This document shows positions 1-64,000 of a stretch of 64,000 nt of DNA, one piece after another. How positions within the stretch are numbered: position 1 is the first letter of the stretch; the number at the start of each line of letters is the position of its first letter. Source of the stretch: an uncultured Kiloniellaceae bacterium (GTDB lineage: Bacteria > Pseudomonadota > Alphaproteobacteria > Kiloniellales > Kiloniellaceae); NCBI GenBank assembly GCA_947493695.1, contig CANLSF010000006.1, positions 248,001 through 312,000 of the forward strand. The letters run 5' to 3'. The notes under the pieces were generated by a model. The model was given only the letters and a program-made list of their open reading frames with translations. It made no database searches and had not been told where the DNA came from. A program made the position numbers and the translations under genes.

Positions 1-237
1 GGCATCATCAATCAACGCCTTCAGATCCTCTTCGGGGATACAGTCACCGACGAAGGGGCGAACGATGTGGAAAGCCAGATCCGGGTAGCTCATTCCCGCG
101 AAGGACCGTATCTCCTTGGCGGAAAAACTCGGCCAGGTTTCAGGCAGATAAAGCCCGCCATCCCGCGCCAGACCGGCAAGCAGCACATCATCGAACTTCA
201 GGACCGGGGCGTTCCCCCGAGTGGAGCGGTACATCAT
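1..237 (-). CDS. thrC: threonine synthase, N-terminal part (cut by window edge)
   Basis: The frame stays open to the window edge and gives the first 79 residues of a protein starting MMYRSTRGNAPVLKFDDVLL, followed by a GLARDGGLYLPETW stretch. This is the characteristic N-terminus of PLP-dependent threonine synthase, which converts O-phosphohomoserine to threonine in the cytoplasm. The PLP lysine and the rest of the enzyme lie outside the window. Two adjacent ATG codons (235-237 and 232-234) could each start it. In many alphaproteobacteria thrC lies downstream of the ctaG-ctaE-surf1 genes on the same strand. Here the same order holds, but an M32 carboxypeptidase gene and a repeat-bearing spacer separate it from surf1. 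Confidence 0.85.
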   Translation of the reverse strand, partial: MMYRSTRGNAPVLKFDDVLLAGLARDGGLYLPETWPSFSAKEIRSFAGMSYPDLAFHIVRPFVGDCIPEEDLKALIDDA

Positions 238-246
238 CTGCGAATA

Positions 247-300
247 CTCTAGACCGGATCATGTTTAGTCGGAACCACTTCGTGGTTTCGCCGAAACATG
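247..300. repeat. dispersed palindromic repeat, family 1, copy a
   Basis: This is an imperfect palindrome in which CATGTTT at 260-266 pairs with AAACATG at 294-300, with an inner GAACCAC/GTGGTTTC stem around a TTCG loop. The outer end reads CTCTAGACCGGATC. The order of blocks (CTCTAG, GATCATGTTT, a CGGAAC-like block) recurs in reverse orientation at 26519-26569. Both copies lie between genes. It looks like the short stem-loop repeats scattered through alphaproteobacterial chromosomes. No transposase is associated. Confidence 0.55.
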
Positions 301-326
301 TGAATCCGATCTACCTCATATAGTAA

Positions 327-386
327 GAGCAGATTCACAAGCTCGACAGACCGCCTGTGGCGATTCTATCTAAACTTGATCTGCTC
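327..386. repeat. dispersed palindromic repeat, family 2 type
   Basis: A 60-base element bounded by the perfect 8-base inverted repeat GAGCAGAT (327-334) and ATCTGCTC (379-386). Inside are weaker complementary blocks, CGCCTGTGG and GGCGATTC. The inner block AAACTTGATC also occurs in the palindrome at 18724-18765, so the two may be related. There is no coding potential and no T-tract, so it is not an ordinary terminator. Confidence 0.45.
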
Positions 387-580
387 TAGAAAAAATAGAG
401 GATTAATTTAGACAGCACCTGGGCTCTCAGCAAGCCTCGCCGAAGCAGGTCCGGATTAAACCCACCCCCAGCCAAATTCACTCAATCCACCGGATCTGTT
501 TCAATCAACCGAATTAGCATGGACCCGCAGGATTTGGAGCCCCTCACAATCTGAAACATGGCCGATCGCGGCTTTACGCG

Positions 581-2074
581 TCAATTCAGATAACGGTTTG
601 CCAGATAGCCTTTATAGAGCTCCACATCGAGGGCTTTTCCCGTCGCCTGTTCAAGCAGCGCATCTGTACTGAGCAACGAGCCCTGGCCATGTACATTGGT
701 CCCCAGCCAGCTCATCAGGCGGCTGAAATCGCCCCTGGCTATATCCGCAGGGATTTCCGGCTCGGCTGTCTTTGCGGCGGCAAAGAGCTGCGCGGCCGCC
801 ATAGCGCCGAGCGTGTAGGTCGGGAAGTACCCCAGCGCGCCGTCGAACCAGTGGATATCCTGTAGGCAGCCTAAACTATCGTCAGGCGGTGTAATTCCAA
901 GCAACTCGTGAAGCCCGTCGTTCCAGGCTTCAGGAAGGTCCGCCAGCGGCAGTTCATCCTCGATAAGCGCCTTCTCCAGACGATAACGCAGAATCACATG
1001 AGCCGGGTAAGTTACCTCGTCCGCATCGACCCGGATAAAGTCCGGTTTCACCTGATTGTAAATTGCCAGCAGGTTTTCTTCCGACCAGGCAGGACCTGAT
1101 CCGCCGAAAGCCTCACGGGCGAGCGGCGCAGCAAAGGTCATAAACTCAGCGCTGCGACAGGCCTGCATCTCGATCAGAAGTGACTGACTCTCATGCACGG
1201 CCATCCCCCGTGCCTCGCCAACCGGCTGCAGCCGCCAGTCTTTCGGCAGACCGCGCTCGTAGAGCGCATGCCCGGTCTCATGAAGGACACCCATGAGCGA
1301 CTTCATGAAGTCGTCGCTGTCATAACGCGTCGTGATCCGGACATCATCCGGCACCCCGCCACAGAAAGGATGAAGACTGACATCCAGCCGCCCGTGTTCG
1401 AAATCGAACCCGACCGCCTGCATCATCTTGCGCGCCAGAGCCTCCTGTGCGTCCAGGGCAAAGGGTCCTTCAAGCGGGGTCGGGGCAGGCTTCTGAGCTT
1501 GCCAGTCGAGAACGTCAGACAGGAAATTCGGCAGAAATTCAGCGAGATCGTCAAAGATGTCATCGATCCTGTCAGACGACCCACCAGGCTCGTACTGATC
1601 CAGCAGCGCGTCATACGCAGAACAGTCGAACACTTCCGCTTTTGCAGCTGCCGCTTCGCGCGAAAGTTTCAACACTTCGCTCAGCGCAGGCAAAACAGCG
1701 GCAAAATCGCCTTTCGGCCGGGCGTCACGCCAGATCATCTCGCAGTTCTTGCCAGCCTTCATCATGGCTTCGACCAACTGGGAGTTCAGCGCTGTCGCAT
1801 GACGCCATCGCCTGCGCATTTCGCGAAGGTTTGCCTGTTTCCAGCTATCCTGCTGCAGGCTGCTGTCTTGCTCAGCCGCCTCAAAAAACGCCTTCATCTC
1901 CGGATCGACCAAAAGCTCGTGGCTCGTGACGCTCAAAACCGCCAATTGCTCTGTGCGCGCCTGCGCACCGCCCGACGGCATCATTGTCGACATATCCCAG
2001 TGCAGCATGCCCGCGGCCTCATTAAGCGCATGCAAACGACGAAAGCGGTTCTGCAGGGTATCGTAAGCGGTCAT
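581..2074 (-). CDS. M32 family metallocarboxypeptidase (Taq type)
   Basis: A 497-residue protein, the usual length for the M32 carboxypeptidase Taq family, which removes C-terminal residues from peptides in the cytoplasm using one metal ion. The metal motif HETGH lies at residues 265-269 (VLHETGHALYERGLP). A second conserved HESQS block follows about 30 residues later and supplies the third ligand. The N-terminal half is the expected helical lid, with the HWDMSTMMPSGG signature near residue 25. The ATG at 2074 directly precedes MTAYDTLQNRF. It sits between surf1 and thrC on the same strand. It has no obvious role in oxidase assembly, so it is probably an inserted housekeeping gene. Confidence 0.9.
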   Translation of the reverse strand: MTAYDTLQNRFRRLHALNEAAGMLHWDMSTMMPSGGAQARTEQLAVLSVTSHELLVDPEMKAFFEAAEQDSSLQQDSWKQANLREMRRRWRHATALNSQLVEAMMKAGKNCEMIWRDARPKGDFAAVLPALSEVLKLSREAAAAKAEVFDCSAYDALLDQYEPGGSSDRIDDIFDDLAEFLPNFLSDVLDWQAQKPAPTPLEGPFALDAQEALARKMMQAVGFDFEHGRLDVSLHPFCGGVPDDVRITTRYDSDDFMKSLMGVLHETGHALYERGLPKDWRLQPVGEARGMAVHESQSLLIEMQACRSAEFMTFAAPLAREAFGGSGPAWSEENLLAIYNQVKPDFIRVDADEVTYPAHVILRYRLEKALIEDELPLADLPEAWNDGLHELLGITPPDDSLGCLQDIHWFDGALGYFPTYTLGAMAAAQLFAAAKTAEPEIPADIARGDFSRLMSWLGTNVHGQGSLLSTDALLEQATGKALDVELYKGYLANRYLN

Positions 2075-2235
2075 TAGCTGTCTCTCGCTCCAGATGTAGT
2101 CGATTTCTCTTAATGGTTGGGTTTATAGCATCCAGAATCTGAACGATTTCCTTTAAAGCAGGGAAAAAAGCACACATCGGCCCGATTTTTTCATGCCTGG
2201 TGGCGGGGTGGACAGAACCTGGGGGTGAATCCCGG

Positions 2236-2979
2236 TTAGTCCTCTTCAGGCCTGTAATGGTAAACGAAATAGATCACGGCCAGGATCAGACCCAGTGCGT
2301 ACCAGGTTACGGCGTACTCGAAATGATCATTGCGCAGCTTCACCCTGGTTTGACCGCCGATTGGGAAGCCTCCGGGATTCGCTGCCGGGCCAGCGTCGAG
2401 ATACGCGGTCTGAATGACATTTTCCAAGCCGCTAGCCGCGGTCATGGCGTCGAAATCGACATAGAACCAGAAGTTTTTGACCGGGTCGTTGTCCGGACGG
2501 ATAAAGTCGTATCCCTTCCAACCGCCAAAGCGAACCAGTCCCTCAATGCCGAGTTCGCCCTCAATCTGCCCTTCGCTACGGGTCGCCGGGTCACGCTTCT
2601 CACTGGGGACCCACCCCCGATTGATCAATAGGACCCTGCCGTCCGTCAGTTCGAAAGGCGTGATGACCTGCTGTCCGACATTGCCGTTCAACGAGCGAGC
2701 CGCAAGATAGAGCTCTTTGTCGTGATGAAAACGACCGGTCACACCAACATTGAAGAATTCTTTGTTATCCGGCGCCGACAGCACGGAATCGAGCGCAATG
2801 GCCGGGGCCAAAGACCGCTCCTGCCGCAGCTCGACCTGTTCTCGTTTCCATTCCAGGCGCTGAACCTGCCAGGTTCCGAGCCCAAGCATGATGATCATCG
2901 CCGGGATGGTGGCCACTGTGGCCCAGAAGGTGGGCTTGAAACGGCGTTTGCCGCCGAGAGGTGTTTCAGGTGCTGACAT
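2236..2979 (-). CDS. SURF1 family cytochrome c oxidase assembly protein
   Basis: SURF1 proteins help insert heme a into oxidase subunit I in the inner membrane. The sequence has the family layout: an N-terminal membrane helix (about residues 20-36), a periplasmic domain with NGNVGQQVITPF and LINRGWVP blocks, and a C-terminal helix (YALGLILAVIYFVYHYR). I start it at the ATG at 2979 (MSAPETPLGG). This leaves a 7-base gap after the DUF983 stop, whereas the longer frame from 3015 would lie inside DUF983. The length of 247 residues is normal. It is the last oxidase-assembly gene of the cta operon. Confidence 0.9.
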   Translation of the reverse strand: MSAPETPLGGKRRFKPTFWATVATIPAMIIMLGLGTWQVQRLEWKREQVELRQERSLAPAIALDSVLSAPDNKEFFNVGVTGRFHHDKELYLAARSLNGNVGQQVITPFELTDGRVLLINRGWVPSEKRDPATRSEGQIEGELGIEGLVRFGGWKGYDFIRPDNDPVKNFWFYVDFDAMTAASGLENVIQTAYLDAGPAANPGGFPIGGQTRVKLRNDHFEYAVTWYALGLILAVIYFVYHYRPEED

Positions 2980-2986
2980 TTCTGTT

Positions 2987-3370
2987 TCAATCGTACTCAA
3001 CAGAGCCGGAGTCACTGGCTTTATGTTTGAACTGAAGGGCGATCATCAGGCCCTTTAGCGGTCGCAGCAGACCAACCGAGCCGCCCAGAATAACTGCGGG
3101 CCAGATAGCCATATGAACCCACATGGGAGGTTCTATTCTGGCTTCAAGCAGCAAGGCCAGAGGCACAACCAATGCGCCCAGGATAAAAATGATAAAGACG
3201 GCAGGGCCGTCGCCACTGTCCGCCTTCTCAAGATCCACTCCACAAACCGAGCAGGTTTTCGCGACACTCAGAAACCCGTCGAAGAGCTTGCCCTTACCGC
3301 ATCTGGGACAGCGGCAGGAGAGACCTGTGGCAACAGGCGAAGGAGAACCATAGTCTCTGTTTTCCGCCAT
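2987..3370 (-). CDS. DUF983 zinc-ribbon membrane protein
   Basis: A 127-residue protein with two CxxC pairs (CRCPRCGKG and CSVCGVDLEK), typical of the DUF983 family, followed by two membrane helices (FIIFILGALVVPLALLL and MAIWPAVILGGSVGLLR). DUF983 genes are commonly found between ctaE and surf1 in alphaproteobacteria. Their role is not settled, but this position suggests a part in oxidase biogenesis. I use the ATG at 3370 (MAENRDYG), preceded by GAGAGAG. The longer alternative begins at TTG 3394. Confidence 0.85.
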   Translation of the reverse strand: MAENRDYGSPSPVATGLSCRCPRCGKGKLFDGFLSVAKTCSVCGVDLEKADSGDGPAVFIIFILGALVVPLALLLEARIEPPMWVHMAIWPAVILGGSVGLLRPLKGLMIALQFKHKASDSGSVEYD

Positions 3371-3469
3371 GGACTCTCTCGGCAACCCCTCCAATTCCTG
3401 CAGAACGCCAGGGTCAGGGGCGTGGCGCGCAGCGCATCCAACGCCCCTATCTAACGGACGGGCCTGCTA

Positions 3470-4264
3470 TCAGCCGCCCCACCAATAGACCGCGACAAAG
3501 AGGAACAGCCAAACCACATCGACGAAGTGCCAGTACCAGGCTGCCGCCTCGAACCCAAAATGATGATCCGGCGTGAAGTGTCCCTTAACGGCACGTATCC
3601 AGCAGACGGCCAGGAAGATTGTCCCGATGATCACATGGAACCCATGGAACCCGGTCGCCATGTAGAAGGTCGAAGCATAGATGCCGTCGGTGAATCCGAA
3701 GGCCGCGTGGCTGTACTCATAAGCCTGCAATGCTGTGAAGAGCACGCCAAGGATGACCGTCAGACCCAGACCGAGCAACAGTCCCCGGCGCTCACCCTGC
3801 TGCAGCGCATGGTGCGCCCAGGTCACGGTGCAGCCCGACAACAGCAAGATCAGCGTGTTGAGGAACGGAAGGTCAAAAGCCTCAAAGGTCACGACACCTT
3901 CAGGCGGCCACTGAAAACCGGTGGCTTCCTTCGGGAATAGCGAAGCATCGAAGAAGGCCCAGAAGAAGGCCGCAAAGAACATCACTTCGGACGCGATGAA
4001 AAGGATCATCCCGTAACGCAGGCCGATCTGGACGATCGGCGTATGATGTCCCTGGAAGGTGGCTTCCTTCACCACCTGAGCCCACCAGCCATACATGGTC
4101 AGGATCACCAGACCGAAACCGATCGCGGTCACCCATGGTGTGATTTCATGCATCAGCAGAATCAGCCCGACAGCCAGTACGCCGGCAGAAAGCGAACCGA
4201 TTAACGGCCAGGGGCTTGGGTCAACCAAGTGGTAGGGATGTTGCGGTTCGTGGGCTGCGCTCAT
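3470..4264 (-). CDS. ctaE: cytochrome c oxidase subunit III
   Basis: This is the third core subunit of the aa3-type proton-pumping oxidase. At 264 residues it has seven hydrophobic segments and the conserved [12 protein letters not shown] and [17 protein letters not shown] blocks, ending in [19 protein letters not shown]. The H and E residues in these blocks match the subunit III family. It lies 83 bases downstream of ctaG, with a GAGG-containing ribosome binding site directly upstream of the ATG. The gap is long enough for a weak internal signal, but I see no clear promoter. Confidence 0.97.
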
Positions 4265-4347
4265 GATCTTCCTCTTAGCACCTCTCGCCGTTCTCCAGAT
4301 ACAGTATCAGGATAAGGCGTTCGTTAAGCAAATTCGTTTCGGCTCAA

Positions 4348-4983
4348 CTAGTTTATCTCTGTCGCGGACTGTGATCCGCTCCCCAATCGATTTTCGGTCG
4401 TTTTATGCTCTTCTTCCGGATCGTCCATATCATCAAGATCGCGGAAAAAGGTGTAGGATAAGGTAATGGTGTTCACGTCATCCAGCTCGGGATCTTCCAG
4501 GATCGCCGGATCGACGAAGAAACTTACCGGCATATCAATCTCTTGACCGGGTTCCAGTCTCTGCTCGGTAAAACAGAAACAGGCGATCTTGCTGAAGTAC
4601 TGACCTGCCTTGAGCGGCGTCACATTAAAGGTCGCCGTACCGGTGACCGCTCTCTCGCTGATGTTCTGTGCCTGATAGAAAACGAGGCGGTTTTCACCGA
4701 CCTGGACCTTGACTTCGCGCTGCAAGGGCCCGAAGCGCCAGGGCAGCTTATCGTTCACGTCAGCATTGAAACGTACGGCGATCACCCGGTCGCTGACCTC
4801 TTGCGGCACGGTTTCGGCAACCTGAGTCGTGCCGCCAAATCCGGTAACCTGGCAAAACAGGCGATAGAGCGGAACCGTTGCAAAGGAAAGCCCGATCATC
4901 CCGATCACAACGCCGGCCAGCGTCAATCCGACCCGCGCGTTCTTGCGGTTCTTTTGCGAAGCATTCCCGTCGTTATCCGCCAT
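4348..4983 (-). CDS. ctaG: cytochrome c oxidase assembly protein CtaG/Cox11
   Basis: Cox11-type copper chaperone that delivers Cu to the CuB site of subunit I from the periplasmic face. One N-terminal membrane helix (about residues 17-38, ending VPLYRLFCQVTGFGG) is followed by a periplasmic beta domain. The copper-binding CFCF motif is present (KIACFCFTEQRL), as is the conserved MPVSFFVDP block. At 211 residues it has the usual length. Its ATG overlaps the end of the upstream 47-residue frame by 11 bases, which indicates translational coupling. Confidence 0.96.
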   Translation of the reverse strand: MADNDGNASQKNRKNARVGLTLAGVVIGMIGLSFATVPLYRLFCQVTGFGGTTQVAETVPQEVSDRVIAVRFNADVNDKLPWRFGPLQREVKVQVGENRLVFYQAQNISERAVTGTATFNVTPLKAGQYFSKIACFCFTEQRLEPGQEIDMPVSFFVDPAILEDPELDDVNTITLSYTFFRDLDDMDDPEEEHKTTENRLGSGSQSATEIN

Positions 4984-5116
4984 TATACATTCCCATGCGA
5001 ACGATTGAGACGAAGTAGACCAAAACGATAAAGGCTACGAGGGCAGCCAGAAGCGTCCAGTTTTTTACCCGCTGACGCCGATGCAGTTCGCTACGCTCTT
5101 TATTCTCGTCCGCCAT
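4973..5116 (-). CDS. small single-helix membrane protein between ctaB and ctaG (CoxF-like)
   Basis: A 47-residue frame begins MADENKERSELHRRQRVKNW and continues with a hydrophobic helix (TLLAALVAFIVLVYFVSIV), then RMGMYNGG and a TAA stop. It starts 2 bases after the ctaB stop and overlaps the ctaG start by 11 bases, so it is embedded in the oxidase operon with essentially no spare DNA. Alphaproteobacterial oxidase operons often carry a tiny gene here, variously called coxF or oxidase-assembly small protein. A charged N-terminus followed by one membrane span fits that. The function is not established from this sequence. Confidence 0.8.
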   Translation of the reverse strand: MADENKERSELHRRQRVKNWTLLAALVAFIVLVYFVSIVRMGMYNGG

Positions 5117-5118
5117 CG

Positions 5119-6078
5119 TCATCCTGCCGTCCCGGTCAGCCCAAGGAGGGAAAGAACGCCGGGCGTCCGGTCAAGCATCATAAGACCAAAGAGGGCAAAG
5201 AGATAGACGATGGAAAAACCGAACATCTGCTTCGCATAACGAACACCGTCGTCGCGCAGGACTTTCACCGCCAGAAAGATAAACCGCAGGCCCAACAGGG
5301 CAGCGGCTATACCGTAGAGCGGCCCCGCCGTACCCAGAAAACTTGGCAGGAGCGTGAGCGGGACAAGTGCCAGGGTATAAAGCAGCATCTGACGCTTGGT
5401 CGATTGCGTACCGGCAACCACCGGCAACATCGGTACACCGGCCTTAGCGTAATCACCTTCGCGGAACAGCGCGAGCGCCCAGAAATGCGGCGGCGTCCAC
5501 ATGAAGATAATGGCGAAAAGAACAACCGACTGCAGATCCACGGATCCGGTTACCGCCGCCCAACCGATCATGGGCGGGAAGGCGCCCGCTGCGCCACCGA
5601 TGACGATGTTATGCGGTGTGCTGCGCTTTAACCACATCGTGTAGATGAAGACGTAAAAGGCGTTTGCCGAGATCAGCAGAATTGCAGCCGTCCAGTTGAC
5701 CGCCAGTCCCATCAACATCGTGGAGAAGAGCGTCAGGGTTACCCCGAAGCTCAAAGCTTCTTCCGCCGAGACCCGCCCTTCGGGAAGGGGCCGGGACTTG
5801 GTCCGCTCCATAATCGCATCGATGTCGCGGTCGTACCACATGTTGATGGCCCCTGCCGCGCCCGCGCTGACCGCGATGCAGAGAACCGCGACCGCGGCAA
5901 GCAAGGGATGCAAATACCCCGGGGCCACAATCAATCCGGCAAAGCCCGAGAAAACCACGAGAGACATCACACGCGGCTTCAGCAGCGCGATGTAATCGCG
6001 GACACGGGCACCGTCCGGAAGCGCAACACCCGTTGTCTCGATTTTGATGTCCACCGACGTATCCGTCACAGCACTCAC
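5119..6078 (-). CDS. ctaB: protoheme IX farnesyltransferase (heme O synthase)
   Basis: UbiA-superfamily membrane prenyltransferase that adds a farnesyl group to heme b to make heme O, the precursor of heme A. At 319 residues it has about nine hydrophobic segments. The first Asp-rich motif is NMWYDRDIDAIMERTKSRPLP, which holds the DxxxD site. The second conserved block includes WTPPHFWALALF and GVPMLPVV, typical of CtaB/Cox10. The gene follows ctaD after a strong stem-loop and precedes the small CoxF-like gene by two bases. Confidence 0.96.
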   Translation of the reverse strand: MSAVTDTSVDIKIETTGVALPDGARVRDYIALLKPRVMSLVVFSGFAGLIVAPGYLHPLLAAVAVLCIAVSAGAAGAINMWYDRDIDAIMERTKSRPLPEGRVSAEEALSFGVTLTLFSTMLMGLAVNWTAAILLISANAFYVFIYTMWLKRSTPHNIVIGGAAGAFPPMIGWAAVTGSVDLQSVVLFAIIFMWTPPHFWALALFREGDYAKAGVPMLPVVAGTQSTKRQMLLYTLALVPLTLLPSFLGTAGPLYGIAAALLGLRFIFLAVKVLRDDGVRYAKQMFGFSIVYLFALFGLMMLDRTPGVLSLLGLTGTAG

Positions 6079-6095
6079 TAACCTGTTCTAAAACA

Positions 6096-6119
6096 CTGCC
6101 GGCCCAGAGGGGCCGGCAG
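6096..6119 (-). terminator. intercistronic stem-loop between ctaD and ctaB
   Basis: A perfect 10-base inverted repeat, CTGCCGGCCC (6096-6105) and GGGCCGGCAG (6110-6119), closes a 4-base loop. Read on the minus strand it is followed by TGTTTTAG, a short T-rich tail. It lies 15 bases after the ctaD stop and 17 bases before the ctaB start. It looks like a leaky terminator or a 3-prime stabilising hairpin that would give more ctaC-ctaD message than downstream assembly genes. That role is inferred. Confidence 0.65.
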
Positions 6120-6134
6120 AGATCGCTAACGAAC

Positions 6135-7754
<1,620 letters not shown>

Positions 7755-7786
7755 TCACCTCTCCTAGGGCTCGTCGCACGGCAGGC

Positions 7787-8707
7787 CTATTGGGCGCCGA
7801 GCTCATTGGTGTTCAGGTTCGTTGCAGCAGAAACGCCGCTCTCAGATCCGGTCTGCGCGATCCGCACGCTTGGCGCCGGGCCATCGACTTTTGCGAACTC
7901 TTCTTTCGCTGTCTCGACCCAGGCTGCGTACTCTTCCTTGGATACGATCGTGAACATGATCGGCATGTAGGAGTGTCGCGTACCGCAGATTTCAGAGCAC
8001 TGTCCGTAGAAAGTGCCGGTCCGGTCGAAATAGACGGCCGTCTCGTTAATCCGGCCAGGGACCGCATCGATCTTGCGCTGCTGCGTCGGCATCGCGAAGG
8101 CATGGAGCACATCGCCTGCCGTCACCAGAACCCGGATCTTGGTGTCTACAGGAAGAACGACCGCATTATCGGTCTGCAGCAGATAAGGTTGCCCTTCCTC
8201 AAGGTCTTCCTCTTCGACCATATAAGCATCAAAGGTGAAGTTGCCGTGATCCGGATACTCGTAAGACCAATACCACTGCTTGCCGATGGCCTTGATGGTC
8301 ATCTCGGCATCGTCGATCTTTTCCTGATTGTAGAGCAGACGGAATGACGGGATCGCGATCACCACCAGAATGATCACCGGAACCGCTGTCCAGATCACTT
8401 CGATCAGCGTGTTGTGGGTGGTCTTCGATGGCGTTGGATTCCGTTTTTCCGAGAAGCGGAACATGACGTAAAGCAGAAGGAACAAAACGAAGACGGTAAT
8501 GGCCGTGATGATGATCAGCAATTCATTGTGAAAGAGATCAATTTCGTTTGCGTTCGGCGAGGTCGGATTCTGAAATCCCAGGCCCCAATTTTTCAAGCCG
8601 TTTAAGCCGTCGGATTCTTCAGCTATTGCCCTCGAGACAATCGCGGTCATGTTCGCAAAAAAGGCGAAGACGCCGGCGACGAGAGCTCCACGCTTCAAAA
8701 ACGCCAT
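7787..8707 (-). CDS. ctaC: cytochrome c oxidase subunit II
   Basis: CuA-bearing subunit that accepts electrons from cytochrome c. An N-terminal export sequence (MAFLKRGALVAGVFAFFANM) is followed by two membrane helices and a cupredoxin domain. The CuA ligands are visible in YGQCSEICGTRHSYMPIMF. The aromatic electron-entry stretch is KQWYWSYEYPD. At 306 residues it is slightly long because of an Ala/Ser/Asn-rich C-terminal tail. It is the first gene of the operon, so the promoter and the RegR/PrrA-like palindrome in the 409-base region upstream should control the whole set. Confidence 0.97.
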   Translation of the reverse strand: MAFLKRGALVAGVFAFFANMTAIVSRAIAEESDGLNGLKNWGLGFQNPTSPNANEIDLFHNELLIIITAITVFVLFLLLYVMFRFSEKRNPTPSKTTHNTLIEVIWTAVPVIILVVIAIPSFRLLYNQEKIDDAEMTIKAIGKQWYWSYEYPDHGNFTFDAYMVEEEDLEEGQPYLLQTDNAVVLPVDTKIRVLVTAGDVLHAFAMPTQQRKIDAVPGRINETAVYFDRTGTFYGQCSEICGTRHSYMPIMFTIVSKEEYAAWVETAKEEFAKVDGPAPSVRIAQTGSESGVSAATNLNTNELGAQ

Positions 8708-9116
8708 GTAATTCTATCCTGTCTTGTGTCGGGTAACGTACCCATCATCGTTCCGGCAACCTGGACTCCGATTACCCGAGTCCCCACGCCGGTCCCCCTA
8801 GCTTGGTTGCGCGGCAAACTAGCGCAGCCTGTCCATTCCGACAAGCCTTCGAAAGGGGCTATTGTACCGGAAAGTCCGGTTTTTTCCCTGTCACCTCATA
8901 TAGTCGATTCATTAACGATTCGGCACTATGCGACGTAATGTCGCAAATGAGGATTGTGGTGAGATCCTCATATCGGCCAATGTATGGGTGTTATGGCCGT
9001 TTTAGCTGGCTTTCGGCAAACAGCGTAACTAGTTGTATAGTCTCTTTGCAGCGCTCTGATGTTGGCCTTTGGTATAGGGTTGCTGTTGCGGTCAGGTACG
9101 AAAATGGAGTTTCCCG
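8708..9116. other. divergent regulatory region between ctaC and tldD
   Basis: This is 409 bases without a gene, between the divergently transcribed oxidase operon and tldD. It holds the 17-base palindrome annotated at 8929-8945 and a small CCGGA/TCCGG hairpin followed by six T at 8868-8886. A GGAG ribosome binding site lies just before the tldD ATG. The tldD-proximal half is AT-rich and probably carries the tldD promoter, but no pair of boxes is convincing enough to call. Confidence 0.5.
8929..8945. promoter_or_regulatory. RegR/PrrA/RegA-like binding site upstream of the oxidase operon
   Basis: A perfect palindrome, TGCGAC-GTAAT-GTCGCA, with 6-base arms and a 5-base centre. It fits the published style of the RegR/PrrA/ActR redox response-regulator box (GNGRC followed by spacing and GNCGC) with, by my count, one mismatch to the RegR consensus. 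It lies 222 bases upstream of ctaC. This family controls oxidase genes in several alphaproteobacteria. Whether this organism has that regulator is not visible in the window. Confidence 0.5.
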
Positions 9117-10550
9117 ATGAGCCACGTAGCCGATACGGACGATATCTTTTACTCGCGTGCGGGGCTGGATCGCAGCCGGCTCGAATCCATCGTCGATGAC
9201 GCCTTGAAGGGCGCGGACGATGGAGAACTTTATCTTGAGTATTGTCAGTCAGAAGGGCTGGCGTTCGACGACGGCAAACTAAAAAGTGCAAGTTTCGACA
9301 CCACCCAGGGTTTTGGCCTCCGGGGAATCTCCGGTGAAGCCGCCGGATATGCCCACGCCAGCGAGCTCTCCGAAGCCGCAATCAAGCGTGCCGCAGAGAC
9401 GGTCAAAACCGTAAATTCCGGCCACGGCGGTACGATGGCGGAAGCTCCCCAGGGCACCAACGCCAAGCTCTACAGCGATCTGAACCCGCTCAACGACGTG
9501 GCTTTCGACACCAAGGTCAAGCTGCTGGCGGAAATCGATGCCTACGCCCGTGCTAAAGATCCCCGGATCGTTCAGGTCAGTGCGTCTCTTTCGGGAGAAT
9601 GGCAGTCCATCCAGATCCTGCGTGCAGGTGGTGACCGCATGGCGGATATCCGCCCGTTGGTGCGCCTTAATATCTCGGTTGTTGTCGCCGAGGGCGACCG
9701 CATGGAAAGCGGCGGTTACGGCGGCGGCGGACGTTATGCCTATGAAAGCCTGCTCGACCCCTCCTATTGGCAAGGCGGCGTGGACGAAGCGTTGAGGCGC
9801 GCTCTTGTTAATCTGGATTCGGTCGATGCCCCGGCTGGCGAGATGCAGGTCGTCCTGGGCTCAGGCTGGCCCGGCATTCTTCTGCATGAAGCCGTCGGTC
9901 ATGGGCTGGAAGGCGACTTCAACCGCAAGAAAACTTCGGCCTTCTCCGGCCTGATCGGTGAACGGGTAGCGGCACCGGGTGTAACGGTCGTAGACGACGG
10001 CACCATGCTGGACCGGCGCGGGTCGCTGACCATCGACGACGAAGGCACTCCGACCCAGTCCACGACCCTGATCGAGGACGGAATTCTGGTCGGCTACATG
10101 CAGGACCGTCAGAACGCCCGCTTGATGGGAATGGCTCCGACCGGAAACGGACGCCGCCAGAGCTATGCACATATTCCCATGCCCCGCATGACCAACACAG
10201 TGATGCTTGCCGGTGAGCGGGATCCTGCTGAAATCCTGGCATCGGTGAAGGACGGCCTCTACGCCGCGAACTTCGGTGGCGGTCAGGTGGATATCACCTC
10301 CGGCAAATTCGTCTTCTCCTGCACCGAAGCCTATCTGATCGAAAACGGAAAGCTCGGTGCCCCGGTCAAAGGCGCAACTCTGATCGGCAACGGGCCTGAT
10401 GTGATGAAGAAGATTTCGATGATCGGCAATGATCTCGAACTCGACGATGGTGTCGGCACCTGCGGCAAGGAGGGCCAGGGCGTGCCGGTCGGCGTGGGAC
10501 AACCCTCAATCCTGATCGACGGCATCACGGTCGGTGGGACTGCAGCCTAG
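9117..10550 (+). CDS. tldD: metalloprotease TldD
   Basis: TldD/TldE proteases cleave unfolded or leader-bearing peptides, as in microcin and CcdA processing. TldD is the zinc-bearing partner. The HExxxH motif is HEAVGH at residues 257-262, followed by GLEGDFNRK. Other family blocks (GYMQDRQNARLMG, GNGRRQSY) are present. The length of 477 residues is normal. The start ATG has a GGAG ribosome binding site. Its partner tldE/pmbA is encoded about 14 kb away on the same strand. A rho-independent terminator follows, so it appears monocistronic. Confidence 0.96.
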   Translation: MSHVADTDDIFYSRAGLDRSRLESIVDDALKGADDGELYLEYCQSEGLAFDDGKLKSASFDTTQGFGLRGISGEAAGYAHASELSEAAIKRAAETVKTVNSGHGGTMAEAPQGTNAKLYSDLNPLNDVAFDTKVKLLAEIDAYARAKDPRIVQVSASLSGEWQSIQILRAGGDRMADIRPLVRLNISVVVAEGDRMESGGYGGGGRYAYESLLDPSYWQGGVDEALRRALVNLDSVDAPAGEMQVVLGSGWPGILLHEAVGHGLEGDFNRKKTSAFSGLIGERVAAPGVTVVDDGTMLDRRGSLTIDDEGTPTQSTTLIEDGILVGYMQDRQNARLMGMAPTGNGRRQSYAHIPMPRMTNTVMLAGERDPAEILASVKDGLYAANFGGGQVDITSGKFVFSCTEAYLIENGKLGAPVKGATLIGNGPDVMKKISMIGNDLELDDGVGTCGKEGQGVPVGVGQPSILIDGITVGGTAA

Positions 10551-10653
10551 AGTCGGTAAAGTTATTCTACTTTTGGGCGTTGGTCTTAACCGCTTCTTAA
10601 GATCTTGAGACACAAGATAGTTCCCATAGTCTCCTAATATACCCTCGCTTTTA

Positions 10654-10692
10654 AGAGAGTCGCAGCCCCCAACTGCGGCTCTCTTTCCTTTT
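10654..10692 (+). terminator. rho-independent terminator after tldD
   Basis: A 12-base stem, AGAGAGTCGCAG (10654-10665) with CTGCGGCTCTCT (10673-10684), has one G-T pair and a 7-base C-rich loop. It is followed on the plus strand by TTTCCTTTT. It lies about 100 bases after the tldD stop. Confidence 0.8.
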
Positions 10693-10744
10693 GCGGAAGG
10701 CGATCCTGCCTCAATTTCTGAGGCCGGTCGTTCCGAACAAAAGC

Positions 10745-12127
10745 TCAGTAGGCGTAGGCTTCGAACAGAGGGTCGATCTTGCCGCCCCACTCACCATGAA
10801 ACAGGGCTAACTGTTCATCAGCAGGGGTTTTGCCGCTCTCAACCGTCTGTTTGAGCGGCTTCAGGAAGGCGGTCTCGTCCAGCATGCTGCTGTCCATGCG
10901 CTTGCGGCTTCGCAGTCCTTGTTCAGCCAACGACACCATCTCTCCCGCTATTTCGCGCACCGTCGCGCCCCGGAAGGGGGTCGCCAGGGCCTGACGCGGC
11001 ACCTCGGCGCGCAGGTAATCATGTTCTTCCATGGTCCAGTCCTTGACCATGTCCCAAGCGGCATCGAGCGTTCCCTGATCGTACAGCAGCCCAACCCAAA
11101 GTGCAGGCAGGCCACAGAGCGACCGCCAGGGGCCGCCGTCGGCGCCACGCATCTCGATGAATTTCTTCAGGCGGACTTCGGGGAACAGGGTCGTGAGATG
11201 ATCCGCCCAATCGCCCATGGTCGGCAGTTCGCCCGGACGCCCCGGCAGTTTGCCTGCCATAAAGTCGCGGAACGACAGGCCACTGACGTCGACGTAAGTC
11301 CCATCGCGGTAAATAAAATACATCGGCACATCGAGGACGTAGTCCACGTAGCGTTCGAAACTCATGCCCTCGTCAAAAACAAAGCTCGGGACTCCGCAGC
11401 GATCCGGGTCCGTATCCGTCCAGATATGACTGCGATAGCTCAGAAAGCCGTTCGGCTTGCCGTCTTTGAAAGGCGAGTTGGCAAAGAGTGCAGTTGCAAT
11501 GGGCTGCAGCGCCAGACTGGTCCGGAATTTCTTGACCATGTCGGCTTCCGACTCGAAATCCAGGTTCACCTGGACGGTGCTGGTGCGCAGCATCATGTCG
11601 AGACCGAGGTTGCCCTTGGTCGGCATATAGGCGCCCATGATCTTGTAGCGGCCCTTGGGCATCCAGCTGATGTCCTCCCGGCCCCACTTGGGCTGAAATC
11701 CGACGCCCAGCATATGCACGCCGAGTGGCTCCGCCACCTCTTTGACCTGCGCCAGATGGGTGTGCACCTCGTCGCAGGTCTGGTGAATGTTCTCAAGCGG
11801 CGCGCCGGACAGCTCGAATTGCCCGCCCGGCTCCAGAGTAATGCTGCAGCCATCCTTGCTCAGAGCAACCGGATTGCTGCCTTCGCAGAGCTTTTTCCAG
11901 CCGAATCGATCACTCAATCCTTCAAGCAGCGCGCGGATTCCCACATCGCCTTCGTAGGGAAGCGGCCGGAGATCATCCACGCGAAACGCAAATTTCTCAT
12001 GCTCGGTGCCGATTCGCCAATCGCTGCGGGGCTTGCAGCCGGCCGCAAGGTACTCGACAAGCTGATCCTTGCCGGAGATCGGAGGGTTATCGGCGCCTGA
12101 GGCGACGGATTCAGGTTGGGCGGACAT
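10745..12127 (-). CDS. gshA: glutamate-cysteine ligase (GCS2 family, alphaproteobacterial/plant type)
   Basis: First enzyme of glutathione synthesis, joining glutamate and cysteine with ATP in the cytoplasm. At 460 residues it has the size of the alphaproteobacterial/plant-type ligase rather than the E. coli form. Recognisable blocks are [13 protein letters not shown] (glutamate site), [17 protein letters not shown] and [15 protein letters not shown]. The C-terminus FEAYAY is typical. It is transcribed after rsmE with a 74-base gap, an arrangement often seen in alphaproteobacteria, so the two are probably cotranscribed. Confidence 0.95.
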
Positions 12128-12201
12128 TCACTTCCCCAGCTGGTCATTCAAATCGCGGACGCCCGCGAACTTGCAGCACATTGTTACGCAGGAGCCGCCA
12201 A

Positions 12202-12984
12202 TCAAGCACCCGCTCGATCGGCTGGCCGTTTTTCCCAGTCACCGAGTACGGCCTGCCAGCAGGCAAGCGCGGAAACGGCGGCAGTGTCGGCACGGAGAAT
12301 ACGCGGCCCGAGTCCGACAGGCGTAACAAAGGGTAGTTTCGTTAAGGCGTCAAGTTCACCTTTAGTAAAGCCACCCTCCGGCCCGGTCATCACGGCCCAG
12401 GGCTCCCTGCCCGCGTCGCCATCCCCGGCGCGGATATCCTGCAACACCTCTGCAATCGGCTGGGCCGCTCCGGATTCAGCGCAGAGCAGGATCCTCCGTT
12501 CCAGCGGCCAACCCGCCATCAGTTCGTCCAACGCCACCACATCCCGAACCACCGGAAGGCTCATCCGTTCGCATTGCTCCGCAGCCTCGCGCGCATTCGC
12601 GGCCAGCCGTTCGCTGTTAACCCGGGACACATCGGTATAGCGGGTAAAAACCGGCTGAAGCAGCGAGCAGCCAAGCTCGACCGCTTTTTCCGCGACAAAG
12701 TCGAGGCGGGCCCGCTTGATCGGCGCAAACACGAGCCAGAGGTCTGGTTCAGGCTCGGGCAACCGGCGCAGTTCGATCACCTCGAGTGAACACCAGCCCT
12801 TGCCGATACCGTCGATACGCGCCAGCCACTCGCCATCCTGCCCGTTAAAGACCGCCAGCATCGCCCCCGGCTTCAAGCGCAGCACGGATCGCAGAAAATG
12901 GGCTCCGGCATGATCAAGCCCAACGGCCGTGCCTTTTTCGATGTGGGCCTCGACATGTAGTCTGGTCTCAATTTTCGCGGCCAT
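12202..12984 (-). CDS. rsmE: 16S rRNA (uracil(1498)-N(3))-methyltransferase
   Basis: RsmE methylates U1498 of 16S rRNA in assembled 30S subunits. An N-terminal PUA-like domain (about residues 1-75, with HFLRSVLRLKPGAMLAVFNG) is followed by a SPOUT methyltransferase domain with the deep-knot signature WAVMTGPEGGFTKGELD and LGPRILRADTAAVSALA. At 260 residues it is normal length. It is divergent from ubiA and probably heads a two-gene unit with gshA. Confidence 0.94.
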   Translation of the reverse strand: MAAKIETRLHVEAHIEKGTAVGLDHAGAHFLRSVLRLKPGAMLAVFNGQDGEWLARIDGIGKGWCSLEVIELRRLPEPEPDLWLVFAPIKRARLDFVAEKAVELGCSLLQPVFTRYTDVSRVNSERLAANAREAAEQCERMSLPVVRDVVALDELMAGWPLERRILLCAESGAAQPIAEVLQDIRAGDGDAGREPWAVMTGPEGGFTKGELDALTKLPFVTPVGLGPRILRADTAAVSALACWQAVLGDWEKRPADRAGA

Positions 12985-13110
12985 CGTCCTACCGGATGTT
13001 CTGCGGACTTTTCGTCCGCCTTCAAGGGGAGTAATAGAGTAATATCAGGCTGTAGAGATAGAAACCTGTCCGAATTGCTATAGGCCACGAGCGGCCGGGG
13101 AAACGCAACG

Positions 13111-14043
13111 GTGAATGACACGACACTCAGAAGCGACATCGTTCAGGGCCATTGGGTCATGCGCATCATGCCGAAGAGTGCCTGGCCCTATATGAAACTG
13201 GCCAGGCTCGACCGGCCGATCGGCACCTGGCTGCTGCTGTTTCCCTGCTGGTGGAGCCTTACGCTCGCAACCACCGCATCGCCAGCGCACCAGCTGGATT
13301 TCGGCTTCATCTGGTTGGTCGTGCTCTTTGCCATTGGTTCGCTGGTCATGCGCGGCGCGGGCTGCACCTTCAACGACATCGTAGACCGCGACTTCGACAT
13401 CAAAGTCGCCCGCACGTCAGACCGGCCAATCCCAAGTGGTCAGGTCACAACGCGACAGGCAATCCTGTTTCTGGGTCTGCAGCTTCTGATCGGCCTGACC
13501 ATCCTGCTGCAACTGAACTGGTATGCCGTCGCCGTGGGCGCAGCCTCTCTGTTCCTGGTATTCACCTATCCCTTTATGAAGCGGATCACCTACTGGCCCC
13601 AGGCCTGGCTCGGGTTGACCTTCAATTGGGGGGCGCTTGTGGGCTGGGCCACGATCCAGGGCAATCTGGATTGGCCCGCTTTGGGGCTCTACGCAGCCGG
13701 TATCGCCTGGACCCTGGGCTACGACACGATATACGCCCATCAGGACAAGGAAGACGACGCACTGATCGGCGTTAAATCCACGGCCCTGAAGTTCGGCAGC
13801 GCAACGAAAAGCTGGCTTTGGTTCTTTTACGCCCTGACCAGCCTGTTGCTCGCAGCAACAGGGGTCGGCTTGGGACTGCCCTGGCCCTTCTGGGCCGCTC
13901 TCATGGCGGTTGGCGCGCACTTCAGCTGGCAGATTCTCACACTGAACAGCGAAGATCCGCAGGATTGCCTGACAAAGTTCAAATCCAACCGCTATGTCGG
14001 CTGGCTGCTCTTTGCAGGCCTGCTTCTTTCGAACGCTATCTAA
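13111..14043 (+). CDS. ubiA: 4-hydroxybenzoate polyprenyltransferase
   Basis: Membrane prenyltransferase of ubiquinone synthesis that attaches the polyprenyl tail to 4-hydroxybenzoate. The first Asp-rich motif is GCTFNDIVDRDFDIKVARTSDRP (NDxxDxxxD) and the second is YDTIYAHQDKEDD. LARLDRPIGTWLLLFP is also typical. At 310 residues it has about eight hydrophobic segments. The frame opens with GTG at 13111. An ATG at 13159 or 13168 could be the true start, since the family usually begins close to the LARLDRPIG block. ubiD, the next pathway step in many bacteria, is 5 kb downstream. Confidence 0.95.
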   Translation: MNDTTLRSDIVQGHWVMRIMPKSAWPYMKLARLDRPIGTWLLLFPCWWSLTLATTASPAHQLDFGFIWLVVLFAIGSLVMRGAGCTFNDIVDRDFDIKVARTSDRPIPSGQVTTRQAILFLGLQLLIGLTILLQLNWYAVAVGAASLFLVFTYPFMKRITYWPQAWLGLTFNWGALVGWATIQGNLDWPALGLYAAGIAWTLGYDTIYAHQDKEDDALIGVKSTALKFGSATKSWLWFFYALTSLLLAATGVGLGLPWPFWAALMAVGAHFSWQILTLNSEDPQDCLTKFKSNRYVGWLLFAGLLLSNAI

Positions 14044-14044
14044 C

Positions 14045-14893
14045 TCAGCTCATGAGTTCCGTGACATAAGGCGGCAGAGCAAATGCGCCCTGGTGGACTT
14101 CCGGCGTGTAATAGCGGGTCTCCACCGGCGCGGCATCAAACCGCGCTTTCAGATCCGACAGGGCAGTCGTCCGCAAGGCGGTGTTGTCCGTCGCCCAGCC
14201 GAAGGCCAAAGGCCCGCCAATGTAGGTCGGAATGGTCGCCAGATAGCAGCTTGCGTCCTTGAACAGGGCCCTGAAGAAGGAAACGGATGAGGTCAATTCC
14301 TCGGCCTGAACAAAGGGCACACCATTTTGCGTCACCAGGATACCACCGTCCGACAGGCAGTTCCGGCAATCGCGGTAGAAGGTCTCGGTGAAGAGCACTG
14401 CACCAGGTCCGATAGGATCGGTGGAATCGACGATCACCAGATCGTAACGCTCTTCGCAGTTGGCTACGAAATCACGCCCGTCTGCGATCACCAGTTCAGT
14501 CCTTGGATTGTCGAAAGCACCGTTTGAGATGGACGGCAGATAGGTCGTGCACAAATCCACAACCCCGCGGTCGATCTCGACCATGGTGACCTTTTCGATC
14601 GAAGAATGCTTGAGGGCCTCTTCGAGCACACCGCCGTCACCGCCACCGATGATCAACACCTTGCGAACAGCACCATGGGCGTAGATCGGCAGATGCGTCA
14701 GCATCTCGTGATAGATGAACTCGTCGTTCTCGGTCGTCTGAATAACGCCATCCAGCGTCATCACCCGTCCCAGAGTCTCATGCTCGAAGATCACCAGATG
14801 CTGATGATCGGTCTGGCTGTCGAAGAGCACCTTGCCCATCTTCAAATGGATAGAGGTGTCATCGTGCAGTGTCTCTTCGAACCAGTCGCTCAT
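14045..14893 (-). CDS. speE: spermidine synthase (polyamine aminopropyltransferase)
   Basis: SpeE transfers the aminopropyl group from decarboxylated S-adenosylmethionine to putrescine. The aminopropyltransferase signature is complete: an N-terminal beta domain, then VLIIGGGDGGVLEEALKH, VEIDRGVVDLC and the gate block VIVDSTDPIGPGAVLF. At 282 residues the length is typical. Its ATG overlaps the speD stop as ATGA, so the two genes are translationally coupled and supply both halves of the pathway. Confidence 0.96.
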   Translation of the reverse strand: MSDWFEETLHDDTSIHLKMGKVLFDSQTDHQHLVIFEHETLGRVMTLDGVIQTTENDEFIYHEMLTHLPIYAHGAVRKVLIIGGGDGGVLEEALKHSSIEKVTMVEIDRGVVDLCTTYLPSISNGAFDNPRTELVIADGRDFVANCEERYDLVIVDSTDPIGPGAVLFTETFYRDCRNCLSDGGILVTQNGVPFVQAEELTSSVSFFRALFKDASCYLATIPTYIGGPLAFGWATDNTALRTTALSDLKARFDAAPVETRYYTPEVHQGAFALPPYVTELMS

Positions 14894-15396
14894 ACTTCCC
14901 GGCCCCGTCGATGCTCCTCGACCTTAACCCGCTCAGGGCTGAAGGCTTTCCGGAGAACCTCGACTGCCTCGTGCGGCCGTGCATCGCCACACATAAAGAC
15001 GTCGAGTGCAGCGTAACCGCACTCCGGCCAGGTATGAATGCTGATATGCGACTCTGCGAGGACCGCAACACCGGATACGCCGCCATTGGGTGTGAAATGG
15101 TGCAGATGAATATGCAGCAGAGTGGCGCCTGCGGCAGTTACGCACTCGCGCAGCGTCTCTTCGACGTAAGCAAGGTCGTCCAACTGCTCGGCCTGCATCA
15201 GGTCGATAATCAGATGTGTGCCCGCAAAACGCTCGCCATCGCGTTCGATGAAGAAGTCCTTCCGGTCTTCATCATTGGTTTGCATCTGCGTTTCAGGCGA
15301 TGCCTGACACTCGAAAGTTAAGTCTTCCGTTTGGGTGGTGCTTGAACCCTCATCCAAGTCCATCCCCAATTGGAAGAGGGCGTGTACATTGGACAT
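14890..15396 (-). CDS. speD: S-adenosylmethionine decarboxylase proenzyme
   Basis: SpeD is a pyruvoyl enzyme that self-cleaves at a serine and decarboxylates S-adenosylmethionine for polyamine synthesis. The processing motif AESHISIHTWPE is present, followed by CGYAALDVFMCGD. I start it at the ATG at 15396 (MSNVHALFQLGMDLDEG) because GGGGAGGACGG sits just upstream, and the longer frame adds an unrelated extension. The 168-residue product has about 55 N-terminal residues before the catalytic domain, longer than the Bacillus/Thermotoga form. The gene ends in a 4-base overlap with speE. Confidence 0.93.
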   Translation of the reverse strand: MSNVHALFQLGMDLDEGSSTTQTEDLTFECQASPETQMQTNDEDRKDFFIERDGERFAGTHLIIDLMQAEQLDDLAYVEETLRECVTAAGATLLHIHLHHFTPNGGVSGVAVLAESHISIHTWPECGYAALDVFMCGDARPHEAVEVLRKAFSPERVKVEEHRRGREV

Positions 15397-15446
15397 AGTC
15401 CGTCCTCCCCAACCAGTAGATGACCCGGTCAATGCCAGGAGCGGCG

Positions 15447-15475
15447 GATATAGAGAGTGCAGAGATGAAACGCAA
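15447..15475 (-). promoter_or_regulatory. predicted promoter of speD-speE
   Basis: On the minus strand, TTGCGT (15470-15475) and TATATC (15447-15452) are separated by exactly 17 bases. They place transcription start about 40 bases before the speD ATG. Both boxes are good but not perfect sigma-70 matches. Confidence 0.5.
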
Positions 15476-15598
15476 TCACTTTCTGCGAATATATTTAGGC
15501 GATTTTTTGGCCACCCGGAGCTGGAAAACACCGCGCTGTCCGGAATGTGCCGTTACTTCTGGTTAACAGCCCTGTCAGGCCCGGGCTGACGTTAACGC

Positions 15599-16399
15599 TT
15601 AAGGCGTATCCAGAAGCTCAAAATGCGGTGCCTCCAGCGCGACTGCATCGCTGCGCAGAGCTTCGATCACGCTCCGCCGGAGATCTGGATCTTCGATGAC
15701 AGAGAGGATAAAGGCATCAAGCTCGCGACCCGGATAGAGCCGGCGGCGAACCTCTTCGAGGGCTTCCTGCTGGTTCAGGGCCGGAAACTGACGCCGGGCC
15801 GCCGGAATTGTAGCGATACCAGCCGGCTGATCCTCTACCCGCAAGCATCCGGCGCGGCTCAGATACACGAAAACACTCCTCAGCGGCGGGATGGGGCCTT
15901 CAGGCTGATCCAGTTGCACATCGTTCAAACGACCGAAACGATAGATCTCTCCGCCAAGCTCGGTATCGTGCATCCGCTGGAGCTGGGTTGCGTTTAACCA
16001 GGTTATAAAGACTTCGGTTTCGGCCCCCGGCGCGTGCTGCAGATTTGCCGCAACTGCTCCATAACGGGTCATATGAGCTGAATACACCACTTCGTAATCA
16101 TGAAGCCGTGTAAGCGTGACAGGGATTTCATCGGCTGTGCCAGGCGCAAGCGCTGAACCCGATTTCAATCCCTGATCCGGTTCAGCTCCGTACTTGCGGG
16201 CCAGCTGCTCCGGCGCACGGTTGGAACCGTGGGCAATCACAGGTGTACGGTCCTGGAAACTCTCCTGCGGCCAATCGATTGGCGACGACAGATCAGCAAC
16301 GCCACGGCGAAAGCGATAGGACGCCGCGGGCGCCTGGTAAGGATACCCCTTGGCCAGTTCAAGCCGTGCAGAAGGGCTGCTTGGTAACGGCCAGGGCAA
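15599..16399 (-). CDS. uncharacterised protein, possibly AIG2/gamma-glutamylcyclotransferase-like
   Basis: A 266-residue soluble protein without signal peptide or membrane helix. The block VIAHGSNRAPEQLARKYG resembles the glycine-rich YGSN loop of the AIG2/gamma-glutamylcyclotransferase fold. YEVVYSAHMTRYGAVAANL and FITWLNATQLQRMHDTE follow in the order expected for that fold. I do not recognise an established function, and the match is to a general pattern only. The frame begins with TTG at 16399; no ATG precedes the conserved part. A GTTAAC-bounded hairpin at 15562-15596 follows the stop and may be a weak terminator. Confidence 0.6.
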   Translation of the reverse strand: MPWPLPSSPSARLELAKGYPYQAPAASYRFRRGVADLSSPIDWPQESFQDRTPVIAHGSNRAPEQLARKYGAEPDQGLKSGSALAPGTADEIPVTLTRLHDYEVVYSAHMTRYGAVAANLQHAPGAETEVFITWLNATQLQRMHDTELGGEIYRFGRLNDVQLDQPEGPIPPLRSVFVYLSRAGCLRVEDQPAGIATIPAARRQFPALNQQEALEEVRRRLYPGRELDAFILSVIEDPDLRRSVIEALRSDAVALEAPHFELLDTP

Positions 16400-16415
16400 A
16401 CTCAGGGTCGACTAT

Positions 16416-16628
16416 TCAGTCGGTGCAGAGCGGTGGAGCATCGGGGTCGATGCGCTCGATCCGAAAACGTGTCGCACAGTCATCGACTGTCAGCCACGCT
16501 CGTTTCGCCCACTCTTCCCGTGCCGCTTCGTAATCACCAAACGGCCCGATCCACTGTTCATCGCCACCCACGGCATCCTGAAACCGGGTATCGATGTACT
16601 CTCCGCCAACTACGTAAAACTGCGCCAT
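16416..16628 (-). CDS. DUF4170 domain protein
   Basis: A 70-residue protein beginning MAQFYVVGGEYIDTRF, with GPFGDYEAAREEWAKRAW and a C-terminal RFRIERID. This matches the small DUF4170 family, conserved and widespread in alphaproteobacteria, with no known biochemical role. It is soluble and acidic. It lies 16 bases upstream of the AIG2-like gene on the same strand, so the pair may be one transcript. Confidence 0.85.
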   Translation of the reverse strand: MAQFYVVGGEYIDTRFQDAVGGDEQWIGPFGDYEAAREEWAKRAWLTVDDCATRFRIERIDPDAPPLCTD

Positions 16629-17162
16629 GTCTTCTTCTCAGACGTTGCTTCGCATTTTGATCCGGTCCGACTTATCCAGCGTGAAACGCCGTCTCTCACC
16701 GTAACCGCATGGAATCTTATTCCAATTCATAAATTTGTAATAGTAACAAATAAACGCTTCATGAATCTTTCTGCCTTGAAAAAAAAACATACCTCAATTA
16801 TTGCTTTTCATCGTAGGTTTCCACTTCCAGAACAGAATTTTTCCGGCCCGTCGAGCCGTTTAGGGCCTTGACCGTCCGACGGTCACCTCCACCCTCCAAT
16901 ACATTGGATACTCCACGGGACCGGAATAACCCTATTCCATCACCTTTATGCCTTCGAATGGCTGCATCAGGGCAGAAATACGGCATATTTTGGGCGTTCA
17001 CGCATGAAACCGGAACCCGAAAGCCTATCGGGGATGACGCCTAATACTTTCACCCGCTTCGCATTACCGATACTATTGCGACAAGAAACGTCACACTAAG
17101 ACACGTTAAACAGCCTGAACTTCCAAAGCCCATTTTTAGGGCTGCAATGAGAAAGTCTGTAT
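16629..17162. other. 534-base intergenic region, no gene recognised
   Basis: The part near 16720-16800 is distinctly AT-rich, with runs of A/T and a TTTGT/ACAAA inverted repeat around 16735, and probably contains the promoter of the DUF4170 gene. A 67-codon minus frame at 16798-17001 lacks a ribosome binding site and family-like sequence, and I do not accept it. Near 17127 an AGCCC/GGGCT mini-hairpin precedes the SPFH gene. I see nothing else. Confidence 0.4.
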
Positions 17163-18149
17163 ATGCCGATTGATTTTTCGACCTTCTCGATCTTCGTGAT
17201 CGTTGTTCTGGTCTTCGCCATCATCCTTATCTTCATGGGGATCAAACCTGTTCCTCAGGGTATGGAGTACACCGTCGAGCGGTTTGGACGTTATACCAAG
17301 ACCCTGACTCCCGGGCTCAATCTGATCGTGCCGGTCATCGATAAGGTTGGTGCCGAAATGAACATGATGGAAACCGTCATGGATGTCCCCTCTCAGGAAG
17401 TCATTACCAAGGACAACGCGGTAGTACAGGTCGACGGTGTGGTCTTCTTTCAGGTGCTCGACGCCGCGAACGCGGCCTATCAGGTTCGAAATCTGGAGCG
17501 GGCTATCCTTAATTTGACAATGACCAATGTCAGAACCGTCATGGGCTCGATGGACCTCGATGAACTGCTGTCGAAGCGCGACAAAATCAACGCCGAGCTG
17601 CTGACCGTGGTCGATGATGCGACGGAACCCTGGGGTGTTAAAGTCACCCGGATCGAGATCAAGGACATCACGCCACCTGCGGATCTGGTCGATTCCATGG
17701 CCCGTCAGATGAAGGCCGAACGTGAAAAACGCGCGACCATCCTGGAAGCTGAAGGCGAGCGGCAAGGCCAGATCCTTAAAGCAGAAGGCGCCAAACAGGC
17801 CGCGGTTCTGGAAGCAGAAGGCCGCCGGGAAGCCGCTTTCAAGGATGCGGAAGCCAGAGAGCGCGAAGCCGAAGCCGAGGCCAAGGCAACGGAAGTGGTT
17901 TCAGCTTCAATCGCCAACGGCGACGTCAACGCAATCAATTACTTCGTGGCACAAAAATACGTCGATGCTCTGGGGCAGTTCGCCAACTCGCCCAATCAGA
18001 AAACCTTCTTCCTGCCCGTCGATGCAGCCGGCGTGATCGGCGCCATTGGTGGTATTGCGGAAATTGCCAAGGACTCCCTGGCCGAACGCGAAGCCCAGAA
18101 AGCTGAGCGCCGACGCGGTCCCTGGGATGGCGAAGGTTCCGACGCATGA
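17163..18149 (+). CDS. SPFH/band-7 membrane protein (stomatin/QmcA-like)
   Basis: SPFH proteins form large membrane-bound oligomers linked to membrane-domain organisation and protease control. One N-terminal helix (about residues 8-24) is followed by the band-7 domain ([60 protein letters not shown]). A long Ala/Glu/Lys-rich coiled coil covers roughly residues 185-245. The C-terminus is Glu/Arg-rich. At 328 residues it is typical of slipin/QmcA. It overlaps the NfeD gene by 4 bases, and SPFH-NfeD pairing is the usual arrangement. Confidence 0.95.
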
Positions 18150-18598
18150 TCGGGTTCGACCAAATCGAATTCTGGCACTGGTGGATTGCGGCGGTCGCCT
18201 TCGCCGCAATCGAGGTTTTCGCCCCGAGCGCCGCCTTCATCTGGATGGGGGCGTCCGCCGCGGTCGTCGGTGCTCTTCTTGCGCTGTTTCCCGGTATCGG
18301 CTGGGAGTTTCAACTTCTGATCTTTGCCGTTTTCTCGGTGGCCACCGTCGTACTCTGGCGCGTCTACCGCGCCCGAAATCCTGCCCCGGCTGGTGATCCC
18401 AACCTCAACCGGCGCGGAAACCAGTACGTTGATCGCAGCTTCACGATCGACGAGGCCATTGTGAACGGCAACGCGAAGATGAAGATCGACGGTGTCATCT
18501 GGAAAATCAGGGGCGAGGACCTGCCCGCCGGCAGTAAAGTCAAGGTCACCGCTGTCGAGAGCACAGTTCTGCTCGTGGAACCCGATCAGGCCGTTTAA
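18146..18598 (+). CDS. NfeD family membrane protein
   Basis: A 150-residue short-form NfeD protein with three or four hydrophobic segments ([55 protein letters not shown]). A C-terminal OB-fold domain begins near [12 protein letters not shown] and ends with [17 protein letters not shown]. The ATGA overlap with the upstream SPFH gene indicates coupled translation. NfeD proteins are thought to act with SPFH partners in membrane quality control. The protease domain of long NfeD forms is absent. Confidence 0.93.
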
Positions 18599-18723
18599 CC
18601 CAAAAGACCGGCCTGCTACAAAACACGCTGGCCCCGCTTGCTCAATGCTGCTTGCGCCATACCTATAGAGTTCATGTCCCCCGGGGCGGCAGCGGGCGAG
18701 CAGCTCTTGTTTGAATTGGGCCG

Positions 18724-18765
18724 GATAATCTGCGATCAATTGGCCAAACTTGATCGCGGATTATC
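18724..18765. repeat. 42-base near-perfect palindrome between nfeD and ubiD
   Basis: The 16-base arms GATAATCTGCGATCAA (18724-18739) and TTGATCGCGGATTATC (18750-18765) differ at one position that still allows a G-T pair, around a 10-base TTGGCCAAAC loop that is itself partly self-complementary. No T-tract follows. It shares the GATCAAGTTTGG-like core (seen on the reverse strand) with the element at 327-386, so a dispersed palindromic repeat is more likely than a terminator. Confidence 0.6.
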
Positions 18766-18819
18766 AGCACTGCAACAGTCTTCAGGGCAATAGCAGTGCG
18801 TGCCAGGAATTAAAATCTG

Positions 18820-20328
18820 ATGCCCTATACTTCGCTTCGCGATTTCATCGACCGGCTCGAGCAGACCGGTCGTCTGAAACGTGTTACGGCCCCTGTTTCT
18901 GCAGAGCTGGAGATCACCGAAATTCAGACCCGGCTGCTGGCAGAGGGCGGCCCCGCGGTTCTGTTCGAAAACGTCCAGCGCGCCGATGGCACCAGCTACG
19001 ACATGCCTGTACTGGCAAACCTCTTCGGCACGGTTGAGCGGGTTGCCTGGGGGATAGAACGCGAACCGGAACAGCTTCGCGAAGTCGGTGAAACGCTTGC
19101 GTTCCTGCGACAGCCGGAACCACCGGGCAGCCTGAGGGAAGCCTGGAACTCGCTGCCGCTTCTCAAGACCGTTATGGCCATGAAGCCCAAAACGGTCTCC
19201 TCTGCCCCCTGCCAGGAAGTGGTGCTTCAGGGCGACGACATCGATCTGTCGCAGATTCCGATCCAGTCCTGCTGGCCCGGCGAACCCGCGCCCCTGATTA
19301 CCTGGCCGCTTGTTGTCACCAAAGGCCCAGGCAAGGGTAAGACCGACGACTTCAATCTGGGCATTTACCGGATGCAGGTTCTGGGCAAGGACAAAACCCT
19401 GATGCGCTGGCTCAAACACCGGGGCGGCGCGCAGCATCACCAGCGCTGGAAAAACGAAAAGACCGAGCCACTTCCCGCTGCCGTCGTCATCGGCGCGGAT
19501 CCCGGAACAATCGTCGCCGCCGTAACGCCTGTGCCCGATACGCTGTCGGAATATCATTTCGCCGGCCTGCTGCGCGGACAGAAAGTCGAGCTGGTCGACT
19601 GTAAAACCGTCCCGCTCAAGGTTCCGGCCCAGGCGGAGATTATCCTCGAAGGCTACGTCAGTCTGGACGATTACGGCGACGAGGGGCCATACGGCGATCA
19701 CACCGGTTACTACAATTCGGTTGAATCCTTTCCGGTCTTCACCGTGACGGCCATTACCCGGCGCCGCAAACCGATTTACCTGAGCACCTTTACCGGACGC
19801 CCGCCAGACGAACCCTCTATCCTTGGTGAAGCCCTGAACGAGGTCTTCATCCCTTTGCTTCAACAGCAGTTTCCCGAGATTGTCGACTTCTGGCTCCCGC
19901 CCGAAGGCTGCAGCTACCGGGTGGCGGTTGTCTCGATGAAAAAAGCCTATCCCGGTCACGCCAAGCGGATCATGCTCGGCGTCTGGTCCTATCTGCGCCA
20001 GTTCATGTACACCAAGTGGGTGATCGTTGTGGACCATGACATCAACGCGCGGGACTGGAAGGATGTCATCTGGGCCATGTCGACACGTATGGACCCGGCC
20101 CGGGATATCACGCTTATCGAAAACACGCCGATCGACTATCTCGACTTCGCCTCTCCGGAGAGCGGTCTGGGCTCCAAGATCGGCCTGGACGCGACGGGCA
20201 AGTGGCCGCCCGAAACCAAGCGTGAGTGGGGCCAGGAAATCGAGATGTCCAAAGAAATTGTCGACAAGGTAAGTGACCGCTGGGACGAATACGGTCTTCC
20301 AGGATCAGGAAAGTCGATTTGGAAATAA
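18820..20328 (+). CDS. ubiD: UbiD family decarboxylase
   Basis: Prenylated-FMN dependent decarboxylase. In ubiquinone synthesis it removes the carboxyl group of 3-polyprenyl-4-hydroxybenzoate. At 502 residues it is full length, starting [20 protein letters not shown]. Family blocks include [33 protein letters not shown] and the C-terminal [19 protein letters not shown] region. With ubiA 5 kb upstream, a ubiquinone role is likely. UbiX, which makes its cofactor, is not in the window. Confidence 0.95.
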
Positions 20329-20431
20329 AATTGGGTTTGCATCAAGTTGAGCAAAAAGCGAGTATTTTAGGCAACTAACGTTCAATGCAAAAAGATTGTG
20401 CAGTCGAGCGAAACATCTAAGACCTATTGTA

Positions 20432-21028
20432 ATGCCCAAAATTTCAACGCCTGGCGACTCAGCGAAGACCAAACCTGAACGCCAAAAGAGCGAACAGGCG
20501 ACAGAGAGTTTCCTGGTTGCCAAACCGGGCATCGCAGAAACCAAGATCGAGAACTGCACACCGACCGCCGCTGCCGCCCTGGCATTGCGCTCGAAGATCA
20601 ACCGCCAGGCTTTGGATTACTGGATCAGGATCCGGGGCGAACGCGCCATGCCCTCCAGGGCTGATCTCGACCCTATCGATATCAGAAGAATCCTGCCCAA
20701 TGTGGTGTTGATAGACGTTGCTAGCGAGCCCCTGGATTTTCGTTACCGCCTGATCGGCACCAAGATCGTCTCCCAGCTCAACAACGATCATACCGGAAAA
20801 TGGATGTCGGAAATCCCGCACCAGAAACCGCCGAGCAAGATCTGGTCGAGCTGCGAAACGGTAGTGAACGAGAAAATCCCCATGACCACCGAGGTCCCCT
20901 ATACAGGCCGAAACAAGGACTTCGCGGTGTCCGAGGACATCGTCATGCCGCTTTCAGGTGATGGGGTTACGGTCAATATGCTGTTTGTCGTCGTCGACTT
21001 TTTCAGCCGTTCGGTCGAAAACCTTTAG
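20432..21028 (+). CDS. PAS-fold protein (PAS_5/DUF1488-like sensory domain)
   Basis: A 198-residue soluble protein. The region from about residue 65 (DYWIRIRGERAMPSRADLDP, then IDIRRILPNVVLIDV, then LDFRYRLIGTKIVSQLN) matches the PAS_5 family common in Rhodospirillales, which occurs as stand-alone single-domain proteins. No kinase, cyclase or output domain follows. The N-terminal 60 residues are Lys/Glu/Thr-rich and probably disordered. I use the ATG at 20432; a GTG at 20396 would add 12 residues. The ligand and partner are unknown. Of the family label, the PAS_5 part is firm and the other name in the call should be disregarded. Confidence 0.8.
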   Translation: MPKISTPGDSAKTKPERQKSEQATESFLVAKPGIAETKIENCTPTAAAALALRSKINRQALDYWIRIRGERAMPSRADLDPIDIRRILPNVVLIDVASEPLDFRYRLIGTKIVSQLNNDHTGKWMSEIPHQKPPSKIWSSCETVVNEKIPMTTEVPYTGRNKDFAVSEDIVMPLSGDGVTVNMLFVVVDFFSRSVENL

Positions 21029-21156
21029 CGTGTGTTGCGTTCAATAGGACATATGTGTTCGCAGGCAGGTCCGAGGCGGCATTTGCTGAGTACAGCGCGT
21101 TCAGATCAGTTGGAGAATGCAATTAACCGCGACATGCGCTTGAGGCGTCACAAGCC

Positions 21157-21185
21157 TTGACCTGACGGAAAAACGCGGCAATGCT
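21157..21185 (+). promoter_or_regulatory. predicted promoter upstream of leuA
   Basis: TTGACC (21157-21162) and AATGCT (21180-21185) are 17 bases apart on the plus strand. The -35 box is good and the -10 box weak. It would start transcription about 400 bases before leuA, consistent with a regulatory leader. Confidence 0.35.
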
Positions 21186-21390
21186 AGCAACATGACAAAC
21201 TTCGGACTGGACAGCATCCTACGACTTATTACCCCGGCCTCCTAGAGGAGTCCGGGAAAGATCATTTGCGATCTTCGTCCAAGTCGTTAACAGGTTGCGT
21301 TCGTTACCCATAGGTCCGGTTGTTATGTCAGTTCCCAACAGTTTCCGCAGTTCTTTGTCCTTGAGCCAGCGATTCGCAGGCGCTGTTCAG

Positions 21391-21462
21391 GTGGACATCT
21401 CTGCAGCTTCTTTCCTGGATCGGGCCCTTGAGCTACGACTTATTTGCGGTCGCCGGGCCTGA
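21391..21462 (+). CDS. possible leucine leader peptide of leuA
   Basis: A GTG-initiated 23-codon frame reads MDISAASFLDRALELRLI followed by CGRRA and TGA. Four leucine codons (CTG, CTT, CTA, CTT) fall in the last 14 codons. The stop codon sits in the loop of a 10-base-pair GC-rich stem (21449-21458 with 21469-21478). This is the layout of an amino-acid attenuator, but three things are weak: the ribosome binding site is poor, the leucines are not consecutive, and no T-tract follows the stem. Treat it as a hypothesis. Confidence 0.3.
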   Translation: MDISAASFLDRALELRLICGRRA

Positions 21463-21592
21463 TGCGGCGCCCGGTGGCTGGAGCTGCCAACCGCAATATA
21501 GTGAAACCCCTGAGACCAAAGATACACCACAGCGCCGGCTGTTGCAGCTCGCTCCAAACGCGAGCGCCAGCGGTAATCGAAGAGAGATCTAG

Positions 21593-23275
<1,683 letters not shown>

Positions 23276-23295
23276 GCATTGTCTGGGGTACAGAT

Positions 23296-23336
23296 TCCGG
23301 TCGTTTCAGGTTTACATTGAAGAACGACCGGATTTT
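23296..23336 (+). terminator. hairpin after leuA
   Basis: TCCGGTCGTT (23296-23305) and AACGACCGGA (23323-23332) form a perfect 10-base stem with a 17-base loop, followed by TTTTG. It lies 20 bases after the leuA stop. The loop sequence partly resembles the dispersed element at 33682-33760, so the terminator may have been recruited from a repeat. Confidence 0.6.
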
Positions 23337-23399
23337 GCTCTCCGGAGCCAGAATATTATAAACTGAACACAGGCATGAACTCTTAGTCCAAAGCGCGTT

Positions 23400-23921
23400 A
23401 TGAAGCAGTTTCTCGACAATCCGGCCTCCCGCGTGTGCCTGCGCCCGCTACGGCGGGAAAACGCCCGAAACTTTGCCCTGCTTTTAGGCGGTGTTTCCAG
23501 GTCGGTCTCGATGATGGCCAGAATGCCTCATCCCTGCACGCGGATGACTGCACAGGCCTGGATCGACGAGCATTCTGAGCCCGGTTCCTGCGCCTTTGCC
23601 ATCATTCGCAAGCGCGATCGAAACTTTCTGGGCGCAATCGCCCTTAATACCGATGAAATCGTGCCTGAGTTGGGATATTGGGTGGGGCGGCCCTACTGGT
23701 CCCGCGGTTATGCGACCGAAGCGGTCCTGGCCCTGGAGTCCCTTGCCTTTCATCACGGGATCAGCCGCCTGGCTGCCGAGACCTTTCCCCACAATCAGGC
23801 TTCTCAGAGAGTTCTCCTCAAATCCGGGTTTCAGCATGAGGGGGCCTTCGTTAGAGGATTTACCTCGGAACGGGATGATAATCACGTATTCCGCTACGAA
23901 AAGGAGCTACGCGCCTCTTGA
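23400..23921 (+). CDS. GNAT family N-acetyltransferase (RimJ/RimL-like)
   Basis: A 173-residue acetyltransferase of the Acetyltransf_3 type. Typical blocks are LGAIALNTDEIVPELGYWVGRPYWSRGYATEA (the acetyl-CoA loop region, with RGYATEA as the Q/RxxGxG/A equivalent) and NQASQRVLLKSGFQHEG near the C-terminus. RimJ/RimL relatives acetylate ribosomal protein N-termini or small amines. The substrate cannot be read from sequence. The ATG at 23400 begins MKQFLDNPASRV. The downstream neighbour tldE is unrelated. Confidence 0.85.
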   Translation: MKQFLDNPASRVCLRPLRRENARNFALLLGGVSRSVSMMARMPHPCTRMTAQAWIDEHSEPGSCAFAIIRKRDRNFLGAIALNTDEIVPELGYWVGRPYWSRGYATEAVLALESLAFHHGISRLAAETFPHNQASQRVLLKSGFQHEGAFVRGFTSERDDNHVFRYEKELRAS

Positions 23922-24063
23922 GCGCCATCGGTCTCACGGGTCGAAACGGCAGATTTCGCCTGCCCTCCGAGATCGAATAGATTGCGTTGCGGCCCTCCTT
24001 GCACCTATATGACTTTCTGACAGCATCATCACGCCGCCGTTCTTCCATCGCAGGATCTCTTTC

Positions 24064-25407
24064 ATGACCACCGACAGCGAAGCCCTCAATCTGCTCCAAG
24101 ACCTGATCAAAAAGGCCAAAGCCCTTGGCGCCGACGCCGCGGACGCTCTGGTTTTTGAATCCGCCTCTCTTTCTCACGCGCAACGCCTCGGTCAAACCGA
24201 GCGGATGGAGCGGGAGGAAAGCCGGGACTTGGGCTTACGGGTCTTCAAAGGCAAACGGCAGGCCATGGTGTCTTCCACGGACATGTCGGCGGAAACGCTG
24301 AATGCCGTTGCTGAGCGCGCTGTCGCTATGGCCGGCCAGGTGCCGGAAGACGAGTATTGCGGCCTCGCCGATCCGGAATTGCTCGCTACCCAGATCCCGG
24401 ATATCGAGATGTTCGACCCGGAAGAACCAAGCCCGGATGACCTGATCGAGCGTGCACGCCGCTGCGAGGAAGCCGCCCGCGCTGTCCCCGGCATCACGAA
24501 CTCCGAGGGTGCAGAGGCCGGATGGGGTTCGACCCGTGTCGCCCTCGCCACCAGCACAGGTTTTACAGCGGCCTACGGCTCTTCGGGTCATTCCGTCGGT
24601 GTCTCCGTGCTCGGCGGCGAAGGCAGCGGCATGGAGCGTGACTACGATTTTTCCAGCGCGGTCTTCGGTGCGGACCTTGAAGACTCGGCTGAGGTTGGCC
24701 GCAGAGCCGGTGAGCGCACTATCAAGCGGCTAAACCCCCAGAAACCGCCGACCGGACAAGCAAGTGTTGTGTTCGATCCCAGGATTTCCGGCGGCCTGCT
24801 CCGGCATCTCGCCGGTGCGATCAATGGTGCCGGCATCGCCCGGGGCACAAGTTTCCTGAAAGACAAGCTCAACGAGCAGATTTTTGCCGAGGGAATCACC
24901 ATCGTCGACGACCCGCATCGTCCCCGTGGCCTCAGCTCAAAACCCTTTGATGGTGAAGGAGTTGCGAACAAACGCCGTTCGATCATCGAAAACGGTCGCC
25001 TCACAACCTGGATCATGGACCTGCGCTCCTCCCGGCAGCTCGGCCTGACAACCACCGGCCATGCGTCGCGCGGGACTTCCACCCCGCCGAGCCCCTCGAC
25101 CACGAACCTGCATATGGAGGCCGGATCGCAGACTCCTGAAGAGTTGATGGCGGACATCGCAGACGGCATCTACGTCACCGAACTGATGGGCATGGGCGTC
25201 AATGGCGTAACCGGCGACTACAGCCGCGGTGCCGCGGGGTTCTGGATCAAAAACGGCGTGATTACGCATCCGGTTTCCGAGGCAACCATTGCCGGGAACT
25301 TGAAGGATATGTTCCTGAACGTAACGCCAGCTAACGATCTGGTATTCCGGTTCGGCACCAACGCGCCAACCCTGCGTATCGAGGGCATGACCATCGCAGG
25401 CGCCTGA
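24064..25407 (+). CDS. pmbA: metalloprotease subunit TldE/PmbA
   Basis: TldE partners with TldD in a heteromeric protease. At 447 residues it has the family blocks RTIKRLNPQKPPTGQASVVF, GEGVANKRRSIIENGRLTTW and GVTGDYSRGAAGFWIKNG. As expected for TldE, it lacks the HExxxH zinc motif seen in TldD at 9.1-10.5 kb. The ATG at 24064 starts MTTDSEALNLLQ. The two partner genes are on the same strand but 13.5 kb apart. Confidence 0.95.
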   Translation: MTTDSEALNLLQDLIKKAKALGADAADALVFESASLSHAQRLGQTERMEREESRDLGLRVFKGKRQAMVSSTDMSAETLNAVAERAVAMAGQVPEDEYCGLADPELLATQIPDIEMFDPEEPSPDDLIERARRCEEAARAVPGITNSEGAEAGWGSTRVALATSTGFTAAYGSSGHSVGVSVLGGEGSGMERDYDFSSAVFGADLEDSAEVGRRAGERTIKRLNPQKPPTGQASVVFDPRISGGLLRHLAGAINGAGIARGTSFLKDKLNEQIFAEGITIVDDPHRPRGLSSKPFDGEGVANKRRSIIENGRLTTWIMDLRSSRQLGLTTTGHASRGTSTPPSPSTTNLHMEAGSQTPEELMADIADGIYVTELMGMGVNGVTGDYSRGAAGFWIKNGVITHPVSEATIAGNLKDMFLNVTPANDLVFRFGTNAPTLRIEGMTIAGA

Positions 25408-25498
25408 TTTATTGGGGGTTTCGTTCTATCCGGTGAGGTTTTTCTTATCCCGGCTTGACCATTTCAGAATAGCCATCGCGCTCATGTGAGCGGGTCGC

Positions 25499-26446
25499 GT
25501 GGCAGGTAAGGGCCGTTCGGCTATGACATTGCAGCGCGGGACAGGTACGGAGTTTACGGCGTCCGGAGCTGGTCAGGTTGAATCCTCGCCTCTGAAAGGG
25601 ATTCTGCTATACATTCCGGCCATGGCCATTGTGCCTTTGATGGATGGAATCGCCAAACATCTGAGCACCGAAATGTCGGTGATGCAGGTGAGCTGGGCCA
25701 GATATTTTGCACATTTCGCGATCCTGCTGCCGATCATTCTGATCAAGCACAGGCCTGCTCAGTTGATCCCGAGCCAGCCGATCCTGCAGCTGGTAAGAGG
25801 CGGCCTGCTGCTCGTGTCCACGGTTTGCTTTTTCTGGGCCATTTCACTGATGCCGCTGGCCGATGCCCTGGCGATCGTTTTCGTGTCTCCATTGGTGGTG
25901 ACCGCCTTGTCGCCATGGCTATTGGGCGAAACGGTCGGGTTGCGCCGCTGGAGCGCGGTCGTGGTCGGGTTTATCGGGGCCTGCATCATTATCCGGCCAG
26001 GCCCTGAGATGTTCAGCAGTGGTGCCCTCCTGGCGCTGGCGGCCGGAACGCTTTATGCGCTGTATCTCATCGCCACTCGCCGCCTGGCTGGCAGTGCGCC
26101 CCCCATGATCACTCTCTTTTACACAGCGCTGGTGGGTGCCCTGCTGCTTTCCCTGATCGTGCCCTTCACCTGGACCACACCGAACCTCGAGCAAATCGGC
26201 TGGATGGCGTCGCTGGGGCTGATTGCCGCAGTCGGGCACTTTCTGGTCATCAAAGCCTTTCAGATGGCGCCGGCATCCCTGCTCGCCCCCTACGGCTACT
26301 CGGAGATCGTTATGGCAACGGTGGTTGGCTACCTGATCTTTGGTGACTTTCCCGATTACTGGAGCTGGATCGGTGTTTCCATCGTGATTGCAAGCGGCAT
26401 TTACGTTTCCATCAGGGAACGTACTTCATCAACTTTTGGTGCCTGA
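25499..26446 (+). CDS. DMT superfamily (EamA) transporter
   Basis: A 315-residue inner-membrane protein with ten predicted helices arranged as two EamA repeats (first starting GILLYIPAMAIVPLMDGIAK, second near GALLALAAGTLYALYLIATR). Blocks such as ALAIVFVSPLVVTALSPWLLGE and ASLLAPYGYSEIVMATVVGYLIFGD are typical of drug/metabolite exporters of this family. The substrate is unknown. The frame opens at GTG 25499; an ATG at 25523 (MTLQRGTGTEF) is an equally plausible start. It stands alone between pmbA and the lipid A cluster. Confidence 0.88.
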   Translation: MAGKGRSAMTLQRGTGTEFTASGAGQVESSPLKGILLYIPAMAIVPLMDGIAKHLSTEMSVMQVSWARYFAHFAILLPIILIKHRPAQLIPSQPILQLVRGGLLLVSTVCFFWAISLMPLADALAIVFVSPLVVTALSPWLLGETVGLRRWSAVVVGFIGACIIIRPGPEMFSSGALLALAAGTLYALYLIATRRLAGSAPPMITLFYTALVGALLLSLIVPFTWTTPNLEQIGWMASLGLIAAVGHFLVIKAFQMAPASLLAPYGYSEIVMATVVGYLIFGDFPDYWSWIGVSIVIASGIYVSIRERTSSTFGA

Positions 26447-26518
26447 CACACGCATGAGCAAGCCGGAAACAGATGGCGCAGCGGGATCGTTCCGGCCCTT
26501 TGGCCTATGGCAAAATCA

Positions 26519-26569
26519 CTTGTTTTGTTGCAACTGCTGAGCCGTTTCGACAAAACATGATCGCTCTAG
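26519..26569. repeat. dispersed palindromic repeat, family 1, copy b
   Basis: CTTGTTTTG (26519-26527) and CAAAACATG (26551-26559) form the arms, and the element ends GATCGCTCTAG. In reverse complement, the copy at 247-300 has the same right end (CGAC, AAACATGATC, CTAG) with the same spacing, though the middle has diverged. It lies in the gap before the MsbA-like gene. Confidence 0.5.
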
Positions 26570-26627
26570 TCCCGCACTTGCGGCGCATGGTAAGCTCGGC
26601 GCGAAATTTACCTAGAAAAGGCGTACT

Positions 26628-28469
26628 TTGACCGAAACATCTGTAGCATCCGAGAAGCCGGCGAAAGCGAAGCTGGCGCTGGATACAACCACCAAAAAGC
26701 TGCTCGGGCGCCTGATTCGTGTGTATGTCAGGCCGCAGCTCAAGCGGATTATCATGGCCATCATCTTCATGGTCATCGTTGCCGGCTGTACAGCCGCGTT
26801 CCCGCAACTGATCAAGCCGATCATCAATGAGATTTTCGTCAGCAAAAACGAAGACGCCCTGATCCCCATCGCGATTGCCTGCCTCCTGGTGTTCGCTGCC
26901 AAAGGCGCTGCGGACTATGCGCAATCCGTGTTGATGAGCATCGTCGGTCATCGGATCGTTGCCGACATCCAGACGCAACTCTTCGAGCGCCTGATCGACG
27001 CCCCTCTCGCGTATTTTAACACGGCGGCGCCCGGAGCCTTGATCGCGCGTTTCATCAACGACGCAGGTTTACTGCGCTCGGCGGTTTCGACCTCCCTGAC
27101 GTCATTCGGCAAGGATACTTTCACCCTGATCGGCCTCGTATCAGTGATGTTCTACGAGGACTGGCAGCTTTCGGCCCTTGCCTTGATAGCGTTCCCCACG
27201 GCAATCCTGCCGATCGTGCGTGTTGGGAAACGTATGCGCAAAGTCTCCGGTAGCACACAGGTTGAGGTCGGCAAACTGACCACCGTGCTGGATGAGGCGT
27301 TCCAGGGTATACGTTCCGTCAAAGCCTATTGCATGGAAGCCCATGAAACGAAACGCGCCGGCCGCACCATCGACGAAGTCTTCCATCTGAATGTGAAGGC
27401 AGCGCGTACCCGTGCGTCCTTACGGCCGGTTATGGAGATCCTCTCCGGTCTGGCCATCGTTGCGGTCCTGATTTACGGAGGGAACCAGGTAATCGACGAT
27501 GTTCGCGACCCAGGCTCCTTCTTCGCCTTCATCTTTGCACTACTGCTGGCATACGAGCCGGTAAAGAAGCTCGCACGATTGCATGTCAATCTGCAGGAAG
27601 GCATGGCAGCGGCACAGCGTCTCTTCGCCATTCTGGACGAAAAACCGACAATCATTGAGAAGCCCGATGCCAAGGCGCTTGTGCTCTCCGCTGGAGAAGT
27701 CGTCTTTAAGAACGTCGACTTCAGCTATCACAAAGATGCCCCCGCGACCTATGACCTCTCCTTAACGGTCCCTGCGGGCAAAACAGTCGCATTGGTGGGC
27801 GCTTCCGGCGCTGGGAAATCGACCCTGCTCAATCTCATTCCGCGCTTTTATGACGTGACCAGCGGCGAGATCACCATCGACGGCCAGAATGTCCGGGACG
27901 TGACCTTGAAGAGCCTGCGCAACTCGATTGCCCTGGTCAGCCAGGAGGTTCTGCTGTTTGACGACACGGTGCGCGCCAACATCGCCTATGGCCGGACAGA
28001 CGCAAGCGAAGATGAGATCATAGCGGCAGCCAAACACGCCGGCGCACATGAATTCATCCTTGATCTGCCCGAGGGTTACGACACCGAAGTCGGTCCACGA
28101 GGCGGTAAACTCTCGGGTGGTCAGCGACAGCGCGTAGCCATCGCGCGCGCCATGGTCCGCGATGCCTCGATCCTCTTGCTTGACGAGGCGACCTCGGCCC
28201 TGGACAGCGAATCCGAACGCAAGGTGCAGGCCGCACTGGGCACACTGATGGCAGGCAAGACAACGGTTGTTATCGCCCACCGGCTTTCGACTGTTGTAGA
28301 GGCGGACATCATTTATGTGATGGATAATGGGCGTGTGATCGAAAGCGGTGCGCATGCAGAGCTCTTGGCCAAAGATGGCGCCTATGCCAAGCTCTATGCT
28401 CTGCAGTTTGCGGAACAGAATGAGGACTCCGGAGAGGCTGGCGATTTAAAAGTCACTACACTGGCTTGA
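26628..28469 (+). CDS. MsbA-like ABC exporter (lipid A flippase type)
   Basis: A 613-residue half-transporter: six membrane helices (about residues 40-330) fused to an ATPase domain. Walker A is GASGAGKST, the signature is LSGGQRQRVAIARAM, and Walker B is SILLLDEATSALDSE, followed by the H-loop AHRLST. Next to a DUF374 acyltransferase, lpxK and an LpxL-type gene, a lipid A-core flippase role like MsbA is likely. The frame starts at TTG 26628 behind AAAAGG. No ATG occurs before the first membrane helix, so TTG is probably real. Confidence 0.88.
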   Translation: MTETSVASEKPAKAKLALDTTTKKLLGRLIRVYVRPQLKRIIMAIIFMVIVAGCTAAFPQLIKPIINEIFVSKNEDALIPIAIACLLVFAAKGAADYAQSVLMSIVGHRIVADIQTQLFERLIDAPLAYFNTAAPGALIARFINDAGLLRSAVSTSLTSFGKDTFTLIGLVSVMFYEDWQLSALALIAFPTAILPIVRVGKRMRKVSGSTQVEVGKLTTVLDEAFQGIRSVKAYCMEAHETKRAGRTIDEVFHLNVKAARTRASLRPVMEILSGLAIVAVLIYGGNQVIDDVRDPGSFFAFIFALLLAYEPVKKLARLHVNLQEGMAAAQRLFAILDEKPTIIEKPDAKALVLSAGEVVFKNVDFSYHKDAPATYDLSLTVPAGKTVALVGASGAGKSTLLNLIPRFYDVTSGEITIDGQNVRDVTLKSLRNSIALVSQEVLLFDDTVRANIAYGRTDASEDEIIAAAKHAGAHEFILDLPEGYDTEVGPRGGKLSGGQRQRVAIARAMVRDASILLLDEATSALDSESERKVQAALGTLMAGKTTVVIAHRLSTVVEADIIYVMDNGRVIESGAHAELLAKDGAYAKLYALQFAEQNEDSGEAGDLKVTTLA

Positions 28470-28620
28470 AGCTTCGTAAATTATGACGGTCTTGACGTTT
28501 AAATTACTGTTCCACCACACTGACAGAAACTCGCTTCAATAGATCGAATGAGAGGCTGCGCGCACTTCGCCCTGATCCGAAGAAGAGCGTTCAAACCTCG
28601 CAGGATTGTTTTCACCCCTT

Positions 28621-29325
28621 ATGCGTCTCTCAAAGCGTTTCTTCAAATCCAGCGCTGTACAGAGTTTCATCGCCGCGCTCGCAGCCGGCTATGTCGGCTT
28701 TGTCACGCGGACCGTGCGTTGGACGGTGCAGGAATCGGAAGAATCGCGGGCACTGCGTCTGGGCGACGAGGCCTTCATTGCCTGTTTCTGGCATGGGCGA
28801 ATGTTGCATATGCGCCGGGCGTGGAATGATCAAAGACCCATACATGTCTTGATATCGGCGCATAGTGACGGCGTCCTGATCTCACGCGCGATCGCCCGGC
28901 TGGGCGTCTCAACCGTGAAGGGATCGAGCCGGCGGGGTGGAATGTCCGCTCTGCGCTCCATGCAGCGGTTGCTTGAGCAAGGCAACAGCGTCGGCATAAC
29001 ACCCGATGGCCCAAGAGGCCCTCGCATGCGGGCCAAAACGGGCTCGATTAAAGCCGCACAGCTGACGGGCGTACCAATTCTGCCGATTACCGGAAACACA
29101 TCACGCCGTAAGATTTTCGGATCCTGGGATCATTTCTGCCTGCCGCTCCCCTTTTCGCGTGGCATTATCATCGCTGCCCCCCCAATCTTCGTTTCCAAGG
29201 ACGCCGACGAGGATGAATTGGAGCGTTGCCGTGCAGTTCTGGAAACTTCCCTGAACGCCATAACGCTGGAGGCCGATCGATATTTCGGCCAGCCGGCAGT
29301 CGAGCCTGCCGATGCACGCACCTGA
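28621..29325 (+). CDS. DUF374 lysophospholipid acyltransferase-like protein
   Basis: A 234-residue protein of the DUF374 group, related to lysophospholipid acyltransferases. It has an N-terminal hydrophobic helix (FIAALAAGYVGFVTRTVRW), then FIACFWHGRMLHMRRAW with the likely catalytic His, and ITPDGPRGPRMRAKTGSI. DUF374 genes usually sit beside waaA and lpxK and are thought to act in lipopolysaccharide assembly. Here the gene overlaps lpxK by 14 bases. I use the ATG at 28621 rather than TTG 28606. Confidence 0.85.
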   Translation: MRLSKRFFKSSAVQSFIAALAAGYVGFVTRTVRWTVQESEESRALRLGDEAFIACFWHGRMLHMRRAWNDQRPIHVLISAHSDGVLISRAIARLGVSTVKGSSRRGGMSALRSMQRLLEQGNSVGITPDGPRGPRMRAKTGSIKAAQLTGVPILPITGNTSRRKIFGSWDHFCLPLPFSRGIIIAAPPIFVSKDADEDELERCRAVLETSLNAITLEADRYFGQPAVEPADART

Positions 29326-30304
29326 TTTTTGGGCCCGCAAGGGGCTGCTTCCCGCACTCTTGTCGCCCCTGGCGGCACTCTACAGCCTCGGCGGCAATCT
29401 GCGCTTTCGCCTGGGCAGATCCTACAAGGCACCCGTGCCGGTCATATGCATCGGCAATCTCGTTGTCGGCGGTGCCGGAAAAACCCCGGTTGCGCTGTCC
29501 GTGATCGCCAAGCTGCAAACAGCCGGACTGCGGGTTCACGCCCTGACCCGTGGTTATGGTGGACGCGAAAAAGGACCAACGAAAGTATCGCGCGAGCGGC
29601 ATTCTGCATCTGACGTTGGCGACGAAGCCTTGCTGTTGGCCAAGCAGACGACGACCTGGGTTTCCAGCGATCGGCCGGCTGGCGCCCGCGCCGCCGCGTC
29701 AGATGGGGCTGAAGTGATCGTCATGGATGATGGCTTTCAGAATCCCTCGCTGCATAAGGACCTTTCTCTCGTCGTCATCGATGGCGGTTTTGGCTTCGGC
29801 AATGGCTACGTTCTACCTGCGGGTCCTCTGCGAGAACCCGCCCGAAGGGGATTGGCCCGCGCCGGGGCTGTTGTCCTGCTTGGTGAAACGAATCCCGACT
29901 TCACGAAAATCCTTGTTGAGGACCTGTTGTGCCGCCCGATAGAAGGTCAATTGTCTCCCCGAAATTCCCGCGCAGAGCTCCCGGATGGGCCGGTTCTCGC
30001 TTTTGCCGGTATTGGGCGCCCGGAAAAATTTTACGCAACGCTCCGCGATTTATCGCTGGAGATTGCGGAAACACGGGACTTTCCCGATCATCATCCTTAT
30101 ACCGACAGCGAGATTGACGATCTGCTCCAACGGGCGGACGCCTTAAATGCGACTGTAATAACCACGGAAAAGGACGCCGTGCGCCTTTCATCTCAACACC
30201 GCGCCAGGATCGACACCTTGCCTATCGAAATTTCCTGGCGGAATCCGCAGGAACTGGACCAACTGATTGAAGCCTTTTTGAAAGGAGCACCCGTCAGTGG
30301 CTAG
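29312..30304 (+). CDS. lpxK: tetraacyldisaccharide 4-prime-kinase
   Basis: LpxK phosphorylates the lipid A disaccharide at the 4-prime position on the inner face of the inner membrane. The N-terminal hydrophobic segment LLPALLSPLAALYSLGGNLR is followed by the P-loop GNLVVGGAGKTPVALSVI and the DDGFQNPSLHKDLSLVVID block. The C-terminal FPDHHPY region is also typical. At 330 residues it is full length. It overlaps both neighbours, DUF374 by 14 bases and the acyltransferase by 8, so the cluster is tightly coupled. Confidence 0.95.
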   Translation: MHAPDFWARKGLLPALLSPLAALYSLGGNLRFRLGRSYKAPVPVICIGNLVVGGAGKTPVALSVIAKLQTAGLRVHALTRGYGGREKGPTKVSRERHSASDVGDEALLLAKQTTTWVSSDRPAGARAAASDGAEVIVMDDGFQNPSLHKDLSLVVIDGGFGFGNGYVLPAGPLREPARRGLARAGAVVLLGETNPDFTKILVEDLLCRPIEGQLSPRNSRAELPDGPVLAFAGIGRPEKFYATLRDLSLEIAETRDFPDHHPYTDSEIDDLLQRADALNATVITTEKDAVRLSSQHRARIDTLPIEISWRNPQELDQLIEAFLKGAPVSG

Positions 30305-31226
30305 CTCCAAAGTGAAAAAGCTTTTTCAAAAGCTGATCAAGCATCCTGTGGAAGCGGCGAGCCTCTTCATTGCACTGGGTCTGTTTCGGTTGTTCCCGAT
30401 TGATTTCTCCTCAAATGTCGGTGGATGGCTTGGCCGCACGGTCGGCCCGCGCCTGAGCACATCAAATCGCGCCCGCAGGAACCTCCGGCTCGCTTTCCCT
30501 GACAAGAGTCCGACGGAGATAGAGCGTATCGTAACGGGCGTATGGGATAACCTGGGCCGCGTTCTCTTTGAGTATCCGCATCTTGACCAGATCACCGCAA
30601 AAGAGACCGGCCGTGTTGAACTTGTCGGGGCTGAGCATGTTCATGCCGCCGCAAATTCGGAGCGCAGCTCAATCCTGGCGGCTGGGCACCTCGCGAACTG
30701 GGAAGTTATGGCCTTTGTCGCGGCGCAACACGGTGTCGACCTGACCATCATCGTGCGGGAACCCAACAATCCCTATGTGCAGCCCGCAGTCGATAAATTG
30801 CGCGGTTCTTCAGGCGGCAAACGCATTTCCAAGGGCACGGACGGTGCGCGGCAGGCCCTGCAGCTGCTAAAGCGCGGGGGTGTCCTCGGCATCCTTTTTG
30901 ATCAGAAGATGAACGATGGCATTCCTGTATCTTTCTTCGGACACACGGCCATGACACCAGCAGCCCCCGCACAGCTTGGATTGCGGTTTAAATCCGATAT
31001 CATTCCGATCCGCACGGAACGACTTGGTCCAGGTCGCTTCCGCATGACCTGTTTTCCACCGATCGAACATCCCGACAGTGGCGATCGCAAGCAGGATATC
31101 TCCAACACGATGGAGGGGCTCAATCGCCTGCTGGAAAGCTGGATCACCGAAAAGCCTGCGGATTGGCTCTGGCTGCATCGCCGCTGGCCGCAGGCAGCTT
31201 ACGACGCTCTGGAAGAAAAGGCCTGA
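30297..31226 (+). CDS. lipid A biosynthesis acyltransferase (LpxL/HtrB family)
   Basis: Adds a secondary acyl chain to Kdo-lipid A or its precursor. At 309 residues it has an N-terminal hydrophobic helix and the HxxxxD/E catalytic motif in SILAAGHLANWEVMAFVAAQ. It also has the EPNNPYV block and GGVLGILFDQKMNDGIPVSFF. It starts with GTG (MASSKVKK) inside the end of lpxK. The acyl chain and position cannot be inferred. Since waaA is missing from this cluster, whether it acts before or after Kdo addition is open. Confidence 0.9.
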   Translation: MASSKVKKLFQKLIKHPVEAASLFIALGLFRLFPIDFSSNVGGWLGRTVGPRLSTSNRARRNLRLAFPDKSPTEIERIVTGVWDNLGRVLFEYPHLDQITAKETGRVELVGAEHVHAAANSERSSILAAGHLANWEVMAFVAAQHGVDLTIIVREPNNPYVQPAVDKLRGSSGGKRISKGTDGARQALQLLKRGGVLGILFDQKMNDGIPVSFFGHTAMTPAAPAQLGLRFKSDIIPIRTERLGPGRFRMTCFPPIEHPDSGDRKQDISNTMEGLNRLLESWITEKPADWLWLHRRWPQAAYDALEEKA

Positions 31227-31253
31227 CGCGGGGTTCTCCGTTCCGGAACAGGC

Positions 31254-32093
31254 TTAGTTCGTCGCGGGCATCGGTCCGGCCAGTAGTTGAGGGTCGATGC
31301 GTTCCTCAAACCAGTTCATCCGCCAATCAAGATGCGGACCGCTTGAACGGCCTGTGCTCCCCAGCTTGCCGATTTCAGCGCCCTGCTTGATCTTCTGTCC
31401 GACCTCCACTGAAACGGAACTCATGTGCAGGAAGGCCGAGGTCAGTCCGTGTCCGTGGTCCAGGATGACGGTCCCGCCGCTGTAGTAGAGATCCGGCTCC
31501 GCCAGAGAAACAACCCCATCCGCAGGTGCTGATATCGGCGTTCCTGCCGGGGCCGCGATATCGACGCCGAAATGCGGTCGCCTCGGCTCACCGTTAAAAA
31601 TGCGCTGACTGCCATAAACACCACTGATACGGCCAATGGCAGGCCAGACAAAGCCATTCTCGAACCAGACTTCAGGCCGGTCAATTGCGCGAACGCGCGC
31701 AATCTCCGCATTCTCTTTCGCGATACGGGCCTGCACTTCTTCCGGTGGAGAGACATATTTCTTGGGAACCCCGGTGATCGACTCGATGTCGTAGGTCCGA
31801 GGTTTGACAGGCAACAGACGCGCCTCCTTGGACCCGTCCGGATAGGTCACGTTCAACTCAGCCTCGGCTTCCGCGTCACGCCCAAAGCCGATTACAAAAC
31901 GCCCCTCCGGCGACACGCGCAGAACCCGGTCACCGACCTGGACCTCAGCGCCCGGCGTGACTGTCCCGATGATCAAACCGCCCTGGACAAGGTTGCCATC
32001 AAGAATCAGATCTCCCGCCGCCTGCACCGGTTTCAGCAGCAGCATGAAAATCAAAAAAGTGAGAAAGCTAAAATTCAGCCTTTGCCACGTCAT
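31254..32093 (-). CDS. secreted M23 (LytM-type) metallopeptidase
   Basis: A 279-residue exported protein with signal peptide (MTWQRLNFSFLTFLIFMLLL, likely cut after VQA), an N-terminal beta domain and a C-terminal M23 domain. Zinc ligands are visible as HFGVDIAAPAG (H and D) and GPHLDWRMNW (HxH-like block, here HLD as in several LytM members), plus ILDHGHGLTSAFLHM. It probably cuts peptidoglycan crosslinks or activates amidases in the periplasm. It overlaps the xseA stop by 4 bases, so it is coupled to that gene. Confidence 0.9.
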   Translation of the reverse strand: MTWQRLNFSFLTFLIFMLLLKPVQAAGDLILDGNLVQGGLIIGTVTPGAEVQVGDRVLRVSPEGRFVIGFGRDAEAEAELNVTYPDGSKEARLLPVKPRTYDIESITGVPKKYVSPPEEVQARIAKENAEIARVRAIDRPEVWFENGFVWPAIGRISGVYGSQRIFNGEPRRPHFGVDIAAPAGTPISAPADGVVSLAEPDLYYSGGTVILDHGHGLTSAFLHMSSVSVEVGQKIKQGAEIGKLGSTGRSSGPHLDWRMNWFEERIDPQLLAGPMPATN

Positions 32094-33652
32094 AGCAGAG
32101 TTCCTTGAGGGTCGCCTTTGATCGGGTTGCTATCTTTGGACCTAATTGGTTTCGTTTTTTTGACACTCGGCGGTGGATCGTCCGATTGGCGAACTTTTGA
32201 TGTCGCACCGGCAGTTGCTGAAATCTGCCCATCGTGAAACTCGATGTCCAGCTTCATGCCATCGGACAGATCGCCTGCGCGTACGACGCTTCCCTTCTCT
32301 CCACGCACGACAGCAAAGCCACGCCGCAGAACATTTTTGTAGGAGATGCTCTCGAGGACACGATCCAGCTCGGTCACCGCGCGTTGCCTCTCCCGGGTCA
32401 TGCTTCGGCCCGCTTCCCCCAGTCGCCGTGCCGCATCGACACGCTGATAAGCCTGACGGAAAGGCTCGACCAAGCGTGGACGCAGTGACAGCAGGCGCTC
32501 GCCTTGTGCTGCGAGTTGCTGGTGAGACAAGCGGATCTGCTGCTTCGGGTGCGGCAACTGCGCGGACAATTCGACCAGTGCACCACGCCGATAGCCAATC
32601 AGATTCTGCATCGCATTGGCGAGCCGTTCCGCTGAATCATCCAGACGCTGGGTCTTTTCTTCCAGCAGGCGTCTCGGATCCGGGAGGCCTCGCCCAAGGC
32701 CTTCGACCGCCATCCGGCGTTCCGTGAGAAAGCGCCCGGCTCCGCCGAGCAGACGCCGTTCAAGATCGAGTGTCTGGGCAGCGAGTTCTGAACGTACCGG
32801 AACTGCGATCTCTGCCGCCGCTGTGGGTGTTGGCGCGCGTCGGTCCGAGGCGAAATCGATCAGGGTGGTATCGGTCTCATGACCGACCGCCGAAATCAGG
32901 GGAATTTCCGATTCCGCAGCGGCTCTGACCACGACTTCTTCGTTAAAGGCCCAGAGATCTTCAAGGCTGCCGCCGCCACGTGCAACGATCAAAACATCCG
33001 GGCGCGGCACAGGACCAGTTTTAGAAAGACTGTTGAAGCCCCGAATCGCCGCTGCCACCTGCCCCGCCGCCGTATCACCCTGAACCACAACCGGCCATAC
33101 CAGCACCCGGCGCGGGAAGCGGTCCGACAGGCGATGCATGATATCGCGAATGACCGCGCCTGTCGGCGAGGTGACCACACCGATAACCTCGGGCAGGAAT
33201 GGCAGCTTGCGTTTACGTTCAGCCTCGAACAGGCCTTCGGCAGCCAGCTTCTTCTTGCGGTCTTCCAGCAGCTTCAGCAGTGCTCCCGCCCCCGCGAGCT
33301 CCATACCGTCAATGACGATCTGATACTTCGAGCGTCCGGGGTAACTCGTCAGACGGCCGGTCGCGATCACTTCCATGCCATCTTCTGGCTGCATTCCGAG
33401 GCGGCCCGCGACACCGCGCCAGCAAACACCGTCCAGAACGGCGGAGTCGTCTTTAAGGGCCATGTAAAGATGCCCGGAGGCCGCGCGTTTGAAGCCGGAA
33501 ATCTCACCGCGCACCCGAACCCGATCGAAGCTCGTTTCCAGGGTCCGCTTCACAGCCTGTGAGATTTCCGAGACGGAAAACTCGGGCATATTGCCCGGTC
33601 CTGACGGTTCTCCTGGAACCATCCCGCCACCGTCTGTAGAAAAGTCGCTCAT
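32090..33652 (-). CDS. xseA: exodeoxyribonuclease VII large subunit
   Basis: XseA with XseB degrades single-stranded DNA in both directions. It has an N-terminal OB fold (FDRVRVRGEISGFKRAASGHLYMALKDD), a catalytic core with GVVTSPTGAVIRDIMHRL, DVLIVARGGGSLEDLWAFNEE and SAVGHETDTTLIDFASDRRAPTP-like blocks, and a long helical C-terminal part. At 520 residues it is longer than E. coli XseA, with a charged C-terminal tail. xseB is not in the window. The gene is divergent from purD, as is common in alphaproteobacteria. Confidence 0.95.
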   Translation of the reverse strand: MSDFSTDGGGMVPGEPSGPGNMPEFSVSEISQAVKRTLETSFDRVRVRGEISGFKRAASGHLYMALKDDSAVLDGVCWRGVAGRLGMQPEDGMEVIATGRLTSYPGRSKYQIVIDGMELAGAGALLKLLEDRKKKLAAEGLFEAERKRKLPFLPEVIGVVTSPTGAVIRDIMHRLSDRFPRRVLVWPVVVQGDTAAGQVAAAIRGFNSLSKTGPVPRPDVLIVARGGGSLEDLWAFNEEVVVRAAAESEIPLISAVGHETDTTLIDFASDRRAPTPTAAAEIAVPVRSELAAQTLDLERRLLGGAGRFLTERRMAVEGLGRGLPDPRRLLEEKTQRLDDSAERLANAMQNLIGYRRGALVELSAQLPHPKQQIRLSHQQLAAQGERLLSLRPRLVEPFRQAYQRVDAARRLGEAGRSMTRERQRAVTELDRVLESISYKNVLRRGFAVVRGEKGSVVRAGDLSDGMKLDIEFHDGQISATAGATSKVRQSDDPPPSVKKTKPIRSKDSNPIKGDPQGTLL

Positions 33653-33681
33653 TGCGTCGGCATCCTATGCTAAAAAGCCGC

Positions 33682-33760
33682 GCCCGGTGAAGGTCGCACT
33701 CTATCGAAGTGTTTTAGAGGCTGGATTACGTTTTTCACAGGTACAGTGAAGAACGATCAG
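33682..33760. repeat. dispersed element, family 4, copy a (xseA-purD spacer)
   Basis: The stretch containing GTCGCACTCTA, TTAGAGGCTGGATTACG and CAGTGAAGAACGATCAG matches, block by block and with similar spacing, 56364-56438 between lspA and ileS (TCGCCCTCTA, TAGAGGCTGATTCACG, GAGTGAACAACGACCA). This copy's central inverted repeat has decayed. It lies between divergent promoters, so parts could also be serving as promoter sequence for purD. Confidence 0.45.
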
Positions 33761-33788
33761 ACTCTGGGGTCTAGAGGAAAGTTTATCT

Positions 33789-35066
33789 ATGAAGGTTCTT
33801 GTAATCGGTTCGGGCGGGCGTGAACACGCACTTTGTTGGTCTCTTGCAAAGTCACCTCTATGCAGCGAACTCTTCTGCGCACCGGGCAATGCGGGCATTG
33901 CATCGGTTGCGACCTGCGTCGCCATCGCGGCAGAAGACATAGAGGCTATCGCCAATTATTGTGGCGAAAACAAGATCGATTTCGTCGTTGTCGGTCCCGA
34001 AGGCCCGCTCGTCCTCGGACTGGTGGATCGCCTGACGGCGCTTGGCATCAAATCCTTTGGTCCTTCGGCAGCCGCCGCGGCCCTCGAAGGCTCCAAGGGC
34101 TTCATGAAAGACATCTGCGCCAAGTACAAGGTCCCGACCGCCGCCTATGGCCGTTTCACCGACGCAGACGCTGCAAAGACCTTCATCCGGCAACAGGGCG
34201 CGCCGATTGTCGTCAAGACCGACGGGCTTGCCGCGGGTAAAGGCGTCATCATTGCCGAGACGCTCGAAGATGCAGAACGAGCGGTCGATGCGGCCATGAC
34301 CGACGCGGTTTTCGGCGATGCCGGCGCGGAACTGGTGATTGAAGAATTCATGACCGGCGAGGAGGCGAGTTTCTTCGTCCTTACCGACGGCGTGTCGGCC
34401 CTCTCCCTTCTCTCTGCGCAGGATCACAAGCGGGTCGGTGACGGCGATACCGGGCTGAACACCGGCGGCATGGGTGCCTATTCCCCGGCACCGGTCCTGA
34501 CGGCCGAGTTGGAGAAACAGGTTCTGGCCGAGATCGTGCAACCGACCATCGACGGCATGCGCGCGGAAGGCAAAGCCTATACCGGTGTTCTCTATGCCGG
34601 ATTGATGCTTACGCCAGAAGGACCGAAGCTGATCGAATACAACGTGCGTTTCGGTGATCCGGAATGCCAGGTGCTGATGATGCTTCTCAAGTCAGACATC
34701 CTGCCTGCCTTGATGGCGACCTACGATGCAACACTCGACCAGATTGACCTGGAGTGGCATGACGAAGCTGCGCTGACCGTCGTCATGGCCGCGAAGGGCT
34801 ATCCGGGCAGCTATAGCAAAGGCGACGAGATCGGTGGTTTAGCGGAGGCCGGAACCGAAGAGGGCGTGGTCGTCTTCCATGCAGGCACAAAAGCCGGTGA
34901 CGGCGATCAGGTTCTGGCGAACGGGGGCAGAGTTCTCAATGTCACCGCAAAGGCCCCCGCAATCGCCGAAGCTCAGACGCGTGCCTACGCCGCGGTTGAT
35001 CGTCTCGACTGGCCCGGTGGCTTTTGCCGTCGGGATATCGGGTGGCGGGCAATTCAACGGGGCTGA
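33789..35066 (+). CDS. purD: phosphoribosylamine-glycine ligase
   Basis: Second step of purine synthesis: ATP-dependent joining of phosphoribosylamine and glycine. At 425 residues it is full length. The start [20 protein letters not shown] is diagnostic. The ATP-grasp region follows ([58 protein letters not shown] with the metal-binding NVRFGDPE). It ends [19 protein letters not shown]. The stop codon is the first part of a 15-base tandem repeat. Confidence 0.97.
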
Positions 35067-35093
35067 GCAAGAGTCTGCTGAGTAAGAGTCTAG
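35064..35093. repeat. 15-base tandem duplication at the purD stop
   Basis: TGAGCAAGAGTCTGC (35064-35078) is followed directly by TGAGTAAGAGTCTAG (35079-35093), matching at 13 of 15 positions. The first copy begins with the purD stop codon. It is likely a slippage duplication in the gap before the convergent hydrolase-cupin gene. Confidence 0.6.
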
Positions 35094-35105
35094 GATCTTA
35101 AAAGC

Positions 35106-36383
35106 TTACGCCTTGGCTGCCGCTAACTTGCCTCGGATGGAATTCGCCCAGACCACATGTCCCGGCTCTTTTCCGCCCAGGATCGACATCATCAGGGCTT
35201 CTTCTCCGGCGATGTTTTCGAAGGCACGCATAACACCGGACGGACAGCAGATGCCGTCGAGATAGCCTAACTCAACGCTGTTCTCTCCCTCGTCACCCCA
35301 GGTGACTTTCCAGCGGCCCGTCAGGCAAACGAAGGTTTCCTCGCTGTCGTGAGAGTGGAGCGCGGCGCCGTTGCCGGGCGCGGCCCGAATGAAGTCGATG
35401 TGGTAATTTTCAGCCTGCGCGACCTGCGAACTCAGATTCTCGTCCGACGTGCCGCCCCCCAGCGCCCCCATCAGAACGCGATTGTGACCCGGCACGACCG
35501 CATCAATGAAAGCGACATCCGAATGTGGAAGCTCGTTGAACCGGAACACCCGCCCCAGCATGTCTTCAGGTGTCATGGTCCGCGTCTTGCCGAAATAGGC
35601 ACCGACCTGATCATCAAATTCGATGTCGCGTTCCAGTCTCATCACAGGTTCCTCATTATCCAAATCGTTCGTGAATTCCAGGAGACATCCGGCCAGACCG
35701 CCGGCATTGGTGATCATCATTTCATGACCGCCCTGTAGAGCCTTGACCCGCCAGGCTTCATCCGTGCGGAAACGCTCTATGAAGCTTTGATAGGGTTGCG
35801 GCTGGCGGTCACTGGCGTAGAGGTACATCCGCGGACCGGCAAACCTGGACGTGGAAAGCCTCACTTCGTCGGTAAAAGCCTTGAAAGGCTGATCTGTAAA
35901 GCGCCGGGACAGCGTTTCAGCCATTTCGGGATCCCCGATACCGAGCTGCACAGGATCAGGCGGCGGAATGCGCCAGCCGTCACCGCCCTCTTTTGCCGCC
36001 GCCAGAAACCTCTCGCGCGCCGCGGGCGGTATGAGTTCCAGAAGCGCTTGGCCGTCCTGCGGCACAACGGCCTCGATATACACAACGGCAGTCAATCGCT
36101 CTGGACAGCGATCTTCGATTGCCCGGCCGATCATGCCGGCATAGGAGTGCAGGACCAGAACGACGTTCCGAAGCTCCTCGCCGATCAGCAGACTTTCAAT
36201 ATCGGCAATGTGATCCGAGAGCCCGGTTGTCCTTGTAAGATCGCCCGCACGCTCCCCCATACCAGTCAAAGTCGGTGCGAGAACCCTGCATCCTTCCGCC
36301 TCCAAAATGCGCGCGACCTCGGTCCAGCACCAGCCGCCATGCCAGGCGCCGTGCACCAGGACGAAAGTATGCCGGGACGTCAT
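35106..36383 (-). CDS. alpha/beta-hydrolase fused to a cupin domain
   Basis: A 425-residue two-domain protein. Residues about 1-240 are an alpha/beta-hydrolase: FVLVHGAWHGGWCWTEV (oxyanion region), LVLHSYAGMIGRAI (nucleophile Ser in HSYAG), an acid in YLYASDRQPQ and the catalytic His in LQGGHEMM. This resembles the pyrethroid-hydrolase/hydroxynitrile-lyase-like branch. From about residue 300 a cupin follows: GNGAALHSHDSEETFVCLTG gives H, H and E of motif 1, while motif 2 reads CCPSGVMRAFEN with Arg where the fourth ligand His is usual. I use the ATG at 36383, which overlaps the MetE-like stop by one base (TGATG). It lies at the end of the ABC-transporter unit, so it probably acts on the imported compound. 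The substrate is unknown. Confidence 0.85.
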   Translation of the reverse strand: MTSRHTFVLVHGAWHGGWCWTEVARILEAEGCRVLAPTLTGMGERAGDLTRTTGLSDHIADIESLLIGEELRNVVLVLHSYAGMIGRAIEDRCPERLTAVVYIEAVVPQDGQALLELIPPAARERFLAAAKEGGDGWRIPPPDPVQLGIGDPEMAETLSRRFTDQPFKAFTDEVRLSTSRFAGPRMYLYASDRQPQPYQSFIERFRTDEAWRVKALQGGHEMMITNAGGLAGCLLEFTNDLDNEEPVMRLERDIEFDDQVGAYFGKTRTMTPEDMLGRVFRFNELPHSDVAFIDAVVPGHNRVLMGALGGGTSDENLSSQVAQAENYHIDFIRAAPGNGAALHSHDSEETFVCLTGRWKVTWGDEGENSVELGYLDGICCPSGVMRAFENIAGEEALMMSILGGKEPGHVVWANSIRGKLAAAKA

Positions 36384-37534
36384 CACCGGACAGCCCAAAG
36401 ACGCTCTGACGCTATCTCGGCACCGCGCGCAAGCGCACCAAGCTTTGCAAATGCAACATCCGCATCGACAAGACCGTCACCGGCAAAGGTCGAGAAGCCG
36501 CAGTCGGATCCGGCGATGACCCGCTCCCGGCCTACGATATTCGCAAAGGTTTCGATCCTCTGCGCGACCAGTTCCGGATGCTCGATAAAGTTGGAGGTCG
36601 AATCGATACAGCCCGGAGCGAGAATTTTGTCCTCCGGCAGTTTCACATCCCGAAACACCGTCCATTCATGAGCATGCCGAGGGTTCGAGGCCTCAAACAA
36701 CAAAGTCTGAGGCCGCGCCTTCAGGACGATATGAATGATCTTTTCAAGCGGGATGTCCTTGTGATGCGGTCCCTCGTAATTCCCCCAGCAGAGGTGCATG
36801 CGCAGGCGCTCCAGCGGCAATCCATCAAGCGCATAATTCAGCGCCTCGATCTGGGCCTCGGCGTGTTTCAGGAACCCTGCGTCGTCTTCGTCCTGGAAGA
36901 TCGTATGGCGTCCCATGGCCAAATCCGGACAATCGATCTGCAGCATGAAGCCTGCCTCGACAATAGCGGCATATTCCTCACGCATCGCGGTTGCCAGAGC
37001 CTCGAGATACCGGCTGTGGTCGCCGTAAAAGCGATCCGGCTGAAACACCGCAATCACACCTGGCGACGCCGCGTTCATAAAGGCACCGGTTGGACGTTGG
37101 GCCTTCACTGCGGCGGAAAAAGCCGCGAGATCAGCCTGCAACGGCGCCCGGTCCTTGATGGCGATTTCACCTGTGCAACAGGGTCGGGGCAAGGGAAGCG
37201 CATTCTTCCGCCATTCACCCAGCATCTTCGCGAAGCCGGGAAACTCCGCAAGGTCAGCGCCCGGAATGCGTTCACTGTCGCCTGAGAAGCCCGTAAGCCG
37301 GTCCTTGACGTAATTGGCGTAACCGATTTTGGAGAACTCACCGTCCGAGACGATGTCCACGCCAGCCTGCATCTGCCGGGTCACGATCGCGTCCACAGCC
37401 TTTGCAACGGTCTGATCGAAATCCTCGAGCGAGGCCATTTCGCCCCGCTCCTTGGCGAGCAACAGATCGCAGACATGGTCGGGCCTGGGCAGTGAGCCGA
37501 CATGTGTGGTGAGAATTCTATCGCTGCTGCGCAT
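36383..37534 (-). CDS. MetE C-terminal-like zinc enzyme (cobalamin-independent methionine synthase II family)
   Basis: A 383-residue protein equivalent to the C-terminal half of MetE, a TIM barrel that activates thiols at zinc. The start RILTTHVGSLPRPDHVCDLL and VDIVSDGEFSKIGYANYV are typical. The zinc ligands appear conserved: HLCWGNYEGPH (H and C), LLFEASNPRHAHEW (E) and VIAGSDCGFSTFAG (C). The N-terminal folate-binding half of true MetE is absent. Members of this family include the epoxyalkane:coenzyme M transferase type, so a thiol transfer or demethylation on an unknown substrate is plausible. A methionine synthase role is less likely. GAGGGAGGGC precedes the ATG, and the gene follows the ABC permease by 12 bases. 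Confidence 0.85.
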   Translation of the reverse strand: MRSSDRILTTHVGSLPRPDHVCDLLLAKERGEMASLEDFDQTVAKAVDAIVTRQMQAGVDIVSDGEFSKIGYANYVKDRLTGFSGDSERIPGADLAEFPGFAKMLGEWRKNALPLPRPCCTGEIAIKDRAPLQADLAAFSAAVKAQRPTGAFMNAASPGVIAVFQPDRFYGDHSRYLEALATAMREEYAAIVEAGFMLQIDCPDLAMGRHTIFQDEDDAGFLKHAEAQIEALNYALDGLPLERLRMHLCWGNYEGPHHKDIPLEKIIHIVLKARPQTLLFEASNPRHAHEWTVFRDVKLPEDKILAPGCIDSTSNFIEHPELVAQRIETFANIVGRERVIAGSDCGFSTFAGDGLVDADVAFAKLGALARGAEIASERLWAVR

Positions 37535-37546
37535 CTGTGCCCTCCC

Positions 37547-38380
37547 TCATCCTTTAACCGAGCCGGCGGTCAGGCCACTGATGATCTGGCGGGCTGCAAA
37601 GAAGGTGAAAAGAAGCGGCGGAATCACAATCAGTGTGCCCATCGCCATGATTCGTCCCCACTCCACGCCTGTATCCGTGATGAAGCCGGCGGCCCCGACC
37701 GGCAGCGTGCGGGAGTTCCGGCCGGTCAGCAGCAGCGCCAGGATGAACTCGTTCCAGGCAATGCGGAAAGTGAAGATCCCCGCGACCGCATAGCCCGACT
37801 TCATCATTGGGAAGAGGACCTGGAAAAAGACCTGCAGGGGCGAAGCGCCGTCAACGATGGCAGCCTCTTCCAGTTCAACCGGAATTTGCTTGTAAAAGCC
37901 GAACAGCAGCCAGATCGCGAAGGGCAGATTGAGCGCGGTATAGAAAAAGATCAGCACCACCAGATCCGCGTTCAGATTCAGGGTGACGACCATCGCAAAG
38001 GCGGGCACGGCCAGCACGGCGGGCGGCACCATACGCACCAGCAGGGTCGAGTTGGCGACGAAGCGCCGCCCCTTGAATTCAAGACGCGCCAGAGCGTAGG
38101 CGCAAAGACCGCCCAGGAAGAGCGTCAGGAATGTCGAGACTGTCGCGACGATGACCGAGTTGACGAAATAGCGATCAAACTTTCCACGCGTCAGGATGTA
38201 GTCGTAGTTCTCCATGGTGGGGAAAAAGAAGAACCACACCGGTTTGGCGTCGAAGATCACAACTTCGTTCTTGAAGGAGGTTGAAACCATCACCCAGATC
38301 GGCGTCAGGCAGATAATCGCAAGAATAATCAGACTTGCGTAATGCCCCCAGACCCGGGCGGGACTATCGATGCGCCTCAT
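37547..38380 (-). CDS. CUT1-type ABC transporter permease (MalG-like)
   Basis: A 277-residue inner-membrane permease with six helices. The EAA loop that docks the ATPase is EEAAIVDGASPLQVFFQVLFP. The N-terminal CLTPIWVMVSTSFKN and C-terminal FAARQIISGLTAGSVKG are typical of MalG/UgpE-type sugar permeases. It starts 12 bases after the stop of the MalF-like gene and is followed 12 bases later by the MetE-like gene, so all are one transcript. Confidence 0.93.
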   Translation of the reverse strand: MRRIDSPARVWGHYASLIILAIICLTPIWVMVSTSFKNEVVIFDAKPVWFFFFPTMENYDYILTRGKFDRYFVNSVIVATVSTFLTLFLGGLCAYALARLEFKGRRFVANSTLLVRMVPPAVLAVPAFAMVVTLNLNADLVVLIFFYTALNLPFAIWLLFGFYKQIPVELEEAAIVDGASPLQVFFQVLFPMMKSGYAVAGIFTFRIAWNEFILALLLTGRNSRTLPVGAAGFITDTGVEWGRIMAMGTLIVIPPLLFTFFAARQIISGLTAGSVKG

Positions 38381-38392
38381 AGGCTCAGACCT

Positions 38393-39313
38393 TCATATGT
38401 CGGACTTCTCCTTCATCGGATTACCGACGACGAGAATTCCAAGGCTTAGGAGGAAGACGATGGAGATCAACAGTACCGAGATCGCCGAGGCATAACCCAG
38501 TAGCTGTGCATCGAAAGCGCGGTTGTAGATGTGCAGCGAGAGCAATTCGGTCGCCCGACCCGGCCCACCGCCGGTCAGGATGTACATAACCTCCAGCGCC
38601 CGGAAGACATCGATCAGGCGCATCAGAAGCGCAATCAGCAGGATCGAGCGGATCATCGGCAGCTTCACCAGAAAGATCTGCTGCCACCAGTTGGCGCCAT
38701 CGATCCGGCTGGCTTCGAGCACCTCCGACGGCAAAGCCTGCAGGCCCGCAATCACGATGATGAAGATAAAGGGCGTCCACTGCCAGATGTCGGTGAAGAC
38801 GATGGCGAAGAACGCCAGCTCGGCATCGCCCAACCAGACCTGCGGTTCGATCCCGAGGTAGCCAAGATAGTAGTTGATCCACCCGACCCGGGCATCGAAG
38901 AGATAGCGCCAGATCAGACCGACAACGACAGGCGAAACCATCAATGGCAGTATAAAAATGGTTCGGAAAAGGCTGGCGCCCCGGATTGGTTTCTCCAACA
39001 GGAGCGCGAGCGAGACCCCGACGATCATCTCGATCAGGATGGTCCAGAAACCAAAGCGGAAAGTCACCCAGATCGACTCGCGAACATCCGGGTCACTGAA
39101 CATCCGGATGTAATTGTCGAAACCGACAAACTCTGCCTTCGCGAATTTCGTGCCGATTTTCCAGTCGTAGAAGCTGAGATAAAAGGCATCCGCGACGGGA
39201 TAGAGCAGCCCCGCGATCATCACAATCCCGGCGGGCAGGACGAAGAAATACGGCGTCAGCGTTCTGCCGCCCGTCTTCGCTTTTCCCGCCGTTATGAGCG
39301 TCTCTTCCGCCAC
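38393..39313 (-). CDS. CUT1-type ABC transporter permease (MalF-like)
   Basis: A permease with six helices. Its EAA loop reads EASRIDGANWWQQIFLVKLP, and TGGGPGRATELLSLHIYNRA is typical of UgpA/MalF proteins. I start it at GTG 39313 (MAEETLITAGKAKTGG, 306 residues), preceded by GCGGAGA at good spacing. The longest frame begins at TTG 39394, inside a strong stem-loop, and is unlikely. The partner MalG-like gene follows directly. Confidence 0.92.
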   Translation of the reverse strand: MAEETLITAGKAKTGGRTLTPYFFVLPAGIVMIAGLLYPVADAFYLSFYDWKIGTKFAKAEFVGFDNYIRMFSDPDVRESIWVTFRFGFWTILIEMIVGVSLALLLEKPIRGASLFRTIFILPLMVSPVVVGLIWRYLFDARVGWINYYLGYLGIEPQVWLGDAELAFFAIVFTDIWQWTPFIFIIVIAGLQALPSEVLEASRIDGANWWQQIFLVKLPMIRSILLIALLMRLIDVFRALEVMYILTGGGPGRATELLSLHIYNRAFDAQLLGYASAISVLLISIVFLLSLGILVVGNPMKEKSDI

Positions 39314-39363
39314 CGAAGTCTCCGCGTGCTTCTGTTTAGTCTCATTAGTCTCAGGTCTGAACA

Positions 39364-39397
39364 GGGTTGGCGCGGTGCGTGCGCGTCGCGCCAACCC
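39364..39397 (-). terminator. stem-loop between binding-protein and permease genes
   Basis: GGGTTGGCGCG (39364-39374) and CGCGCCAACCC (39387-39397) form a perfect 11-base stem with a 12-base loop. It lies between the binding-protein stop (39429) and the permease start (39313) and has no T-tract on the minus strand. This resembles the intercistronic hairpins that stabilise binding-protein message over permease message in other ABC operons. That role is inferred. Confidence 0.7.
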
Positions 39398-39428
39398 TTT
39401 CGGTCAGGTTCGGAAAAATCCCGACGGC

Positions 39429-40781
39429 TTACTTCCTGTAGTCGCTCCAGGCGTAGTAGCCTTCACGCGCCATGATCGCGCGCGCCTTTTCATTGGCTTC
39501 ATCCATAATCGGCTGAATAGGCCCGTCTGTGGTGATGACCTTGGTCAGCGCCTGGCCGAGCACGTCGATGTTGAGCTCGTTCCACTCGGGGATCAGCGGA
39601 CGCCAGTCGGGGTCGGCACAAGGCAGCTGCTCAGCGACCACCGGATACTCGGGAAACTGCTTCACGAACTCCGGGTGGTTAAGCGTTGAAAGCCGGATGG
39701 GATCTCCCCCCAGCTCAACCATGCGCTTATCACCGGCTTTCGAGGTCATGTACTGAACGAAGAGGAACGCTGCTTCCTTGTTCAGGGAGTTGGCGGGAAT
39801 GCCCATGGCAAAACCACCCGTCTCGGACCCGCAACGCGACCCGACCGGATGCAGCGCGAAGCCAACTTTGCCATCGACCTTCGAGAGCTTCGGATTTCGC
39901 GACATCGCGGCAATCTTCAGGCTATCGAGATACATCGCTGCATCGCCCTGCAGAAAAGCCGCAGACATCTCGGAGAATCCATAAGAGGGAATACCGGTGG
40001 GGCCGGTGTTGGAGACGGTCCGCAGAACCTCTGCCGCCTTCACGGCCTCCGGGCTGTTGATCACCGGATTCCATTCGTCGTCAAAGATCTTTCCGCCCAG
40101 TGGCGCAAGATGCAGCAACCAGGCCGCCGTCACCTGATGACCGGTTTTCCCGCGTGACGTCAGGGCGCCCATGCCCTTCTTTTCCTTGATCATCTTCGAG
40201 ACGGAGACCAGTTCGTCGTAGGTCTTCGGCGGTTCCAGTCCCAGTTCCTCGAAGACATCGGTGCGGTAGGCGAGGATCGAGGTCTCGGCGCCAAAAGGCA
40301 CCCCGTACAGCGCGCCCGATTTGCCGGGCATATACCCCTTGGTACCACCGACAATGCCGCCGTTCTGCAGGTAGGCATCGGCAATGTCGTCGATGTCATA
40401 CTGCGGATCGACCAGCGCGCCGTTGGTGAAAAACTGGCTCAGGGGCGTCAGCAGACCTTTTGAGACGTACTCGCCCTTCCACATCACGACCCAGGAGACG
40501 ATGTCGTATTCGCCTTCGTCCCTGGACATTTCGAGGATCTGCCGATCCCGCAGCTTGAGGTATTGCAAGGCATCGATTTCGACCTCGATGCCGGTTTCTT
40601 CGGTAAATTCCTCAACCAGAGTTTCGGCGGCCTTGAAGTGACTGAGCGCAGGCCAGCTCACGACAATAGTCGTTCCCTTGTACTTTTCATAAGGGTTCGC
40701 GAGCAGTGCACCGCTCATGGCCGTAAGGCCGACGGCTGCCGCGACACTCAAGGCTGCCGCTTTTCCAAACCACTGTTTCAT
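39429..40781 (-). CDS. ABC transporter sugar-type substrate-binding protein
   Basis: A 450-residue periplasmic solute-binding protein of the extracellular family 1 type. The signal peptide MKQWFGKAAALSVAAAVGL is likely cut near ALLA, with no lipobox cysteine. Typical blocks are VEEFTEETGIEVEIDALQY, PYGVPFGAETSILAYRTDVF-like and GDAAMYLDSLKIAAM. I start it at ATG 40781, where GGGAGGAAA precedes; the longer frame adds unrelated Arg-rich sequence. As the carrier-specific part of the importer it defines the substrate, which I cannot name. Acidic or sugar-like compounds fit the family. Confidence 0.93.
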   Translation of the reverse strand: MKQWFGKAAALSVAAAVGLTAMSGALLANPYEKYKGTTIVVSWPALSHFKAAETLVEEFTEETGIEVEIDALQYLKLRDRQILEMSRDEGEYDIVSWVVMWKGEYVSKGLLTPLSQFFTNGALVDPQYDIDDIADAYLQNGGIVGGTKGYMPGKSGALYGVPFGAETSILAYRTDVFEELGLEPPKTYDELVSVSKMIKEKKGMGALTSRGKTGHQVTAAWLLHLAPLGGKIFDDEWNPVINSPEAVKAAEVLRTVSNTGPTGIPSYGFSEMSAAFLQGDAAMYLDSLKIAAMSRNPKLSKVDGKVGFALHPVGSRCGSETGGFAMGIPANSLNKEAAFLFVQYMTSKAGDKRMVELGGDPIRLSTLNHPEFVKQFPEYPVVAEQLPCADPDWRPLIPEWNELNIDVLGQALTKVITTDGPIQPIMDEANEKARAIMAREGYYAWSDYRK

Positions 40782-40851
40782 TATTTTTCCTCCCATGACC
40801 CTGTTTATTCGACTGACGCAACAATGCCGGCTGGGCGACTGCACCCGCCGG

Positions 40852-41943
40852 CTACAGTGCCTGACCGCTCTCGCGGTCAAACAGGTAAAGTCTCTCCGTA
40901 TCGAAGTAGTAGGTGCCGGATTCCATCGGTGCGGCGTCTGGACCGACCTCGACCGCCGCAGTGAGGTTTTTCCCACCGACAGAGGCCGCAATGAACTGGC
41001 TGGAGCCGATGTACTCTGCGACATCGACAGCGAGTTCGATCGGCGCGAAAGCTCCGTTGCCCCGGTCCGCCGCAGAAAAGTGCTCCGGCCGGAGACCGAG
41101 AACGATGTTGGATTTTTTCGCGGTATCAGCCCGCTCTTGCAGGCGACCCGGCACCGGAAGCTCGAAACCCTGTCCCTTCACGTAGAGCGCGCCGTTGTTG
41201 CGCGTCAGTTCCGCGTCCATCAGGTTCATGGAGGGCGAGCCGATAAAACCGGCCACGAAAAGATTTTCCGGCGCGGTGTAAACCTCGCGCGGGCTGCCGA
41301 TCTGCTGAATAACCCCGTCTTTCATGATCACGATCCGGTCGGCCATGGTCATGGCCTCGATCTGATCGTGCGTCACATAGACCATGGTCCGTTCGAGTTT
41401 CTTGTGCAGGATGGCCAGCTCGGTGCGCATGGTCGCGCGCAGTTTGGCATCCAGGTTCGAAAGTGGCTCATCGAAGAGAAAGCAATAGGCATCGCGCACA
41501 ATCGAACGGCCCATGGCCACACGTTGGCGTTGCCCGCCAGATAGATCCTTGGGCTTGCGATCCAGGTAAGGCGTCAGTTCCAGCATTTCTGCGGCGCGCT
41601 GAACGCGCTCAGCGATCTCCGCCTTGGGCACCCTCGCCAGACGGAGCGCAAATGACATGTTGCCCGCAACGTCCATATGCGGGTAAAGCGCATAGGACTG
41701 GAACACCATCGCGATGTCGCGGGCTTTAGGCTGGGCGTAGGTAACGTCCTTGCCGGCAATCGATATCTCGCCGGATGTGACCATTTCGAGTCCGGCAATC
41801 ATCCGCAGGGTGGTCGACTTGCCGCAGCCCGAGGGGCCAACAATTACGACGAACTCACCTTCATAGATCTCCAGGTCGAGTTTAGGAATTATGACGACGT
41901 CGCCATAGGCTTTCACGACATCTCTCAGCACAACGCCAGACAT
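40852..41943 (-). CDS. ugpC: sugar ABC transporter ATP-binding protein (UgpC/MalK type)
   Basis: A 363-residue ATPase of the MalK/UgpC class that powers CUT1 importers. Walker A is GPSGCGKST, the signature LSGGQRQRVAMGRSIVRD, and Walker B CFLFDEPLSNLDAKLR, with the switch His in VYVTHDQIEAMTMADR. A C-terminal OB-fold regulatory domain begins near residue 235 (VAGFIGSPSMNLMDAEL). It is the first gene of the transporter unit and is divergent from the LacI-type regulator. The symbol reflects the family and does not imply glycerol-phosphate specificity. Confidence 0.93.
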   Translation of the reverse strand: MSGVVLRDVVKAYGDVVIIPKLDLEIYEGEFVVIVGPSGCGKSTTLRMIAGLEMVTSGEISIAGKDVTYAQPKARDIAMVFQSYALYPHMDVAGNMSFALRLARVPKAEIAERVQRAAEMLELTPYLDRKPKDLSGGQRQRVAMGRSIVRDAYCFLFDEPLSNLDAKLRATMRTELAILHKKLERTMVYVTHDQIEAMTMADRIVIMKDGVIQQIGSPREVYTAPENLFVAGFIGSPSMNLMDAELTRNNGALYVKGQGFELPVPGRLQERADTAKKSNIVLGLRPEHFSAADRGNGAFAPIELAVDVAEYIGSSQFIAASVGGKNLTAAVEVGPDAAPMESGTYYFDTERLYLFDRESGQAL

Positions 41944-42067
41944 CTACGCCGTCTCCCTCCCACCGTTTCATGCTGCTGCCTGTCCGGTTCGTTTTATGAC
42001 GCCAAACACAACGCCAGAACCGGTATCACGACTGCAGTTCGCCGCTTTCCAATTGATAGGATGCGGC

Positions 42068-42096
42068 TTTATTCTGTTACCGATAACACTATTCAA
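42068..42096 (-). promoter_or_regulatory. predicted promoter of the ABC-MetE-like-hydrolase unit
   Basis: On the minus strand TTGAAT (42091-42096) and AATAAA (42068-42073) are 17 bases apart. The LacI-type operator 42075-42088 lies entirely in the spacer, so a bound regulator would block RNA polymerase. Confidence 0.45.
42075..42088. promoter_or_regulatory. LacI/GntR-type operator between divergent regulator and transporter genes
   Basis: TGTTACCGATAACA has perfect TGTTA/TAACA arms and a near-palindromic centre. It matches the operator style of the LacI-family gluconate regulator GntR of E. coli (TGTTACCGGTAACA type) at 13 of 14 positions. The adjacent regulator resembles GntR, which supports the match. 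Confidence 0.65.
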
Positions 42097-42111
42097 GATC
42101 GAGAATCAACG

Positions 42112-42117
42112 TATAAT
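42112..42117 (+). promoter_or_regulatory. predicted -10 box of the LacI-family regulator gene
   Basis: A perfect TATAAT on the plus strand lies 34 bases before the regulator ATG. The matching -35 would fall at about 42089, at the edge of the operator, suggesting autoregulation. The -35 itself is poor. Confidence 0.4.
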
Positions 42118-42150
42118 GTCATACGCTAACATTTTCAGCCGGCGACTTTC

Positions 42151-43197
42151 ATGAGCGAGAAAAAGACAGTGAAACGACGGACGCGCCGGTCACAGGGCGC
42201 AGGCACTCTGAGCGAAGTCGCGCAAGCAGCCCAGGTCAGTGAGATGACTGTTTCGCGGGTTTTGCGCCGAAAAGACAAGGTCGCAAGCAAAACCCGGGAC
42301 CACGTGCTCAAAGTGATCAAGGACCTGGGTTACGTCCCAAATCGCCTTGCTGGTGCCCTGGCCTCTTCCACCTCGAACCAGTTGGCGGTGATCATTCCTT
42401 CCCTGCGCAACATCGTCTTCCCGGAAGTGCTCTCCGGGATCGCGGACCGCCTGGATGAAGCCGGGTATCAGGCGGTGATCGGAATCTCCGAATACGATTT
42501 GCAGCGCGAAGCCTCACTGGTTGAAACGATGATGTCCTGGCGCCCGGCGGGGATCATCGTGACCAACACACAACACAGCGAAGAAGCCGCCAGGATCCTG
42601 CGTGTCACCAAAAGTCCGGTCGTTGAAATCATGGACCTGACAGAAGATCCGATCGACATGTGCGTGGGCCTCGATCATCACAAGGCCGGGGCGGAAATGG
42701 CGCGGCATCTTGTGACCAAAGGATACCGCAACATCGGTTACCTCGGTTGTGATCTAATCACCGATGCCGCCGCGGGCAAACGCTATAGCGGGTTCCGAGA
42801 CACCTTGCAGGAAGCCGGCCTGTCGGTCGCTGTCAGTCTGAGTATCGACGAACCTTCCGGTATCGGGCTTGGGCGTAACTCCATGCCTGAACTTCTCGCA
42901 AAAGTCCCGGCAGGACAAAAAATCGATGCCGTCTACTTTTCCAATGACGCGGTTGCCGTCGGCGCCCAGATGTATTGCATGGCCGAGGGCATCCGGACGC
43001 CCGAAGACCTGGCACTCGCCGGCTTTAGTGGCCTGGAAGTTGGTCAGGCCATGCCGGTTCCGCTCACGACAATCCGCTCGAAACGCTTTCATGTTGGCTG
43101 GTTGAGCGCGGATTACATCGTGCGCAGATTACAGGGCGAAGATCCTCCGCGGGTCACCGATGCGGGCTTCGAGTTGATCGAAGGCGCGACGGCTTAA
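42151..43197 (+). CDS. LacI family transcriptional regulator (GntR-like)
   Basis: A 348-residue regulator. The N-terminal helix-turn-helix is TLSEVAQAAQVSEMTVSRVL with the hinge YVPNRLAGALASSTSNQLAV, followed by a periplasmic-binding-like effector domain (LPSLRN-type start IIPSLRNIVFPEVLSGIADR; LALAGFSGLEVGQAMPVPLT near the C-terminus). The blocks VVEIMDLTEDPIDMCVG and GLEVGQAM parallel the gluconate repressor GntR of E. coli, so an aldonate or similar effector is possible. It is divergent from the transporter genes and should bind the operator at 42075-42088. Confidence 0.93.
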   Translation: MSEKKTVKRRTRRSQGAGTLSEVAQAAQVSEMTVSRVLRRKDKVASKTRDHVLKVIKDLGYVPNRLAGALASSTSNQLAVIIPSLRNIVFPEVLSGIADRLDEAGYQAVIGISEYDLQREASLVETMMSWRPAGIIVTNTQHSEEAARILRVTKSPVVEIMDLTEDPIDMCVGLDHHKAGAEMARHLVTKGYRNIGYLGCDLITDAAAGKRYSGFRDTLQEAGLSVAVSLSIDEPSGIGLGRNSMPELLAKVPAGQKIDAVYFSNDAVAVGAQMYCMAEGIRTPEDLALAGFSGLEVGQAMPVPLTTIRSKRFHVGWLSADYIVRRLQGEDPPRVTDAGFELIEGATA

Positions 43198-43204
43198 GAA
43201 GCGG

Positions 43205-43834
43205 TCATTCCTGATTGCCTGGATGCTCAGGATCTTTTCCCCAGATCGCCTGATAGGTGTCTTTGCGCAGGCCCAGCCGTTCGAAAACGACGAACAAACC
43301 CCAGATCACAAGCACAACAAGAACAACAAGAGCGAAGGCTGTCTCGGCCCAGCCAAGCAGCGACATACCGGTCGCGATTGCAGCAAAGGCAAAAGCGACC
43401 GCAAGATAACCACCGCATTTGTGCCAGGCCTCAAACAGCAAACGCCGACCGGTCATATCATAGTGGTCGCCGCGCCAGGTCTGCGCGTCCTTCGGGTCCA
43501 CGTTGCGATCCGTGGGGCCGCCTTTGCTGCCCCGAAGCCAGCCACTGAGGATCTGAGCGCATGCCATCAGAACCGCACCGCCACCAAGAAGTCCGTGAAC
43601 CGAGAGTTCCAGGCCGCCGCTCTCAGAAATTGCGATATAGGCCGCGATCAGCATCAAAACCACGGCGCTGTATTGCGTGATTTGATGCAGTCGCCACCAG
43701 ACCTGACTGTCCAGTTTCCGGGGCCAATCCTGTCCGGGGAGCACCTTAAAAAACCGGGCTGCAAGAATGCCGACCGGAATCAGAATCAGCCATGCAAAGA
43801 GCATGATGAGCGCGTGAATGACAAAGGGGTCCAC
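43205..43834 (-). CDS. cytochrome b561 domain membrane protein
   Basis: A 209-residue membrane protein with five hydrophobic segments. It matches the eukaryote-like cytochrome b561 domain: IHALIMLFAWLILIPVGILAAR, RLHQITQYSAVVLMLIAAY, SVHGLLGGGAVLMACAQIL followed by SGWLRGSKGGPTD, and WHKCGGYLAVAFAFAAI. Four His in these helices fit two heme b ligand pairs. I start it at GTG 43834 behind GGAG; the longer frame adds 53 Arg-rich residues that look non-coding. It converges with the LacI regulator and is not obviously part of that system. The electron partners are unknown. Confidence 0.8.
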   Translation of the reverse strand: MDPFVIHALIMLFAWLILIPVGILAARFFKVLPGQDWPRKLDSQVWWRLHQITQYSAVVLMLIAAYIAISESGGLELSVHGLLGGGAVLMACAQILSGWLRGSKGGPTDRNVDPKDAQTWRGDHYDMTGRRLLFEAWHKCGGYLAVAFAFAAIATGMSLLGWAETAFALVVLVVLVIWGLFVVFERLGLRKDTYQAIWGKDPEHPGNQE

Positions 43835-44039
43835 AGGCCGGCTCCGGGAACATCGACGCAGATAGTGCTGCTGGCATAACCGACCTTGGGGCCGCTTGCC
43901 AAGCCTGTTCAACATCTCTGCGAATCTTCCCGGGCGTGAATTCGAGTGCCTGGGCAGCACGCCAGACCTGCTAAAAACGAAACCTCTAAGCACGCAGAGG
44001 CTTCGAGCAGAAATTCAGATTAACTTATTGATTTTTCAA

Positions 44040-44453
44040 TTAGGTTGGAGAGCGAAACCGGTCACGCGGCACCTCGGCTATTGCCGTAATCTCGACAAGA
44101 AGATTTGGATCGTAAAGACGAGAGACTTCTACTGTTGTCGTCACGGGGAAAGGTTCAGAGAAATACTTCTTCCGCACCTCTCCCGACGCCATGAAGGCCT
44201 CGATGTCGGTCACGTATTGGGTCAGCGAGACGATGTCCGCCATGGTACCCCCGACATACGCGAGCACCGCTGAGATGTTGCTCAGGGTTTGACCGACCTG
44301 GGCGGGCATGTCGCCTTGCCCCACGATCTGGCCTGCAGGATCCAACGACACCTGCCCCTTCAGGTAAACCGTCTGGCCCTCGCCCTGCACAACACCCATG
44401 GAAAAAGCACCAAAGGGCGACCAGACATCCGGCGGATTAAAACTCTCGATCAT
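44040..44453 (-). CDS. RidA/YjgF family protein
   Basis: A 137-residue protein of the RidA superfamily, whose members deaminate reactive enamine/imine intermediates or act in pathway-specific ways. Typical blocks are YLKGQVSLDPAGQIVGQGD, QTLSNISAVLAYVGGTMADI and TTVEVSRLYDPNLLVEI. The C-terminal RxxxxxxLVEI arginine of the family is present, so imine deaminase activity is plausible. I prefer the ATG at 44453 to TTG 44462. It is next to tadA on the same strand with a short gap. Confidence 0.88.
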   Translation of the reverse strand: MIESFNPPDVWSPFGAFSMGVVQGEGQTVYLKGQVSLDPAGQIVGQGDMPAQVGQTLSNISAVLAYVGGTMADIVSLTQYVTDIEAFMASGEVRKKYFSEPFPVTTTVEVSRLYDPNLLVEITAIAEVPRDRFRSPT

Positions 44454-44509
44454 CGCAAGCAATCCCTCTCTTTAAGCTCGGTCGGAACAAATCTTTCAGG
44501 TTCACAACA

Positions 44510-44968
44510 CTATCGCCGCGCCTTGAAAAAGCTGCGCAGAATTTCTGCACAGGCGGTTTCTTCTACGCCGCCGATGACTTCAGGACGGTGATGACAGGTC
44601 GGTTGTTCGAAAATCCGGGGACCATGATCGACACCGCCGCCCTTGGGGTCGTAGGCACCGAAGTACAGCCGGCGAAGACGCGCAAAGGAGATCGCGGTGG
44701 CACACATCGGGCAAGGCTCCAGCGTGACATAAAGATCCGCCTGCTCCAACCTTGTCTGCCCCAATCGTTCCGCCGCCGCGCGGATGACCAGAAGCTCCGC
44801 ATGAGCTGTCGGATCATGGCGGGTCTCGACCAGATTGTGTCCTTCCGCGAGCACTGCACCGCTCTTACCATCGACAAGTACAGCACCGACAGGAACTTCA
44901 CCTGCGTCGGCGGCCGTACGTGCCAGCGCGAGCGCACGGCGCATGGGGCTCTCTTGCGCTTTTGTCAT
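44510..44968 (-). CDS. tadA: tRNA-specific adenosine deaminase
   Basis: TadA converts the wobble adenosine of tRNA-Arg to inosine. The zinc motifs are TAHAELLVIRAAAE (HAE) and LEPCPMCATAISFARLRRLY (PCxxC), with VPVGAVLVDG at the N-terminus. At 152 residues it is of normal size. I start it at ATG 44968 (MTKAQESPMRRALAL); an ATG at 44989 would add 7 residues. It lies just upstream of the RidA gene on the same strand. Confidence 0.93.
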   Translation of the reverse strand: MTKAQESPMRRALALARTAADAGEVPVGAVLVDGKSGAVLAEGHNLVETRHDPTAHAELLVIRAAAERLGQTRLEQADLYVTLEPCPMCATAISFARLRRLYFGAYDPKGGGVDHGPRIFEQPTCHHRPEVIGGVEETACAEILRSFFKARR

Positions 44969-45013
44969 GAAAGGACCCTGCAGGCTCATCCCGGAGGGGT
45001 CAAGTCGGATTGC

Positions 45014-45511
45014 TTAGATGACAGCATCTTCGCCCGTCAGGAAATTGCGCAGGCACACAAGGGAACTGTTCCATCCCTCCGAGTGGCTGTCGCGGACACC
45101 GCGTTCGGTGAAGCCTTCCTGCGTAAACTGAAGTTCACAACCCTCGTCGTGTTCGAGGAACTCAAGGGTGATGAGCGTCTCTTCACCCGGTCCGTCGGCG
45201 CTCTCCCAGGCCCAGGTGAGAACAAGTTTTTCAGGGCGACGAATTTCCTTGTAGACACCACCAACACAATGGTCGTCACATGACGTACCCTGCATGCAGG
45301 TTCTCCAGCTACCGCCGACCCGGAGGTCTACCCGGCACTCGGGAATGGTGGCACCTTCGGGTCCCCACCAACACACCAGAATTTTCGGATCGGTAAAGGC
45401 TGCGAACAGAGTTTCGCGCGACGCATCGAAGACCTGCGATAAGCGCAGAATCCTGTCTTCGCTTTTTGTCGCTACCGCCTGTTTGGGGAGGTCACCCTCC
45501 AGAGCCTTCAT
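45014..45511 (-). CDS. SRPBCC/AHSA1 domain protein
   Basis: A 165-residue START-fold protein of the Aha1 C-terminal-like family. RLSQVFDASRETLFAAFTDP, WWGPEGATIPECRVDLRVGG and EGWNSSLVCLRNFL are typical. These proteins bind hydrophobic ligands in a cavity and are commonly paired with a small ArsR repressor, as here. I start it at ATG 45511 (MKALEGD), which overlaps the ArsR gene by 20 bases. The ligand is unknown. Confidence 0.87.
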   Translation of the reverse strand: MKALEGDLPKQAVATKSEDRILRLSQVFDASRETLFAAFTDPKILVCWWGPEGATIPECRVDLRVGGSWRTCMQGTSCDDHCVGGVYKEIRRPEKLVLTWAWESADGPGEETLITLEFLEHDEGCELQFTQEGFTERGVRDSHSEGWNSSLVCLRNFLTGEDAVI

Positions 45512-45896
45512 TGCCACCCTCCTGCGATGCCGGGTTGGGCTTCGCGTTCGCCTGCTCGGCACGCATCTGAATTTGCCGCGCCCGGTCAAGATAGCTTGCC
45601 AGCTGACCCAACTGTTGCTCCCAGAATTTGCGATGCTGTCCGATCCATTTGTCGACCGACATCAAAGGTTCAGGCTGCAAACTGCAGCGGCGCCACTGCG
45701 CATCGGTTTCGCGGCTGACCAGGCCGGCCTTTTCGAGGACCTTGAGATGGCGTGAGATGGCCGGCGCTGAGATGTCGAAAGGCGCCGCGAGTTCGCCTAC
45801 AGGGGCTTTTCCTTTTGCCAGACGGTCCAGAATGGCACGCCGTGTAGGGTCCGCCAGAGCAGCAAAAGTCTGACTGAGGGCATCCGTTGTGGGCAT
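45492..45896 (-). CDS. ArsR family transcriptional regulator
   Basis: A 134-residue winged-helix repressor: FAALADPTRRAILDRLAKGK, then the recognition helix region DISAPAISRHLKVLEKAGL and VSRETDAQWRRCSLQPEPL. No metal-site Cys pair is visible, so it belongs to the SdpR-like, non-metal branch usually encoded before an AHSA1 gene. The C-terminal 30 residues are Gln/Glu/Gly-rich and extend past the fold. AGGTG precedes the ATG. AT-rich repeats overlapping its promoter suggest autoregulation. Confidence 0.93.
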   Translation of the reverse strand: MPTTDALSQTFAALADPTRRAILDRLAKGKAPVGELAAPFDISAPAISRHLKVLEKAGLVSRETDAQWRRCSLQPEPLMSVDKWIGQHRKFWEQQLGQLASYLDRARQIQMRAEQANAKPNPASQEGGNEGSGG

Positions 45897-45957
45897 TAAT
45901 TAACACCTGATTTAATTAACCTTGTTGCTAATTAATCGCTTTTTCAAGGTGGGTCAA
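45895..45957 (-). promoter_or_regulatory. arsR promoter with AT-rich repeat operator
   Basis: On the minus strand TTGACC (45952-45957) and TAATTA (45929-45934) are exactly 17 bases apart. Three ATTAATTA-like blocks follow (45895-45904, 45911-45920, 45930-45936), two as a direct repeat ending TTAATTAAC. The last overlaps the -10 box. This arrangement is what an autorepressing ArsR protein would need. Confidence 0.55.
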
Positions 45958-46056
45958 CACCATAGGGTGTCTTCAGGGCTGAAAATGGCTGAAAACCTTG
46001 GTCTTTCGCAGAAAGCATCTATTGCTCAAGTCTCAAGGCGCGCCTACATTCCCGCC

Positions 46057-46818
46057 ATGTCACAAAACCAATCATCACGCCGCCCCGTCGTGGGCCTCAC
46101 ACTCGATTCAGAGGACGCGGGCGGCTGGTCTAAATTCCCCTGGTATGCCCTGCGGCAGAACTACTGCGATGCCGTTGTAAAGGCAGGCGGCTTGCCGATC
46201 GCGCTTCCGCACGAACCGGAGTTGGCCGAGCATTACCTTGATGAGCTCGACGGTTTGATCGTCACCGGCGGTGCTTTCGATGTCGACCCGGCCCTCTTTG
46301 GGGCCAACGACCGGCATGAGAGCGTGACAACCAAGAACCGTCGCACCGATTTTGAGCTGGCGATCACCCGCGGCGCCCTCGCGCGCGATATTCCCGTGCT
46401 GGGGATCTGTGGCGGTCAGCAGCTTTTAAACGTGGTTCTGGGCGGCACACTGATCCAACATATTCCCGACGAAGTCGCGCAGCCGCTGGCACATGAGCAA
46501 CCCAATCCCCGAGACGAAGCAGGACATGATGTAGCACTGCGCCAAGGCAGTCTGCTTCACCAGATATGTCAGTCAAAAACCCTGTCGGTGAATTCGGCAC
46601 ACCATCAGGCCGTCAAGTCGGTCGGCCCTGGCGTAACGGTCAATGCCACCGCGAGCGATGGTGTTATCGAAGGCATCGAAGCGCCGGAGTATCGTTTCTG
46701 TCTGGGTGTGCAATGGCATCCGGAGTTTTCGATTTCCAGCGGCGATGACGCAATCCTGAATGCCTTTATCAGCGCCAGCAGCGCGCGAGACGAAAGACAA
46801 GCAATCCATGCCCAGTAA
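46057..46818 (+). CDS. class I glutamine amidotransferase-like, gamma-glutamyl-GABA hydrolase (PuuD) family
   Basis: A 253-residue peptidase C26 family hydrolase. The nucleophile region is VLGICGGQQLLNVVLGGTL and the His/Glu pair is in LGVQWHPEFSISSGDD. GLIVTGGAFDVDPALFG is diagnostic of PuuD relatives. PuuD releases GABA from gamma-glutamyl-GABA in putrescine breakdown, but no other puu gene is near, so the substrate is uncertain. I start at ATG 46057 (MSQNQSSRRPVVGLT); the longer frame begins in unrelated promoter sequence. The end overlaps the pseudouridine synthase start by 11 bases. Confidence 0.9.
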   Translation: MSQNQSSRRPVVGLTLDSEDAGGWSKFPWYALRQNYCDAVVKAGGLPIALPHEPELAEHYLDELDGLIVTGGAFDVDPALFGANDRHESVTTKNRRTDFELAITRGALARDIPVLGICGGQQLLNVVLGGTLIQHIPDEVAQPLAHEQPNPRDEAGHDVALRQGSLLHQICQSKTLSVNSAHHQAVKSVGPGVTVNATASDGVIEGIEAPEYRFCLGVQWHPEFSISSGDDAILNAFISASSARDERQAIHAQ

Positions 46819-48154
46819 AAAACCGGGGCCGAATAAAAAGCCCGCGCCCGGCAGAAAAACCGCAAACGCCAGAGGCGCGAAAAGCGATGCCCGTCCGGCA
46901 AAGACCGGAACGGCGAAGCGTTTTGACAGCGACAAAAAGACGTCGGCGAATGTACGCGTCAACCGTCCGGTTAGAACAGGTACGTACAAGAAATCGCAGG
47001 TCTCCCGAGGCGATTCGCCTGCTGGAAAGAAAAACGTACAGTCCGCAGAGAACACGGCATCAAAGGGCGAACGCATTGCTAAAGTCATCGCCCGGGCCGG
47101 TCTCTGCTCGCGGCGCGATGCGGAACGCTGGATTGCCGAAGGACGGGTGAAGCTCGACGGAAAAACTCTTGATACAGCCGCGGTCGTTGTGACGTTGGAT
47201 CAGTCGATTGTCGTCGACGGTCAAGCGCTACCCGCACCGGAACAAGCCCGTGTCTGGCGCTTCCATAAGCCAAAGGGCGTGATCACCACGCGCAAGGATC
47301 CGGAAGGCCGTACCACAGTCTTCGACGGCCTGCCCGCCGATCTCCCCCGTCTGGAGCCGGTCGGACGTCTCGACTACAATTCTGAAGGCCTTTTGCTCTT
47401 TACCAACGACGGTGAACTCAAGCGCAAACTGGAACTCCCCTCCACGGGCTGGTCCCGCCGTTATCGGGTGAGAGTCCATGGCAAGGTCGATCCCGCTCAG
47501 ATCAAAGCGCTCGAAAACGGCATCACGGTCGAAGGCGTCAACTACGGCCCGATTCAAGCCCGCCTTGAGCATCAGGCCGCGAGCAACGCCTGGATCGCCA
47601 TGACCTTGCGCGAAGGCAAGAACCGGGAAATCCGACGGATCTGCGAGCATCTGGGTCTGGTGGTGAACCGCCTGATCCGGGTCTCGTATGGTCCCTTCGC
47701 CCTTGGCGAACTTGCCCCCGGCAAGATTGAGTCCATCCCGGCACGCATTCTGCGCGACCAGCTTGGTATGAAAAACACTGATGTCGAAGCAGCCTCTCAA
47801 GGCGCCCCAAAGAAAGCGACCAACGCCAAAAGCGGCAGAGCCAAGACTCCTGCAGGCACTAGAAGCACCGCTAAAACGGGCGCGCGCCAGACTGCTGGAA
47901 GCTCTCCTTCACGCCCGTCAAAAGGCGCGACCGATCTCACCGACATCAGCGGCAAGAAAACCAAGGGCGGCAAACGCAAAGGTGGATCGACAAGCCGCGG
48001 GCCAAGCGACAAACCGACTTCGGCAAAGAAGAACGCCCCTAACGCGCGCCCCACGAGCGCAACGACCGGCAAGTCAGCTCCGGGCACGTCACGAACACCT
48101 GCGGCTTCAGCAAAGCGGGGAGGTAAGAATGCGAATCGTCGGCGGACGTCATAG
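46808..48154 (+). CDS. RluB/RsuA family rRNA pseudouridine synthase with basic tails
   Basis: A 448-residue protein. An S4 RNA-binding domain (about residues 87-145, ERIAKVIARAGLCSRRDAER) is followed by a pseudouridine synthase domain with the catalytic Asp in VGRLDYNSEGLLLFTNDGE (about residue 189) and RYRVRVHGKVDPAQIKALE. It probably modifies 23S rRNA like RluB. The first ~85 and last ~117 residues are Lys/Ala/Ser/Thr/Pro-rich low-complexity tails, expected to be disordered and RNA-binding. I start it at ATG 46808. The C-terminal coding region overlaps rsmD. Confidence 0.92.
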   Translation: MPSKKPGPNKKPAPGRKTANARGAKSDARPAKTGTAKRFDSDKKTSANVRVNRPVRTGTYKKSQVSRGDSPAGKKNVQSAENTASKGERIAKVIARAGLCSRRDAERWIAEGRVKLDGKTLDTAAVVVTLDQSIVVDGQALPAPEQARVWRFHKPKGVITTRKDPEGRTTVFDGLPADLPRLEPVGRLDYNSEGLLLFTNDGELKRKLELPSTGWSRRYRVRVHGKVDPAQIKALENGITVEGVNYGPIQARLEHQAASNAWIAMTLREGKNREIRRICEHLGLVVNRLIRVSYGPFALGELAPGKIESIPARILRDQLGMKNTDVEAASQGAPKKATNAKSGRAKTPAGTRSTAKTGARQTAGSSPSRPSKGATDLTDISGKKTKGGKRKGGSTSRGPSDKPTSAKKNAPNARPTSATTGKSAPGTSRTPAASAKRGGKNANRRRTS

Positions 48155-48692
48155 GGGTCGCCCCATCGACGCGCCGGATGGCCTGACGGTTCGTCCGACT
48201 GCAGACCGGACCAGGGAATCCATGTTCAACATCCTCTGTCAGGGCAAGCTTGCCGCCGAGGAGGGAAACCCGCTGATCGACGCCCATGTTCTGGATGCCT
48301 TCGCGGGCACCGGCGCACTGGGCCTGGAAGCCCTGTCCCGTGGCGCAGCGAAGGTCACCTTCCTGGAAAACCTCTCTGCATCCCTGATCGCCTGCCGCGC
48401 AAACGTAAAATCGCTCGGTGAAGAAGCGGCCAGTGAAATCCTGCAGGCCGATGTACTGCGTCCACCGTCCGCCCGTCAGGCTTGCTCAATCGTCCTGATG
48501 GATCCGCCCTATAACCAGGACTTGCCGCGCCCGGCAATCCTCGCCTTGAACGCCGCGGGCTGGATAGCGCCGAATGCGATCGTGATCGTCGAGCTGATGG
48601 CTCAGGAAAGCTTCGAGGCACCGGAAGGTTTCGAAGAGCTGGATAACCGAAAATACGGCAAGGCCCGCCTGATCTTTTTGCGCAGGACGTAA
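48129..48692 (+). CDS. rsmD: 16S rRNA (guanine(966)-N(2))-methyltransferase
   Basis: RsmD methylates G966 of 16S rRNA. The start MRIVGGRHRGRPIDAPDG and VRPTADRTRESMFNIL are diagnostic. The SAM site is VLDAFAGTGALGLEALSRGA and the catalytic motif is VLMDPPYN. At 187 residues it is typical. GGGGAGGTAAGA precedes ATG 48129, so the longer frame through the upstream gene is false. It overlaps the pseudouridine synthase gene by 26 bases, which couples two rRNA modification enzymes. Confidence 0.96.
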   Translation: MRIVGGRHRGRPIDAPDGLTVRPTADRTRESMFNILCQGKLAAEEGNPLIDAHVLDAFAGTGALGLEALSRGAAKVTFLENLSASLIACRANVKSLGEEAASEILQADVLRPPSARQACSIVLMDPPYNQDLPRPAILALNAAGWIAPNAIVIVELMAQESFEAPEGFEELDNRKYGKARLIFLRRT

Positions 48693-48701
48693 AAAGTACA
48701 G

Positions 48702-49931
48702 TCAGGTGACCCGCCGTTGCAGATGCAGCGCAAGAAAGAACACCAGCGCCATAAAGCAGGCTCCGGCAATGTAAGGCCAGTCCGGGCCGATCTGCTGAAA
48801 CAGGAACCCGGCCCACAGCGGCCCGATCACGCGCGCGAGGCTGCTGGCCGCCTGGCCCATCCCGAGGGCAACACCGGCGATCTCGGGACGACTGAGCTTG
48901 GTGATCAGACTCTGAATAGAGGGATTGCCCAGGCCAAAACCTGCGGCCAGACAGGCGACGGCAACAAGGATCTGAACCAACCCCGTCGCACCGGGAACCA
49001 GCGCCATCCCACTCCCCAGCAGAATGGCGGAAAGAACGATCAGGCGCGCTTCACCGAACAGCCGGGTCAGGGGTCCGAGCAAACCGGCCTGAAAAATCAC
49101 AGCGATGATACCAGCAAAGGCGAAGAGGTATCCAACCTCCCGCGCCGACCAGCCGAAGGCAAAGTCCGCCCAGAGCGCCATTGTCGATTCCATATGCGCG
49201 AAGACAAAACCGACCAGGAAGAGAATAACCGTCACCAGGAAGAGGTTCGGGTAGTGGAGCGCCTTCAGCGAAGCCATAATCCGATCCCCGATCCCACGAC
49301 CCTGGGCTGCTGCGCGCGCCGCGTCCGCTGCGTCGGCCCGCTCCGCCTTAGATTTGATTTTGTGGGACTCGGGCAGGAAAAACAGCGCAAAGAAAAAGGC
49401 CGACATGGAGAGCCCTGCCGAAAGAAGCGGCGGGAAAAAGTAATCCGGGCCGGTCGCGGTTTCATCGAACAGCATGGCCGTGACGTTCAGCTCCGAGAGG
49501 TATCCTCCAAAACTCGCACCGACAATAAAGCTAAGCGCAAAGGCCGCGCCCAGCAGTCCCATGCCCCTGGCGCGGCGTTCCGGGCTCGTGATGTCCGCAA
49601 CATAGGCCGGGGCTGCCGAAAGATCCCCGCTGAGCGCCCCCGCCAGAGCGCGCGCCGCTACCAACACCCAGAAAGACTGGGCGAATGCCAACATCAGAAA
49701 GGCGGTCGTCGTGGCCGCAAAGCTGATCAGCAGTACGGGCTTGCGCCCCCAGCGGTCACTCGCACGGCCCCAGAGCGGCGCAGCGAAGAGCTGCATCAGG
49801 GAATAGCTGGCGATCATCAGGGTGACTTCGACCGGTGAAGCCTCCAGGCGCAGCGCCATGAAGGTCAGCAGCGGCACAATCAGGCCAAAGCCGAGCAGGT
49901 CGATAAAGATACAGGTAAAAAGACGCCCCAT
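48702..49931 (-). CDS. MFS transporter (TetA-like drug exporter family)
   Basis: A 409-residue inner-membrane protein with 12 hydrophobic segments. Motif A is GRASDRWGRKPVLLISF between helices 2 and 3. The start MGRLFTCIFIDLLGFGLIVP and the helix-5 block GLLGAAFALSFIVGASFGG resemble the TCR/Tet(A) branch of 12-helix drug-proton antiporters. The long central loop between helices 6 and 7 is Lys/Ala/Asp-rich. Resistance should not be assumed: many such chromosomal exporters have unknown substrates. It begins 7 bases after the mutL stop on the same strand. Confidence 0.9.
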   Translation of the reverse strand: MGRLFTCIFIDLLGFGLIVPLLTFMALRLEASPVEVTLMIASYSLMQLFAAPLWGRASDRWGRKPVLLISFAATTTAFLMLAFAQSFWVLVAARALAGALSGDLSAAPAYVADITSPERRARGMGLLGAAFALSFIVGASFGGYLSELNVTAMLFDETATGPDYFFPPLLSAGLSMSAFFFALFFLPESHKIKSKAERADAADAARAAAQGRGIGDRIMASLKALHYPNLFLVTVILFLVGFVFAHMESTMALWADFAFGWSAREVGYLFAFAGIIAVIFQAGLLGPLTRLFGEARLIVLSAILLGSGMALVPGATGLVQILVAVACLAAGFGLGNPSIQSLITKLSRPEIAGVALGMGQAASSLARVIGPLWAGFLFQQIGPDWPYIAGACFMALVFFLALHLQRRVT

Positions 49932-49937
49932 CTGAGA

Positions 49938-51875
49938 TTAACGGCGCCCGAAGAGTTTTTCGATGTCGGCAAGTTGCAGTTCGACGTAGGTCGGACGGCC
50001 GTGGTTGCACTGTCCCGAATGCGGCGTGGCCTCCATCTGCCGCAGCAGCGCGTTCATCTCGTCGCCGTTAAGCTTGCGCCCGGCCCGGACCGAGCCATGA
50101 CAGGCCATGGTGCCGCACACATGCTCCAGCTTTTCACGCAAAGCCAGGGCCTCGCCGAGTTCCGCCAGCTCATCCGCCAGATCCCGCAACAACCCCTGCA
50201 CATCGACCTCACCCAGCAGAGCCGGAATCTCCCGCACCACTACGGCACCGGGACCGAAGGCTTCGAGATGCAAACCGAGCTCCGCGAGTTCCTCCGCCCG
50301 CGCGGTCAAGCGCTCGACAGCCGTCTCTTCGAGCTCGATGACCTCGGGAATCAGCAGCATCTGCCGGGCAACACCGCTCTCGGCCAGTTGTTCCTTCATG
50401 CGTTCGTAAACCAGTCGCTCATGCGCCGCATGCTGATCGACGATCACAATGCCATTGCGCGTCTGTGCGACGACATAGGTTCCATGCAACTGCGCCCGTG
50501 CCGCACCAAGAGGATAGGCCTCCAGGCTTTCCTGCTCGGGCACACCACTGGCGGGACCGCCGTACGACGGGTCGCTCCCCTGCCCTTCATAATCAGGCAT
50601 GGCCTGCGGTGAGGTATTGGCCTGCGGCACGCCGTCAAAGCCGGGCAGCGGCGCGTGGTATCCGGACACCGCTTCCGACATTCCGGATGGAAGGCGCGTG
50701 CCGCCCTGCCAGCCATAGCCCCCCTGGAATTGACGGGGCGTTGCACTGACACCGGCACCCGGCGTAAAGGAGCCCAGCGCCGCCGAAGCCACCGTAGTCG
50801 AGGCCCGGTGTCCGGCTGCCGCCAGCGCATGTTTGCAGGCCCCGACGATCAGACCGCGGACCAGCCCCGCCTCGCGGAACCGCACTTCCGTCTTCGCCGG
50901 ATGCACATTGACGTCGACCAGTTCAGCCGGCAGATCGACGAACAAGGCGACAAGCGGATGACGGTCCCGCGCCAGAAAATCCTGATACGCGCCCCGGACA
51001 GCGCCATGCAGCAGCTTGTCCCGCACAGGCCGCCCGTTCACAAAGAGATACTGGTGCTGGGCATTGCCCCGGTTCAAGGTCGGCAGTCCAATGTAGCCCG
51101 ACAGGCGCACGCCTTCCCGCTCCGCCTCTATCGGAAGGGCGTTGTCCGAAAACTCATGCCCCATGACCGCGGACAGACGTTTCAGGCGGCTCTCGAAGAG
51201 GTCGCCACTGGCGGGCGCGAGCCGGATAATCCGGCGGTTCTCGTCCGACAGGGTAAAGCCGATATCGGGATGCGCCATGGCGAGACGGTTGATCGCGTCC
51301 TGCGCGTGATTGATTTCGGTCCGTGCGGTTTTCAGGAATTTCAGGCGCGCCGGGGTGGCGTAAAAGAGTTCCCGCACCTCAATGCGCGTGCCGGGCGCTT
51401 GCGCAGCGGGAACCGCAGGCAGAACACTGCCGCCTTCCACACTCAAACTCCAGCCATCATCACTGCCCGGCAGGCGGCTGCTGAGGGTCATGCGCGAAAC
51501 CGCACCGATCGAAGGCAGAGCTTCACCACGAAAGCCGAGCGTTTTGATATCGACCAGATCGTCGGCGGGCAGCTTCGAAGTTGCGTGACGTTCGACCGCA
51601 AGCATCATCTCGTCCGGCGTCATACCGCAGCCATCGTCCACGACTGATAGGAACGCCCGGCCACCGTCGCGCATCACCACATCGATATGGCGCGCACCGG
51701 CGTCGATGGCATTTTCAACCAGTTCCTTGACCGCCGCCGCAGGACGCTCGATGACCTCACCCGCCGCGATCTGATTGACCAGCGTATTGGGCAGACGCCG
51801 CAGCACCCGGCGCGGAACCTCCTGCCCTGCGCCCCTTTCGGCGGTCAATTCGATATCCTGATCGGCTGTGGTCAT
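49938..51875 (-). CDS. mutL: DNA mismatch repair protein MutL
   Basis: A 645-residue protein. The N-terminal GHKL ATPase domain has [31 protein letters not shown] and [17 protein letters not shown]. The linker from about residue 350 to 440 is Gly/Pro/Gln-rich. The C-terminal domain carries [15 protein letters not shown], which fits the DQHA(X)2E(X)4E endonuclease motif, so this MutL probably nicks DNA as expected in bacteria without Mut[13 protein letters not shown] and [14 protein letters not shown] near the end are further metal-site blocks. Confidence 0.96.
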
Positions 51876-51973
51876 ATCTTAGCTTTACCTTGCAGCGGGT
51901 GCAGGATTCGCCCCGCATCGAGTGAACGTAAAACTAGCAGGGAAGCCCCTGCGCAAAAAGACGTTTCCTCCTG

Positions 51974-52010
51974 GAAAACAACAAGGGCCAGCGCATTTCC
52001 ACGCTGGCCC
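51974..52010 (-). terminator. rho-independent terminator after the M16 peptidase pair
   Basis: GGGCCAGCG (51985-51993) and CGCTGGCCC (52002-52010) form a perfect 9-base stem with an 8-base loop. On the minus strand it is followed by TTGTTGTTTTCC. It separates the M16 genes from mutL. Confidence 0.85.
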
Positions 52011-52043
52011 TCGTCGTACAGAAAAAGCTTCGGGTTTGGAGCG

Positions 52044-53450
52044 TTACGAACTTCCGTCCGGCGCCGCGCGCGTCGCTTTGACGTTTTCCGGACGTCCAAC
52101 CACGACGACCGTCAAAGCCTCCGGCCTGAAAAGCTCACCGGCGACACGCTGCGCCTGCTCCAGCGTGATCGCCTCGATATAGCTGTTGCGCTGATCGAGA
52201 TAGTCGATCCCGAGCCCCTGAATCTGCATGCCCAGCATCATACCCGCGATCCGGTCTGAACCTGAGAGACGAAGCGGAAAGGAGCCGGTCAAGAAGGTCT
52301 TGGCATCAGCCAGATCTTCGGCACTCGGTCCCTCTTCCGCCATGCGTTTCCATTCTGCGCGCAGAATATCGAGAGTCTCTGAGACGCGGGCGTTCTGGGT
52401 CGCCACACCGCCCCCGATCAGAGCGGCATGATCAAGCGGGTTCAGATAACTGTAGACCGAATAGGCCAAGCCGCGCTTCTCCCGGATTTCTTCGTAGAGC
52501 CGGGAAGACATTCCGCCGCCGCCCAGGATGTAATTCACCACATAAGCCGCATAGTAATCCGGATGGCCGCGTTTGATGCCCTGATGCCCGAAAGAGACAA
52601 TGCTCTGGGGCAGGTTCTTGTCGACCACCACCAGATCGCCGGTTCCGGCAACCTCGACATCGGCAATGACCGGCAGGTTTGAGGTCTTAGGCAATCCGCC
52701 GAAGGTTCTATCCAGCAGGATGGCCAGATCTTCCGGCGTCACATCGCCAATCACGGCAATTTTCAAGCGGTCCAGGGCGAAGCGCTCGCGGACCAGCGCC
52801 TGCATGTCCTCCACCTTGATGTTCGGGACGGACTCCATAGTGCCGTCCGCCGACCGGCCATAAGGATGGTCCCCGAAGAAGAGCGTGCGAAGCGTCTTGC
52901 CCGCAATTGCGTCAGGAGATTCTTTTTCCCGCGCGAGACCGACCATGATCTGACTGCGAATGCGCGCCACGGCGTCTTCATCAAAGCGCGGCGATGTCAA
53001 AGCGAGCCGCGCCAGATTGAAGGCCAGATCCCTGGTTTCCGTCAGACTGCGCAGAGATCCCGAGAACTCGTCCCGGCCCGCGCTGAAACTCAGGCCGATG
53101 GAATTCTCGTCCATCAGGCCGCGAAAACCCTGGGAATCAAGCTCCCCCGCCCCTTCGTCGATCAATGCCGCCGTCATACTGGAAAGGCCGGTCTTGTCAG
53201 CCGGGTCCAGGGCCGCACCGCCCTTGAAGGAAAACTCCATGGAGATAACGGGGTTACGATTATCCTGAACCAGCCAGGCTTCGATCCCGCCCGGGCTCAC
53301 GACCCGTTCGATTTCCACCGCGGATGCAGGCGCAAGCGCTACAAACACAAGCGCAATGCTAGCCACTGCGCCTGAAAAAACTCTTTTTATTCCTGGCATC
53401 ACCGAAGACCCCGAGAGGTTTGAGAGGTTCATAAATCTATCCCGTTTCAC
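52044..53450 (-). CDS. M16 family peptidase, subunit without zinc motif
   Basis: A 468-residue exported M16 protein with an N-terminal signal segment (about residues 22-47, ending PASA). The region that should hold HxxEH reads GLSSMTAALIDEGAGELDSQ, so the catalytic zinc site is absent. This makes it the non-catalytic partner of the upstream gene, as in processing-peptidase-type heterodimers. The C-terminal IREKRGLAYSVYSYLNPL block, which binds substrate, is conserved. It starts with GTG 53450 overlapping the upstream stop by 3 bases. An ATG at 53432 is an alternative. Confidence 0.9.
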   Translation of the reverse strand: MKRDRFMNLSNLSGSSVMPGIKRVFSGAVASIALVFVALAPASAVEIERVVSPGGIEAWLVQDNRNPVISMEFSFKGGAALDPADKTGLSSMTAALIDEGAGELDSQGFRGLMDENSIGLSFSAGRDEFSGSLRSLTETRDLAFNLARLALTSPRFDEDAVARIRSQIMVGLAREKESPDAIAGKTLRTLFFGDHPYGRSADGTMESVPNIKVEDMQALVRERFALDRLKIAVIGDVTPEDLAILLDRTFGGLPKTSNLPVIADVEVAGTGDLVVVDKNLPQSIVSFGHQGIKRGHPDYYAAYVVNYILGGGGMSSRLYEEIREKRGLAYSVYSYLNPLDHAALIGGGVATQNARVSETLDILRAEWKRMAEEGPSAEDLADAKTFLTGSFPLRLSGSDRIAGMMLGMQIQGLGIDYLDQRNSYIEAITLEQAQRVAGELFRPEALTVVVVGRPENVKATRAAPDGSS

Positions 53451-54829
53451 GAAGTCGGTTTCGGTAAAAGAAGGCCGGTGACTGAGCTTTCGTTCCGGAA
53501 GACAGCGCGGGCCGCGGCCAGCACCTGCTCACGGGTCACGCCATCGATCAGATCCGGCCAGCTTTCGATCTCTTCGATCGTTCGACCAGTCGCCAGCGAG
53601 GTCCCGATCACGCGCGGTGCGGTTCCCAGATCATCCCGTGCATAGACCGAACCCGCACGCTTACGCCGCTTGGCGGACGCCAACTCCTTGTCGGTAATGC
53701 CATTTTCGAGAACCACGGCGATTTCAGCCCGGAGCGCTTCTTCCAGCGCCTCGATCTCAACGCCGGGCTTCGGTGAAGCGTAGAAATTGAAATCGCTCAG
53801 ATCCAGGGCACTCGCGCTGTAGCGGCTGCCAACGGAAACCGCCAGTTTCTTCTCGACCACAAGGGACTTATAGAGACGGCTTGTGGAACCGCCGCTCAAG
53901 ACTTCATCGAGTACCTGCAGTGCATAGGCATGCTCGGTGGCGCCCCCCCGGTAGCTGGGTGCCAGATAGCTGATGGCGAGCAGAGGTTGACGCACGCGCG
54001 GGCTTTCATGGATCACACGGCGCGCCGAAGTCTGCGGCGGCTCTTCGATCCGCACCCGCTCCGGCACGCTCTTCGCAGGGATGACTCCGTAGTACTTTTC
54101 AGCAAGAGGCCTGACCTCTGCCGCGGTCACGTCACCGGCAACGATCAGGATCGCATTATTCGGCGCATACCATTTGCGGTAAAAGGCCAGCGCCGTCTCG
54201 GTGTTGAGCGCATTGATCTCATGCTGCCAGCCAATGACCGGCAGACGGTAGGGGTGGTTCAGATAGAGCGCGGCCTGCATGGTCTCGAAAAGCTTGGCGC
54301 TCGGGTTGTTATCGGTCCGGCTGCGGCGCTCTTCCACCACCACATCGCGTTCGGGCAGGACCACCTCGTCAGTCAGGACCAGATTGCTCATCCGATCCGC
54401 CTCATGCTTCATCATGATTTCGAGCCGGTCACGCGCGATCGTCTGAAAATAAGCCGTGTAATCCTGGCTGGTAAAGGCGTTCTCACGCCCGCCATTCAAC
54501 TGGATAATCCGCGAGAACTCTCCAGGCGCCAGTGTCTTGGTCCCCTTGAACATGAGGTGTTCAAGAAAGTGGGCGTTGCCGGATTCGCCAGCGGATTCAT
54601 CCGCCGCGCCGACTTTGTACCAGACCATATGCGTAACAATCGGCGCGCGGTGATTGGGTACGACGACCACCTGCATCCCATTGTCCAGTGTGAAGGTCTC
54701 CGGATCGAACACCCGGGCGAGGGCTGGCCCCGCCGTCAGGATCGTTCCACTTAAGGCAATCAGTGCCAAAGCCAGAACGGGAAGCCGGGAGAATAGTCGA
54801 GAAGTTGTCGGGCGCAGAATAGAGGACAT
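53447..54829 (-). CDS. M16 family zinc metallopeptidase
   Basis: A 460-residue exported peptidase with signal peptide (SRLPVLALALIALSGTIL, cut near ALA). The inverted zinc motif HFLEH is in NAHFLEHLMFKGTKTLAPG. The downstream Glu ligand lies in the NAFTSQDYTAYFQTIARDRLE region that follows. It is the active member of the pair with the next gene, to which it is coupled by overlap. The set lspA, DUF3035 lipoprotein, M16, M16 is a recurrent alphaproteobacterial order. The substrate is unknown. Confidence 0.93.
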   Translation of the reverse strand: MSSILRPTTSRLFSRLPVLALALIALSGTILTAGPALARVFDPETFTLDNGMQVVVVPNHRAPIVTHMVWYKVGAADESAGESGNAHFLEHLMFKGTKTLAPGEFSRIIQLNGGRENAFTSQDYTAYFQTIARDRLEIMMKHEADRMSNLVLTDEVVLPERDVVVEERRSRTDNNPSAKLFETMQAALYLNHPYRLPVIGWQHEINALNTETALAFYRKWYAPNNAILIVAGDVTAAEVRPLAEKYYGVIPAKSVPERVRIEEPPQTSARRVIHESPRVRQPLLAISYLAPSYRGGATEHAYALQVLDEVLSGGSTSRLYKSLVVEKKLAVSVGSRYSASALDLSDFNFYASPKPGVEIEALEEALRAEIAVVLENGITDKELASAKRRKRAGSVYARDDLGTAPRVIGTSLATGRTIEEIESWPDLIDGVTREQVLAAARAVFRNESSVTGLLLPKPTS

Positions 54830-55012
54830 GGCTTTTCCGGGAACCGCGGATGAAAGGGCGAATACGACCTGAATCAGAATAACGAATTATGGTTAATATG
54901 GCGTTTACTTTGTCAGCCTCAAGCCATCGGCCGACACTTCGGCTTCACATGTGCTTGAAACCCGCGCGACGCAGATCGGAATTCCTTGTCGATGCAATCC
55001 ACGGTCGAGGTA

Positions 55013-55047
55013 GAGAAAAGGCCAGTCCGCTATAAACAGACTGGCCT
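55013..55047 (-). terminator. rho-independent terminator after the DUF3035 gene
   Basis: AGGCCAGTC (55019-55027) and GACTGGCCT (55039-55047) form a perfect 9-base stem with an 11-base loop. It is followed on the minus strand by TTTCTC. It lies 55 bases after the stop of the lipoprotein gene. Confidence 0.8.
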
Positions 55048-55102
55048 CAACATCAAGACAACTGGCGTGCTCTGATCTAAGTAATCAGGCCGCAGTGCGC
55101 TA

Positions 55103-55684
55103 CTAGAATATGCCTTCCAGGAAGGCTTTTTCTTCGCGGACAATCGTGGGGGTCTCACCTGAAGTGACCGAGCGCCCGAGCGCGGCATTTTCACGAATGC
55201 GCTGAGATTCACTCTCTGCATCGATTATTTCACCTGCCGGCGGCTCATCTCTCCAGAACACCAGATCGTTGACGAAGCTTTCGTTTTCTTCGTTCAGGCG
55301 ACCCGTTTCACGGTCAACGATCTGACGGATATCCGGCTCGGCCTTGTCGGCGCCTGCAGCCATAAGAAGCGAACGTTCGCCCAGCGAACGGCCATCGGCA
55401 GGAATGCGCTCATCCAACGTGGGTCCCGCGGCATTGTCCGCACGGAAGACCGCGCGTTTGGCCTGATCCTGGGCAGAGCCTTCCTGAGGACGTACAGCGC
55501 CGGGTTCCGGAGGACGCAGCGTAAACTCCGGCGGCAGACTCAGAGGCGCGCGCGAAACCACGCGAAACTCATCCGGTGACTGCTTGTTCAATCCAAGCTC
55601 GGAACGCACATTTTCACAGGCGCTCAGCGAAAGCGCGGCGCCGGCCAGGAAAAAAATGCGAAGCGATGGTTTTGTCAGAAACAT
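55103..55684 (-). CDS. DUF3035 family lipoprotein
   Basis: A 193-residue lipoprotein. The signal peptide FFLAGAALSLSACENVRS has the lipobox LSAC. The mature start GLNKQSPDEFRVVSRAPLSL, then PPEFTLRPPEPG, is the DUF3035 signature. The C-terminal half is acidic and polar. It is widespread in alphaproteobacteria, where it follows lspA and precedes M16 peptidases, as here. Its function is unknown; an envelope role is likely. The signal is processed by LspA, encoded immediately upstream. Confidence 0.9.
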   Translation of the reverse strand: MFLTKPSLRIFFLAGAALSLSACENVRSELGLNKQSPDEFRVVSRAPLSLPPEFTLRPPEPGAVRPQEGSAQDQAKRAVFRADNAAGPTLDERIPADGRSLGERSLLMAAGADKAEPDIRQIVDRETGRLNEENESFVNDLVFWRDEPPAGEIIDAESESQRIRENAALGRSVTSGETPTIVREEKAFLEGIF

Positions 55685-55702
55685 ACCTGTCCTCCAGCTA
55701 TA

Positions 55703-55802
55703 GCGTTTGGCATTGCCATTTAATCAAGAAATCTCAAAATTCCCGTTCGAAATCATCAGCGTGCTGGTTTTGAGGCAGCGGATTTCGGATCGAGCCAAAC
55801 GC
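55703..55802. repeat. about 100-base element with terminal inverted repeats, family 3, copy a
   Basis: The element is bounded by GCGTTTGGC (55703-55711) and GCCAAACGC (55794-55802). Its interior aligns without large gaps to 60386-60484 (same orientation on the minus strand), with shared blocks CGAAATCC, TGAT-TCGAA, ATTTTGA and CTTG. Both copies lie between genes and encode nothing. It resembles a MITE-like or palindromic intergenic element, and its flanks share TTTAA-like bases. Confidence 0.7.
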
Positions 55803-55817
55803 AATCTGCTTTAATCC

Positions 55818-56291
55818 TTATCTTTTACCCTCACTGACGCCGCCAAACAAGCTGACAAACATCAGTATGCCGACACCGAGAAAGATCGCAGTGTCGGCAA
55901 CGTTGAAGGCCGGCCAGTGCCAACCGGCCAGATGGAAGTCCAAAAAGTCCACAACCATGCCGATCCGCAGCCGGTCAATCACGTTGCCGATCGCACCGCC
56001 GACCACCAGACCGACCGCGACCGCATTGGCTGTATGAGCCTGTCCGCGCAGCCAAACCAGCAACGCGACAACGATCACCGCAGCAACCCCACTCAGGATG
56101 TAGGGCATGATGGCCGCCTCATTCCCGAAGAGGCCAAAGCTGACACCGCGGTTAAACGCGAGCACGATGTTAAAGAAACCCGTAATCTCGAAACTCTGCG
56201 GTGGCTGCATCACGACGTCCAGGATCAGCCACTTGGTAAACTGATCGAACGCGCAAACAATGACGGCCAGAAGAGCGGTCAGCTTATACAT
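55818..56291 (-). CDS. lspA: lipoprotein signal peptidase (signal peptidase II)
   Basis: LspA cleaves signal peptides of lipoproteins in the inner membrane using two Asp residues. At 157 residues it has four hydrophobic helices. Conserved boxes are DQFTKWLI, AFNRGVSFGLF, GGAIGNVIDRLRIGMVVDFL and FNVADTAIFLG, with the catalytic Asp in NVIDR and NVADT. It follows ileS after a repeat-bearing spacer, the common ileS-lspA order. Its lipoprotein neighbour DUF3035 is a likely client. Confidence 0.96.
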   Translation of the reverse strand: MYKLTALLAVIVCAFDQFTKWLILDVVMQPPQSFEITGFFNIVLAFNRGVSFGLFGNEAAIMPYILSGVAAVIVVALLVWLRGQAHTANAVAVGLVVGGAIGNVIDRLRIGMVVDFLDFHLAGWHWPAFNVADTAIFLGVGILMFVSLFGGVSEGKR

Positions 56292-56363
56292 TCGGCCTAT
56301 CCGGGCGTTGTTCCAAGGATCTGGCTCCTAGAGTGCAATCGTTCTTGTTTGGAACAATCCAGG

Positions 56364-56438
56364 ACATGAATCGCCCTCTAACTATGTGCTGTAGAGGCTG
56401 ATTCACGGTTTTCCCTAAAAGAGTGAACAACGACCAAC
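56364..56438. repeat. dispersed element, family 4, copy b (ileS-lspA spacer)
   Basis: The core is the near-perfect hairpin TGAATCGCCCTCTA (56367-56380) with TAGAGGCTGATTCA (56392-56405), one mismatch in 14. It continues as CGGTTTTCCC and GAGTGAACAACGACCA. The same block order appears at 33682-33760. No T-tract is present on the minus strand, so a terminator for ileS is unlikely. Confidence 0.5.
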
Positions 56439-56440
56439 CA

Positions 56441-59281
56441 CTATTGAGCAGCGGCACCGAAATGCTGGACCGCATCCGCACAGCGACCGCAGGTTCCCGG
56501 CGCGCCCTCATAGCTTCCGACTTCGGGAAGGATCTTCCAGCAACGCTCGCACTTCTCACCCTCTGCCATCTCCACGCGCACGCCGACACCGGCCACGTCT
56601 TCCAGTGTGAAGTCTCCTTCCGACGGCGTTCCCTCAACCAGGCTCAGGTCAGATGTAATGGCGATATCTGCCATATCAACGCTGCGGACCACATCCATAA
56701 GCTCAGAGCGACCAATCGTCACAACGGGTTTGGCCTGAAGGCTGGATCCGAGGCGCTTGGCGGCACGCTCCACCTCGATGGCGCCGGTGACAACACGTCG
56801 GACTTCACGAATGGCGGACCACTTTTCCGCCAGCTCCGCGTCATGCCAATCGGCAGGAACATCGGGGAAGGTCCGCAGATGCACACTCTCTTCAGGACCG
56901 GTTCCACGGGCCAGCCAGGCTTCTTCTGCCGTGAAACAGATGATCGGCGCCAGCCAGGTCACCAGACAGTTAAAGGCCTGATCAATGACCGTGCGACAAG
57001 CCCGGCGCTGCAGGGAGTCGGTCCGGTCGCAGTAAAGCGCATCCTTGCGGATATCGAAGTAGAAGGCCGAAAGATCGACCGCGCAGAAGTTATGCAGGCT
57101 CTTGTAGAGATCGTGAAAATCGTAACTTTCGCATCCCTTGCGCACCTGAGCGTCCAGCTCGTTCAGACGGTGCAGCACCCAGCGTTCCAGTTCCGGCATC
57201 TCGTTTTCCGGCAGGCGTTCTTCTTCCGAGAAGCCGTCCAGCGCGCCCAGCATGAACCGCAAGGTATTGCGCAGGCGGCGATAGGCATCGACCTGATAGC
57301 GCAGAATCTTGGGCCCCACCCGCAGATCCGCGGTGTAATCGGATGCCACCACCCATAGACGGATGATATCCGCCCCACTCTCGTTCATGACATCCTGCGG
57401 GTCGACGCCGTTCCCGAGGGACTTGGACATCTTGTGGCCCTTCTCGTCCATCAGGAAACCATGGGTCAGAACCGCGTCATAGGGCGCACGCCCCCGGGTG
57501 CCCGAAGACTCGAGAAGCGAAGACTGGAACCAGCCACGATGCTGATCGGAGCCTTCCAGATAGAGCGACGCGGGCCACTTCAGCTCAGGCCGAGCCTCAA
57601 GTACGAAGGAGTGCGTGCAGCCAGAATCGAACCAGACCTCGACCACGTCGGTGATCTGTTCGTAATCCTCGATATTGTAATCGTCACCCAGGAAGCGCGC
57701 AGGATCGCTCGCGAACCAGGCGTCACCGCCCTCCTCTTCAAAGGCTTTCGCCACACGCTCGACGACGGCCGCATCGCGCAGCGGCTCACCGCTTGCCTTC
57801 TCAACGAAGATCGGCAGCGGCACGCCCCAGAGACGTTGACGGGACACACACCAGTCAGGGCGGTTCTCGACCATGGACAGCAAGCGGGTGCGGCCGGACG
57901 CGGGCACAAAATTGGTGTCCTCGATCGCCTTGACCGCATTCTTCTGCAGGTCGTTGGTCTCCATCGAGATGAACCACTGAGGCGTATTGCGGAAAATCAG
58001 TGGTGCTTTCGAACGCCAGGAGTGCGGATAGCTGTGGCGCAGGCTGCCCTTCGCGATCAGGGATCCGGCCTCCATCAGCGCGCCGATGACCTTGCCGTTG
58101 GCGTCGCCTTCCTTGCCTTCACTTGTATAGACAACTGAACCGGCAAAGAGCGGAACATGGGCAAAGAAACTGCCGTCCGCATCAACGGTCTGGGGAATTT
58201 CAAGGTTGTTGACCTTGCCCAGCTCGAAATCGTCCGCACCATGTCCCGGCGCGATATGCACAAAACCCGTACCGGCTTCGGTGGTTACAAAGTCGCCGTT
58301 CAGAACCGGCGCACCGGCGTCATAGCCTGCGGATGCCAGCGGGTGATCGCAGCGCAGGCCCAGAAGATCTGAGCCGACACCCTGCCAGAAGACTTCGTGT
58401 TCGGTGATTTCGCACTTTTCGGCAAAGGCCTCGTAGAGCTCTTTTGCCAGCAGCAGCTTCTCGCCGACCTTGGCGCGGCTTTTCTCACCGACGGCCTTGA
58501 CTTCAACGCCGATGTAATCGAACTCGGGGCCACAGGCAACCGCGCGGTTGCCGGGGATGGTCCAGGGAGTCGTGGTCCAGATAACGACCGACGCGCCCTT
58601 CAGATTCTCCGGGCCTTCGACGATCGGGAAGCGAACCCAGATGGTCGGCGACTTGTGATCGTGATACTCGACTTCGGCATCCGCCAGCGCGGTCTTCTCG
58701 ACCACGGACCAAAGCACCGGCTTGGCACCGGCATAGAGACCTCCGTTGAGGAGAAATTTGCCGATTTCCCGCACGATCTGCGCTTCGGCGGCAAAGTTCA
58801 TGGTCGTATAAGGCTGTTCCCAGTCACCCTCGACGCCCAGGCGCTTGAATTCCCCGGTCTGGATCTTGACCCATTTTTCGGCAAATTCACGGCATTCGCG
58901 GCGGAACTCGAGGACCGGAACCTCGTCCTTGTCCTGTCCGCGCTCGCGGTAACCTTCTTCGATCTTCCATTCGATCGGCAGACCGTGGCAATCCCAGCCC
59001 GGCACATAGTGGGCGTCCTTGCCCAGCATCTGCTGAGACCGATTGATAATATCCTTCAGCACCTTATTAAGGGCATGCCCCATGTGCAGGTGGCCGTTGG
59101 CGTAGGGCGGGCCATCATGAAGAATGAACTGTTCGCGCCCCTTTGAGGTCTCGCGCAGCTTCTTAAAGAGGCCAATTTCCTCCCAGCGCGCAAGGATCTC
59201 CGGTTCGCGTTTCGGCAGGCCGGCACGCATTGGAAAATCCGTGTTCGGCAGAAATACAGTTGATTTGTAGTCAACGCTCAT
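56441..59281 (-). CDS. ileS: isoleucine-tRNA ligase
   Basis: Charges tRNA-Ile. At 946 residues it is the bacterial type I form. The HIGH-like motif is PPYANGHLHMGHALNK and the KMSKS motif is KGHKMSKSLGNGVDP. The editing domain has VVIWTTTPWTIPGNRAV. The C-terminal zinc finger CERCWKILPEVG with GTCGRCADAV is present. I start it at ATG 59281 (MSVDYKSTVFLPNTDF) behind AAAGAG; the longer frame from GTG 59323 is less likely. It follows ribF, as in many bacteria. Confidence 0.97.
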   Translation of the reverse strand: MSVDYKSTVFLPNTDFPMRAGLPKREPEILARWEEIGLFKKLRETSKGREQFILHDGPPYANGHLHMGHALNKVLKDIINRSQQMLGKDAHYVPGWDCHGLPIEWKIEEGYRERGQDKDEVPVLEFRRECREFAEKWVKIQTGEFKRLGVEGDWEQPYTTMNFAAEAQIVREIGKFLLNGGLYAGAKPVLWSVVEKTALADAEVEYHDHKSPTIWVRFPIVEGPENLKGASVVIWTTTPWTIPGNRAVACGPEFDYIGVEVKAVGEKSRAKVGEKLLLAKELYEAFAEKCEITEHEVFWQGVGSDLLGLRCDHPLASAGYDAGAPVLNGDFVTTEAGTGFVHIAPGHGADDFELGKVNNLEIPQTVDADGSFFAHVPLFAGSVVYTSEGKEGDANGKVIGALMEAGSLIAKGSLRHSYPHSWRSKAPLIFRNTPQWFISMETNDLQKNAVKAIEDTNFVPASGRTRLLSMVENRPDWCVSRQRLWGVPLPIFVEKASGEPLRDAAVVERVAKAFEEEGGDAWFASDPARFLGDDYNIEDYEQITDVVEVWFDSGCTHSFVLEARPELKWPASLYLEGSDQHRGWFQSSLLESSGTRGRAPYDAVLTHGFLMDEKGHKMSKSLGNGVDPQDVMNESGADIIRLWVVASDYTADLRVGPKILRYQVDAYRRLRNTLRFMLGALDGFSEEERLPENEMPELERWVLHRLNELDAQVRKGCESYDFHDLYKSLHNFCAVDLSAFYFDIRKDALYCDRTDSLQRRACRTVIDQAFNCLVTWLAPIICFTAEEAWLARGTGPEESVHLRTFPDVPADWHDAELAEKWSAIREVRRVVTGAIEVERAAKRLGSSLQAKPVVTIGRSELMDVVRSVDMADIAITSDLSLVEGTPSEGDFTLEDVAGVGVRVEMAEGEKCERCWKILPEVGSYEGAPGTCGRCADAVQHFGAAAQ

Positions 59282-59354
59282 CGCGAGACTCTTTCTTGTT
59301 AAATCATCGAAATTTGGCTGCACATGCAGGCGGCAAACCGGACTTTTCCAGCTT

Positions 59355-60317
59355 TTATGCTGGCGTTTCAGCCAGAATGCGGCGCACCTGCGCGCAGTCG
59401 GAGGTGATTTGTGCCTTTAAACTGTCCAGGCCGTCAAACTTCTTTTCCCCACGCAGGAACTCAATCAACTGAACCCGGAGAAAGCGGCCATAAAGATCTT
59501 CGTCAAAATCGAAGAGATGAACTTCCAGTTGAACCCTGGTCCCATCCACCGTCGGCCGCATGCCCAGGTTCGCTATGCCATCGACCCAGCGATAAACATC
59601 GCCGACGCCATCGCTGCCCTCCTTCATGCCTGCCCGCACAGCGTAAACCCCCAAGCTCGGATGCATGTAGGCTTCCATGGAGATATTGGCTGTCGGAAAG
59701 CCGATTGTACGGCCTCGCTTATCGCCGTGCAGGACCATACCGTCGACTTCCCAGGGCCGCCCGAGCAAAGCCGCAGCAGCGGAAAGATCACCCGCCTGCA
59801 AACATTCCCGAATGCGAGACGAGGAGTAGATCTCGGCATCACCGGTTTTAACCACCTCGGTGACCGTTACACCGAAACCGAGGTCAGCACCGCGCTCCGA
59901 CAGCAGCTTGGCGTTGCCACTGCGTTTGTGGCCGAAACAGAAATCCCATCCGACCACAATGTGGCGGGCCCCCAGGTCCGACTGCAGGACTGACGTCATG
60001 AAGTCTTCCGCACTCCGCCGGGAAAATTCAGGGGTGAAGTCCAAAACAAAGACATGATCGACCCCAACGGACTTGAGCGCCTCTACCTTTGCCGGCAACG
60101 GGGTCAGGCGAAAGGGCGGCAGCTTGGGTTGGAAAACCGAACGCGGATGCGGCTCGAAGGTCAGAACAGCCAGCGGCGCGTCCAGGCGCCGGGCAATGGC
60201 TCGCGCCTGCGCCAGGACAGCCTGATGTCCCAGGTGTACACCGTCAAAATTCCCGATCGCAACCACTGCGCCCCGGGCTTCCTTGGGTACGCTGCTGGAA
60301 CTGTGAAATATCGTCAT
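59355..60317 (-). CDS. ribF: bifunctional riboflavin kinase/FMN adenylyltransferase
   Basis: Makes FMN and FAD from riboflavin. The N-terminal nucleotidyltransferase domain has AIGNFDGVHLGHQAVL and GWDFCFGHKRSGNAKLL. The C-terminal kinase domain (from about residue 175) has GRTIGFPTANI, YRWVDGIANLGMRPTVDG and EVHLFDFDEDLYGR. At 320 residues it is typical. I start it at ATG 60317 (MTIFHSSSSVPKE) behind AAGGCG; the GTG at 60356 would add 13 residues. It is probably cotranscribed with ileS and lspA. Confidence 0.95.
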   Translation of the reverse strand: MTIFHSSSSVPKEARGAVVAIGNFDGVHLGHQAVLAQARAIARRLDAPLAVLTFEPHPRSVFQPKLPPFRLTPLPAKVEALKSVGVDHVFVLDFTPEFSRRSAEDFMTSVLQSDLGARHIVVGWDFCFGHKRSGNAKLLSERGADLGFGVTVTEVVKTGDAEIYSSSRIRECLQAGDLSAAAALLGRPWEVDGMVLHGDKRGRTIGFPTANISMEAYMHPSLGVYAVRAGMKEGSDGVGDVYRWVDGIANLGMRPTVDGTRVQLEVHLFDFDEDLYGRFLRVQLIEFLRGEKKFDGLDSLKAQITSDCAQVRRILAETPA

Positions 60318-60675
60318 TCGCCTTGCCCGCTTCCGGTTATGATCCCGGATTGCCACAAACCCGCCAAAACCGCCACTGATTTACTGCGTTTTGCGTTTTC
60401 CTGAACCAAGGAGCGTCAAAATATGCCTTCGAGATCAGCGGCATGCCGGTCGAGAGATACTGGATTTCGAAGCGAATCAAACGCAAAACGCTTTAGCCCC
60501 GACAAGAACTGATCATGCGCAGCTGCCGTGTGAAGTTGCTCGCGGAACGACCATAGCGCGGACCGAGTGCCGGGGATAGTGACTGGCGGGAGGCAGTTGA
60601 ACGAGACGGCAAAAAGACACGTAAACAGCCAACCAAAGCCAAAATTCAACTGTAGACGAACTCGAGGTATTTTTT
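60318..60675. other. intergenic region between maoC and ribF with repeat element
   Basis: A 358-base gap on the minus strand. Most of 60380-60500 is the family 3 repeat. Between 60500 and 60675 I see no gene. The T-run at 60668-60678 lies at the end of maoC, but on the minus strand it reads as A, so it is not a terminator tail for that gene. Confidence 0.45.
60386..60484. repeat. about 100-base element with terminal inverted repeats, family 3, copy b
   Basis: Perfect 13-base terminal inverted repeats flank it: GCGTTTTGCGTTT (60386-60398) and AAACGCAAAACGC (60479-60491, extending just past the aligned part). The interior aligns collinearly to 55703-55802, and the two copies have almost equal length. 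No open frame. The longer, perfect ends suggest this copy is closer to the intact form. Confidence 0.7.
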
Positions 60676-61119
60676 TTAGGCTGCTTCCACGTCGGCCCTG
60701 CGGCTCACCATCAGCATGGCGTCACCGTCTATTACGACCCGATCCTCGACATGGCAGACGGTATCGAAGGAAACCCGTCGTTTTTCCTGATTGATCTCAC
60801 GAACCGTGACGCGGGCCGTTACAGTGTCGCCCGCTTTGACCGCCGCTTTGAAGCGCAGGTTCTGACTCATGTATATACAACCTGGACCGGGCAGTTTCGT
60901 GCCGAAAACCGTCGACACAAAGCTGGCGGAAAGCATGCCGTGTGCAATGCGGTCGCCGAACATGGTCTTGTTTGCGAAGCTGGCATCCAGATGCACCGGA
61001 TTGGTATCCCCGGAAATACCTGCGAACATAACAATGTCGGCATCGGTGACCGTTTTCGCAAAAATCGCCGTCATGCCAACGCTCAGGTCTTCCAGATAAT
61101 ACCCGTGTTTCTCATGCAT
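60676..61119 (-). CDS. MaoC family (R)-enoyl-CoA hydratase-like protein
   Basis: A 147-residue single hot-dog-fold protein. The hydratase-2 motif is VMFAGISGDTNPVHLDASFA, with the catalytic Asp and His, followed by FGDRIAHGMLSASFVSTVFG. It resembles PhaJ-type (R)-specific enoyl-CoA hydratases. Neighbouring genes give no pathway, so a role in fatty acid or hydroxyalkanoate metabolism is only inferred. I start it at ATG 61119 (MHEKHGYYLEDLSVGM); the longer frame starts at GTG 61134. Confidence 0.9.
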   Translation of the reverse strand: MHEKHGYYLEDLSVGMTAIFAKTVTDADIVMFAGISGDTNPVHLDASFANKTMFGDRIAHGMLSASFVSTVFGTKLPGPGCIYMSQNLRFKAAVKAGDTVTARVTVREINQEKRRVSFDTVCHVEDRVVIDGDAMLMVSRRADVEAA

Positions 61120-61442
61120 CTTCTTTATCCACACCTTGGCGGCAGCAGCCGCATCTTCTCACAAAAGAAATATTGTTATATAAATCTTTTTCGTTACGTA
61201 ATTTTACGAAAGTCAATCTAGTACCAAACGTAAGAAGACTGCAACAGTCTTTTCGCACCTGCACAATTCCCTTACAAACGCCCGCCGCTCGCCCCTGGAA
61301 AGCAGGGCCTATTCCGCAGTCTAGAGAATGAGGATTGGGTTTCCCTTAACACCGGCAGCGGCCGTCGGCATCAATCAACCCGAAGTCCTTCAATACCGCC
61401 CGCAGGCAAGCCAAAAGACCACGCAGTCCTCGAGCGTTGCTT
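61120..61442. other. intergenic region between hutD-like gene and maoC
   Basis: A 323-base gap. The maoC-proximal part (61160-61215) is strongly AT-rich, containing TTGTTATATAAATC and TTACGTAATTTTACG, and probably holds the maoC promoter. A TTGACT on the minus strand at about 61210-61215 could be a -35 box, but no well-spaced -10 is clear. The rest shows nothing. Confidence 0.4.
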
Positions 61443-62051
61443 CTAGGCCAATGCCGAGACCTCGACGAGAATTAACCGGCAGGGTTCGGAGCATTCAACC
61501 TCCAGATCGAACTCTGTATTCTCATCGTCGCACTGCAACAAAACTTCCATTGCGTTCAAATCAAAGACCTCGTCGACGACACGGTCCCTCACCCGAATTG
61601 CAGGGCCTGAAGCCAGCAGAACGGCCAGTCCCATCGCATCGCCGGAAAATCCTGCCGCGCCTTTGTCGAACGGCCTCAGACGAACCCTGCCCTCTACGCG
61701 TCCCCGAGCCCACATCAGGTTGAGATTCCTGACGGGCCCATCGATCAGGCGGCCATGCAGGTTTCGTTCGCCGGGAAAGACAACGGGCGTCAGCGGCAAT
61801 ACCCTCTCGCACGCCCCTTCCGGTCCGGCATCAAGATCCAGACCCGCGCCCTCAATGACGGTCAGGCTTCGCTCATATCCCGGGAAGGCAGAGAAATGCG
61901 CGTCCTCCGCCATCGTGGCGACACTCAGACGCCAGTCAAACCTGCCGGAACTGAAGTCAGCATGATCCGGAAAAGCGCAAATTTCAGCCGTTTCTCCCTG
62001 CCCGGAGCGCCAGGGTGTGACCCGCCAGTCGCTCTCTTTGAGCAGTCTCAC
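61443..62051 (-). CDS. HutD family protein
   Basis: A 202-residue soluble protein of the HutD family (double-stranded beta-helix). Signature blocks are MRLLKESDWRVTPWRSGQGE, RFDWRLSVATMAEDAHFSAF and GYERSLTVIEGAGLDL. HutD is associated with histidine utilisation, where it was proposed to limit hut gene activity. No hut gene is near here, so this is a stand-alone copy and its role is unclear. It lies 15 bases after the ArsC-like gene on the same strand. Confidence 0.88.
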   Translation of the reverse strand: MRLLKESDWRVTPWRSGQGETAEICAFPDHADFSSGRFDWRLSVATMAEDAHFSAFPGYERSLTVIEGAGLDLDAGPEGACERVLPLTPVVFPGERNLHGRLIDGPVRNLNLMWARGRVEGRVRLRPFDKGAAGFSGDAMGLAVLLASGPAIRVRDRVVDEVFDLNAMEVLLQCDDENTEFDLEVECSEPCRLILVEVSALA

Positions 62052-62066
62052 GGGACAAAAACCGCG

Positions 62067-62423
62067 TCAGCCGTCGACAAGTGCGTCAAGACGCGCCTTT
62101 GCCGCGGCATCGAACCCGACCACAACCTCGTCAGCTAACTCGAATACCGGGCGCTTGATCAATGTAGGATGCTCCAGCAACAGCCCTTTTATCTTCTCCT
62201 CGTCGAGATTTTCCCGCTCCGCCTCGGGCAGCTTGCGCCAGGTCGTGCCACGCCGGTTCAAAAGCTTGTCCGACCCCGCAGACTGTAACCATCTTGTGAC
62301 TTCGGCCTCACCCAAACCATCGGCGCGCAAGTCGTGAAAACGATGCTCGCGCCCCTGGGTCTTGAGTGTTTTGAGTGCATTCCGGCAGGTGTCGCAATTC
62401 TTGATGCCGTAGATCGTTATCAT
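62067..62423 (-). CDS. ArsC/Spx family protein (YffB-like)
   Basis: A 118-residue thioredoxin-fold protein. It has CxxC in MITIYGIKNCDTCRNALKTL, followed by LLNRRGTTWRKLPEAE and LIKRPVFELADEVVVGFD. These match the YffB/MgsR branch of the arsenate-reductase-like family better than true ArsC, so arsenate reduction should not be assumed. A glutathione-dependent thiol function has been suggested for YffB. I start it at ATG 62423, since the upstream extension lacks similarity. Confidence 0.88.
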   Translation of the reverse strand: MITIYGIKNCDTCRNALKTLKTQGREHRFHDLRADGLGEAEVTRWLQSAGSDKLLNRRGTTWRKLPEAERENLDEEKIKGLLLEHPTLIKRPVFELADEVVVGFDAAAKARLDALVDG

Positions 62424-62842
62424 CTGGAAAGCCTTGTTTTGAGCCAATAACAGGAAGGTCGGATTCGTCTTTACGGTGCAGCATTCCGCACCTCGTCCAA
62501 ACATTCAAGTCACTCGCGAACATCAATGAAATGCTGACGCCGGACCGCTCAGCCACATCTTTTTACAAAGCACACACAGAATGTGTACGTTCTTGTAAAG
62601 CACCTTTCAGGCCCCACATCGAAAGTCCGGAAGCCAAGAGTCACAAAAGCAGTACTGGACTTTTGGTGTCGAAGCATGATTCAAGTTAAGATATTGGATA
62701 TAATGCGATTCGCAGCTCGGAAGACCACAAACACTGGGCGAAGATTTTGTTTTTGCAACGATTGAAATTACAACAGGCTTTCACCGCAGTGCGTGACACT
62801 GCGGGTCGTAGAATTCGTCACGAAAATGGGACGCAAAGCGAT
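62424..62842. other. divergent region between ArsC-like and methyltransferase genes
   Basis: A 419-base gap. A perfect TATAAT at 62699-62704 on the plus strand probably belongs to the methyltransferase promoter; its -35 (near ATGATT, 17 bases before) is poor. An imperfect inverted repeat TTTACAA/TTGTAAA spans about 62562-62600. A TTG-started extension of the methyltransferase frame begins at 62747 and cannot be excluded. Confidence 0.4.
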
Positions 62843-63481
62843 ATGAAACCAACCGGTCGAAGGGCGAACTGGCTGTTTTTTCGACAGTGGTTGCGCAACC
62901 CTTTTGCGATTGGCGCCGTTATGCCGAGCGGCCGTGAATTGGCCCGAGCTATGGCGCAGGCCAGCGACAATGAGTCCGGTCGGCTTGTGGTCGAGCTCGG
63001 CGGCGGCACGGGCAATATCACGCAGGCGCTTCTGGATAGCGGCCTTGCCCCGGAATCCCTTGTGGTGATCGAACGTGATCGGCGCCTATACAGAGTCCTG
63101 ACCGCGCGTTTTCCTGAAATTCGCGTCCTCAACATGGATGCGCTACAGGCGTTAGCAACTCTGCGCGAGGAAAACGGTGGCAAGGTAGGCTCTATCGTCT
63201 CCGGCCTGCCCCTGCTCTCGATGCCTCCGGAGTTTCAGGAGCAGCTCCTGGAAGAAAGCTTTCGGCTTCTGGATAAAAACGGCGATTTCATCCAGTTCAC
63301 CTACGGTCCGGTTTCCCCAGTCTCCCAGCGCCGTCTGGGAACTCAGGGGCTGCGCGCCCAAAAGGTTTCACGGGCTCGCCTGAATATCCCGCCCGCGTCC
63401 GTTTGGCGCTTCATGCGCATGAGCGAATGGCTGCAGGCTTCCCGCGACGCCGCACGACGCAAGCAGAACCGCGCCGCCTGA
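62843..63481 (+). CDS. class I SAM-dependent methyltransferase (PmtA/rRNA dimethylase-like)
   Basis: A 212-residue protein. The start RANWLFFRQWLRNPFAIGAV leads to the SAM site VVELGGGTGNITQALLDSG, then VVIERDRRLYRVLTARF and SIVSGLPLLSMPPEF. The layout resembles phospholipid N-methyltransferase PmtA of alphaproteobacteria, which makes phosphatidylcholine precursors, and also KsgA-like enzymes. The FFRQW-NPF-GAVMPSG opening favours the PmtA branch. I start at ATG 62843; TTG 62747 is possible. The C-terminus is Arg/Ala-rich. Confidence 0.82.
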   Translation: MKPTGRRANWLFFRQWLRNPFAIGAVMPSGRELARAMAQASDNESGRLVVELGGGTGNITQALLDSGLAPESLVVIERDRRLYRVLTARFPEIRVLNMDALQALATLREENGGKVGSIVSGLPLLSMPPEFQEQLLEESFRLLDKNGDFIQFTYGPVSPVSQRRLGTQGLRAQKVSRARLNIPPASVWRFMRMSEWLQASRDAARRKQNRAA

Positions 63482-63530
63482 AGTCAACGCCAAGGGATTG
63501 CTTTTGCCCACCGGCATCGAAGCTCAGACT

Positions 63531-63647
63531 TCATAACGCCGCATTAGATTGATGCTGTGTGCGGTAGTCCGCAGGCGACATTCCGAACGGCTCTCTGAAG
63601 GCTCGACTGAAGTAGCTGCGGCTTTCATAGCAAATTTGTTCGGCGGA
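63531..63647 (-). pseudogene. 3-prime remnant of an AraC family regulator gene
   Basis: A short open frame on the minus strand encodes 38 residues, including ICYESRSYFSRAFREPFG and MSPADYRTQ, the second helix-turn-helix and C-terminal signature of AraC/XylS regulators, ending at a proper TGA. Immediately upstream (63648-63650) is an in-frame stop, and no further AraC-like sequence follows in any frame. The gene therefore lacks its effector domain and first helix-turn-helix: a truncated remnant. Confidence 0.75.
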
Positions 63648-63691
63648 TCAACTCTGTCGTAGCAGAGAAGAGTCTTTTTTTGGGGGCGTGA

Positions 63692-63997
63692 TCAGGCGTT
63701 GAGTGCCTGGCTGCAAGGCCGCTCGGGTTGAACCGAAATCTGGTCCTTGTCGCTGGCCACAATTGAACGCGGCGCATTGTTCACCCGGTCCCAATGTGCG
63801 TGGGTTACACCTTGTGCTACCAGTGCAGCTTTCACTTCCCGCCAGATCTCGGGCGTGACCTGGCCATTCCCACCGATCAACTCGGCCCAATCTCCACGAC
63901 GGTTTATCGTGCAGGAAAAATCATATTCATCTCCGTGCCCGGAAAAATTTCTGCCTGCTCTGATGACCCCGGTCACCCACTCGATCTCTGCTGCCAT
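63692..63997 (-). CDS. uncharacterised small protein
   Basis: A 101-residue soluble protein beginning MAAEIEWVTGVIRAGRNFSG. It contains SCTINRRGDWAELIGGNGQV, WREVKAALVAQGVTHAHWDR and RVNNAPRSIV. I do not recognise a family. The regular alternation of beta-like and helical parts suggests a small folded domain. It begins 3 bases from the window edge, so the upstream context is unseen and the start could lie further out. It borders an AraC remnant, so the spot may be a site of gene loss or exchange. Confidence 0.55.
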   Translation of the reverse strand: MAAEIEWVTGVIRAGRNFSGHGDEYDFSCTINRRGDWAELIGGNGQVTPEIWREVKAALVAQGVTHAHWDRVNNAPRSIVASDKDQISVQPERPCSQALNA

Positions 63998-64000
63998 TGT

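Follow-up and report, generated by a model that had tools for sequence, protein, structure and literature searches.

Within the window, the whole 64,000-nt stretch analysed here from the contig of an uncultured marine Kiloniellaceae bacterium, the first-pass annotation had placed six same-strand genes facing a divergent LacI gene of the GntR subfamily. Coordinates and family assignments agree with this arrangement: all seven genes are open, six on the minus strand and the LacI gene on the plus strand (Table 1). Profile searches with the operon proteins returned matches to a UgpC-type ATPase, SBP_bac_1, BPD_transp_1 (two proteins), Meth_synt_2 and Abhydrolase_6, and a Cupin_2 match that fell barely under the cut-off (27.1 vs 27.2 bits).

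Table 1. Genes and regulatory sites of the operon region
Feature	Position	Strand	Basis or remark
LacI-family regulator, GntR/IdnR subfamily	42151..43197	+	ORF and profile matches
Probable operator of the local LacI, 19-bp site AATGTTAGCGTATGACATT	42115..42133	-	Conserved in five genomes
GntR-type operator, palindrome TGTTACCGATAACA	42075-42088		Shared with this genome’s gluconate/idonate-type cluster
CUT1 importer ATPase, UgpC/MalK type	40852..41943	-	NF008653, 460.9 bits (cut-off 432)
Solute-binding protein, SBP_bac_1	39429..40781	-	Profile match
Importer permease, MalF/UgpA type, BPD_transp_1	38393..39394	-	ORF and profile match
Importer permease, MalG/UgpE type, BPD_transp_1	37547..38380	-	ORF and profile match
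MetE-like single-barrel zinc protein, predicted homocysteine S-methyltransferase	36383..37534	-	Profile match, zinc and homocysteine residues
Hydrolase-cupin fusion gene, whole	35106..36398	-	ORF, counted from TTG start
Alpha/beta hydrolase half of the fusion	35664..36398	-	Abhydrolase_6; S85 and H225
Cupin half of the fusion	35106..35663	-	HxHx3E kept, motif-2 His replaced by Arg

The spacings of 12, 12 and -1 nt reported for the 3’ end of the operon are correct, the TGA stop of the MetE-like gene (36385-36383) overlapping the ATG of the hydrolase gene (36383-36381). For the latter, a TTG at 36398 is an alternative start, opposite which Pelagibius sp. Alg239-R121 has an ATG in the alignment; the true start of the MalF/UgpA-type permease is perhaps an in-frame GTG at 39313. 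Internal signals amounted to 2 promoter-like and 7 terminator-like matches, with shuffle means of 3.1 and 8.3, and no RNA family was detected at E 0.1 within 35000-43300. Since the same gene order was seen again in relatives, the grouping is probably not due to chance.

The importer is intact as a CUT1 system, the UgpC/MalK-type ATPase, both BPD_transp_1 permeases and the SBP_bac_1 binding protein all matching their families. This composition is common to the CUT1 sugar and polyol importers represented by 5iai and 4rya, and nothing unusual was seen in it. The same two structures, of which 4rya is labelled sorbitol, are the nearest solved relatives of the binding protein; 5iai holds this position in three such systems. 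The proposed uptake operon of sugar or aldonate type under a GntR-subfamily LacI is supported.

The local LacI was closest to the NCBIfam GntR models and scored below their curated cut-offs (306.5/400, 246.7/500 and 199.9/433 bits). As the gluconate-type cluster’s LacI likewise remained under the GntR cut-off (290.9/400 bits), this cut-off constitutes a hard test. A matching operator had been postulated for the regulator, and the palindrome TGTTACCGATAACA is indeed present; however, the conserved site of the LacI protein itself is probably the 19-bp AATGTTAGCGTATGACATT instead. TGTTACCGATAACA gave one exact match and 3 matches at ≤3 mismatches, a count reached by 20 of 100 shuffles, and locus L110 has a GntR-type operator at the equivalent place. 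AATGTTAGCGTATGACATT is identical in the window and in G322, G337, G340 and G335, the five genomes where this regulator was found, and has a single match in its own genome at ≤3 mismatches. Visual inspection shows a TATAAT hexamer overlapping it. Gluconate was not accepted as ligand of the local LacI because its own site is unlike the GntR operator and no cut-off was reached.

Five exact TGTTANCGNTAACA sites were found in the genome, all of them intergenic and ahead of catabolic operons. This sequence also flanks a gluconate/idonate-type cluster elsewhere in the genome, which carries dehydrogenase and gluconokinase genes and an operator of the same type. Relatives have orthologous sites, and TGTTANCGNTAACA has no exact match anywhere in G337 and G340. 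Because TGTTANCGNTAACA flanks this cluster as well, the sugar enzymes absent from the operon are probably encoded elsewhere in one regulon. That the route must be non-standard for want of a kinase and a dehydrogenase, as first argued, therefore does not follow. Genes resembling idnO and idnD adjoin the operon in L114 and L177 and, judged by ORF order, probably in L115. The LacI subfamily, the operator type and the IdnD/IdnO/GntK-type genes of the probable regulon are shared with GntR/IdnR regulons, whereas the LacI scores below the NCBIfam cut-offs, the extra 19-bp site and the addition of a CUT1 importer and a MetE-like/cupin pair are not.

The MetE-like protein (383 aa) lacks the N-terminal folate domain and has Meth_synt_2 as its sole Pfam family. 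Its residues H247, C249, E281 and C345 correspond to the zinc positions H641, C643, E665 and C726 of the Mes-type criteria, while S14, E66 and D201 correspond to the homocysteine positions S433, E484 and D599 (E. coli numbering), all three being kept. In a family alignment of 72 rows, with the window sequence counted twice, the zinc residues H, C, E and C are conserved in 72, 72, 71 and 72 rows and the homocysteine residues in 72, 71 and 72. The intact zinc ligands support the earlier prediction of a zinc-thiol enzyme. Since the zinc tetrad and the three homocysteine residues are kept, and two of these three are replaced in a coenzyme M transferase, a homocysteine methyltransferase with a methylated substrate appears likelier than a route through an ester, a lactone or thiol conjugation; of the groups originally proposed for the substrate (ester, lactone, methyl, thiol-reactive), the homocysteine pocket favours methyl. 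The genome contains, at another place, a MetH-type open frame of 1189 aa, which makes a house-keeping role of the MetE-like protein less needed. Three sphingomonad plasmids carry the MetE-like gene close to metF and to a gene of the aminomethyltransferase family (about 10 kb at most); on two of the three, purU and folD fall within this distance too.

Relatedness to the epoxyalkane:coenzyme M transferase of Nocardioides JS614, which we take to be EtnE, offers an alternative that we consider unlikely, namely that the MetE-like protein activates glutathione or another thiol, which is then joined to an electrophilic carbon in the imported compound. Both belong to the same family and have the zinc ligands and the motif H.CWGNY.G in common, and a fork with support 100/71 unites the MetE-like family and EtnE in a tree whose branches are very long; identity to the EtnE-type protein is 26%. 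However, N, K and D occupy its homocysteine positions, so that two of three residues kept in 71-72 of the 72 family rows are replaced; in this comparison with one EtnE-type sequence, S14 and E66 do not match its thiol-site N and K. Furthermore, the EtnE gene adjoins alkene monooxygenase genes, whereas no monooxygenase is among the operon’s proteins.

Metal-binding cupins usually possess a 3-His-1-Glu site, composed of motif 1 (HxHx3-4E) and a His in motif 2. In the fusion protein motif 1 is kept, but the motif-2 position is Arg in 12 of 12 aligned sequences, as it is in all 34 cupin rows of a 42-row alignment (the other 8 rows being hydrolases or shadow ORFs). The metal site is probably 2-His-1-Glu, with Arg replacing the last His. 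In the hydrolase half, the nucleophile Ser and the catalytic His are intact as previously claimed: S85 and H225 (numbered from the TTG), which represent the Ser and His criteria of the EstC/hydroxynitrile lyase group, were found in 13 of 13 aligned sequences. The fusion itself occurs in 2 of 61 genomes of the order.

Conservation of the gene set in relatives was borne out in part, as the genes are kept together in Pelagibius sp. Alg239-R121, but membership is not fixed; a reduced form is present in Geminicoccaceae and in another genus of the family. Seven CUT1-type loci (window, L110, L063, L064, L114, L115 and L177) contain the cupin in 7, the MetE-like gene in 6 and the hydrolase in 3 cases, and TTT-type loci the cupin in 5/5 and the MetE-like gene in 3/5. 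Cupins were counted by signature, since automatic gene calls had placed fused, shadow and hydrolase ORFs among the cupins. In 35 of 77 loci this signature was found no more than 5 kb from the MetE-like gene, with 0 occurrences beyond this distance in 0.52 Mb of the same loci; 42 of the 77 loci having a MetE-like gene show no cupin signature. MetE-like protein and cupin co-occur in 16 of 398 genomes (2.1 expected), 13 of these 16 coming from one family, and the two genes are found together in alpha-, beta- and gammaproteobacteria. Of the 25 genomes giving a strong cupin match, 9 had no MetE-like match at 1e-60, and loci L176, L177 and L178 have the cupin without the MetE-like gene. Altogether, the cupin is the constant partner of the MetE-like gene and the hydrolase is optional. 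The MetE-like and hydrolase genes were rejected as one conserved pair: the large cluster in L111 has a PcaD-like hydrolase, which looks like a different subfamily from that of the window. This larger cluster, in which LacI, CUT1, HisD-like, SDR, SnoaL and RraA genes accompany the MetE-like/cupin pair, occurs in many other bacteria, and no description of it was found in the open-licence literature searched.

Nearest by role is MesD/MesX. The core methionine synthases MesA-MesD are reported to form four families less than 30% identical, and MesD to require a partner and oxygen (PMC7857596). A single MetE catalytic barrel, the zinc tetrad, the homocysteine residues and a separate partner protein are common to both systems. 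They differ in sequence (28% identity to one MesD-like protein, MesD being the one of the four families compared), in the partner, MesX there and the cupin here, and in the placement of the MetE-like gene inside a sugar-uptake operon. Slightly less likely than the EtnE-type alternative is an oxygen-dependent auxiliary methionine synthase, with the cupin as MesX, a methyl donor from central metabolism and an operon placement that reflects regulation, not catabolism. The residue pattern, identical to that of the MesD-like protein, the dependence of MesD on a partner and the cupin as most frequent enzyme partner of the MetE-like gene are consistent with it; however, the MetE-like family is often encoded in catabolic clusters alongside importers, LacI and dehydrogenases, and the genome has the MetH-type frame. 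Close MesD kinship was not found: the MesD-like protein itself adjoins MesX, and MesX (PF08908) had no match among the operon’s seven proteins. That the hydrolase-cupin does the catabolic work, by ester or lactone opening and then sugar acid isomerisation or oxidation, with the MetE-like protein as side enzyme, is the least probable alternative: the cupin is more constant than the MetE-like gene at both CUT1-type and TTT-type loci and the TTT-type locus L116 contains a sulfatase, which points to other ester groups, but the hydrolase is absent from 4 of the 7 CUT1-type loci and the cupin/MetE-like pairing spans three proteobacterial classes.

The primer upstream of the Mes-like gene PGA1_c27430 of Phaeobacter inhibens (PMC12366255) encodes, when translated by eye, AFIDAHT as in the associated cupins, suggesting that PGA1_c27430 is probably the same module. 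Unlike the short form of the window, it is probably part of the larger HisD/SDR/SnoaL cluster found in Roseobacters. According to PMC12366255, deletion of this gene did not abolish DMSP-dependent lag shortening, which counts, for the one donor tested, against the demethylation reading proposed below. In the open-licence literature searched, locus tags around PGA1_c27430 appeared in this paper alone. DesC/DesD of syringate catabolism was dropped as a candidate MetE-like pair, the available part of PMC8091115 being silent on what DesD is.

The genes, operator sites, recurrent pairing and active-site residues are read directly from the sequence. We tentatively interpret the locus as an accessory uptake-and-demethylation operon within a gluconate/idonate-type regulon, and we infer its chemistry as follows. 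The CUT1 importer would take up a sugar-like compound, a polyol, aldonate or uronate that is probably O-methylated. The MetE-like enzyme would hold homocysteine as zinc thiolate, and the methyl group of the compound, or of a cupin product of it, would be transferred to homocysteine, yielding methionine with need of neither folate nor B12. By analogy to MesX and MesD, the cupin may prepare the donor, as an oxygenase or isomerase, while the optional hydrolase would open an ester or lactone. The freed polyol acid would then be passed to enzymes of the IdnD, IdnO and GntK types, whose genes lie at other loci of the regulon. Counting against this interpretation are the loci and genomes in which the cupin or the MetE-like gene occurs without the other, the concentration of co-occurrence in one family, and the motif and tree fork shared with EtnE. 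The substrate is, at best guess, an O-methylated polyol or sugar acid. Candidates weighed were mycosporine, cyclitol and 4-O-methylglucuronate; the sequence favours none over the others, and open-licence literature, judged by title, gave no lead to them.

The recurring MetE-like/cupin pair hints at an undescribed way of stripping methyl groups from imported sugar-like compounds. A broader and more doubtful reading is that of a fifth core methionine synthase family with its own cupin, for which imported O-methylated carbohydrates would serve as methyl source, folate and B12 playing no part; on this reading the full cluster would represent a widespread undescribed pathway of marine and freshwater bacteria, and the window its short version in the gluconate/idonate regulon. 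Methylated sugar acids, cyclitols and mycosporine-type compounds are examples of such carbohydrates, and the full cluster comprises CUT1, LacI, HisD-like, SDR, SnoaL, cupin, MetE-like, hydrolase and RraA genes.

As a mes-like mutant of Phaeobacter inhibens exists (PMC12366255), the demethylation reading is testable soon. If it is true, carbohydrate catabolism and methionine supply would be linked directly, through a MetE-like protein whose homocysteine pocket is intact and which is associated with a cupin and with importers of sugar type in several classes of proteobacteria. This would provide concrete genes for the role of many proteins of the ‘cobalamin-independent methionine synthase II family’ in aerobic bacteria and for bacterial demethylation of O-methylated carbohydrates.

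The seven genes that the first-pass annotation had placed in this region were recovered at the same positions and in the named families by ORF and family checks, and the spacings of 12, 12 and -1 bases were correct. It had also described the operon as free of internal promoter signs; its promoter-like and terminator-like matches do not exceed in number those of shuffled sequence, which neither demonstrates nor rules out internal promoters. Overall, the operon is real and conserved, but its interpretation was misread in part. The importer operon itself is ordinary; for the recurrent pair of MetE-like and cupin genes no explanation was found in the literature and databases searched.

Features of the window and of the loci compared with it
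Feature	Location	Strand	Content
CUT1 operon	window 35106-41943	-	ATPase, binding protein, two permeases, MetE-like protein, hydrolase-cupin fusion
MetE-like gene	window 36383-37534	-	single-barrel zinc protein
Putative GntR-type operator	window 42075-42088		exact TGTTANCGNTAACA site 1, before operon
Putative second operator	window 42115-42133		19-bp site
LacI gene	window 42151-43197	+	GntR subfamily
Cytochrome b561-like membrane protein	window 43205-43993	-	barely above Pfam cut-off; convergent to LacI gene
L161, own genome	G000:C2:805000-824500		gluconate/idonate-type cluster; exact sites 2 and 3; LacI, SMP30-like, IdnD-like, 2-hydroxyacid-dehydrogenase-like, IdnO-like, GntK, CUT2-type importer
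L160, own genome			exact site 4; another CUT2-type importer
L162, own genome	L162:4734-8677 (G000:C8)		exact site 5; two PhyH-like ORFs and RraA gene (RraA/PhyH region) beside CUT1-type operon, around the operator
L111, Pelagibius relative	L111:3157-6929		hydantoinase/oxoprolinase A and B genes right after full cluster
L116	L116:1909-8671		cupin gene adjoining TTT importer, LacI, arylsulfatase-like gene

Conservation was tested by tblastn with the window proteins. Loci L062 (Pelagibius sp. Alg239-R121) and L110 (genome G322, the closest relative that has the operon), treated as one organism and counted once, have the gene order of the window from LacI to the hydrolase-cupin fusion, with 86-94% identity except for the hydrolase half (67%). 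In Geminicoccaceae locus L063 the operon is present from the binding protein on, with separate hydrolase and cupin genes and a GntR/FCD-type regulator upstream; in L064 the cupin directly follows the MetE-like gene, and its short contig carries no hydrolase. Three loci come from a second genus of the family: the hydrolase is missing from L114 and L115, and both hydrolase and MetE-like gene from L177. Altogether, the seven CUT1-type loci contain the cupin in 7/7, the MetE-like gene in 6/7 and the hydrolase in 3/7 cases. A TTT carboxylate importer replaces CUT1 in five loci (L112, L116, L117, L176 and L178, the last stopping at a contig edge), where the respective counts are 5/5, 3/5 and 4/5; TctA, TctB, TctC and the sulfatase were Pfam-confirmed in L116 alone and judged from similar ORFs elsewhere. 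The surroundings of the cupin gene in L116 recur in L176 and L178, and in L178 it follows the sulfatase-like gene on the same strand. L110, L114 and L115 share the cytochrome b561-like neighbour, as does L177 on visual inspection.

Of the order's 61 genomes, two carry the fused hydrolase-cupin gene. At <=1e-30 the fusion protein was matched in 31 of 289 class genomes including its own, and each listed match in the remaining 30 spans just one half. The hydrolase evolves more rapidly than the genes around it and is frequently absent, with Ser and His conserved; its closest solved structures are the alpha/beta hydrolase 6tj2, hydroxynitrile lyases, SABP2 and methylketone synthase. Cupin residues H103, H105, E109 and R146 are invariant in 12/12 aligned sequences, and its profile retrieved only weak PDB relatives (E 7e-4 and worse), including vicilin, oxalate decarboxylase, quercetinase and gentisate dioxygenase.

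MetE-like proteins were collected from a scan of genome contigs (32 loci), from 52 of the 289 genomes of the class (E <= 1e-60) and from plasmid records, of whose 109 matches at 1e-5, some distant, eight were used. Gene order was read in 80 loci picked mostly by similarity, three of them without a called MetE-like gene. Many share a larger cluster of CUT1 genes, SnoaL-like, HisD-like, SDR, LacI, double SnoaL, bicupin, MetE-like and hydrolase genes, frequently with RraA, as identified by annotation in Ruegeria and Octadecabacter and by Pfam in L111; G322 holds this full cluster (L111) plus the short operon. The large cluster characterizes many, not all, of L094, L095, L100, L111 and L134-L144, and versions occur in genomes of 1.4-1.6 Mb as well (L132, L139). 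Extra ORFs in several betaproteobacterial loci are read as putative TonB-type receptors. The bicupins have in common with the window cupin domain HxHx3E and an Arg at the motif-2 His position. In 35/77 loci a cupin signature occurs no more than 5 kb from the MetE-like gene, and never farther off within 0.52 Mb of those loci; 42/77 have none. Among 398 phylum genomes, 32 matched the cupin model (25 strongly) and 26 the MetE-like protein, with both in 16 against 2.1 expected; as one family accounts for 13 of the 16, the co-occurrences are not independent of each other. In the tree, the window falls inside a clade of seven (support 100/100); most full-cluster members group in a neighbouring 36-member clade (83/99, drawn open), with L132 and L139 apart.

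The MetE-like family was aligned with E. coli MetE, a MesD-like protein adjoining MesX, and an EtnE-type protein of Nocardioides JS614 whose gene adjoins an alkene-monooxygenase operon. Its zinc ligands H, C, E, C and homocysteine-contacting residues S, E, D are retained; over 72 rows (ORFs of 331-469 aa only, the window counted twice) E484 and E665 (E. coli numbering) each vary once. At the homocysteine positions N, K, D occur in the EtnE-type protein, and mainly for this reason we prefer homocysteine methylation over thiol conjugation as the predicted activity. Counting against this preference, the EtnE-type protein shares the motif H.CWGNY.G with the family, and a fork with support 100/71 and very long branches unites the two. 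Passages of PMC7857596 describe four families of core methionine synthases, mutually <30% identical, and an oxygen requirement of the MesD/MesX pair; the MesD-like protein is 28% identical to the window protein. As excerpted from PMC12366255, DMSP-dependent lag shortening persisted after deletion of the 'Mes-like' Phaeobacter gene PGA1_c27430; a primer upstream of it, printed there, translates by eye to AFIDAHT, as in the associated cupins. According to a passage in PMC12478193, it is questionable what role such homologs play in aerobic marine bacteria. Near the MetE-like gene lie metF, purU, folD and an aminomethyltransferase-family gene on plasmids of Croceicoccus and Novosphingobium, and metF and a glycine-cleavage-T-type gene on a Sphingobium plasmid, which fits methyl handling. 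Sphingomonad plasmid loci L096, L097 and L101 have MetE-like, small NTF2-like and IclR genes near metF and aminomethyltransferase-family genes. The organism's own genome contains a match to the B12-type methionine synthase domain in a 1189-aa open frame, the match crossing one stop, probably the gene end.

In this 6.46-Mb genome (G000, with the window at G000:C6:248001-312000) all five exact TGTTANCGNTAACA sites are intergenic (p about 2e-5, given an assumed 12% intergenic share) and lie upstream of catabolic operons. GntK passes its curated cut-off (180.8 vs 113.75 bits) and RraA was Pfam-confirmed; the closest models of IdnD and IdnO in L161 are L-idonate and gluconate 5-dehydrogenase, with scores under cut-offs, and the remaining genes were identified from ORFs. 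When one mismatch was allowed, the genome had 11 sites and the reversed pattern gave 7; weak sites thus carry little meaning. Six relatives have 6, 4, 3, 5, 0 and 0 exact matches (control 0). Those of G322 include orthologs of the gluconate/idonate, CUT2, RraA/PhyH and window-type sites, with one more in addition. G323 and G324, both without a MetE-like or hydrolase-cupin match, keep the gluconate/idonate sites, G323 also the RraA/PhyH site; in G335 a site lies between idnO-like and idnD-like genes next to its CUT1 operon. This distribution indicates that the motif belongs mainly to a gluconate/idonate regulon, of which L161 is likely the remaining part. L162, whose RraA/PhyH part is conserved in G322 and G323, looks like a further catabolic set, seemingly undescribed. 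The 19-bp site is single in the genome within three mismatches and identical at 19/19 bases in five genomes, with LacI identity as low as about 60%; putative dual control of the operon via both sites is the simplest reading.

5iai is the closest solved binding protein for three different systems, and sorbitol-labelled 4rya also ranks high. Next to the operon, L114 has idnO-like and idnD-like genes with 63% and 56% identity to the L161 genes, and so does L177 (67% and 57%); judging from ORF order, L115 probably has them too. Together with the carboxylate-type importer that accompanies the same enzymes in other loci, these relatives and neighbours favour a polyol or sugar acid as imported substrate, and the presence of the MetE-like enzyme suggests that it bears a methyl group.
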